Both the position numbers and the translations under genes were made by a program. From Eggerthellales bacterium (GTDB lineage Bacteria; Actinomycetota; Coriobacteriia; Coriobacteriales; Eggerthellaceae): a stretch of 37,071 nucleotides of DNA. The stretch covers positions 1 to 37,071 of the forward strand of contig JAQXTF010000079.1 of the NCBI GenBank assembly GCA_029219345.1. Reading direction: 5' to 3'. Numbering within the stretch: the stretch's first letter is position 1; the number at the start of each line of letters is the position of its first letter. The notes under the pieces are model-generated. The model worked only from the letters and a program-made list of their open reading frames with translations, ran no database searches and was not told the DNA's origin. This document shows positions 1 to 37,071 of the stretch, piece by piece.

Positions 1-64
1 CGGGGTTCGAACCCGCGACCCCCACCTTGGCAAGGTGGTGCTCTACCAGCTGAGCCATGTCCGC
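1..64 (-). tRNA. tRNA-Gly (GCC), 3' end cut by window edge
   Basis: The minus strand carries the acceptor 5' half GCGGACA, D-arm, an anticodon loop with GCC and a T-arm with GGTTCGAACCC. The last 12 bases of the gene, including the CCA end, lie outside the window. The visible part is identical to the complete tRNA-Gly a little further upstream, so this is a second copy. It begins only 3 nt after the CCA end of tRNA-Cys, so the two must be processed from one transcript. Confidence 0.93.
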
Positions 65-67
65 ATA

Positions 68-141
68 TGGAGGCGAGAACCGGATTCGAACCGGTGGTGA
101 AGGCTTTGCAGGCCTCTGCCTTACCACTTGGCCATCTCGCC
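68..141 (-). tRNA. tRNA-Cys (GCA)
   Basis: On the minus strand a full cloverleaf starts with GGCGAGA and ends with TCTCGCC, discriminator U and an encoded CCA. The anticodon loop holds GCA, giving cysteine. It sits between two identical tRNA-Gly genes and shares their transcript. Confidence 0.95.
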
Positions 142-191
142 ACATTTATCAAAAAAGTCGGCCATTTTTAGGTGACCGACCGAGTGATCAG

Positions 192-267
192 TGGAGCGGA
201 CAACGGGGTTCGAACCCGCGACCCCCACCTTGGCAAGGTGGTGCTCTACCAGCTGAGCCATGTCCGC
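192..267 (-). tRNA. tRNA-Gly (GCC)
   Basis: Complete minus-strand tRNA: acceptor stem GCGGACA/TGTCCGC, discriminator U, encoded CCA, anticodon GCC. It is the promoter-proximal member of the Gly-Cys-Gly cluster. Confidence 0.95.
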
Positions 268-277
268 GCAAGAAGGT

Positions 278-306
278 ATAATACGCTTACCCCCTATATA
301 ATGCAA
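278..306 (-). promoter_or_regulatory. Promoter of the tRNA Gly-Cys-Gly cluster
   Basis: On the minus strand TTGCAT is followed after exactly 17 bp by TATTAT, the latter ending about 10 bp before the mature tRNA-Gly 5' end. It resembles the TTGCGC/TTGCGT -35 boxes found upstream of secG and rplS in this window, which supports it as a housekeeping sigma promoter. Confidence 0.7.
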
Positions 307-388
307 GAAAAATTTTTGGTTTTTGAAAAAATTCTTTAAGAGACCAACAATACCCCATTCAAAAAAGGAAATTTTTTTATATAGGGAC

Positions 389-439
389 TGTACAAGTTTT
401 GGGAATCTGCTAATATATTTACCCGCTGGTAACACCAGC
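389..439 (+). promoter_or_regulatory. Promoter and leader hairpin of tRNA-Val
   Basis: TGTACA (389-394) and TAATAT (411-416) are 16 bp apart, a plausible promoter for tRNA-Val. The predicted start falls next to a perfect short hairpin, GCTGGT-aac-ACCAGC (425-439), which would be removed with the pre-tRNA leader. The AT-rich stretch between this promoter and the opposite tRNA-Gly promoter holds no credible gene. Confidence 0.5.
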
Positions 440-453
440 AACCACTGAAAAGT

Positions 454-528
454 GGGCGGTTAGCTCAGGGGGAGAGCACTGCCTTGACACGGCAGGGGTC
501 ACAAGTTCAAATCTTGTATCGCCCACCA
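454..528 (+). tRNA. tRNA-Val (GAC)
   Basis: Plus-strand cloverleaf with acceptor stem GGGCGGT/ATCGCCC (one G-U pair), anticodon stem CTGCC/GGCAG enclosing TTGACAC (anticodon GAC), and an encoded CCA. It is followed directly by an intrinsic terminator, so it is a single-gene transcript. Confidence 0.95.
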
Positions 529-538
529 TTGTATTTTC

Positions 539-564
539 AAGAACTCCAATCGGGGTTCTTTTTT
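539..564 (+). terminator. Intrinsic terminator of tRNA-Val
   Basis: A stem AAGAACTCC / GGGGTTCTT with a four-base loop runs straight into six T residues on the plus strand, 10 nt after the tRNA CCA end. Confidence 0.85.
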
Positions 565-727
565 ATGTCTTCCCCACCAAACTCCCAGTAAGAATTATCC
601 CCCAGTTACTCTTAACGCTTAGGCAGTCACACGCAATCTTGATCGCTTGTGGGCTTCCAACACGTTAAATGCCCACATTTGCATTTACCAGAATTTTCCA
701 GGAAACATACTCTTATAAACGCATTTT
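565..727. other. Non-coding stretch between tRNA-Val and the rod-like RNA candidate
   Basis: No reading frame here looks like a gene. Visible structure: a 7-bp hairpin TGTGGGC/GCCCACA with a 16-nt loop (648-677); a perfect dyad TTTCC-A-GGAAA (695-705); and a plus-strand TATAAA (714-719) whose expected start point is about 726, just before the folded element. The dyad covers the place where a -35 box would be, so it may be a regulator site. Confidence 0.35.
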
Positions 728-833
728 GGGGCATAAAGGCGAGCCGAACTTCAGCGCGCTGGATAAGCAAAGAGAGTTGCTAGTAGGGAGAAGCATTATC
801 CACGTGCTGCCGTGAGGTGAGCCTTTATGCTCC
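728..833 (+). ncRNA. Candidate rod-like structured RNA
   Basis: The two ends form 13 continuous pairs (728-740 with 821-833, one G-U). After a symmetric 11/11-nt internal loop come 7 pairs (752-758 with 803-809), a one-base bulge, 7 pairs (760-766 with 796-802) and 2 more pairs around a 24-nt terminal loop. A TATAAA box sits 9 nt upstream of the first pair on the plus strand; no comparable box is seen on the minus side. The long stem, central bubble and upper stem resemble 6S-type RNA in outline, but it is shorter than known 6S RNAs and I recognise no family motif. SRP RNA is unlikely: the conserved GGAA-capped core is absent. No T-run terminator follows. It could instead be a decayed inverted-repeat element. 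Confidence 0.4.
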
Positions 834-851
834 TCGTCTCCTCCATCACGC

Positions 852-878
852 AAAAAAGAGAGGACCGAAGTCCTCTCT
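852..878 (-). terminator. Intrinsic terminator after tRNA-Leu
   Basis: On the minus strand AGAGAGGAC-TTCG-GTCCTCTCT is a perfect 9-bp stem closed by a TTCG tetraloop and followed by six T residues. It ends the secG-tRNA-Leu transcript. Confidence 0.92.
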
Positions 879-886
879 GAAAATTC

Positions 887-973
887 TGGTGTCGAAGGCG
901 GGATTTGAACCCGCACGGGCGTTACGCCCACAAGCACCTCAAGCTTGCGTGTCTGCCGTTCCACCACTCCGAC
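887..973 (-). tRNA. tRNA-Leu (GAG)
   Basis: Minus-strand class II tRNA of 87 nt with a long variable arm (stem GGGCG/CGCCC), acceptor GTCGGAG, anticodon loop TTGAGGT (GAG), discriminator A and encoded CCA. A hairpin and 59 nt separate it from secG upstream, and the terminator lies directly downstream. Confidence 0.95.
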
Positions 974-984
974 GAATGTACAAC

Positions 985-1013
985 GTTGGTTATTCTATCA
1001 GAAGAATACCAAC
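985..1013 (-). other. Hairpin between secG and tRNA-Leu
   Basis: GTTGGT-ATTC and GAAT-ACCAAC pair with a single bulged base around an 8-nt loop. There is no T-run, so it is not a terminator; it more likely marks or protects a processing point between the mRNA part and the tRNA part of one transcript. Confidence 0.45.
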
Positions 1014-1032
1014 TTGCAACAATAAAAATGAT

Positions 1033-1287
1033 TTAGGCAGAAATGGTACCCTGAGGCCAAACGACCATCATAATAATCAGGGTCAGAATAAATACAACCG
1101 CAAAAATAATAGTGATGTGATCAAGGTTCTTCTCTACGATAGAAGTGCCAGAAGTGGTGTTGTACATAGCGGCAGAGATCATATCGGAAAGGCCAGTGCC
1201 CTTACCAGAATGCAGCAGAATGAAGACAATCAAACCCGCGCCGGAAACAACGAGCAGGATCAGCAAAAGAATCATTACAGCGGACAA
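1033..1287 (-). CDS. secG: Preprotein translocase subunit SecG
   Basis: A small (84 aa) inner-membrane protein of the SecYEG export channel, where SecG helps SecA-driven translocation. Two hydrophobic helices are visible, roughly residues 2-22 and 57-78, joined by a loop with the family-typical GKGTGLSDMI region. The start is TTG, chosen because AGAAGG lies 7 nt before it; a later internal ATG would cut the first helix. The gene has its own strong promoter inside the 3' end of gpmI and is followed by tRNA-Leu on the same transcript. The position next to tpiA/pgk/gap is the usual actinobacterial arrangement. Confidence 0.93.
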   Translation of the reverse strand: MSAVMILLLILLVVSGAGLIVFILLHSGKGTGLSDMISAAMYNTTSGTSIVEKNLDHITIIFAVVFILTLIIMMVVWPQGTISA

Positions 1288-1343
1288 AACGAAACCTTCT
1301 TCTCAAATAGTCAGTCCAACAGACGTACAAATGCAAGATATGA

Positions 1344-1372
1344 ATTATAGGGCAAACATTAGTTCCGCGCAA
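1344..1372 (-). promoter_or_regulatory. Promoter of secG
   Basis: TTGCGC, 17 bp, then a perfect TATAAT on the minus strand. The -35 box lies inside the last codons of gpmI, so secG and tRNA-Leu can be transcribed apart from the glycolytic genes. Confidence 0.75.
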
Positions 1373-2912
1373 GAAGCGATTCACCGGTCATTTCTGCCGG
1401 TTGGTCAATCATCATCATATCAAGCAAAGTAGGAGCAATATCGCAGAGCGCACCCTGCTTATCCTGCAAACCAAGATTCTCATTGGAAAAATCGAAAAGC
1501 ACCAGGGGCACAGGAGCAGTAGTATGAGCCGTATGGGGATTTCCGTCTTCTGCGATCATCTTGTCAGCATTGCCGTGGTCAGCGGTCAGCAAAGCCACAC
1601 CGCCCTTTTCCTCAAGAGCGCTTAGTACACGGCCCACACATGCATCTACGGCCTCTACGGCCGCCTGAGCCGCTGCAATGACTCCCGTATGGCCCACCAT
1701 GTCGCAATTGGCAAAGTTCACCACATAGAAGTCGGCTTCGTCGGCTTCAATAGCACTTACCAGGGCGTCAGTCACCTCATAAGCGCTCATCTCAGGCTGA
1801 AGGTCATAAGTTGCAACAGCGGGGCTCTTAATAAGCTTGCGGGTCTCCCCTTCCTTGGGGGCCTCAATGCCACCATTGAGAAAGAAGGTTACATGGGCAT
1901 ATTTTTCAGTTTCGGCAATGTGGTATTGTTTCAGGCCCTCTGCTGCTAGCACATCAGCCAGCACATTGACGGGAAACTCCTTAGGGAAAGCCACCGGCGC
2001 GTTAATAGTAGGGTCGTATTCAGTCAAGCAGACATAATTGATATTGAGCTTTTCTGAACGAGGAAATCCCTGAAAATCATCATCCACGAAAGCGCGAGAA
2101 AGCTCACGGGCGCGGTCGGGGCGGAAATTGAAGAAAATAACCGCATCACCATCTTGGACGCCACAACCATCCAAGGAAACAGGCTCAACAAACTCATCGG
2201 TCACTTGAGCATCGTAGGATGCTTGCATTGCCAAAGCGGCAGACAAGCCCACCTGGGGCTCACCCTGCACAATAGCCTGATAGGCTCGCTCCACTCTATT
2301 CCAGCGATTATCGCGGTCCATGGCGTAATACCTGCCCGAAACAGTGGAGATGGCCAGCTGGGTCTTTGGATAATCCTTGCGCAAGTTCTTGAGCACTTCC
2401 TCCAGCTGTTCGATGTATCCCTTGCCGCTGGAAGGGGGCACGTCGCGGCCATCCATAAAGCAATGCACATGCACCGCAGGGACACCACGTTTGCATGCCA
2501 TGGCAATGAGGGCATACAAATGCTCATTGTTTGAGTGCACGCCGCCATCAGACAACAGACCCATGAAATGCACTACACCATTGCTGCGAATTGCCGCGTC
2601 CATAGCTAAGCAAAGAGTCTCGTTCTCCTCCAGCTCGCCCAAACGGCACGCGCGATTGATACGCGTAAGCTCCTGGTACACAATACGACCCGCGCCAATG
2701 TTCAGATGACCCACCTCTGAGTTGCCCATTTGGCCCTCAGGAAGGCCCACAGCTTCGCCAGAAGCCAAGAGCTGCGTTTTAGGACGGCAAGAAAACGCCT
2801 GGTCAAGCACAGGAGTTGCAGCCAATGAAATCGCATTGCCTGCTCCCTCTTCAGCCAAACCGAAACCATCCATAATAATTAAGGCGCAAGGCCGTTTAGT
2901 GCAGTGAGTCAT
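1359..2912 (-). CDS. gpmI: 2,3-bisphosphoglycerate-independent phosphoglycerate mutase
   Basis: Interconverts 3- and 2-phosphoglycerate with two manganese ions and a phosphoserine intermediate. The 517-residue length fits the family. Near the N-terminus IIMDGFG supplies the metal-binding Asp15, and MGNSEVGH holds the nucleophile Ser65; LLTADHGNADKM near the C-terminus is the second metal site. The ATG was chosen over an upstream TTG because AGGA sits 7 nt before it and because it starts right before the conserved region; the upstream TTG would overlap tpiA. It is the last glycolytic gene of the run gap-pgk-tpiA-gpmI, 14 nt after tpiA. Its insertion between tpiA and secG is not seen in typical mycobacterial order and resembles the Firmicutes glycolytic operon. 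Confidence 0.96.
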   Translation of the reverse strand: MTHCTKRPCALIIMDGFGLAEEGAGNAISLAATPVLDQAFSCRPKTQLLASGEAVGLPEGQMGNSEVGHLNIGAGRIVYQELTRINRACRLGELEENETLCLAMDAAIRSNGVVHFMGLLSDGGVHSNNEHLYALIAMACKRGVPAVHVHCFMDGRDVPPSSGKGYIEQLEEVLKNLRKDYPKTQLAISTVSGRYYAMDRDNRWNRVERAYQAIVQGEPQVGLSAALAMQASYDAQVTDEFVEPVSLDGCGVQDGDAVIFFNFRPDRARELSRAFVDDDFQGFPRSEKLNINYVCLTEYDPTINAPVAFPKEFPVNVLADVLAAEGLKQYHIAETEKYAHVTFFLNGGIEAPKEGETRKLIKSPAVATYDLQPEMSAYEVTDALVSAIEADEADFYVVNFANCDMVGHTGVIAAAQAAVEAVDACVGRVLSALEEKGGVALLTADHGNADKMIAEDGNPHTAHTTAPVPLVLFDFSNENLGLQDKQGALCDIAPTLLDMMMIDQPAEMTGESLLARN

Positions 2913-2926
2913 ACGTAAATCCTTTT

Positions 2927-3697
2927 TTACAGGCAAGCTTTAATCAGCTCTACAAAGCTTTCCGCCTTCAGTGCAGCGCCGCCGATCAGGCCACCGTCAA
3001 TGTCTTCCATGGCAAGCAGGCCCTCAACGTTACCCGTGTTCATAGAACCGCCGTACAGAACGCGCATGCCATCAGCAATCTCTTGACCATACAGCTCAGC
3101 CAGGGTGGAACGTATTGCGGCGCAAACCTCCTGGGCCTGCTCAGGTGTAGCAGTGCGGCCGGTGCCAATAGCCCAAATAGGCTCATAAGCCACAACGCAG
3201 TTTTTGGCATCAATGTCGTCAATGCCAGCAAAAGCGGCCTTTACCTGGGCGCACACATATTCAAGATGGGTGCCTTCGTCGCGAACGGAAAGAGATTCGC
3301 CCACGCAAATGATAGGGGTCATTTTCTGTGCCAGGAGAGCCTTTGCCTTCTTGTTCACATCTTCGTTCAGCTCGCCGAACAGCGTGCGACGCTCAGAGTG
3401 GCCAATGATGCAATGAGTAACGCGGGCTTCCTTCAGCATACCCACGGAAATCTCACCGGTAAATGCGCCAGCTTCCTCCCAGTAACAATTCTGAGCGCCA
3501 ATATAAATAGGCAGATTCTCAAAATCAACAACGGTCCAGGCGGGCTTCAAATCCAGGAAAGGGGTGCACAGAACAACGTCTACATCCTCGCCCCAGTCCT
3601 TTTCAAAACGATTGCAAATCTGCTGGGCCAAAACAACACCTTCAGAAATGGTGTTATTCATCTTCCAGTTGCCGGCCATCATAGGCTTACGTTTCAT
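2927..3697 (-). CDS. tpiA: Triose-phosphate isomerase
   Basis: Interconverts dihydroxyacetone phosphate and glyceraldehyde 3-phosphate in the cytoplasm. The 256-residue chain has the full TIM-barrel signature: NWKMN with Lys12, IIGHSERR with the electrophilic His100, AYEPIWAIGTG with the catalytic base Glu172, and the phosphate-binding YGGSM near the end. GGAG stands 5 nt before the ATG. It lies between pgk and gpmI with short gaps and is probably co-transcribed from gap. Confidence 0.97.
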   Translation of the reverse strand: MKRKPMMAGNWKMNNTISEGVVLAQQICNRFEKDWGEDVDVVLCTPFLDLKPAWTVVDFENLPIYIGAQNCYWEEAGAFTGEISVGMLKEARVTHCIIGHSERRTLFGELNEDVNKKAKALLAQKMTPIICVGESLSVRDEGTHLEYVCAQVKAAFAGIDDIDAKNCVVAYEPIWAIGTGRTATPEQAQEVCAAIRSTLAELYGQEIADGMRVLYGGSMNTGNVEGLLAMEDIDGGLIGGAALKAESFVELIKACL

Positions 3698-3728
3698 GAT
3701 TTCTCCAATCTATCAGCGGAAAGGACAC

Positions 3729-4916
3729 TTATTTCTGAAGTGCGACAACGCCAGGCAGCTGCTCGCCCTGGACCAGCTCCATGGAAGCGCCACCACCCGT
3801 GGAAATGAAGGTCATCTGATCGGCCAGATCAAACTTGTTCACTGCAGCTACGCTATCGCCGCCGCCGATGATGGTATCGGCTTCCTTGTTGGCGGCAACG
3901 GCCAGAGCAACCTCTTTGGTGCCAGCCTCAAAAGCGGCCATCTCAAAGACGCCCATGGGGCCATTCCAGAACACGGTCTTTGCACCCGCAATAGCCTCGG
4001 CATAAATCTTGGCGGTTTCAGGGCCCACATCAAGGCCCATCATGTCTTCGGGAATCTCATCAACAGAGGTGATCTTAGTAGCAGCATCCTCGGCAAACTT
4101 GTCAGCGCACACAACATCAACGGGAAGGAGCAGAGAAACACCGGCAGCTTCGGCCTTCTTTAGCATCTCGCCAGCGCGCTCCACCCAATCTTCTTCCTTC
4201 AAAGAGGTGCCCACAGCCTTGCCCTGAGCCATAAGAAAGGTAAAGCACATGCCGCCACCAATGATCAGAGTGTCGCACTTGCTAATAAGGGCGTCGATAA
4301 CCTTGATTTTATCGGAAACCTTGGAGCCGCCCAGAATAGCCACGAAGGGACGCTTGGGCTCATCCAGCATACCCGTCAAGGTATTCACCTCTTTGGACAT
4401 GAGGAAGCCAGCATATGCGGGCAGGAAAGCGGCGATACCAGCCGTTGAAGCATGAGCGCGATGAGCAGCGCCGAAGGCATCGTTAACGTATTCGTCAGCC
4501 AGGGCAGCAAGCTCCTTGCAAAACTCTTCGTTGTTCTTCTTTTCGCGCTTGTCAAAACGCAGGTTCTCCAGCAAAACAATTTGACCAGGCTCCATAGCAG
4601 CAATCTTTGCCTGAGCGTCCTCGCCTACCGTATCGGTTGCAAAAACAACAGGAGCATCAACCATGGTTGCCAGATACTTTGCCACAGGTGCCAAAGAGTA
4701 CGCTTCTTCATAGCCTTCACCCTTGGGACGACCAAGGTGACTCATAAGGATGACCTTGGCGCCAGCCTGAAGCAGATAGTTAATGGTGGGAAGAGCAGCG
4801 CGAATACGCGTGTCGTCGGTTACCACGCCATCCTTCAGGGGCACGTTGAAGTCAACGCGAACGATGACGCGCTTGCCAGCAGGCTGCATAGATTCAATAG
4901 TCTGAATTTCTGCCAT
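3729..4916 (-). CDS. pgk: Phosphoglycerate kinase
   Basis: Transfers the acyl phosphate of 1,3-bisphosphoglycerate to ADP. The 395-residue length is standard. Visible signatures are [11 protein letters not shown] near residue 20 (substrate-binding Asp and Asn), SHLGRPKG near residue 60, and the nucleotide-binding GGGDSVAAV towards the C-terminus. A near-perfect AGGAGG lies 6 nt before the ATG. It follows gap after a 60-nt spacer that contains a GC-rich hairpin, which may set different mRNA levels for the two genes. Confidence 0.97.
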
Positions 4917-4939
4917 GAGAAACCTCCTAAATGCAGAAT

Positions 4940-4961
4940 GCGCCGCCCCGAGGGACGGCGC
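4940..4961 (-). other. GC-rich hairpin between gap and pgk
   Basis: GCGCCG/CGGCGC, extended through a G-U pair and further G-C pairs, closes a small loop. No T-run follows on the minus strand, so full termination is unlikely. A stabiliser or partial attenuator that raises gap over pgk is the simplest reading (inference). Confidence 0.5.
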
Positions 4962-4976
4962 ACGATTTGGTTCAAA

Positions 4977-6002
<1,026 letters not shown>

Positions 6003-6066
6003 TTAAAGCTGCGGTAAATCACGCGGACCATTATTGCCGCGCTTCGTAGAAATTACCTTTGTTTAA

Positions 6067-6094
6067 ACGTTACCACGAATGTTGAGGGGCGCAA
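6067..6094 (-). promoter_or_regulatory. Possible promoter of the gap operon
   Basis: TTGCGC and TAACGT are 16 bp apart on the minus strand in the 134-nt gap between whiA and gap. The -10 is weak. An 8-bp palindrome GTTTAAAC overlaps the -10 region and could be a regulator site. No clear terminator for whiA is visible here, so readthrough from whiA is also possible. Confidence 0.35.
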
Positions 6095-6112
6095 GCACGA
6101 AACCCGCGAGCG

Positions 6113-7039
6113 TTATAAATCGTTGGCGAAATCCAATATTCTCTGCACACGATGAGCGATGGCCGATTTGGTCAAAGAAGGCTCCAGCATCTCACCCAAG
6201 GCCTTGAGGGAGGCATCGGGATGTGTCATGCGCAGGCGAATGATTTCACGCAGCGCAGGCGAAAGCTTTCCCATAGCTTCTGCCTGACGAATCTTTTCCA
6301 CCGCCTCTTGGAACTCCAAAAAGGCATTCACCGTCTTTTTCTGGTTGGCAATCTCAGCGTTGGTGGCACGATTGGTGTCATTGCGAATGCTCTTGTATAA
6401 GCGGGTGTCTTCAAAATGCAGAGCGCTGGTGTGCGCGCCGGTGAAAGCCAAGAAGTCGGCGATGGAATCTCCGCTCTTCAGATACACGATGTAGGTATTG
6501 CGGCGCTTTGAGACGCGGGCGGGGATGCCCTTTTCCACGAAAATACGCGCAACATCTTCGGCGATGGGCTCGGCGGCAAACGAAATTTCAAAGTGATAAT
6601 TGCCCTTGGGGTTAGCGATGAAACCGCTGCCCAGAAAGGCGCCGCGCAGATAGGCGGCAGAGCAGCATTCCTTTTCGATAATGGCCGGGCGCAGGTGCAT
6701 CTCAAGGCCGCCCGTATCTGAAAGAACACCCATATCGCGCAGGGAAAACTCCAGATTGGGCTGGTTAGGGGCCTCAATAAGATAGTTGGGGGTCTGATGG
6801 AGCACGCTTCGACGAATAGTCAAGTTAGTATGCAGGTTGTAGATATCGTTGAGCAGCTGCTTAGTCAAGCGGGCAATACTTACCGAATCGGTAACCACCT
6901 CAAGGCGGTACTTTCCCGAACCGCTCAGGTACAGCGTTCCGTCAATACGCACCAAGGCTGCCAGCGTGGCGCGTTGGCAATGGCTGCAGGTGGGACGAAC
7001 GTGAGATAGCTCATCTTTTACATCGGTGGTGAATGCCAT
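6113..7039 (-). CDS. whiA: WhiA, sporulation/division-type DNA-binding regulator
   Basis: WhiA proteins pair a degenerate LAGLIDADG homing-endonuclease fold with a C-terminal helix-turn-helix. In Streptomyces they activate cell-division genes; in non-sporulating bacteria they affect division and chromosome segregation. This 308-residue protein begins with the typical FTTDVKDELSHV and keeps AAYLRGAFLGSGFIANPKGNYH around residues 125-150 and the C-terminal HTH (roughly 260-305, with DASLKALGEML). The ATG overlaps the yvcK stop as TAATG, so translation is coupled. The rapZ-yvcK-whiA order is conserved across Gram-positive bacteria. Confidence 0.95.
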   Translation of the reverse strand: MAFTTDVKDELSHVRPTCSHCQRATLAALVRIDGTLYLSGSGKYRLEVVTDSVSIARLTKQLLNDIYNLHTNLTIRRSVLHQTPNYLIEAPNQPNLEFSLRDMGVLSDTGGLEMHLRPAIIEKECCSAAYLRGAFLGSGFIANPKGNYHFEISFAAEPIAEDVARIFVEKGIPARVSKRRNTYIVYLKSGDSIADFLAFTGAHTSALHFEDTRLYKSIRNDTNRATNAEIANQKKTVNAFLEFQEAVEKIRQAEAMGKLSPALREIIRLRMTHPDASLKALGEMLEPSLTKSAIAHRVQRILDFANDL

Positions 7040-8070
7040 TACTGCAGCACTTTCTTCAAGGCGCTTCTTAGGGCAGAAACGCTATGCCAACCGGGATGCT
7101 CATCGTTGTAGAAATCGCGGGTGGTAACGGCAATACCCAGCGCCTCCAGAAAACGCCTCTCTTCTTTTGTCAGAGAAACACGATGGGCACCCGACAGAGT
7201 CTCCTCGTGACTTGCATGGCGGGGAGCGTCAGCCAAAACACAGTTGATAAGATCTTCCATACCATGGCGATACAAGGCTTCTATCTGGTCTTTTACGCAA
7301 AAGCCACGGGTTTCACCCTGGCTGTCCGAGATGTTGCTCACATACACCACGTAAGCATGCGACTTACGAATTGCCTCCACAATGCCAGGAACCAACAGAT
7401 TTGCAATAATCGAAGTGAACAAAGACCCGGGGCCCAAAATGATATAGTCGGCCTTCTCCAAAGCATCCAAAGCGGGGCCATAAGCCTCAATGAGCTGACC
7501 CAGATGAGAGGGATGCAACCATACCTTTTGCAGGGGTTCAGCGGAGTGGCAGACACTGGCCTGGCCCTCAATAAGATGGCCCTGGCGAGTTTGACCCGCA
7601 AGCTCCACATGGGTCAACGTGGAAGGAAGAACATGACCACGAGCCTGGAGAAGTTGCTCGCAAATTTCAATTGCCTCGGGGAAAGACCCCGAGGCGTCTT
7701 CCAAGGCTGCCAAAAGCAGGTTGCCCAATGCATGATTGTCGGCAAAGGGGAAACGATACTTAAAGGCCTGGGCAAATGCATCATCAGGATGGGCGGCAAA
7801 GGCCGCCAAGCATTTGCGCACGTCACCAGGAGGGGTAACGCCAGCCTGCTTGCGCAACTCGCCCGTGGAGCCACCGTCATCAGCCATGGCCACCACGGCG
7901 CTCACCTGGTAATCCAAGCTCAACAAGCAGCGAATAGACATGGGGGCTCCGGTGCCGCCACCGATAACCACCACGCGTTTTGAGGCGTTTTCAGATTCCC
8001 CGTGCTTCTTTCCCAGGGGCTTGAATTGGGATGTTAGCGATGGGTCGTGGGTAAACTTTGGCAATTCCAT
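7039..8070 (-). CDS. yvcK: YvcK/CofD-like gluconeogenesis factor
   Basis: YvcK proteins are cytoplasmic, bind UDP-sugars and are needed for growth on gluconeogenic carbon and for correct peptidoglycan synthesis. The CofD-like fold is shown by VVVIGGGTGAP, AMADDGGSTGELR, PPGDVRKCL and LGPGSLFTSI. The chosen ATG lies 4 nt beyond the rapZ stop and gives 343 residues; an earlier start would run back into rapZ. The first 35 residues before the Rossmann strand are not recognised. A gluconeogenesis factor next to glycolytic genes and gdhA fits an organism that lives on amino acids. Confidence 0.94.
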   Translation of the reverse strand: MELPKFTHDPSLTSQFKPLGKKHGESENASKRVVVIGGGTGAPMSIRCLLSLDYQVSAVVAMADDGGSTGELRKQAGVTPPGDVRKCLAAFAAHPDDAFAQAFKYRFPFADNHALGNLLLAALEDASGSFPEAIEICEQLLQARGHVLPSTLTHVELAGQTRQGHLIEGQASVCHSAEPLQKVWLHPSHLGQLIEAYGPALDALEKADYIILGPGSLFTSIIANLLVPGIVEAIRKSHAYVVYVSNISDSQGETRGFCVKDQIEALYRHGMEDLINCVLADAPRHASHEETLSGAHRVSLTKEERRFLEALGIAVTTRDFYNDEHPGWHSVSALRSALKKVLQ

Positions 8071-8074
8071 ATCG

Positions 8075-9070
8075 CTAGATTCCCTTCGGCAGAGTACTGG
8101 CGCTGCCATCTTCCTCTACGGCTTTCGAGGCAGCGGTTTCAGCCTTCATCAAGTCGCGATGAGCAACGCTTACACGATAGCCGTTGGACTTCAGATAATC
8201 GCCCGTGGCCTCGGCAAGGGCAACACTGCGGTGCTGGCCGCCCGTGCAGCCAACGCCAATTGCCAGCTGCTGCTTGCCCTCGGAAACATAACCCGGCATG
8301 ACGCAATCCAGCAAGTCAAACCAGCGCTTTTTGAAAAGGTCGGTCTGGGGGCAATCCATAACGAACTTGCGCACCGGGTCGTCAAGACCGGTCAGGGTTT
8401 TCAAATCGGGATCGTAATAGGGGTTGGGCAAGAAACGCACATCAATGATGAGATCGGCATCAGTGGGAGCCCCATGCTTAAAGCCGAAGGAGTATACCGT
8501 CACGCTCAGCACCTTGCGAGTTTCCTCGCTGCTGAACAGGCTATGCAGCCTGTTGCGCAGCTGCTGAGGCAGCATATCCGTGGTATCGATGGTGTAATCA
8601 GCGCGCTTGGCGATAGCCGAAAGAAGCATACGCTCGCGGTAGATGCCCTGGCTGATGCTGGAGCCGTCCTCGCACAGAGGGTGGCGGCGGCGAGACGACT
8701 TGTAACGAGAAACCAATTTCTCATCGGCAGCGTCCAAGAACACCACGCGATAATCAATGCCCTTCTCATCGAGGTTTTTGATGATGGAAGAAAAGCTCTC
8801 GAAGTACTTATGGTTGCGGGCGTCGCATACAACGGCGGTGTACTCCCTTTTTCCGCTTGTGGGAGCAACACGCAAATCAATGAGGTTTTGGATAAGAGGG
8901 CACGGAAGATTGTCCACGCAGAAATAACCCATGTCCTCAAACACGTGCATGGCCTCAGTACGACCCGCGCCGCTCATGCCGGTGATAATCACCAAATTGG
9001 GCATGTCCAGTTCTTCAGTTAGATTTTCATACAGGTCGGCGGGTACATTCAGCTCGTCTACATCGCTCAT
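8075..9070 (-). CDS. rapZ: RapZ/YvcJ-family nucleotide-binding protein
   Basis: A P-loop ATP/GTP-binding protein; in E. coli RapZ controls amino-sugar synthesis through small RNA decay. The Walker A reads GMSGAGRT, with Arg replacing the usual Lys, a change common in actinobacterial members. EDMGYFCVDNLP follows, and the C-terminal domain has GCTGGQHRSV, the RNA-binding/phosphate-binding signature. At 331 residues it is about 40 longer than usual, with extra sequence at both ends. The ATG was chosen because AGGAGG lies 6 nt before it and because it follows the uvrC stop by 1 nt. Confidence 0.93.
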   Translation of the reverse strand: MSDVDELNVPADLYENLTEELDMPNLVIITGMSGAGRTEAMHVFEDMGYFCVDNLPCPLIQNLIDLRVAPTSGKREYTAVVCDARNHKYFESFSSIIKNLDEKGIDYRVVFLDAADEKLVSRYKSSRRRHPLCEDGSSISQGIYRERMLLSAIAKRADYTIDTTDMLPQQLRNRLHSLFSSEETRKVLSVTVYSFGFKHGAPTDADLIIDVRFLPNPYYDPDLKTLTGLDDPVRKFVMDCPQTDLFKKRWFDLLDCVMPGYVSEGKQQLAIGVGCTGGQHRSVALAEATGDYLKSNGYRVSVAHRDLMKAETAASKAVEEDGSASTLPKGI

Positions 9071-9071
9071 G

Positions 9072-11033
9072 TCATTCCTCCTGTCCAAACAATTCTTTTT
9101 CTTCCAATTCCCCATTATACTGCCTGAGCACCTTGTAAAGCTCACAGGCAACCTCGTCTGGCACACCACGAACGGCTTTCAGCTCATCAAGCGTTGCCGC
9201 CTTCAGGCGGGCAAAGGACTTGAATTCCTTCTTCAGGGCCTTCTTGCGAACCGGGCCCAGGCCTGCAACTTCGTCCAACACGCTCAGGGTCATTCCCTTA
9301 TCGCGCAATTCGCGATGAAAGGTAATGGCGAAACGATGAGCCTCGTCGCGCACCTGCTTCACCAGGTACAGCGACGCCGAACCGCCCGGCAAAACCACGG
9401 GGCCCGAATCTTGCCACGGCACAAAGAGTTCCTCGTCGCGCTTGGCAAGGCCGCAAAGGGCTATGTCGTCGATGCCCATTTTGTCAAACATCTCAAGCAC
9501 GGCATTGAGCTGGGGGCGGCCGCCATCAAGAATGATCAGGTCAGGCTTCGCCCCAAAACGCTGATCTTCCATGTTTTTGCGGCTATAACGGCGCTCCATG
9601 ACCTCTTGCATGCTCAAAAAGTCATTAGCCTCATCAAGCTGCGCCTTAATCTTGAAGCGACGATACTGGTTTTTGGCCGGCTTGCCGTTTTCAAAAACAA
9701 CCATGGATGCCACCGTATACGAACCATGGTTGGTGGAAACGTCGAAGCATTCTATGCGCTGTGGGGGCTTGTCCAGCGCCAAAGCGCTTTCAAGCTGCAA
9801 CAAAGCCTTGTTTATACGCTGGTCGTCGTAGTTGGTGCGCACCTTGTAGCGCATGAGAGAATGGCGGGCGTTAACTTCAGCCATAGCCAAAAGATCAGCC
9901 TTTTCGCCCTTTTCCGGGGCCACAAAACGTACCTTGGCGCCATGCTTGCTGGCAAGCTTCTCCGTAAGCCACTGGCTCATGGCATCGGCATCCTCAGGCA
10001 GCGCGCGCACAATCACCTCGCGAGGAATGGAGGTAGTCACATCGTAGTAGCGCAGTAGGAACGAATGCATCAGGTCTTCGTCCACCACGTTGGTGCCCTT
10101 GTTTAATATAAATTCATTGCTATTAATAATACGGCCTTCGCGAATCATCAGCACGTGAACACCCGTGATGGTTTCCTCGCGGAAAAAGCCTATGACGTCG
10201 GCAAACATGTTCTGAGAGGTTACCGCATGCTGCTTTTGCGAGAGCGATTTTATGGTATCGATGCGGCCCTTGATGCGGCCAGCGCGCTCAAAGTCAAGTT
10301 CTGCTGCGGCCTCGCGCATTTCATCGGTTAGCTCGGAAATAAATTCATTGTGATTACCCGCCAGGAAGCGGGAAATGCGTTTTACGTTTTTACGATACTC
10401 TTCGGGCGTGATGGCTCCGCAACAAGCGCCCGGCCCTAAACCCACATGGCTGTCAAAGCAAGGGCGCACGCCTTCTTTTCCCAAAAACGCATCCAAAGAA
10501 CCTTTGTCTTCGAGCCGCTTGATGCGACGCCATTCAGCGCAAGAGGCAGAGCACAGAGGCACCACCTTGCGAGCAACATCAACCATCTCACGGGCGGCGC
10601 GACTGTCGGTGAAGGGGCCAAAGTACTTCGTGCCTTCCTTGCGCTTCTCACGCGTGTATTTGATGGCAGGAAAAACATCGTCCGTGGTCAACGCGATAAA
10701 GGGATAGCTCTTGTCATCCTTTAAGTCAGCGTTGAAGAAAGGCGCATACTGCTTGATAAGGTTGTTCTCAAGAATAAGTGATTCATGCTCGTTTTCCACC
10801 ACAACGTAATCAAAGGACTGAATCTGATCAACCAGCAGCGGAATCTTTGCACGCTCATCCTGAAAGTTCACGTATTGACGCATGCGGGCGCGCAATTGCT
10901 TTGCCTTGCCCACATAAATCACGTTTCCTTCAGCATCTTTCCACAGGTATACGCCAGGCAACGTAGGAACGGTGTCCAGTTCGCGCTTGAGGCGAGCAAG
11001 CTTTTCGGCCGATGTTTCAGGATGTGTACTCAT
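9072..11033 (-). CDS. uvrC: Excinuclease ABC subunit C
   Basis: The dual nuclease of nucleotide excision repair; it cuts 3' then 5' of the lesion in the UvrB-DNA complex. The 653-residue protein has the GIY-YIG domain (GVYLW at 27-31, VIYVGK at 38-43), a UVR motif near 240-265 (ELDFERAGRIKGRI), an RNase H-like C-terminal nuclease starting around IECFDVSTNHGSYTVASMV, and tandem helix-hairpin-helix motifs (AGLGPVRKKAL, VRGVPDEVA). The cysteine cluster that binds a [4Fe-4S] cluster in E. coli UvrC is altered: Cys192 and Cys204 align with C166 and C178, but Gly200 stands where C174 should be and an extra Cys205 follows. The gene heads the whiA operon and is probably read from a leaderless message. 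Confidence 0.96.
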   Translation of the reverse strand: MSTHPETSAEKLARLKRELDTVPTLPGVYLWKDAEGNVIYVGKAKQLRARMRQYVNFQDERAKIPLLVDQIQSFDYVVVENEHESLILENNLIKQYAPFFNADLKDDKSYPFIALTTDDVFPAIKYTREKRKEGTKYFGPFTDSRAAREMVDVARKVVPLCSASCAEWRRIKRLEDKGSLDAFLGKEGVRPCFDSHVGLGPGACCGAITPEEYRKNVKRISRFLAGNHNEFISELTDEMREAAAELDFERAGRIKGRIDTIKSLSQKQHAVTSQNMFADVIGFFREETITGVHVLMIREGRIINSNEFILNKGTNVVDEDLMHSFLLRYYDVTTSIPREVIVRALPEDADAMSQWLTEKLASKHGAKVRFVAPEKGEKADLLAMAEVNARHSLMRYKVRTNYDDQRINKALLQLESALALDKPPQRIECFDVSTNHGSYTVASMVVFENGKPAKNQYRRFKIKAQLDEANDFLSMQEVMERRYSRKNMEDQRFGAKPDLIILDGGRPQLNAVLEMFDKMGIDDIALCGLAKRDEELFVPWQDSGPVVLPGGSASLYLVKQVRDEAHRFAITFHRELRDKGMTLSVLDEVAGLGPVRKKALKKEFKSFARLKAATLDELKAVRGVPDEVACELYKVLRQYNGELEEKELFGQEE

Positions 11034-11039
11034 GGCCTC

Positions 11040-11045
11040 AGTATA
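11040..11045 (-). promoter_or_regulatory. -10 box of uvrC, predicting a leaderless mRNA
   Basis: TATACT on the minus strand is followed by six bases (GAGGCC) and then the uvrC ATG. The usual distance from -10 box to start point puts +1 on the A of the start codon. The -35 region (TCGCAA, 16 bp upstream) is weak. GAGG is too close to the ATG to act as a normal ribosome-binding site. Confidence 0.5.
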
Positions 11046-11185
11046 GCAAAGCGCACCCTTCTTGCGACGCTTTCACCCTGGTTCGCTAACGCGAAACATT
11101 TTCGCCAGCCACTGGCAACAATTTTGCCACCTGTCTGAAACGATTTATTAATGATTTGTTAAATGCAAAGACATTCAGAAGATTT

Positions 11186-11229
11186 TTGACCATACTGCAA
11201 AATGTGAAATGCTAAGAACGAACTTAGCA
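11186..11229 (+). promoter_or_regulatory. gdhA promoter region with a perfect dyad
   Basis: TTGACC (11186-11191) is the best -35 candidate; TGCTAA 18 bp further is a poor -10. That -10 overlaps the left arm of a perfect 7-bp inverted repeat, TGCTAAG-n6-CTTAGCA (11210-11229), which ends 23 nt before the gdhA start. It could be an operator overlapping the start of transcription, or a 5' mRNA hairpin. Confidence 0.45.
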
Positions 11230-11252
11230 AACAGATGATAAAAGGAGATCAC

Positions 11253-12608
11253 ATGAGCTACGTACAAGACGTTCTCGAAATGGTCAAGGCCAAGGATCCC
11301 GAGCAGACCCTGTTCATTCAGGCTGCTACCGAGATTCTTGAGACCCTGGAGCCTGTAATGGAAGCACATCCCGAGTATGAAGCAAACCACATTCTGGAGC
11401 GCTTCGTTGAGCCCGAGCGTGTCATCATGTTCCGCGTTCCCTGGATTGACGACGCTGGCGTTGCTCAGGTAAACCGCGGTTATCGCGTTGAATTCAATTC
11501 CGCCATTGGCCCTTACAAGGGCGGCCTGCGCTTCAACCCCACCGTTACCCTGGGCATGCTGAAGTTCCTGGGCTTTGAGCAGATCCTGAAGAACTCCCTG
11601 ACCACTCTGCCCATGGGCGGCGGCAAGGGCGGTTCCGACTTCGACCCCAAGGGCAAGTCCAACAACGAAATCATGCGCTTCTGCCAGTCCTTCATGACTG
11701 AGCTGTATCGTCACATTGGCCCCAACACCGACGTTCCCGCTGGCGACCTGGGCGTAGGCGGCCGCGAAGTTGCTTACATGTTTGGCCAGTACAAGCGCAT
11801 CCGCAACGAGTGGACCGGCGTTCTGACCGGCAAAGGCCTGTCCTTCGGCGGCTCTCTGGCTCGTACCGAGGCTACCGGTTATGGCCTGGTTTACATGGTG
11901 AACGAGCACCTGAAGTGCACCAACGACACCATGGAAGGCAAGACCGTTGTTGTTCATGGTTCCGGCAACGTTGCTATCTACGCAGTTCAGAAGGCCGAGC
12001 AGCTGGGTGCAAAGGTTATCGCTGTTTCCGACACCAAGGGCTGGGTCAAGGACGAAGAGGGCATCTCCGTTGAGGCTCTGGAGCAGATCTACAAGATGAA
12101 GCGCTCCGGCAACGACAAGGGCGTTTCTCTGGCTCTGTATCCCGAAATCGCTGGCCGCGGCGAGTACACCGCCGGTGAGGGTCGTGCCGTATGGCAGCTC
12201 CCCTGCGACATCGCTCTGCCTTGCGCTCGTGAGAACACCCTGCTGCTGGAAGACGCCGAGGCTCTGGTTGCTAACGGCTGCAAGATCGTTGGCGAAGGTG
12301 CTAACATGCCCACCACCCTGGACGCAACCAAGTACCTCAAGGACAACGGCGTTGTGTTCTTCCCCGGCAAGGCTGCAAACGCTGGCGGCGTAGCAGTTTC
12401 CGGCCTGGAAATGTCTCAGAATGCCGAGCACCTGTCCTGGACCTTCGAAGAGGTCGACGCCAAGCTGCAGGGCATCATGGAGAACATCTATCACGCATGC
12501 GACGATGCTGCAAAGCGTTACGGCCATGAGGGTGACTTCGTAATGGGCGCCAACATCGCTGGCTTTGAAAAGGTTGCCGACGCCATGATGGCTCAGGGCG
12601 TTTGCTAA
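11253..12608 (+). CDS. gdhA: Glutamate dehydrogenase (hexameric, probably NADP type)
   Basis: Interconverts glutamate and 2-oxoglutarate plus ammonia. The 451-residue chain matches the hexameric class. Lys89, Lys113, catalytic Lys125 and Asp165 fall at the same numbers as the known active-site residues of the Clostridium symbiosum enzyme, and Ser383 in VSGLEMSQN fits the glutamate-binding serine. The nucleotide fold has GSGNVA at 236-241; SDTKG at the end of the next strand resembles NADP-using enzymes (inference). AGGAGA precedes the chosen ATG by 4 nt. Codon use is the most biased in the window, indicating high expression. It is monocistronic, divergent from uvrC, with its own terminator. 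It links amino-acid pools to the 2-oxoacid oxidoreductase module downstream. Confidence 0.96.
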   Translation: MSYVQDVLEMVKAKDPEQTLFIQAATEILETLEPVMEAHPEYEANHILERFVEPERVIMFRVPWIDDAGVAQVNRGYRVEFNSAIGPYKGGLRFNPTVTLGMLKFLGFEQILKNSLTTLPMGGGKGGSDFDPKGKSNNEIMRFCQSFMTELYRHIGPNTDVPAGDLGVGGREVAYMFGQYKRIRNEWTGVLTGKGLSFGGSLARTEATGYGLVYMVNEHLKCTNDTMEGKTVVVHGSGNVAIYAVQKAEQLGAKVIAVSDTKGWVKDEEGISVEALEQIYKMKRSGNDKGVSLALYPEIAGRGEYTAGEGRAVWQLPCDIALPCARENTLLLEDAEALVANGCKIVGEGANMPTTLDATKYLKDNGVVFFPGKAANAGGVAVSGLEMSQNAEHLSWTFEEVDAKLQGIMENIYHACDDAAKRYGHEGDFVMGANIAGFEKVADAMMAQGVC

Positions 12609-12630
12609 TCTTAGCTTCACGCTACACTAA

Positions 12631-12659
12631 GGGAGGAAGCGAAAGTTTCCTCCCTTTTT
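12631..12659 (+). terminator. Intrinsic terminator of gdhA
   Basis: Perfect 8-bp stem GGGAGGAA/TTCCTCCC with an 8-nt loop followed by five T residues on the plus strand. The opposite strand has only a short T-run, so any effect on the convergent uvrA message is weaker. Confidence 0.9.
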
Positions 12660-12694
12660 CTTTGCCTCTAAAGTTTTATGAAGCAGACCTCTTG

Positions 12695-15580
12695 CTATTT
12701 GAGCATCTTCGCGATGTACTGGCCCGTATAGCCCACGTTTTTGGCAGCAACCTCTTCAGGCGTGCCCGTGGCGATAACCTGACCACCGCGGTCGCCGCCT
12801 TCGGGACCCATGTCGATGATATAGTCAGCAGACTTGATTACATCAAGATTGTGCTCGATGACCAGCACCGTATTGCCGCTATCTACCAAGCGCTGCAAAA
12901 CCTCCAGCAACTGACGAACGTCTTCGAAATGAAGACCGGTGGTAGGTTCATCCAAAATATAGAAGGTCTTACCAGTCTGCTTGCGCTGAAGCTCGCTAGC
13001 CAGTTTCACGCGCTGAGCTTCGCCGCCTGAAAGCGTGGTAGCAGGCTGACCTAAGCGAATATAGCCCAATCCCACGTCGAAAAGCGTCAGCAGCTTGCGT
13101 TTGATGCTCGGGATGTTCTGGAAGAAACCCAGGGCTTCTTCCACCGTCATATCCAGAAGTTCCGCAATATTCTTTCCTCGGTAGCTCACCTGAAGGGTCT
13201 CGCGGTTATAACGAGAGCCGCCGCATACCTCGCAGGGCACGTAAATGTCAGGCAAAAAGTGCATCTCAATCTTGATCTGACCATCGCCCTTGCAAGCTTC
13301 GCAACGACCGCCAGAAACATTAAAGGAGAATCGTCCCGGGGCGTATCCGCGCGCTTTCGCTTCATTGGTAGAAGCATACAGAGCGCGCAAATCATCCCAC
13401 AGGCCTATATAGGTTGCAGGATTGGAACGGGGCGTACGGCCAATGGGGCTTTGGTCGATGTTGATCACCTTATCAATGCCTTCAAGGCCCGTCAGCTTTT
13501 TGTAGGGTGCTGCGGTGCGATGAGCATGATTGATGCGGTTTGCCAAAGCAGGAGCCAGCGTATCTGTGATAAGAGAGCTTTTACCGCTACCAGACACACC
13601 CGTAACAATGCAGAGCGTTCCCAGCGGGATATCAACGCTCACATCTTTAAGATTATTCACCGTGGCGCCTGTAAGGCTCACATAGCCCTTTTCATGAGCG
13701 CGCCGCTTCGCAGGCACCTCAATCTTGCGACGACCGCTCAGATAGTCTGCCGTAAAGGAATTTTGAGCCTTCTCAATTTCCTCAGGGCTGCCAGCGGCAA
13801 CCAAATAGCCGCCATTTTCTCCCGCCCCAGGGCCCATGTCAACCACAAAGTCAGCACTGCGGATGGTGTCTTCGTCGTGTTCCACCACAATGACGGTGTT
13901 GCCCAAATCGCGCAAATGCTCCAACGTGGCAATAAGCCTGTCGTTGTCGCGTTGGTGCAAACCAATGGAGGGCTCGTCCAGAATGTAAAGGACGCCCATG
14001 AGACCTGCGCCTATCTGCGTAGCCAAACGAATGCGCTGCGCTTCGCCGCCAGACAAGGATGCGGTGGCACGATCAAGCGTCAAGTAATCCAGACCCACAT
14101 CTACCAAAAACTTGAGACGAGCCACAATCTCTTTCACAATGGGGCCGGCAATAGCCAAATTGGCCCCCTCAAAGGTGAGGGATTGGAAAAACGCCAAGGA
14201 ATCACGGGCACTCATCTCGGTAACTTCATTGATGGATTTGCCACCCACAGTAACGGCCAAAATTTCCGGCTTCAAACGCTTGCCATGGCATGATGCGCAA
14301 GGATGCTGGGAGAAATAGGCGTTTAATTTCTCACGCTGCTTCTCGCTGGTGGACTCATCGCGCCTTTGCACAATAGCGGCACGGGCACCTTCCCAAGTGA
14401 TAAACCAAAAAGTATCGCGCCCGCTCACGGTGACGTAATCCACGCGAATCTTCTCATCGCCCAAACCGCCCATGATTGCTTCCCTCGCCTTTGGGGGCAA
14501 GTCTTCCCAGGGCGTCTTATCGCTAATGCCCAGATGCTTACACAATGCGGCCATGACCTGCGGATAATAATTGCCCGTGCTAAAGGGAACCAAGCAGCCT
14601 TCTGAGATTGACAGAGATGGGTCGGGAACGACCAGCGATTCGTTTACCTCTTCAGAGGTACCAATACCCAGGCATTCGGGGCAGGCGCCATAAGGAGCAT
14701 TAAAAGAGAAGTCGCGGGGCTGCAGCTCATCAATGGAATGACCGTGCTCGGGACATGCCAGAGCCAGCGAATACAGAAACTCGTTTTCAGCCAAACCGCC
14801 CGTTGCGCCCGATGAAGAATGAACGGATTGCACAGCATCTGCCGAGCTGTCTGCAAGAACCTGCACCAAAACGCGGCCATCGGCAAGAGAGGTGGCCTTT
14901 TCCACCGCCTCTGCAATGCGTGAGAGCGCAGAGGGTTTCAAAACAACGCGGTCAACCACCACATCAATGAAATGCTTAATCTTCTTGTTGAGCACAACAG
15001 GCTCGCCATCAAGCTTCTGCACTTCTCCATCAATGCGAACGCGAACATAGCCCTCCTTTACCAAATCTGCAAGGAGTTTGGTGAACTCACCTTTGCGTCC
15101 ACTCACTACAGGCGCCATGATCATTGCCTTGGTGGATTTGCCATCACCTAGGCCCATAATCTCATCGGCAACCTGATCGGTGGTTTGCGACTTAATCTCA
15201 CGACCACATTCGGGGCAATGGGGAATGCCCGTGCGCGCATAAAGAAGACGCAGGTAATCATATATCTCAGTGGTGGTGCCTACCGTAGAGCGAGGATTTT
15301 TGCTGGTAGTTTTCTGATCGATAGACACTGCCGGCGAAAGGCCGTCGATGCTATCCAAATCGGGCTTATCCATTTGGCCCAAGAACATACGGGCATAGCT
15401 TGAAAGCGACTCCACATAACGGCGCTGGCCCTCAGCGTAAATGGTATCAAAGGCCAAACTGGACTTACCACTTCCCGAAAGGCCCGTAATGACCACCAGC
15501 TTATCGCGCGGAATGGTGACGTCCACGTTTTTCAAGTTATGTTCGCGAGCACCTTTGATGACAATCGAATCTTGTCCCAC
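12695..15580 (-). CDS. uvrA: Excinuclease ABC subunit A
   Basis: The damage-recognising ATPase of nucleotide excision repair. The 961-residue length and two ABC ATPase halves are standard: Walker A GLSGSGKS near residue 35 and GVSGSGKS in the second half, each with its own signature ([29 protein letters not shown]) and Walker [10 protein letters not shown] and ILDEPTTGL. Zinc-binding cysteine pairs appear at CPEHGH with CPECLGIG and at CEACKGDG with CEVCGGSRY. Start is GTG, chosen because AAGGGGA stands 6 nt before it. It has its own promoter under a LexA-like box, and it converges on gdhA. Confidence 0.97.
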
Positions 15581-15618
15581 GATAAATCCCCTTAGATGAT
15601 TATCTTTCGTTTTTGGCT

Positions 15619-15650
15619 ATTATACCCTATATTTACAAACATTTGTTTGT
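15619..15650 (-). promoter_or_regulatory. uvrA promoter with LexA-like (SOS) box
   Basis: A perfect TATAAT lies at 15619-15624 on the minus strand, 38 nt before the GTG. The -35 position is occupied by a perfect 6-bp dyad, ACAAAC-AAAT-GTTTGT (15635-15650). It resembles the Gram-positive/actinobacterial LexA box CGAAC-N4-GTTCG with one symmetric change (G to A and C to T in the half-sites). uvrA is a classic SOS gene, and the position would block RNA polymerase. Confidence 0.5.
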
Positions 15651-15652
15651 TT

Positions 15653-16636
15653 TTATGCTCTTGGGTGAGCTTGTGCATGAACCGATTTCAAACGTTCCGG
15701 TGTCAAATGAGTGTAAATTTGAGTGGTAGAGAGGCTTGCATGCCCCAAAAGCTCCTGAACGCTGCGCAGATCGGCTCCTCCATCGAGCAAATCGGTTGCA
15801 AAAGTATGCCTCATAGCATGGGGCGAAAGCGTTGTATCCAACCCAGCCTTGAGCATCTGCGCCTTGAATACCCTGCGAATAGAATCAGCCGAAAGGGGGT
15901 TTCCTGTGCGGGTCAAAAACACCTCAGGAGTTGCTTGACTCTTTTTGCGCGGGTCCAAAAGGTAGGGTCTTCCCTGCTCAAGATAAACGCGCAGCGCAGA
16001 CAAACACTGGTTATGCAAAGGCACAATGCGCTCTTTCGAGCCCTTGCCGAAAAGGCGCAACTGCCCCGTGTCTAAATCTATTTGGCTCAGCTTCAAACCG
16101 GCAACTTCAGAAACGCGAGCACCTGAGGCGTACAGAACCTCGAACAGAGCATCATCCCGCAGCACAAGTGCCCGTTGCTTTTTATCACCTGTGGCTTCAG
16201 TGGCTTTTTCGGCGGCATCCAATTCTTGCTGAAGGGCATCAAAGAGCGCATCAACCTCATGAGCTGAAAGAACATGAGGCAGATGCTTTGGGATTTTAGG
16301 CCCTTGAACTGCAGATATGGTATTTGAGCTAGAAATATTCGAAACGTTGAGCCAACGGAAAAAAGTCCGCAACGCGCTGAGACGCCTATTGATGGTCTTG
16401 CGCGAATAACGTGCCTTATCCTGATCTGCCAAATAGCCGCGCAACTGCCGCGTGGTAGGCGATAGCGCATTGAACTTCTGTCGATTGGCATATCGGAAAA
16501 AGGAGTTCAAATCAGCGTTGTAGCCACGAATGGTGTGGGCAGAATAGTTCCTCTCCCCCGCCAAGGAGTCAAGGTAGCGTTCAATGAGAAGCTCCTGTTC
16601 CTCATTTAGTTCTTCCAGCTCATCATCGCGCGCCAT
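15653..16636 (-). CDS. xerC: Tyrosine recombinase XerC/XerD type
   Basis: Site-specific recombinase that resolves chromosome dimers at dif during division. The 327-residue protein has an N-terminal SAM-like core-binding domain (about 15-100) and the catalytic domain with all six residues visible: Arg174, Lys198, His273, Arg276, His299 and the nucleophile Tyr308. A 15-residue charged insert around 137-155 is unusual. It follows trmFO by 12 nt in the operon, as xerC does in many Gram-positive bacteria, so a housekeeping XerC is preferred over a phage integrase. Whether it is XerC or XerD by orthology cannot be settled here. Confidence 0.93.
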   Translation of the reverse strand: MARDDELEELNEEQELLIERYLDSLAGERNYSAHTIRGYNADLNSFFRYANRQKFNALSPTTRQLRGYLADQDKARYSRKTINRRLSALRTFFRWLNVSNISSSNTISAVQGPKIPKHLPHVLSAHEVDALFDALQQELDAAEKATEATGDKKQRALVLRDDALFEVLYASGARVSEVAGLKLSQIDLDTGQLRLFGKGSKERIVPLHNQCLSALRVYLEQGRPYLLDPRKKSQATPEVFLTRTGNPLSADSIRRVFKAQMLKAGLDTTLSPHAMRHTFATDLLDGGADLRSVQELLGHASLSTTQIYTHLTPERLKSVHAQAHPRA

Positions 16637-16648
16637 GCAATCCCCGCT

Positions 16649-18013
16649 TTACAAAAGACCCATGCCGCGAAGGCTTTGACAATACTCTTCCAAAGCCGCG
16701 TTACCGCGTTCCGCATAGGCAGCATAACGTGCTTTCTTGTTGCGTATGCGCTGCTCAAAAGGCTCAATCATGCCAAAGTTCACATGAGAGGGCTGATAGT
16801 TCACCGTTTCGGGGTTTGTGGCATATGCCATCAGAGCGCCAAAAACCGTATGCGGATGCAAATCAGGAGCCTCGATGCCCTTGAAGCGAGCTGCCAGAGC
16901 AAGCGCTACATGCAAGCCCGAACGAATTGCCTCAACGTATCCTTCGGTACCCGCAACCTGACCTGCCAGATAAACGGGCAGTCCAATTGCATCTTGCGCG
17001 CCCTTCAGCTCAAGATTCTTGTTCAAAACCTTGGGCGCATCCACAAAGGTGTTTCTGTGCATGACGCCAAAACGAGCAAACTCGGCATTCTCCAAACCAG
17101 GAATCATGCGGAACACGCGCTTTTGCTCAGGGAAAGTCAAATTGGTTTGAAAGCCCACCAGGTTGTAGCAGCTGCAAGAAGCATCCTCAGCGCGTAGCTG
17201 CACTGCAGCCCAAGGGCGATGTCCCGTACGAGGGTCAATGAGGCCAACCGGCTTCAAAGCGCCATAACGGGGAGCATCTTTGCCTGTTCGAGCGATCTCC
17301 TCGACAGGCTGGCAAGCTTGAAACAGGTCTTTGCTCTCGAAATCTTTTTTGATTACACGCTCGGCACCCAGCAACTCGTCAATGAATCTTTCGTATTCTT
17401 CTTTGTCAAAGGGAGCGTTCAAATAATCGCCCAAGCCCTCTTCATAGCGGCTTTGCCTGAACAGGATTTGATCATCCAGGGAATCGGCCATCACAATGGG
17501 AGCCGCGGCATCAAAAAAGGCCAGATGTTCAAGGCCTGTTGCCTGCTGCAGCGAAACCGCCAAATCATCACTGGTCAAAGGGCCCGTGGCAACAACCAAG
17601 GCATCAAAGCCCCGACCCTCTGCCGTAAGGTCAGTTGCCTCCCTGCGTTCAACCGTTATACGGAGCTGCGATTTAATGGCCTGGGTGATAGCCTGCCCAA
17701 ATTTCTCACGGTCAACCGCTAGGGCGCCGCCAGCAGAAACCTCGGAGTCAAGGGCAGCCTGATACACAAACGAGCCCAAAGCGCCCAGCTCGGTTTTAAG
17801 CATGCCTGCTGCCGATTCGGGGTTTTTGCTCTTCAGAGAGTTGGAGCACACCAATTCTCCGAAGAAGTCAGTCTTATGCACCTCGGTGTTTTTCACCGGT
17901 CGCATCTCTACAAGGGTGACAGCAATACCGCGGGCCGCAAGCTGCAAAGCGCACTCGCTGCCAGCCAGGCCGCCGCCAATTATTTTCACATTCTTTTCCA
18001 TGGTGCAAAGCAT
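16649..18013 (-). CDS. trmFO: tRNA (uracil-5-)-methyltransferase TrmFO, folate dependent
   Basis: Makes ribothymidine at tRNA position 54 using methylene-tetrahydrofolate and FAD. The N-terminal FAD site is IIGGGLAGSE, followed by LVEMRP and FGELVCSNS, which are TrmFO signatures; LAGQVAGTEGYVEA lies towards the C-terminus. Two ATGs are possible: this one (454 aa, with GGGG 8 nt upstream) and one four codons later directly before the FAD motif. A TTG further up is less likely. TrmFO replaces SAM-dependent TrmA and is typical of Firmicutes and Coriobacteriia but rare in other Actinobacteria. It sits between dprA and xerC. Confidence 0.95.
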   Translation of the reverse strand: MLCTMEKNVKIIGGGLAGSECALQLAARGIAVTLVEMRPVKNTEVHKTDFFGELVCSNSLKSKNPESAAGMLKTELGALGSFVYQAALDSEVSAGGALAVDREKFGQAITQAIKSQLRITVERREATDLTAEGRGFDALVVATGPLTSDDLAVSLQQATGLEHLAFFDAAAPIVMADSLDDQILFRQSRYEEGLGDYLNAPFDKEEYERFIDELLGAERVIKKDFESKDLFQACQPVEEIARTGKDAPRYGALKPVGLIDPRTGHRPWAAVQLRAEDASCSCYNLVGFQTNLTFPEQKRVFRMIPGLENAEFARFGVMHRNTFVDAPKVLNKNLELKGAQDAIGLPVYLAGQVAGTEGYVEAIRSGLHVALALAARFKGIEAPDLHPHTVFGALMAYATNPETVNYQPSHVNFGMIEPFEQRIRNKKARYAAYAERGNAALEEYCQSLRGMGLL

Positions 18014-18064
18014 AGCAAAAACCCCGAAAGCCTTTAAGGTCAATCCCAAAACCTTCGCGGTTTA

Positions 18065-19018
18065 TTACAAAAGCGGTCCGTATGTTCCATCGGGATAGCG
18101 AGAAATAAGGCCCGCATCCTGCGCTTCCTCAAGGCGAACGGCCGCCCATGCCGAAGGGTTCTCGTCGCCGCAAAGCTGGGCCGCCAAGGCGTAAATGGCC
18201 TCGGTATCCAAGGGCTCCGAAATAACTGCCCTAATCAAGGGGTCACCATACAACGGCGAGCTTTTGCGTTCCTCCCTCTCCAGCTGGAACAGCCCTCCCA
18301 AGGTATCCTCCAAAGGACGGGGATACATTGAACCGATGATTTCCTCAAAAGACTCATCATCCACAATGGGAATCGCACCTTGATACAACAGGCGATTGGC
18401 CCCTCGAGAGTTGGGAGCCGTAATGGAGCCAGGCACAACTAGCACTTCTTTCCCCAGCTGAAGAGCCTCATCCGCTGTAGAAAAAGTACCCGATGGGAGC
18501 CCCGCTTCCACGATAAGCGTCGCTTTTGAGAGTGCTGCAATTATGCGATTGCGCGCACGAAAAGTATACGGCTTAGCGGGAAAGCTCCAGGGATGCTCCG
18601 ACACAATGGCTCCGCCGCTGTTTACGATATCTTGAAAGAGCTTGAAGTTTTCTGCAGGATATATGTGATCGCAACCGCCTCCAAGCACCGCCACCGTACA
18701 GCCCTTTTCCGCCAGGGCGCCTTTATGAGCTGCACTATCGCAGCCCTTTGCTCCACCTGAGACAATAGTTATACCCCGCTTTGCAGCGGCGGAAGCAAAA
18801 CGCTGGGCGCAGCCCCTGCCATAGGGCGTCGCTCGACGCGCTCCCACAATCGAAAGGCCGCTGCGCAGACAATGAGGATTGCCAATTACATAGAGCATCT
18901 CAGGAGGAATCTGCAGTTCCCGCAAGGAATCTGGATACAAAGGCGAATTCATATCAATCTCAAAACGCGGCCCTTCAATGTAAGGTCCTCTGGATGCCTT
19001 ATCCGGATAATCTTCCAT
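18065..19018 (-). CDS. dprA: DNA-processing protein DprA
   Basis: Binds incoming single-stranded DNA and loads RecA in natural transformation. The 317-residue protein has the extended Rossmann domain: SIVGARRATPYG, VSGGAKGCDSAAHKGAL and LGGGCDHIYPAEN, then RNRIIAALSKATLIVEA, and GSITAPNSRGANRLLYQGA. A C-terminal winged-helix-like domain (about 255-317) is present, while the N-terminal SAM domain is short or missing. The ATG directly abuts the comM stop. Together with comM it suggests DNA uptake or at least DNA handling capacity, but dprA also occurs in bacteria not known to be transformable. Confidence 0.95.
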   Translation of the reverse strand: MEDYPDKASRGPYIEGPRFEIDMNSPLYPDSLRELQIPPEMLYVIGNPHCLRSGLSIVGARRATPYGRGCAQRFASAAAKRGITIVSGGAKGCDSAAHKGALAEKGCTVAVLGGGCDHIYPAENFKLFQDIVNSGGAIVSEHPWSFPAKPYTFRARNRIIAALSKATLIVEAGLPSGTFSTADEALQLGKEVLVVPGSITAPNSRGANRLLYQGAIPIVDDESFEEIIGSMYPRPLEDTLGGLFQLEREERKSSPLYGDPLIRAVISEPLDTEAIYALAAQLCGDENPSAWAAVRLEEAQDAGLISRYPDGTYGPLL

Positions 19019-20521
19019 CTACATCACTCCTCCCCTCTCGGATTGTTCAAGACGAAGCCCCAACGCTTCGCAAAGGTGCGTTTTGTTTACCTGATCGCTT
19101 TGGGCGATATCAGCAATGGTGCGCGCCACTTGCAACGTGCGGACAATGGCTCTGCCGCTGAGCTTTCGCTTCTCGGCGACTTTTTCGAAATATGCCCGTC
19201 CAGCATCATCAAGACGGCATGCTTCTATGATTGATTTCGTCGCCGTTCCTGGCTGCTCATAGCGAGACAGCCGCCACGACCGATACTCCTGCCCGGCCAT
19301 CACGCCTTGACGCAAAGTTTCAGAAGAAGTTCCCGTTCCCGCTTTGAGCACATCGGCCGATTTCATACGCCCCACATTGATGCGCATATCAATACGATCC
19401 AAAACAGGGCCTCCAATACGCGATTGGTACGTGTTTATCTGCACCGGCGTGCAGTGACAGGGAGTCTCCTTGTCACCAAAGTACCCGCAGGGGCACGGAT
19501 TGGCAGATGCAATGAGAGAAAACTGAGCGGGCATGGTAATGGCAGATTCAGCGCGGACCAAAGTAACCTGGCCCGATTCCATGGGCTGTCGCAAGCTTTG
19601 CAGCACGCTCGGCTTAAATTCGGGCAGCTCATCCAGATACAGCACCCCCTTGTGAGCAAGGGTGATTTCACCAGGACGGATAGGCGTTCCACCGCCAATC
19701 AAACCCGCGGCTGAAGCCGAATGATGGGGCTGTCTAAAAGGCCTATGACCTGTCATGATGCTCTCGGCGTTCAAACCCGCTACAGAATAAATGGTTGCCA
19801 CCTCAAGCATTTCCTCATCAGTCAAGGGAGCCAAAATGCTTGGAAGCCTTGAAGCCAACATGGTTTTGCCCGATCCGGGCGGCCCCACCATAAGTACGCC
19901 ATGATTTCCCGTTGCTGCAATTTGCAAAGCACGCTTCGCGTGATCATGCCCCGCAATATCGGCAAAATCCAGAAGAGCACTCTCAGCGGCTTTGGGATTT
20001 GGCTTGATACCTTCAAAGTTTCCCATGCGTAAAGCAGACAGACGGGCAATGAGGCGAATAGAATCACAGAATCCCTTAATGCGCAGCTCTTCAGAATAAG
20101 CGCAGGTCAACGACATGCCTTGCTTAGTGGCACAGCGGGCGTATGCGAGAAGTCCGGGAACAGGCTTCACGCAGCCATCCAAAGACAGCTCGCCTACGAA
20201 CAGTGAGCCGCGCGCGTGAATCTTGTCAATTTGTCCTGATGCAGCAAGAATGCCCAGAGCTATGGGCAGATCAAAGCCTGAACCGCGCTTTTTCAGCGAC
20301 CCTGGTGCTAGATTTACCACGATTTTGTCGCGCGGCATATGAAAACCGCTGCTTCGTAAGGCTGCCTTCACGCGTTCGCGGGCTTCTTGAATTGCCGCAT
20401 CGGCCATGCCCACGATAGTAAAACCTGGGGATCCCTGAGAGATAATGACCTCCACCTCAACAGGTATGGCATCAACACCCATCAAAGTGGCAGACTGAAC
20501 GGTACATTGCGTGAGGTTCAT
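19019..20521 (-). CDS. comM: ComM-like Mg-chelatase/AAA+ ATPase (YifB family)
   Basis: ComM is a hexameric AAA+ helicase that promotes branch migration during transformation. The 500-residue protein has an N-terminal Lon-protease-like domain (about 1-170, with SPGFTIVGMADAAIQEARERV), Walker A GPPGSGKT at 213-220, Walker B VLYLDELP at 293-300, and a zinc-like cluster CPCGYFG...CHC near 340-355. The C-terminal Mg-chelatase domain contains GPVLDRIDMRI and LSGRAIVRTLQVARTIADI. It starts 2 nt after yraN and ends flush with dprA, so the three are one translation-coupled unit. Confidence 0.95.
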   Translation of the reverse strand: MNLTQCTVQSATLMGVDAIPVEVEVIISQGSPGFTIVGMADAAIQEARERVKAALRSSGFHMPRDKIVVNLAPGSLKKRGSGFDLPIALGILAASGQIDKIHARGSLFVGELSLDGCVKPVPGLLAYARCATKQGMSLTCAYSEELRIKGFCDSIRLIARLSALRMGNFEGIKPNPKAAESALLDFADIAGHDHAKRALQIAATGNHGVLMVGPPGSGKTMLASRLPSILAPLTDEEMLEVATIYSVAGLNAESIMTGHRPFRQPHHSASAAGLIGGGTPIRPGEITLAHKGVLYLDELPEFKPSVLQSLRQPMESGQVTLVRAESAITMPAQFSLIASANPCPCGYFGDKETPCHCTPVQINTYQSRIGGPVLDRIDMRINVGRMKSADVLKAGTGTSSETLRQGVMAGQEYRSWRLSRYEQPGTATKSIIEACRLDDAGRAYFEKVAEKRKLSGRAIVRTLQVARTIADIAQSDQVNKTHLCEALGLRLEQSERGGVM

Positions 20522-20523
20522 GT

Positions 20524-20970
20524 CTACTCGGTTCCGAAGGCATTAATGTGGTGACGCAAATTCGCCTTGTTGTTGCCAAGGACCAAAATGGCGATGATAT
20601 CAAACCTGAAGCGCATATCCACGTATTCGGCATCGCGCAGGTAATACGCCGAAATTCGCTCGTAACGCTCGCGTTTTTCCTTGGTTACCGCTTCTTCAGG
20701 GTATCCTTTATCAATGTTGGAGCGGGTTTTAACCTCCACGAACACCAGCACGTCGCCATCCAGGGCAATGATGTCGGCTTCGCCCGCAGTACAACGCCAA
20801 TTGCGCTCCACAATCTGATACCCATGACGCTCCAAGAAGCGCACGGCAGCCTCCTCGCCCTTTTTACCCAGGTCGAGATTGGGATATTCGCTGTACGTCT
20901 TTACTGAGTATTCGGCCGCTTCGCCATGATTTTGGACTTGATTGGTTTCTTCATTGATGTAGTCGTCCAT
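20524..20970 (-). CDS. yraN: YraN/UPF0102 nuclease-like protein
   Basis: UPF0102 proteins have a Holliday-junction-resolvase/endonuclease fold; their cellular role is not settled. GKKGEEAAVRFLERHGY starts the conserved core, and GEADIIALDGDVLVFVEVKTR contains the catalytic-type acidic residues and lysine. The chosen ATG has AAAGGAG 7 nt before it and gives 148 residues, about 30 more than usual because of an acidic N-terminal extension. It is the first gene of yraN-comM-dprA-trmFO-xerC and lies directly downstream of the six-copy repeat array. Confidence 0.9.
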   Translation of the reverse strand: MDDYINEETNQVQNHGEAAEYSVKTYSEYPNLDLGKKGEEAAVRFLERHGYQIVERNWRCTAGEADIIALDGDVLVFVEVKTRSNIDKGYPEEAVTKEKRERYERISAYYLRDAEYVDMRFRFDIIAILVLGNNKANLRHHINAFGTE

Positions 20971-20993
20971 AGTCTCTCCTTTCGACGCGAAAG

Positions 20994-21094
20994 AGAATAC
21001 GGAACGCATCTATCAAAAAGTTATCAAAACACGAGCAGAAGCTATCAAAACGCTATCACTGCGTGCACAAAAAGTTATCAAAAAGCTATCAAAC
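20994..21094 (-). promoter_or_regulatory. yraN operon control region with six phased TATCAAAA repeats
   Basis: Six copies of an 11-mer close to AGYTATCAAAA lie head to tail on the plus strand. TATC begins at 21011, 21022, 21043, 21054, 21076 and 21087, so steps are 11, 21, 11, 22 and 11 bp: three close pairs, all on one face of the helix. The fourth copy is degenerate (TATCACTG). A minus-strand TATTCT (20994-20999) stands 11 bp beyond the nearest repeat with no -35 box, as in promoters where an activator replaces it. Paired 11-bp direct repeats are how OmpR/PhoB-family regulators bind; which protein binds here is unknown. Confidence 0.6.
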
Positions 21095-21106
21095 CCCGCA
21101 CAGGGC

Positions 21107-21937
21107 CTAAAAAAGCGTCTCCTGCATAAACGATTGGCAGAAGCTCACGCGATGAAGAGGCGTAAGACCCCTTTCCTTGATGGCTTCAATATGGGAGGCA
21201 CTGGCATATCCCTTGCACTGATCCCAGCCATATTCCGGATATTGGGAAGAAAGCTCAACCATAAGCGTATCTCGCTCAACTTTAGCAACAACGCTGGCCG
21301 CAGCGATGCTGGCGCACTTTGCATCACCCTTCACAATGTTTCTCTCACGCTTATCGAAATGAAGAGGGTTGCCATCAAGAAGAATCAAATCAACGGCAAA
21401 GCCCTGATCTTCAATGGCCTTGACGGCCTTTCGGAAAGCAGCAATCAGCGAAGCAGTCATTCCATGGGCATCAATGTATGAGGGCTCAATGTATTGCACC
21501 GTCCACGCCAAAGCAACTTCTTTGATTTCCTTGGCAATCTCTTCGCGTTGCTCGGGAGAAAGCTGCTTAGAGTCGTTGAGAAGAGCGATACGGGGCTCTT
21601 CCGGCAATACCACGGCACCGACCGCCAAAGGACCGGCCACCGAGCCTCTGCCCACTTCATCAAGGCCTACTACTACCGAAGCACCTGATTGGTTGGCAAA
21701 GTCTTTTTGGAAGGTGTACAGCCCTTCAAGACGGGCTTGTTCCGCCGTTTCTTTAGCAATACGTTTACGGGCAGCGTTCAAAGCAGAAATAACGCCTTTG
21801 CGCGTATCAGAAGCAAGCGAGCGCTCAAGAGAAGGCAACGTGGAGGCATTCGCGCATGCCAGCTTAGCGCGAATCTCTTCAACCGTCTGAGCATGATTAG
21901 TGGCGCTTTCACCAACGCCGCGAATTGCACGTGCCAT
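21107..21937 (-). CDS. rnhB: Ribonuclease HII
   Basis: Cuts RNA in RNA-DNA hybrids and removes single ribonucleotides from DNA. GLDEVGRGSVAGPL supplies Asp93 and Glu94; LNDSKQLS, DAHGMTASLIAAFRKAV and the downstream LILLDGNPL/KGDAKCASIAAASVVAKV segments complete the active site and the family fold. The protein has 276 residues, with an 85-residue helical N-terminal extension longer than in E. coli but comparable with the B. subtilis enzyme. GGAG precedes the chosen ATG. The start lies just behind the rplS terminator, so it may rely on readthrough. The lepB gene usually found between rplS and rnhB in actinobacteria is absent. Confidence 0.95.
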   Translation of the reverse strand: MARAIRGVGESATNHAQTVEEIRAKLACANASTLPSLERSLASDTRKGVISALNAARKRIAKETAEQARLEGLYTFQKDFANQSGASVVVGLDEVGRGSVAGPLAVGAVVLPEEPRIALLNDSKQLSPEQREEIAKEIKEVALAWTVQYIEPSYIDAHGMTASLIAAFRKAVKAIEDQGFAVDLILLDGNPLHFDKRERNIVKGDAKCASIAAASVVAKVERDTLMVELSSQYPEYGWDQCKGYASASHIEAIKERGLTPLHRVSFCQSFMQETLF

Positions 21938-21956
21938 TTCTCTCTCCAACCCGAAT

Positions 21957-21989
21957 AAAAAACAATGCCCGCACAATGTGCGGGCATTG
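21957..21989 (-). terminator. Intrinsic terminator of rplS
   Basis: A perfect 12-bp stem CAATGCCCGCAC/GTGCGGGCATTG with a 3-nt loop is followed by six T residues on the minus strand, 20 nt before the rnhB ATG. Confidence 0.92.
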
Positions 21990-22008
21990 AAGCATACAAC
22001 AAAAAGAC

Positions 22009-22356
22009 TTACTTAAATGCCTTTTCCTTGATCTTTGCGGCCTTACCAACCTTCTTGCGGATGTAGTAAAGCTTAGCACGACGAACCTGGCCCTGACGAG
22101 CGATCTCGATGCGCTCGATCTTAGGGGAATGTACCGGGAAGGTACGCTCAACGCCAACGTTGAAGCTCATCTTGCGAACAGTGAAGGTCTCACGAGCACC
22201 AGCGCCCTGACGACGGATAACGTCGCCCTGGAACACCTGGATACGCTCACGGTTGCCCTCAGTAATGCGATAATGAACCTTAACATTGTCGCCGACCACA
22301 AAGTCAGGAATGTCCTGCTTGATCTGCTGCTGCTCAATTGCGCGGATGATATCCAT
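22009..22356 (-). CDS. rplS: 50S ribosomal protein L19
   Basis: L19 sits at the 30S-50S interface. The 115-residue chain shows the family pattern: [47 protein letters not shown] and a basic tail ending in [21 protein letters not shown] (shortened here into separate motifs by description). AGGGAT precedes the ATG. It has its own strong promoter, a 5' leader hairpin and a strong terminator. Confidence 0.97.
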
Positions 22357-22382
22357 TTTCTTATCCCTCTATATCTATTCTT

Positions 22383-22412
22383 AGCCGTTAGCTATTCTAC
22401 ACAGACACGGCT
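22383..22412 (-). promoter_or_regulatory. 5' leader hairpin of rplS
   Basis: AGCCGT and ACGGCT pair across an 18-nt loop at the predicted 5' end of the rplS message. Ribosomal-protein leaders often carry such autoregulatory structures, but I recognise no specific family here. Confidence 0.35.
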
Positions 22413-22416
22413 AGTA

Positions 22417-22445
22417 AGTATACCGCGTCACCTGGCGCAACGCAA
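22417..22445 (-). promoter_or_regulatory. Promoter of rplS
   Basis: TTGCGT, 17 bp, TATACT on the minus strand, 61 nt before the ATG. It matches the -35 style of the secG and tRNA promoters in this window. Confidence 0.75.
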
Positions 22446-22506
22446 GAAAAAGTACGTTCTTTTTTCAAAGGTCGCGTCCAAAACTCATATCTCGGGCGCT
22501 CCCCTC

Positions 22507-24183
22507 TTACTCTTCCTCTACGCCATCCTGGGTGCGTATCAGTTTGCGCTTGATCTTGCCGCCAATTGTCTTGGGAAGCTCGTCGACGAACTCCACAATT
22601 CGAGGATACTTGTAAGGAGCAGTGGTCTTCTTCACATGATTCTGCAGCTCCTTAACAAGGGCGTCAGAGGGCTCATAGCCCTTGGCCAGAACGATGGTGG
22701 CTTTAACAACCTTGCCGCGAATGGGGTCGGGAGCAGCCGTTACAGCGCACTCGACAACCGCAGGATGAGCAACCAGGGCACTTTCTACCTCAAAGGGGCC
22801 AATACGATAGCCAGAGCACTTAATGACGTCGTCATCGCGGCCAACGAAGGAAATATAGCCATCGGAATCACGCCATACCATATCGTGCAAGTTATACACA
22901 TCGGTGCCAACAGCCTCATAGGTCTTCTCAGGGTTCTTGTAGTAGCCCACGAACAAACCAGGAGGATAAGCAGACTTCAGGCCGGTAACGCAAATGGCGC
23001 CCTCTTCGCCGTCTTCCACTTCATTCAGGTTCTCATCAAGAAGCTTGATGTTCAACAGGGGCGAAGGCTTGCCCAAAGAACCAGGACGGGGCTCAATCCA
23101 GGGGAAAGTCGCAATAAGCACAGGGCCTTCCGTCTGACCGAAACCTTCATGGATCTTCTTGCCAGTCAAACGCTCCCACTGAATGTTTACTTCAGCATTC
23201 AGAGGCTCGCCGGCGGTGGCGAAGTTATGAACGCTGGACAGATCGTAAGCCGCAACGTCTTCTTGCAGCATGAATCGGTACATAGTAGGAGGTGCGCAGA
23301 AGGTGGTGAGTTTGTAGTCCTGAACCTTCTGAAGCAGATTGGTGGCAATGAACTTATCCATGTCGTAGGCAAAAACTGTTGCACCGGCAATCCACTGACC
23401 ATAAATCTTGCCCCAACCGAACTTGGCCCAACCAGAGTCGGTAACGCTCATATGCAGCTTGTCTTCTTCAACCTGCTGCCAATACTTTGCAGTAAGAATA
23501 TGACCCAAGGGGTGAGCGAAATTGTGCTGAACCATCTTGGGGTTACCCGTAGTGCCGCTGGTGAAGTAAATGAGCATGATGTCCTTGGAGGTCACGCCCG
23601 CCTCACCCGTGGGGCGTTCAAAGCTTTCATTGGGGTTTGCCAGCAGGTCGGTAAAGGGAGTCCAGCCCTCGCGCTCGCCAGCAACCACAATGTGGTGCTC
23701 CAAAGAAGGAATCTGGTCGAAAGCAGCTTCAGCCTGGCCGCAAACATAATCATCGTTCACGCAAACCATTGCTTTGATTTCAGCGCTGGTGCCACGATAC
23801 ACCACGTCTTTAGTGGTGAGCTGCAAGGATGCAGGGATCAAAATAGCGCCCAGCTTGCACAGGGCAACGGCGTTGATCCAATACTCCCAGCGACGGCGCA
23901 GAATCGCCATAACAACATCGCCCTTGCCAATGCCCATCTCGCGATAAGCGTTGGCTACGCGATTGGACAGGCGGGAAATATCGGTGAAGGTGAAGGTCTT
24001 CTCTTCGCCATGATCGTCGCACCAAAGCAAAGCGCGCTTCTCAGGCTCAACAGTTGCCCATTCATCCACAACGTCGAAGCCGAAATTGAATGCTTCCGGC
24101 ACATTGATTTTGAAGTTTTCGAAAAAGTCCTCGTAGGAATCGAATTCAATACGGGGGCAGTACTTCTTAAGTACGTGATTCAT
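22507..24183 (-). CDS. AMP-forming acyl-CoA synthetase (medium-chain/aryl type), copy 1
   Basis: ANL-superfamily ligase: carboxylate + ATP + CoA gives acyl-CoA + AMP + PPi. The 558-residue protein has the P-loop-like YFTSGTTGNPK (A3), HEGFGQTEGPV (A5), SFVGRDDDVIKCSGYRIGPFEVES (A8 region) and PKTIGGKIKRKLIR with the catalytic Lys. The N-terminus INVPEAFNFGFDVVDEWA resembles medium-chain synthetases of the AcsM/benzoate type rather than acetyl-CoA synthetase. Substrate cannot be read from sequence; branched or aromatic acids fit the neighbours. The ATG follows AAAGG. It is the last gene of the module and a paralogue of the synthetase at the other end. Confidence 0.9.
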   Translation of the reverse strand: MNHVLKKYCPRIEFDSYEDFFENFKINVPEAFNFGFDVVDEWATVEPEKRALLWCDDHGEEKTFTFTDISRLSNRVANAYREMGIGKGDVVMAILRRRWEYWINAVALCKLGAILIPASLQLTTKDVVYRGTSAEIKAMVCVNDDYVCGQAEAAFDQIPSLEHHIVVAGEREGWTPFTDLLANPNESFERPTGEAGVTSKDIMLIYFTSGTTGNPKMVQHNFAHPLGHILTAKYWQQVEEDKLHMSVTDSGWAKFGWGKIYGQWIAGATVFAYDMDKFIATNLLQKVQDYKLTTFCAPPTMYRFMLQEDVAAYDLSSVHNFATAGEPLNAEVNIQWERLTGKKIHEGFGQTEGPVLIATFPWIEPRPGSLGKPSPLLNIKLLDENLNEVEDGEEGAICVTGLKSAYPPGLFVGYYKNPEKTYEAVGTDVYNLHDMVWRDSDGYISFVGRDDDVIKCSGYRIGPFEVESALVAHPAVVECAVTAAPDPIRGKVVKATIVLAKGYEPSDALVKELQNHVKKTTAPYKYPRIVEFVDELPKTIGGKIKRKLIRTQDGVEEE

Positions 24184-24202
24184 GAAATAAATGCCTTTCA
24201 AT

Positions 24203-24220
24203 TGGGGCACGCGAGCCCCA
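24203..24220 (-). other. Hairpin between regulator 1 and synthetase 1
   Basis: TGGGGC/GCCCCA, a 6-bp GC-rich stem with a 6-nt loop, sits in the 48-nt intercistronic gap. No T-run on the minus strand, so it is more likely a stability or processing element than a terminator. Confidence 0.45.
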
Positions 24221-24231
24221 GTTTATCTATG

Positions 24232-24789
24232 CTACTCGGCAATAAAAGTAACGAAACGAGCTTCTTCGGTGCCACCGCAACGCTGGCCATGGGGATAAGT
24301 GGGGTTGAAATAAATGCAATCGCCTTCATTCAACACAAATTCCTTATCGCACCAGCTGACGATAACCGTGCCTTGCACAACCAGGTTGAATTCCTGACCG
24401 GAATGGGAAACCAACTTCGCCGGCTCATCGGTAGGATCAAGAACAACCAGCAGAGGCTGCATGATCTTACCGGTATAGCGCCATGCCAAATCTTCGTAAT
24501 AGTAGCCAGGGTAACGGTCTACTTCCTTGCCCTGACCCTTGCGAACCACCTGGTAGGTATCCAGCTTGGCAGCGGTACCCGTCAGAATCTCGGTGAATTC
24601 AACGTTGAATTTGCGTGCAAGATGATAAATTGCCGAAATGGGTACATCTTCACCCGTCTCTTCCCACTTCATGTAGGTCTCAACGGGAACTTCGAGTTCA
24701 GCAGCCATGTCCTCTACGGACACGTCGCAAGACTCGCGAAGACCTTCGATACGAAGACCAATTTCGCGCATCTCGTTGACGTCGGACAT
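24232..24789 (-). CDS. XRE-family HTH and cupin-domain regulator, copy 1
   Basis: A cytoplasmic transcription factor with an N-terminal helix-turn-helix (about residues 6-60: IEGLRESCDVSVEDMAAEL, then VETYMKWEETG) and a C-terminal cupin_2 domain (about 105-185). The cupin keeps HSGQEFN and EGDCIYFNPTYPHG, with one His and one Glu in the first motif and one His in the second, so metal binding is possible but incomplete. The second of two close ATGs was chosen because AGGAG lies 6 nt before it. Regulators of this type often sit beside acyl-CoA synthetase and oxoacid oxidoreductase genes; the ligand may be an acid or acyl-CoA (inference). Confidence 0.88.
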   Translation of the reverse strand: MSDVNEMREIGLRIEGLRESCDVSVEDMAAELEVPVETYMKWEETGEDVPISAIYHLARKFNVEFTEILTGTAAKLDTYQVVRKGQGKEVDRYPGYYYEDLAWRYTGKIMQPLLVVLDPTDEPAKLVSHSGQEFNLVVQGTVIVSWCDKEFVLNEGDCIYFNPTYPHGQRCGGTEEARFVTFIAE

Positions 24790-24808
24790 AATCATCTCCT
24801 TTTACTCG

Positions 24809-24829
24809 TCGGGCGCATGAAGCGCCCGA
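24809..24829 (-). other. GC-rich hairpin between korC and regulator 1
   Basis: TCGGGCGC/GCGCCCGA is a perfect 8-bp stem with a 5-nt loop just ahead of the regulator's ribosome-binding site. No T-run follows. Confidence 0.5.
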
Positions 24830-24841
24830 TTTGGTTTACTA

Positions 24842-25375
24842 CTAAGCCTGAATGCCAATCTCAAGGGCTTGCTTATTCAGGGCGACCATGGCCTGCTTCT
24901 TGGCGGGAACCACGTGGTCAATGGCAGCATCCAGGTTCTGACGTTCACAGAACTGGGTCAAAGCCCACAGTTTGCCAACCAAAACGATGTTTGCCAAACC
25001 CTTCAGGCCTTCCTTCTCAGCGATCTCGGTGGCGGGAAGCGCAACCGTGGTCACATCGTCGCGCTCCTTCATGGAAAGAACCAGGGTGGAGTCAACAACC
25101 ACAACGCCACCAGGAGCAACCGTGTCAATGAACTTGTCGTAAGAAGGCTGATTCATAACAACAAGGGCATTGGGATTCATAACCAAAGGCGAGCCGATGG
25201 GGTCATCGGACAGGGTCACGCTGCAGCTTGCAGTGCCACCGCGCATTTCAGGGCCATACGAAGGAAGCCAGGAAAGCTCGCGGTCTTCCACCAAGCCCGC
25301 AGAGGCAATTACCTTACCTGCGAACAGAATGCCCTGGCCACCAAAGCCGGCAAGAACAGTTTGAAGTTCACGCAT
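24842..25375 (-). CDS. korC: 2-oxoacid:ferredoxin oxidoreductase, gamma subunit
   Basis: Gamma subunit of a four-subunit, CoA- and ferredoxin-dependent 2-oxoacid oxidoreductase. The 177-residue protein begins with the family signature [17 protein letters not shown] and has [25 protein letters not shown], typical of KorC/VorA-type subunits that contact CoA. Its ATG overlaps the beta-subunit stop as TAATG, so the two are translationally coupled. Whether the complex prefers 2-oxoglutarate, branched-chain or aryl 2-oxoacids is not decided by this subunit. Confidence 0.92.
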
Positions 25376-26202
25376 TATGCCTTACCTCCCTGAGACGCAA
25401 TGGGGCAATCTTTAGCGCGGGCTGCAGCGGCCTCTGCGGCATTGGCAAAGCCGTCGGCCACAACATCACGGTATACGCCCAGCGGATAATAGGGCAGCAT
25501 GTTCTCACGAAGCCACTCAAAGGCCTTCTGAGGGGTCATACCCCAGTTGGTGGGGCAAGTGGCCACAACTTCAACAAAAGAGTAGCCAATACCGTCAATC
25601 TGGTACTGGAATGCCTTCTTGATGGCCTTCTTTGCCTTGCGGATGTTCTTGGGGCAGTCAACGGTAACACGCTCAATGTAGGCAGGGCCGTCCAGGGAGC
25701 TCAGCAGCTCACAAACGCGCACGGGGTAACCAGCGGTAGAAACGTCGCGGCCGTAAGGAGAAGTCTGGGTTACCTGGTTGGGCAAGCTGGTGGGAGCCAT
25801 CTGACCGCCGGTCATGCCATAAATGGCGTTGTTGATGAAGATGACGGTGATGTGCTCGCCGCGGGTTGCAGCGTGCACGGTCTCAGCCATACCGATAGAA
25901 GCCAGGTCGCCATCGCCCTGATAGGAAAACACGATGTTATCGGGGCAAACGCGCTTGATGCCAGTGGCAACCGCAGGAGCGCGGCCATGGGCTGCTTCAG
26001 CCATATCGCAGGCGAAGAAGTTGTATGCCATAACGGAGCAACCAACGGGGGCGATACCAACCGTGCGGCCCTCAATACCCAGTTCGTCGATGGTTTCGGC
26101 AACCAGGCGGTTCACAATACCGTGAACGCAACCGGGGCAGTAGTTGGTCACTACGGGAAGCAGCGATTTAGGGCGCTGGAAAACAATCTTTTCTTCAGCC
26201 AT
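25375..26202 (-). CDS. korB: 2-oxoacid:ferredoxin oxidoreductase, beta (TPP-binding) subunit
   Basis: Beta subunit carrying thiamine diphosphate. YCPGCVHGIV at residues 21-30 gives the conserved CxxC, and SYQGDGDLASIG followed by INNAIYGMTGGQ is the TPP/Mg motif (GDG...NN). Lengths of 275 residues and the C-terminal VEVVATCPTNWGMTP are family-typical; the latter cysteine contributes to a proximal [4Fe-4S] cluster in relatives. The ATG 1 nt beyond the alpha-subunit stop was preferred over a GTG that would overlap it; AGGTGAG precedes it. Confidence 0.93.
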   Translation of the reverse strand: MAEEKIVFQRPKSLLPVVTNYCPGCVHGIVNRLVAETIDELGIEGRTVGIAPVGCSVMAYNFFACDMAEAAHGRAPAVATGIKRVCPDNIVFSYQGDGDLASIGMAETVHAATRGEHITVIFINNAIYGMTGGQMAPTSLPNQVTQTSPYGRDVSTAGYPVRVCELLSSLDGPAYIERVTVDCPKNIRKAKKAIKKAFQYQIDGIGYSFVEVVATCPTNWGMTPQKAFEWLRENMLPYYPLGVYRDVVADGFANAAEAAAARAKDCPIASQGGKA

Positions 26203-26203
26203 G

Positions 26204-27268
26204 CTACTCACCTACCTGTTCGTTCAGTTCCACAATCTTTGCCAGCACTTCAGCGGGCGTAGGAATCATACCGCCTGCACGACCATAGAAGGAAACAGGA
26301 ACGCGACCTGCGGAAACAAGGCGCACATCCTCAACCATCTGGCCCATGTTCATCTCAACGGAAAGGAACTGCTTGCAATGGTTGGCAGCAGCATCCACCA
26401 CGTCAACGGGGAAAGGCCACAAAGTGATGGGGCGAATCAGACCCGCCTTGATGCCCCGAGCACGAGCGGAAACCACAGCGGAACGTGCGATACGTGCGCT
26501 TGCGCCAAAGGCAACCAAAACGATATCGGCGTCTTCCACCATGAACTCTTCAGCCTTCTGCTCGTTGGCCTTGATAATCTCATAGCGCTCAAAACGCTCA
26601 ATGTTCTTCTGCTCCAGCAGCTCGGGATCCAAGTACAGGGAGTTGGCAATGTTATGCTTGCGCTGGCACTTGGTGCCATTGATGGCCCAAGGCTTTTCAG
26701 GCAGCTCGGTCTTGGGTTCGGGCAGCACGACGGGCTCCATCATCTGGCCCAGCATGCCGTCAGCCAAAATCATAACGGGGGTCAGATACTTATCAGCCAC
26801 GTCAAAAGCGTTGTATGCGCAATCGGCCATCTCCTGCACGGTAGAAGGAGCAAACACGATCATATGATAATCGCCATGACCCAAAGCGCGGGTAGCCTGC
26901 CAGTAGTCAGACTGGGAAGGTTGAATGGAGCCAAGACCGGGGCCGCCACGCTGAACGTTGATGATAACGCCCGGCAGGTCAGCGCCAGCCATGTAGGACA
27001 CGCCTTCGCTCTTCAGGGAAATGCCAGGTGAAGAGGAAGAGGTCATAACGCGAGCGCCTGCTGCTGCAGCGCCGTACACCATATTGATTGCGGCAATTTC
27101 GCTCTCTGCCTGCAGATAGGTGCCGCCAATCTTAGGCATGCACTTAGACATGTAAGCGGCCAGCTCGGTCTGGGGAGTAATGGGATAACCGAAGAAGAAA
27201 CGGCAACCTGCGCGCATAGCGCATTCCGCCAGGGCCTCATTGCCCTTCATCAAAACCTTTTCAGTCAC
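26204..27268 (-). CDS. korA: 2-oxoacid:ferredoxin oxidoreductase, alpha subunit (VorB/KorA type)
   Basis: Alpha subunit with the pyrimidine-binding part of the TPP site. The 354-residue protein shows GNEALAECAMRAGCRFFFGYPITPQTE, QAESEIAAINMVYGAAAAGARVMTSSSSPGISL and QRGGPGLGSIQPSQSDYWQ, read here as consecutive motifs. From memory these resemble subunits named VorB (3-methyl-2-oxobutanoate oxidoreductase), so a branched-chain 2-oxoacid substrate is favoured, with 2-oxoglutarate as the alternative. The start is GTG with a very strong GGAGGTGA 6 nt before it; that site overlaps the ferredoxin stop codon. Confidence 0.92.
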   Translation of the reverse strand: MTEKVLMKGNEALAECAMRAGCRFFFGYPITPQTELAAYMSKCMPKIGGTYLQAESEIAAINMVYGAAAAGARVMTSSSSPGISLKSEGVSYMAGADLPGVIINVQRGGPGLGSIQPSQSDYWQATRALGHGDYHMIVFAPSTVQEMADCAYNAFDVADKYLTPVMILADGMLGQMMEPVVLPEPKTELPEKPWAINGTKCQRKHNIANSLYLDPELLEQKNIERFERYEIIKANEQKAEEFMVEDADIVLVAFGASARIARSAVVSARARGIKAGLIRPITLWPFPVDVVDAAANHCKQFLSVEMNMGQMVEDVRLVSAGRVPVSFYGRAGGMIPTPAEVLAKIVELNEQVGE

Positions 27269-27273
27269 TCAAA

Positions 27274-27480
27274 TCACCTCCAAACCGTAATTGCAACGTC
27301 GGGGCACATGGTGGCGCAGGTGGCGCAACCAGTGCATTTTTCGTCATCAATGCAAGAAGCAGGGTGATAGCCCTTAGCGGTGATGACGGAGCTATCGAGT
27401 TGGACAATGCCAACCGGGCACACGTCCACGCATAGGCCGCAGCCCTTGCAGAAGACATGATCAACACTAATACGTGCCAT
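27274..27480 (-). CDS. korD: 2-oxoacid:ferredoxin oxidoreductase, delta (2[4Fe-4S]) subunit
   Basis: A 68-residue ferredoxin-like electron carrier of the oxidoreductase complex. Two complete CxxCxxCxxxCP motifs are visible: Cys11, 14, 17, 21 and Cys49, 52, 55, 59, each enough for one [4Fe-4S] cluster. It precedes korA by 5 nt. GAAGGAG precedes the ATG. The order delta-alpha-beta-gamma is usual for this enzyme class. Confidence 0.93.
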   Translation of the reverse strand: MARISVDHVFCKGCGLCVDVCPVGIVQLDSSVITAKGYHPASCIDDEKCTGCATCATMCPDVAITVWR

Positions 27481-27524
27481 GCTGCTCCTTCTCTCTAACT
27501 AATCCTACTTGCAAAGCCTGGGAA

Positions 27525-28268
27525 CTATTCCCAAGGCGTGCGAACAAGCATCTTGACAGGATAAAACTTTGAGCGGGAATCCTCTACGCAAAATGCCTGT
27601 TTATTCTGTTCAAGGGCCAAAATAGGAACCGTTGTGCACAACAAGTCAACCTGAGCCAGCTGAGCACAGAGCGCGCCGAATTCCAAGGCGTTCAAAACGG
27701 TCTCAGGGTCGGTTTGGTCACGCAAATGCGAGTTGTTTACAATACCGGTTACCTTCAAGCCCGACTTTACCTGAATCTCATCCATCACCTCAAGGGCTTC
27801 TTGGGGGTTTTGGGTCAGATTACGATAGCGATTCACCACATAAAGCATCTGATGGGGGCCCGCCATGATGGCCTCGCTGAAGCGGCCCAGAACCGTAGCG
27901 CCGGCATCATCACCGCCCACATCGATAATGACCACCTGGGACTCATCCCCCGCCTGCCAGCAGGAATACACATGCTCGATGATGGTTCCCACAGCACCAT
28001 TGATGCTGGGGTTGTCCAAAGAGGAGCCAGCCAAGTTAGGGGCGATCATGGTGATGCCCGCCGCCTCAAGAGATGCGGTGTAATCGCTGGAACGGAAATA
28101 GGGATTCACCACGTCGAAATCCACAACGGTAACTTTCTTGCCCTGAGCTGCAACATCAAAAGCCCAGTTCAGAGAAAAGTTCGTCTTCCCTACCCCATAA
28201 TGACCCACCACCACGTTCACAGGCGCAGTGGTAGGAATGTAATTCATTTCATTGCTTGCTTCGGACAT
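27525..28268 (-). CDS. SIMIBI/MinD-like P-loop ATPase of the oxoacid oxidoreductase operon
   Basis: I do not recognise a named function. The 247-residue protein has a Walker A GHYGVGKT at residues 22-29 in which the signature first lysine of MinD/ParA (KGG) is His, then VTVVDFDVVNPYFRSSDY (deviant switch I/A' motif) and VVIIDVGGDDAGA (Walker B). NNSHL near residue 175 resembles the nucleotide-base loop. It lacks the CPxC cysteines of Fe-S carrier ApbC/NBP35 and has no membrane helix. Its ATG overlaps the stop of the synthetase upstream as TAATG, and korD follows after 44 nt. Position suggests a dedicated assembly, activation or cofactor-loading role for the oxidoreductase (inference). Confidence 0.75.
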   Translation of the reverse strand: MSEASNEMNYIPTTAPVNVVVGHYGVGKTNFSLNWAFDVAAQGKKVTVVDFDVVNPYFRSSDYTASLEAAGITMIAPNLAGSSLDNPSINGAVGTIIEHVYSCWQAGDESQVVIIDVGGDDAGATVLGRFSEAIMAGPHQMLYVVNRYRNLTQNPQEALEVMDEIQVKSGLKVTGIVNNSHLRDQTDPETVLNALEFGALCAQLAQVDLLCTTVPILALEQNKQAFCVEDSRSKFYPVKMLVRTPWE

Positions 28269-30022
28269 TATCCCTCATCGTTTTCACGAATTGCGGCACG
28301 ACGGATCTTGCCGTTAACGGTCTTTGGCAGAGCATCGACGTAATCGATGATGCGCGGATACTTGTAGGGAGCGGTCTTCTGCTTCACCCAGGTCTGCAGC
28401 TCCTTGGTAAGAGCGGCACCGCCAGTGAAACCAGGGGCCAAAACAACGGTCGCCTTGACAGCCTTGCCACGTACCGGGTCGGGAACGCCCGTTACGGCGC
28501 ATTCCAAAACAGCCTCGTGCTCCAGCATTACGCTTTCAATCTCGAAGGGGCCAATGCGGTAACCGCTGGACTTGATGACATCGTCGTTGCGGCCGACATA
28601 CCAGTAGTAACCGTCTTCGTCGCACCAAGCGGTGTCACCGGTGTGGTACCAGCCATCATAGATAGCCTCAGCGGTCTTCGCAGGATTGCGGTAGTACTCC
28701 AGCATGATGCCGGGAGCGCCATGGGCAACCTCGATGCAGATTTCGCCCGTCTGGCCAACCTTGCACTCATTTCCTTCATCATCGAGAATCTTGGTGTTGT
28801 ACATGGGGGTGGGCTTGCCCATAGAGCCAGATCGGGGCGTAGAACCAGTCAGGTTGGCAATGGTCAAGGGGGTTTCCGTCTGGCCGAAGCCTTCGTAGAT
28901 GGTCAGGCCGGTGTGCTCCAACCAGAAGTCAAACAGGTCGGGGTTCAGCGCTTCACCAGCCGTAGTGGAATACTGCAGGGTGGAGAAATCGTATTTATCA
29001 ACGTCAACCTGGGAGAACATACGGTACATGGTAGGCGGGCAGCACATGGTGGTTACGCCATAGCGGGCAATCAAGCCTAGCAGTTCATCGGCATCGAAGC
29101 GGTCGTAGTCATAGGTGAGCACTGCTGCCTCCATAAGCCACTGGCCGTAGTATTTACCCCATACGGCCTTACCCCAGCCGGTATCGGCGATGGTAAAATG
29201 CAGGCCATCGGGCTGAACGTTGTGCCAATGCTTGGCGGTCATCAAATGGGCCACTGCGTACTCGCCGCTATGCAGAACCATCTTGGGGTTGCCAGAGGTA
29301 CCCGAAGAGAAGTACATCAGCATGGGATCCTTGATGCAGGTTTCCACACGTTGGAACTCTGCGCTTGCCTCTCGCACGCCGGTATTGAAATCAACCCAGC
29401 CTTCACGCTGAACAGGAGCAGCGCAGATGCCCTCGGGGCCAGAGAGAACAGCGCCCAGCTGAGCGCCTTCGGGGATGATCATCTTGCCGTCTTCGCCCAA
29501 GGGAGTCAGACCGCCGCCGCAGCCGTTTACCAAAATGCGGCTCTTCAAAGAGGGGCACTTAGGGGCAACTGCATCAGTGATGTCGGCAATGTCGCCCACG
29601 TTGGTGCAGATGATGGCAGATGCCTGGCACTCGTTCAAGCGGTACTCCAGGTCATGCTCCTTCAGCATGAAGGTTGCAGGAACCATAACAGCACCCAGCT
29701 TGGTCAAAGCGGTGGCAACAAACCAGAACTGATAATGGCGTCGCAGGATGACCAGCACGTAGTCACCTTTCTTAATGCCCTGAGCAGCCAGGAAGTTGGC
29801 GGTTTTGTTTGACCAATCACGCATCTCGGCAAAGGAAAACACGTGCTCTTCGCCCTCGGGGTTGCACCAAACCATAGCGCGGCGATCAGGGTCGTTGTCG
29901 CCAATATCGTCCACAACGTCATAGCCAAAGTTGAAGGTGTCAGGAGCCACTACTTTGAAGTTGGTCAGCATGCCATCTTCGGAATAAGTTTCTTCTACGA
30001 AACGCTCATTGATCTTTCTCAT
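28268..30022 (-). CDS. AMP-forming acyl-CoA synthetase (medium-chain/aryl type), copy 2
   Basis: ANL-superfamily acyl-CoA ligase of 584 residues, clearly paralogous to the copy at the far end of the module. Motifs: YFSSGTSGNPK, YEGFGQTETPL, YYWYVGRNDDVIKSSGYRIG, and PKTVNGKIRRAAIR with the catalytic lysine. It differs by an insertion around residues 165-215 rich in glycine and by the segment SGTSGNPK in place of SGTTGNPK. It is the first enzyme gene behind the regulator XRE-cupin 2 and is translation-coupled to the P-loop ATPase. Different acid substrates for the two copies seem likely. Confidence 0.9.
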   Translation of the reverse strand: MRKINERFVEETYSEDGMLTNFKVVAPDTFNFGYDVVDDIGDNDPDRRAMVWCNPEGEEHVFSFAEMRDWSNKTANFLAAQGIKKGDYVLVILRRHYQFWFVATALTKLGAVMVPATFMLKEHDLEYRLNECQASAIICTNVGDIADITDAVAPKCPSLKSRILVNGCGGGLTPLGEDGKMIIPEGAQLGAVLSGPEGICAAPVQREGWVDFNTGVREASAEFQRVETCIKDPMLMYFSSGTSGNPKMVLHSGEYAVAHLMTAKHWHNVQPDGLHFTIADTGWGKAVWGKYYGQWLMEAAVLTYDYDRFDADELLGLIARYGVTTMCCPPTMYRMFSQVDVDKYDFSTLQYSTTAGEALNPDLFDFWLEHTGLTIYEGFGQTETPLTIANLTGSTPRSGSMGKPTPMYNTKILDDEGNECKVGQTGEICIEVAHGAPGIMLEYYRNPAKTAEAIYDGWYHTGDTAWCDEDGYYWYVGRNDDVIKSSGYRIGPFEIESVMLEHEAVLECAVTGVPDPVRGKAVKATVVLAPGFTGGAALTKELQTWVKQKTAPYKYPRIIDYVDALPKTVNGKIRRAAIRENDEG

Positions 30023-30051
30023 TGGAGTAAAAGTCCTTTTCTTTTGATGAA

Positions 30052-30117
30052 GCGGAAAGTCCGCGATGATTGTTTACCGTTGCATTTATACGGCGCGTCA
30101 GATTCTTTCTGCGCGCC
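30052..30117 (-). other. Two hairpins between regulator 2 and synthetase 2
   Basis: GGCGCG-CAGA / TCTG-CGCGCC (30092-30117), a 10-bp stem with one bulge, starts at the stop codon of the regulator; GCGGA/TCCGC (30052-30064) follows. Neither has a T-run. They isolate the regulator cistron from the enzyme cistrons. Confidence 0.45.
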
Positions 30118-30701
30118 TACATAATGCGATCATCGTCGGGCTTCATCACAATGGCAATGAAGGTGCAGGGCTCACCGCCGGTCGCAATCATGCCGTGGCC
30201 GCGGCCAGAGTCGTACAACAGGCAATCGCCAGGCTCCAGCTCTTCAACATGATTCTCGTAGGCGAAACGCAGCTTGCCGGAAAGAACATAGTCAAATTCC
30301 TGGCCAGCATGCTTAGACAAATGAATGGGCTGGTTCTGCTCTTCCTCGATATAAGGGGCGGTAACCACGAAAGGCTCGCACTGCTTGTTACGGAAGTGAG
30401 GTGCCTTGTGCAGGTACTCAAAACCAGCGCGGCGCCTAATGGGAAGGCCTTCATTTGCGCGGGTCAGAGAGTAGCCCTTCAGGTGCGGAGACTCACCAGT
30501 CAGAATCTCAATAACGTCAACGCCCAGGCGCTCAGCACACTTGTACAGGAAGGAGAAGGACAGATCTTGCTCGCCCGATTCCTGCGCAGAATACTCGGCA
30601 ACGCTGCGACCCGTGGCCTCAGCCATCTCTTGCATGGTAATATCAAGATCCTCACGAAGGGATCTAATACGACCAGCTACTTCTTTGAGGTTCTCATCCA
30701 T
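30117..30701 (-). CDS. XRE-family HTH and cupin-domain regulator, copy 2
   Basis: A 194-residue transcription factor with an N-terminal helix-turn-helix (about 5-60: IRSLREDLDITMQEMAEATG) and a C-terminal cupin_2 domain (about 110-190) with LSKHAGQEFDYVLSGK and EPGDCLLYDSGRGHG. It shares layout and the ILTGES/ILTGTA linker with the second copy, but is diverged enough to sense another ligand. It heads the module, directly behind a leader that contains a terminator hairpin, so it probably controls its own operon. AAAGGA precedes the ATG. Confidence 0.88.
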   Translation of the reverse strand: MDENLKEVAGRIRSLREDLDITMQEMAEATGRSVAEYSAQESGEQDLSFSFLYKCAERLGVDVIEILTGESPHLKGYSLTRANEGLPIRRRAGFEYLHKAPHFRNKQCEPFVVTAPYIEEEQNQPIHLSKHAGQEFDYVLSGKLRFAYENHVEELEPGDCLLYDSGRGHGMIATGGEPCTFIAIVMKPDDDRIM

Positions 30702-30734
30702 AGCAATTTCCTTTCAATTACTTCGACCAATAAA

Positions 30735-30766
30735 AAACCCGGACTCCATGGAAGGAATCCGGGTTT
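30735..30766 (-). terminator. Intrinsic terminator: end of fmt-rsmB transcript or leader attenuator
   Basis: AAACCCGGA-T-TCC pairs fully with GGA-G-TCCGGGTTT (13 pairs, one G-U) and six T residues follow on the minus strand. It ends only about 30 nt before the ATG of the XRE-cupin regulator, leaving no room for a separate promoter, so it may work as an attenuator in that gene's leader besides ending transcripts from rsmB. Confidence 0.85.
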
Positions 30767-30879
30767 AACTTAACAAGGTTAAAACGACGCCAGATACCAA
30801 CCACACACTCAGTTCGCGACAATAATAATTGCCGCGTTAATAATGACTAAGGTGTTAATTCGTACTTGCTTCAATTATA
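30767..30879 (-). promoter_or_regulatory. Candidate promoter and attenuator leader of the XRE-cupin/oxoacid module
   Basis: A perfect TATAAT (30874-30879) on the minus strand without a good -35 predicts a start near 30867 and a leader of about 165 nt. The leader contains a 9-pair hairpin (30815-30836), then a GTG-initiated 9-codon frame (30779-30808) reading M-C-G-W-Y-L-A-S-F-stop, a small hairpin over the stop, then the terminator. No clear ribosome-binding site precedes the GTG, so the peptide is uncertain. Trp, Tyr and Phe codons before a terminator recall amino-acid attenuation. Confidence 0.35.
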
Positions 30880-30922
30880 TCCCTTTGCAAAACCTCATTT
30901 TTTGGGTTCGATAAATTTACCA

Positions 30923-32344
30923 TTACTCTTTTCCGCGCACAAGGCAAACAGCAAAATGACCGTCAGCGGAGCCAGAATTCACATTAGTGGTAAAGCTGGC
31001 ATGCCCGTCAATTGCCTGCAGCTTAAAGGCTGCGCCTTCCTGAGATTTCAAGAACTCAAGCACTACATCGGTGTTTTCGCGCTTAGTCACCGTGCAGGTA
31101 GAATAGGTCAGCTGTCCGCCAGGGTTTACCAAGCCAGCCGCGGCTTTCAGCATGGCAAGACCCGTCTGGGCCAGGTCTTCAATACCCTTTTCGGAAAGAC
31201 GCCAACGAATCTCAGGATGACGACGCAGCGTGCCCAAACCAGAACACGGAGCGTCAATAAAGACGGCGTCAAAGCCCTCGGGAAATTCCTCCCTGCTCAG
31301 AGTGGTTGCATCGTAGACGGCGGCATCATCAACCTCAATGCCGTACTTTACGGCGCGCTCCTTCAGCAAGCGAGCCTTAAAGGCATAGTTGTCAACGGTA
31401 ACATGATTCATCTGAGAGCCATATTTACGCTGGGCATCGCTTTGCAGCAAGATGGTTTTCGTGCCGCGACCTGCACCAATCTCCAGGAAACGAGCAGGCT
31501 TTTCGGCCGGCAGGGCAATCTGGGCAATGCGCTGGGCAGACAGGTCGGAAACCAGAATCTTGCCCTGAGCGAGAGCGTGAGAGATGCGTCCATCCAACAA
31601 GATCTTGCCGTTGGGAATGAAATAGCAGCCGGGAACTGCAACGCCATCCGCCATCTGGGGCGCTGCTTCAACGCCGCAGTCGGCGAACAGGGCGACAATT
31701 TCTTTATCGGTAGCCTTTACGCTGTTCACGGCCACAAATAAAGGAGCCTGCTCATTGGAGGCCTTCATAAGGGCAACAGCATCGGAAGCGCCCAGGTCTT
31801 TAATCAAGCGCACCGCAAGCCACTGAGGAAAGCCGAACAGACGAGCCAGGGCCGATACATCGGTTTTGGGGTCGCCAAAGGGGAAGCTAGCCTTCAGCTT
31901 CACAACGCGGCGCAAGGTTGCGTTAGCAAGACCGCCGGTGCGAGGAGCGACATACTTTGCAAGCTCAACACCTTGATCAACGGCAGCATGGTCTTCCTTG
32001 CCCAGGAAGAGAATCTCGTAAGCCGAAATGCGAAGCGCATCGCGCACATCATCTTCAATGTCGGAAGGGCTATGCAGGGTCATGTTGATGATCTCATCCA
32101 AAGTACCCCACGTTGCCGCCACGCCCAGCACCAAAACCTGGGCAAAGGCCTTGTCTTCCTTGGAGAGCTTGCTCTTCTTAAGACGGGATTCCAGTACCTC
32201 GTGGGCAAAAGCCCTGCGTTCGCGAACAAGAGCGTTTGTTTCCACGGCAAAGCGACGTGCCGGGGTTGCGCCCGTACGCTTCTTCTTGGGCTTAGCGGGG
32301 CTCTGCTGCGGGCCGCGATATAAGTTTTCAGACTCAGTTTCCAA
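30923..32344 (-). CDS. rsmB: 16S rRNA m5C967 methyltransferase RsmB (Sun)
   Basis: SAM-dependent methyltransferase acting on 16S rRNA. The 473-residue protein has a basic N-terminal tail, a NusB-like RNA-binding domain (about 30-165), and the methyltransferase domain with FLEIGAGRGTKTILLQ (SAM site), FIDAPCSGLGTLRRHPEIRWR-type motif IV and YSTCTVTKREN, the last holding the nucleophilic cysteine. The start is TTG with GGAGG 4-5 nt before it; it overlaps the fmt stop by 11 bp, so it is translation-coupled. fmt-rsmB (with def) is a classic conserved cluster. Confidence 0.95.
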   Translation of the reverse strand: METESENLYRGPQQSPAKPKKKRTGATPARRFAVETNALVRERRAFAHEVLESRLKKSKLSKEDKAFAQVLVLGVAATWGTLDEIINMTLHSPSDIEDDVRDALRISAYEILFLGKEDHAAVDQGVELAKYVAPRTGGLANATLRRVVKLKASFPFGDPKTDVSALARLFGFPQWLAVRLIKDLGASDAVALMKASNEQAPLFVAVNSVKATDKEIVALFADCGVEAAPQMADGVAVPGCYFIPNGKILLDGRISHALAQGKILVSDLSAQRIAQIALPAEKPARFLEIGAGRGTKTILLQSDAQRKYGSQMNHVTVDNYAFKARLLKERAVKYGIEVDDAAVYDATTLSREEFPEGFDAVFIDAPCSGLGTLRRHPEIRWRLSEKGIEDLAQTGLAMLKAAAGLVNPGGQLTYSTCTVTKRENTDVVLEFLKSQEGAAFKLQAIDGHASFTTNVNSGSADGHFAVCLVRGKE

Positions 32345-33284
32345 GGGTCCTCCAGTATTTCGTTTCGTTCTTTATGTTTTGAATGCCCGCGGCGAAAGAT
32401 TTGGCATCCATCTCTTTCTTGCCCTGGGGCTTTAAGGTAAGTACTTCCAAAATGCCTTCTGCACATCCCAGGAACAGACGCTTGCAAGTAAACGCAACCC
32501 GACCAGGCTCAAGACCATCAGGCAGGCAATCCACGGAATCATAAGCGCAGGCAGACAAAAGGGCAACTTGCTTATCGGCAATTTGACACTTGCAGGGATG
32601 AGCATCGCTGGAGGCGCGCACCTTGCGGTCGGCCGCAACAGCGGTGTCTTCCAAGGTAAGATCCAGCTGGCCCTTTTCCAGCTTCTGAGCGTAGGTGACC
32701 AGTTCAGGGTCTTGCTCTACCCAGAACACACGGCCCGCCTCAAACTGAGCCAAAGCACTCAGAAGGGCCTCAGCGCCCAAAAACGCCAGCTCCTCCAAAA
32801 GCTCTGCCGCATTGCGATGCTCCACGGGAAGAGACCGGCAAGCGCAATAGGGGCCGGCATCAAGCTCCAGGTCAATGCGCATGGCGCACACGCCCACCTC
32901 ATCATCACCCGCAAGGATAGCACGCTCAACAGGGGCAGCGCCGCGCCAACGGGGCAGCAAAGACGCATGGGCATTGATGGCACCGAACTTTGCGGCATCA
33001 ATGACCTCCTGGGGAAGCAGCATGCCGTATGCAGCAACCGCCAGCACGTCAGCCTGAAAAGCGCGAAGGGCCTCTTGTTCTTCAGGATCTTTCAAGGTCT
33101 TGGGCGTATAAACCGGAATGCCCAGCTCAAGAGCCGCTTCCTTTACCGGAGAAGGCACCAAGGAATTGCCACGGCCGCGCACGGCGTCAGGGCGGGTGTA
33201 TACTGCCACCACCTCATGCTGCTGGCTAATTTCCTTCAGGATAGTGGCCGCGAATGCGGGCGTGCCCATAAACACAACGCGCAT
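32334..33284 (-). CDS. fmt: Methionyl-tRNA formyltransferase
   Basis: Formylates initiator Met-tRNA with 10-formyl-tetrahydrofolate. The 316-residue protein has the catalytic triad at Asn104, His106 (INAHASLLPRWRGAAP) and Asp142 (LDAGP), close to the E. coli numbers, and the C-terminal OB-like tRNA-binding domain from about residue 205. It starts 3 nt after def, giving the usual def-fmt pair that adds and removes the formyl group. Confidence 0.96.
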   Translation of the reverse strand: MRVVFMGTPAFAATILKEISQQHEVVAVYTRPDAVRGRGNSLVPSPVKEAALELGIPVYTPKTLKDPEEQEALRAFQADVLAVAAYGMLLPQEVIDAAKFGAINAHASLLPRWRGAAPVERAILAGDDEVGVCAMRIDLELDAGPYCACRSLPVEHRNAAELLEELAFLGAEALLSALAQFEAGRVFWVEQDPELVTYAQKLEKGQLDLTLEDTAVAADRKVRASSDAHPCKCQIADKQVALLSACAYDSVDCLPDGLEPGRVAFTCKRLFLGCAEGILEVLTLKPQGKKEMDAKSFAAGIQNIKNETKYWRTLGN

Positions 33285-33287
33285 AGT

Positions 33288-33818
33288 CTAATCCACTTCG
33301 CCGGGCTTTGCGCCACGAGCGCGCGCGTTGGCCAGATCGGCAACAGCCTGCAAACGGCGGTCAGGATCGGCCGACTCAATAAGGGTCTTGCCATCCAAGT
33401 GGTCAATCTCATGCTGCAGGCATACGGCCAGCAGAGTGCCCTCTTCGCCCTCCAGCTCCCACAGCTCACCATCCAGGTCGTAGTAGCGCACACGCACGTA
33501 GGGGGAACGCTGCACCGATACCGTAATGCCGGGCAGGGACAAACAGCCTTCGGGGCTCTCGATAAGTTCGCCGCGGCGCTCAACAATCACCGGGTTCACC
33601 AAAACCAGCGGATCTTCGCCATAATATTCATCCTCGCAGTCAACCACAATCAGACGCATATCCAGACCAACCTGAGGAGCGGCAATGCCCACGCCGTTGG
33701 TCTTATACATCAGAGTGGCCATCTGCTTGGCAATGCGCTTCAAAGACTTATCGCCAGGCTTGCAGTCCTTGCACACCACTTTCAGGGCGTCATCAGGCCA
33801 TTCCACAATCTTGTACAT
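33288..33818 (-). CDS. def: Peptide deformylase
   Basis: Metal-dependent hydrolase that removes the N-formyl group from new proteins. All three signatures are present in the 176-residue chain: GVGIAAPQ (42-49), EGCLSLP with metal ligand Cys92, and QHEIDHLDG with His136, catalytic Glu137 and His140. A C-terminal basic tail of about 25 residues ends the protein. First gene of def-fmt-rsmB; a TACAAT at 33857-33862 on the minus strand, with no clear -35, may be its -10 box. Confidence 0.96.
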   Translation of the reverse strand: MYKIVEWPDDALKVVCKDCKPGDKSLKRIAKQMATLMYKTNGVGIAAPQVGLDMRLIVVDCEDEYYGEDPLVLVNPVIVERRGELIESPEGCLSLPGITVSVQRSPYVRVRYYDLDGELWELEGEEGTLLAVCLQHEIDHLDGKTLIESADPDRRLQAVADLANARARGAKPGEVD

Positions 33819-33904
33819 GTTCTATCCTTATCTCGTTGAAATTGGGATTTTTCCCTATTGTATCTTGTTTTGACCGGCTTTTCCCGCAGGCAACGGGCAC
33901 ACCA

Positions 33905-35773
33905 TCAAATAAGCGGTTTATGGGCCTTCCGACGGGCAATGGCATCTTTTTGCAACGCGACGATGGTCTGGAAAATGAAATCCTTCTCTTCAGCCGACGC
34001 GCCCGCCTGCGTCATTTGCATCTTCATGGTGTCAATGGATTCGTCCAAATCCCCCAGCGCCAGCTCTTCGCACAGATAATCGGCCAGTCTTGCCAAGTCA
34101 ACCGATTCCTGCTCCTGGGGGCGATACGAGCCCGTAAGGATGCTGCCAGCAACGGGAACGCACTCGGTAGCCCGCGTGATAACGGTGCCCGCCGATGCGT
34201 TAGAATCGGCAGCCAGCGTATCAAGAATGCTTTCTGCCAGAGTCTCATGCACGCGCTCGTGCCAATGGGTCACCGCCAAGCTTTCGGCATGATCCAGGCC
34301 CATGCGTGGGTTTTGAGCACAAAGCATAAGCAGCTGACGCTCGAATTTGCGACGGCTGGTTTCTTGCTGGGAAAGGCCCGATGCAGCAGGCTCGGGGGCA
34401 ATATCGGCCTTAACCACCATCGTTTCCGCCTCCCCCGCTTTTTGGGTTTTCAAGCGTGCCAAATGGTCCAGAGCATCTTCTTCTCGGGTGCGGGTACGGC
34501 CGGCTATCTGCACCGCATAGTCCTTTGCCAACAAAGAGCCTTTGATGGGCGCGAGAACTGCCAAAGCATCGGTGAACGCTCGGGCGCGCCCTTCGGCCGT
34601 CATAAGGTCATGCTTTGCCAAACGACGCTCAATTCCATACTCAAGCAGGGGCTTTGCGCCGGCAATGCACTGCTGCAGGGCCACAGCGCCACGCTGCTCA
34701 ACGAAATCTGCCGGGTCAAGATTATCGGGAAGGGTTACTGCGCACAGGTCAATCTGAGTGCGCCCCGCCTCGGGGGTAATGGAGTCGTCTATGAACTGCA
34801 AGGCGCGATCGGCAGCGCGTTGACCAGCCTCATCACCATCAAACAGATACACAATCTGGTTTTTAGCATGGCGGGAAAGCACGCGAATATGCTGCTTGGT
34901 CAAGGCGGTGCCCAAGGTTGCTACGGCATTGGTCACGCCTGCACGATGAAGGGCAATGACGTCGGTATATCCCTCAACCACAATGGCAACGCCTGTAGTA
35001 GCCATAGTGGCTTTTGCTTTATCCAAGCCGTACAGCACGGTGGATTTGTGGAACAGAGGAGTTTCCTGGGAGTTCAAGTACTTGGGCTGACCAGAGCCAA
35101 TAATACGGCCGCCAAAAGCAATGACGTCGCCTTGGATATCGCGAATGGGAAACATGATGCGGTTGTAGAAACGATCGCGCACCCGTCCGTTGTCGCCCTT
35201 CAAGGCAACATTGGCCTCCACCATCTCATCGGCCTTGAAACCCTTTGAACCCAGATGTCGCACCAGAGCCCCAGAACCCGGTGCAAAGCCCAAGGTCCAT
35301 TCCTTAGGAACAGCGCCGCCCAGATTGCGGCCGCTCAAATAAGCACGAGCCGCATCGGTTTCCTTGTTTTTCACGCGCATGAGCTGCGTATGGTAGAAGT
35401 CGGCCGTTTCAGCGCAAACCGCCTTCAGGCGAGCCTTTCGGGAATTGGAAGCTCCCCCATCGTCCTTGCCCGAATGGGTAAGCACGATATGAGCTTTATC
35501 AGCCAGAAATTGAACAGCCTCCGGGAAAGACATGCCGTCAACCTTCATAAGGTAATGGAAGATATCGCCGCCTTCACCGCAGCCAAAGCAATGCCAAAGC
35601 TGGGTTGAGGGATCTACCTTGCAAGAAGGGGTTTTTTCGTTGTGAACCGGGCAGCAACACCAAAAATCGCGACCACGCTGACGCATGGGCGACCGCTCGC
35701 CCATCAATGCCACAATGTCACTTGCTTCGCGTACCTTTTGGATTTCCTCGTCGCTAATTCGCCCTTCGGCCAT
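33905..35773 (-). CDS. dnaG: DNA primase
   Basis: Makes RNA primers at the replication fork. The 622-residue protein has the CHC2 zinc finger (Cys41, His44, Cys62, Cys65 within [10 protein letters not shown] and [11 protein letters not shown]), the RNA-polymerase core with YLSGRNLG and [14 protein letters not shown], and a TOPRIM domain ([25 protein letters not shown]). The C-terminal 190 residues should bind DnaB. The chosen ATG starts right before the finger; upstream in-frame starts would run into the promoter region. It is divergent from rnhA. Confidence 0.96.
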
Positions 35774-35793
35774 GCTCAACTTCCGTTCTTCAT

Positions 35794-35823
35794 TTGCTGG
35801 TATTCTCTGCCGCCCATTATACG
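35794..35823. promoter_or_regulatory. Back-to-back promoters of dnaG and rnhA
   Basis: On the minus strand a perfect TATAAT (35816-35821) lies 43 nt before dnaG, with no clear -35. On the plus strand TTGCTG (35794-35799) and TATACG (35818-35823) are 18 bp apart and could serve rnhA. The two -10 boxes overlap on opposite strands, so the promoters would compete. Confidence 0.4.
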
Positions 35824-35879
35824 GCACCGCCCCCATTTTTTCGGTATCATGGTTTCAACAAAAAACGAAAGGCTCACAG

Positions 35880-36374
35880 GTGAAAGTAACCATTTACACA
35901 GACGGATCATCCCGCGGAAACCCCGGCCCCGGAGGCTACGGCGCAGTGCTGCACTACGTTGATTCTGCCGGCAATTTGCATGTGAAAGAGCTTTCCGCTG
36001 GTTACGCCACCACCACCAACAACCGTATGGAACTTTTGGGGCCCATTGCAGCCCTTGAGGCGCTGAAGCGGCCCTGCGAGGTGACCCTCGTTTCCGATTC
36101 CCAGTATCTGGTGAACGCCTTCAACCAAAACTGGATTGCAGGATGGCTGAAACGCGGCTGGAAAAATGCCAACAAGCAGCCTGTTAAGAATATCGATTTG
36201 TGGAAACGCCTGCTGGCGGCAAAAGAGCCCCATCAGGTTGAATTCGTCTGGGTAAAGGGGCACGCCGGTCATCCCGAAAACGAACGCTGCGACCAGCTGG
36301 CAACCGAGGCCGCCGATGGCATCAATCTGCTCATTGACGAGGGCTTTAAGCCTGAGGAGACCCTCCCCTTCTAA
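35880..36374 (+). CDS. rnhA: Ribonuclease HI
   Basis: Degrades the RNA of RNA-DNA hybrids (R-loops, primers). The 164-residue protein has the four catalytic acids Asp8, Glu51, Asp73 and Asp138 in [30 protein letters not shown] and NERCDQLA, with the basic handle [14 protein letters not shown]. The start is GTG with AAGG 7 nt before it; longer in-frame openings overlap dnaG and lack homology-like sequence. With rnhB, the genome keeps both RNase H types. Confidence 0.95.
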
Positions 36375-36410
36375 ATTGTTGATAAACAATCGGGTAATTT
36401 GTCAACAATT
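36374..36410. repeat. Overlapping inverted repeats between convergent rnhA and the dGTPase-like gene
   Basis: ATTGTT-GATA-AACAAT (36375-36390) is one hairpin; AATTGTTGA (36374-36382) can also pair with TCAACAATT (36402-36410). The two are mutually exclusive. There is no T-run on either side, so termination is uncertain. Confidence 0.4.
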
Positions 36411-36416
36411 GGGGTA

Positions 36417-37071
36417 TTAGCGCAGGTCAGAGCAATACCCCATGCGCAAAAGATCCTTCTCGCGCTCAGGGAACAGGAATCGGTACAGGTCCATGAAATA
36501 GCTATCCGTCATGGAGGCAATGTAATCCACGATAATCTGGTGGACGTCTTCTTGTAGGTAGGCTTCCTTGGTGAAAGTAGACGACTGAGCTACCAGCTTG
36601 CGAATATGGTGGCGGAATACGGGAGAGTTCTCGCTGCCCGCAAGCAAATCGGCCAGAAGGCGATCATACATCTCGCAAAACATCTGCTCCACAATATTGC
36701 TGGTATCCCCCACCATGCCTTCCTTCAAATAGATGAACTCATTGTTCTGGCGCTTTGCCACCTTCACGTCTTGGAAGACCTCTTCGCTCATGCAAATAAC
36801 GTCCTTTCCGTAGCTGTTGTTCACAATGTCTACGGTAAGGTTGTTGATTATCTGAGCGTTGTTTTTGCCAATGACCTGGGAATCAAAGCATTCATAGGAA
36901 GAAAGCACACCCATGTTCATGGCATCGGCTCGGTCTTTACCCAGATAGGCAATCATATCGCTGACGCGAACCACGCAACCTTCCAAAGTGGTGGGGCGCA
37001 GCGTGGCAATGTTTTGCTCATCTTGGTTGCATGCCTCAACCATTGCATCTAGCTGCTCAAAGGTGGTCATT
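36417..37071 (-). CDS. dGTPase-like HD-family phosphohydrolase, C-terminal part
   Basis: The reading frame is open to the window edge, so the N-terminal part with the HD metal motif is outside; the ATG near the edge is probably internal. The visible 217 or more residues contain VVRVSDMIAYLGKDRADAMNMG, the C-terminal signature of deoxyguanosinetriphosphate triphosphohydrolase-like proteins (R-x-x-D-x-IAYL), and a helical tail ending DLYRFLFPEREKDLLRMGYC. Family members hydrolyse dNTPs to nucleosides and triphosphate. In many actinobacteria dgt lies next to dnaG, which fits, here with rnhA between. Confidence 0.75.
   Translation of the reverse strand, partial: MTTFEQLDAMVEACNQDEQNIATLRPTTLEGCVVRVSDMIAYLGKDRADAMNMGVLSSYECFDSQVIGKNNAQIINNLTVDIVNNSYGKDVICMSEEVFQDVKVAKRQNNEFIYLKEGMVGDTSNIVEQMFCEMYDRLLADLLAGSENSPVFRHHIRKLVAQSSTFTKEAYLQEDVHQIIVDYIASMTDSYFMDLYRFLFPEREKDLLRMGYCSDLR

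Follow-up and report, generated by a model that had tools for sequence, protein, structure and literature searches.

The window, that is, the whole stretch of 37,071 nucleotides analysed here from an Eggerthellales bacterium of the family Eggerthellaceae, carries in front of the yraN-comM-dprA operon an array of short, regularly spaced direct repeats. The question raised by this locus is whether the repeats serve the one operon or belong to a wider control system and, in the latter case, what kind of protein could read them. The class Coriobacteriia comprises gut bacteria, drug-metabolising ones among them, and little is known of how competence is controlled in the Actinomycetota. The searchable literature gave no account of natural transformation or competence, or of how it is controlled, for Coriobacteriia or Eggerthella, paywalled papers and preprints lying outside that search.

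The array and the promoter of yraN-comM-dprA

Direct reading of the sequence places the TATC starts at 21011, 21022, 21043, 21054, 21076 and 21087, exactly as the initial annotation had reported them. Counted from the promoter-proximal unit, the steps between units are 11, 21, 11, 22 and 11 nt, the step after the second unit being 21 rather than 22, which leaves a one-base hinge in the array. Spacing of this kind had been claimed to be hard to obtain by chance, and indeed TATCA-N6-TATCA occurs three times in the window, always inside the array, while not a single such pair appeared in 100 dinucleotide shuffles. At the end of each unit stands AAAA or AAAAA, again in 11-bp phase, and a further, weaker unit occupies one of the gaps in phase with the others (Table 1). 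No inverted repeats or hairpins were found within the array, which lies entirely in the 97-136 bp gap between rnhB and yraN, both on the minus strand. The identity of rnhB is based on its ORF sequence and on the rnhB-yraN-comM synteny seen in relatives. The promoter proposed earlier, with a TATTCT -10 box, an 11-nt gap to the nearest repeat and no -35, was confirmed in all three respects, no -35 hexamer being present ahead of the yraN -10.

Table 1. Features of the yraN upstream region (positions in the window) and array-headed loci elsewhere in the same genome, whose genes were identified by Pfam and NCBIfam
Feature	Position or locus	Strand	Remarks
dprA (DNA_processg_A, PF02481)	18065..19018	-	
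comM (YifB-family Mg-chelatase-like AAA ATPase, TIGR00368)	19019..20521	-	
yraN (UPF0102, PF02021)	20524..20970	-	first operon gene; start ATG 20970
Ribosome-binding site of yraN, GGAGAG	20974..20979	-	sequence inspection
-10 box TATTCT	20994..20999	-	10 nt after TTTGATAG; N10 spacing in 13/15 sibling promoters
Unit 1, promoter-proximal, CTATCAAAAAG	21010..21020	+	gene strand CTTTTTGATAG; 11 nt from -10
Unit 2, TTATCAAAACA	21021..21031	+	
Hinge, 10 nt	21032..21041		step across 21 nt vs 22, likewise in most other arrays of the genome
Unit 3, CTATCAAAACG	21042..21052	+	
Unit 4, CTATCACTGCG	21053..21063	+	right half poor
Weak alternate unit, GTGCACAAAAA	21063..21073	+	in phase; GTGCACAAAAA, GTCCACAAAAA or GTACTCAAAAA in other arrays
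Unit 5, TTATCAAAAAG	21075..21085	+	
Unit 6, CTATCAAACCC	21086..21096	+	promoter-distal array end
rnhB, upstream neighbour	21107..21976	-	stop codon ~10 bp past distal array end
ComEA (SLBB+HHH)-ComEC/Rec2-HolA	L025		ComEC over TIGR00361 cut-off
ComF	L031		
CpaB/RcpC, CpaE-like ATPase, CpaF	L034		Tad/Flp pilus
A24 prepilin peptidase	L029		unlinked to pilus operon
S6-SSB (rpsF-ssb)	L028		followed by ORFs reading as rpsR, rplI, dnaB
RecA-RecX	L035		array upstream of apparent SOS-type promoter
dnaN	L038		next gene recF; read by eye
Two REP-type Y1_Tnp (HUH transposase-like) genes	L024, L036		
Six paralogs	L026, L027, L030, L032, L033, L037		protein start with VLSHKSAL-like motif

Sibling arrays and the genes behind them

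The array is not peculiar to yraN-comM-dprA. A DNA search of the same genome with the array led to about 15 further places, giving 16 arrays with that of the window included, and YTATCAAANNNYTATCA occurs 15 times in this genome against 0 for its reversed control. Besides yraN-comM-dprA, 15 further units of the same genome are headed by an array. One element recurs in these 15 loci, GYTATCAAAAA alternating with GTGCACAAAAA (or GTCCACAAAAA or GTACTCAAAAA) at an 11-bp pitch, the one-base-short hinge being usual among them and the number of units per array ranging across the genome from about 3 to more than 9.

The distance to the promoter is as regular as the pitch. On the gene strand the arrays end in TTTTGATAG-N10-TATNNT, and 14 of the 16 terminate in a promoter of the TTTGATAG-N10-TATNNT type. 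Exact N10 spacing was found in 13 of the 15 promoters scored (the scored match at L030 being a chance one, further upstream), and the letters of the -10 are T/C-A-T-N-N-T. Moreover, TTTGATAR-N10-YANNNT has 15 matches in 1.94 Mb, compared with 2 in the control, and all 15 lie at or in arrays: 13 are promoters, and of the remaining two, one falls inside the array of recA and the other is an additional, internal match in that of comEA. Since the combined pattern is nearly confined to arrays, the regulon would be nearly closed at about 16 units. At four genes the start codon comes 6-7 nt past the -10, as leaderless mRNAs would show.

As regards the genes, an array precedes essentially every DNA-uptake operon found in this genome, and operons of uptake or recombination account for 8 of the 16 array-headed units, for which chance would give a P of about 1e-10 to 1e-13, taking 12-20 operons of this sort in ~900 transcription units as the assumed totals. 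Counting against this, housekeeping operons with holA, rplI, dnaB and dnaN also stand behind arrays. The earlier idea of a DNA-uptake regulon in Coriobacteriia is nonetheless well supported, both by the presence of an array at essentially all these operons and by the recurrence of the architecture in other genera. The array is accordingly read here, with a probability of roughly 0.8, as the operator of an activator-dependent promoter belonging to a natural-competence regulon of DNA uptake and recombination. An operator so defined names probable competence genes, points to a promoter for use in a reporter and supplies bait DNA for the regulator.

Several of the array-headed loci have features of their own. 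The six-paralog family shows an invariant D..W..EY(D)..H..D pattern, has weak matches to the DUF559 and MTES_1575 nuclease models and gave marginal matches only when compared with solved structures; on the strength of the pattern and the two weak model matches it is regarded as a putative PD-(D/E)XK/Vsr-like nuclease family. Its members carry an N-terminal SHxSA motif, and the family was found in 18 of 20 relatives (L155-L184), several of the matches there with an in-frame stop. The two Y1_Tnp HUH proteins behind arrays (L024:2547-3332 and L036:554-1339) have weak C-terminal HTH matches; no array was detected close to a third copy (L032:7773-8522). At recA (L035, ~4377-4470) the array lies upstream of a palindrome of SOS/LexA-type appearance, AACATATGTT, and of an ordinary -35/-10 promoter. 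In the gap between dnaA and dnaN (L038:4254-4560), probably the oriC region, an array with the -10 CATACT would drive dnaN-recF.

Pitch and unit sequence in other Coriobacteriia

The exact unit gave one stray match only among the genera sampled elsewhere in the family, and two matches, both in one genome, in other families; likewise, YTATCAAANNNYTATCA was absent or nearly so across 40 other genomes. A reading of this absence as non-conservation was considered and dropped once the orthologous upstream regions were read. In two genomes of another family (f13; G057 and G066), GGTAAGA-N4 triplets precede comEA, yraN-comM and cpaB, and their last unit stands 16 nt away from a -10. In Gordonibacter, GGCAAGGT-N8-TATNNT stands ahead of yraN and rpsF and a promoter of the same type (GTGCAAGGT..TATGAT) ahead of comEA, the upstream regions of yraN and comEA giving autocorrelation peaks at 11, 22 and 33. 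In the complete genome of another Eggerthellaceae genus (G003) the unit is CGCTKGATYC, and pairs of GCTKGA at 11-bp pitch number 83, in about 20 arrays, compared with 1 in the control. These arrays head comEA-comEC, recA, yraN-comM, comF, rpsF-ssb and cpaB, as well as three DUF559-like genes and one short DUF559 gene, and thiI adjoins comEA-comEC in G003 as it does in the genome of the window. At the DUF559-type genes of both G003 and Gordonibacter, array and gene have opposite orientations, which means that a simple fixed -35 geometry is not universal. The upstream regions of 11 DUF559-like homologs from other genera also show peaks at lags 11, 22 and 33.

The pitch was also examined independently of any motif, by taking the strongest repeat lag in about 1.2 kb ending within yraN from 110 Coriobacteriia genomes. 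Lag 11 was the best in 39 of 64 genomes of four families (Eggerthellaceae, or f1, together with f13, f4 and f10), in 26 of them at z>3. Among the 106 control windows it was the best in 13 (2 at z>3), and among 192 block shuffles in 20. The corresponding binomial P, 3e-23 at 10%, is indicative only and overstated, since the genomes are kin. In the other 25 of the 64 genomes lag 11 was not the best, and the remaining families are near background (10 of 46), f11, f12 and f16 being among those close to chance. Conservation of the spacing in relatives had been proposed as the point on which the initial annotation should stand or fall: pitch and position are indeed kept, while the unit sequence is not.

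These comparisons incline us, by a modest degree, towards a wider statement. Across several Coriobacteriia families, with Gordonibacter among the human-gut genera concerned, one head-to-tail multimerising activator would run the competence regulon, its 11-bp unit being rewritten genus by genus at many promoters with pitch, geometry and targets held fixed, and would also drive the DUF559/Vsr-like putative nucleases, the HUH transposase-like proteins and also, in the case of G003, toxin-antitoxin modules. A unit that turns over at many promoters while the pitch holds provides a natural experiment on the address code of a regulon and how it changes.

Minor observations concern the same relatives. 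Five array-headed ORFs of G003 (L326, L333, L334, L335 and L342) resemble, by eye, toxin-antitoxin modules of HigBA-like, AbiE-like and BrnT-like kinds. In G066 and G057, the prepilin peptidase gene contains, in the 5' part of its coding region and on the opposite strand, triple GGTAAGA repeats (L099:1501-1529 and L100:1501-1529), which may be a coincidence or an internal operator. Further GGTAAGA arrays (L098:1501-1529 and L103:1501-1529) are flanked on one side by a tRNA-Gly/tRNA-Cys pair and on the other by a divergent gene whose TPR-like product has about 459 aa.

Mechanism, alternatives and known systems

Most likely, the 11-bp units would be occupied head-to-tail by a sequence-specific activator that forms a cooperative multimer along one DNA face. 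This reading draws on the fixed distance to a -10 that lacks a -35, on the phasing of the units along the same face, on a unit number that varies between arrays and on the genes that the arrays have in common. With the proximal unit ~11 nt upstream of the TATNNT -10, at the place of the -35 hexamer, the bound activator would be expected to substitute for the -35 contact and to recruit RNA polymerase to yraN-comM-dprA and, simultaneously, to the other 15 array-headed units, which would thus be induced jointly in competence. Either orientation of the array may work, since some arrays of relatives run opposite to the gene.

As for the kind of activator, the initial annotation favoured an OmpR/PhoB-family response regulator on tandem PhoB-type half-sites. 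The geometry fits, in that an 11-bp direct-repeat pitch is found at the -35 position with the last unit ~11 nt from a -10 without -35, and GGTAAGA-N4 resembles the GTAA-core sites of the OmpR family, such as those of CpxR, WalR, MtrA and PhoB. Over the Pfam cut-off, 5 OmpR-type domains were counted in the genome, two with orthologs in G057/G066. A comparison covering these two of the five genes (orthologs L104/L105/L106 and L111/L113) showed recognition helices that are all but identical (KTVDTHIKRLRDK; ERT[IV]DSHVKNLRAK), while the operator reads TTTTTGATAGC in this genome and GGTAAGANNNN in G057/G066. Helices that stay constant while the operators differ argue against those two orthologs, and no array was found adjoining any OmpR gene. 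As in a Pho box, head-to-tail direct repeats with an 11-bp pitch stand in place of the -35, at roughly 10-11 bp from the -10; unlike a Pho box, the arrays reach 9 or more units, contain a one-base hinge and are reversible in orientation among relatives, and no co-varying OmpR regulator was found here. The OmpR/PhoB assignment fits in geometry only and is a tentative one. A small BldC-like protein, or another forming head-to-tail filaments, appears rather unlikely. BldC binds as head-to-tail multimers to variable numbers of direct repeats in either orientation to the gene (PMC5859096), and the unit number in this genome (about 3 to more than 9) and the reversed arrays of relatives are in line with such behaviour. 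Its Streptomyces operators, however, are 9-bp repeats, AATTXXXX(C) (PMC5859096), whereas the pitch here is 11 bp, so that the likeness lies in the variable number of repeats and in head-to-tail binding, which is known for BldC and proposed for the arrays. Furthermore, no HTH_17 domain over the Pfam cut-off is present in this genome, three weak matches only being seen; this search for BldC-like regulators covered the HTH_17 family. No convincing regulator candidate was found among the OmpR family and HTH_17/BldC.

Explanations that dispense with such an activator were also weighed. Intrinsic curvature from phased A-tracts, with no specific protein, would account for units ending in AAAA or AAAAA at an 11-bp phase in this genome, but at the same operons the units of G003, Gordonibacter and G066 are GC-rich or devoid of A-tracts, and specific letters (TATC, GTGCAC) recur within one genome, which makes curvature very unlikely. 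Still less probable is that the units are DnaA boxes coordinating the genes with replication, the alternative named by the initial annotation. TTATCAAAA does agree at 7 of 9 positions with TTATCCACA, and an array is present in the dnaA-dnaN gap. Other lineages, however, have GGTAAGA, GCAAGGTT, CTTAATC or GCTKGATYC as units at the corresponding operons, none of them DnaA-like, and the arrays hold a fixed distance to the -10 with no clustering at an origin. Since the unit letters vary by lineage and the DnaA box is near-universal, DnaA is disfavoured; the arrays do not show the match to TTATCCACA and the conservation between species that would mark a DnaA box cluster. Hardly credible, finally, is a repeat with no regulatory role, mobile or REP/BIME-like, that REP-associated tyrosine transposases would have spread: two REP-type (Y1_Tnp) genes do carry an array, yet there is no inverted repeat or hairpin, and hence none of the palindromic units of REP/BIME, the copies occur at promoters only with fixed spacing to the -10, and the unit sequences at orthologous positions in other genera are unrelated.

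The preferred reading, an activator-bound array, has parallels in known competence systems. In Bacillus (ComK) and Streptococcus (SigX/ComX), one cis element heads unlinked operons for uptake, ssb, recA, comF and dprA. The arrangement found here is the same in having one cis element for unlinked uptake operons, whose joint induction would be possible. It differs in that only a Tad/Flp pilus cluster was seen, not comG, in that the unit letters vary between genera and, going by their descriptions, in having an 11-bp head-to-tail array at the -35 in place of the AT-boxes of ComK or the cin-box of SigX. What is proposed here is a competence regulon whose operator consists of tandem repeats, and the surprise is that the unit changes genus by genus at many promoters while its pitch is kept. 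Among actinobacteria, Micrococcus luteus is competent by experiment, its competence being dependent on a Flp pilus (PMC4322843, PMC8467076), and it shares with the present genome a Tad/Flp pilus and comEA-comEC, together with a prepilin peptidase gene that is not linked to the tad genes. In the parts of these two reports on which we draw, no regulatory cascade is identified and no shared operator is found for M. luteus (PMC4322843, PMC8467076), whereas here a shared array joins the uptake loci to one another and to comF, comM-dprA, ssb and recA.
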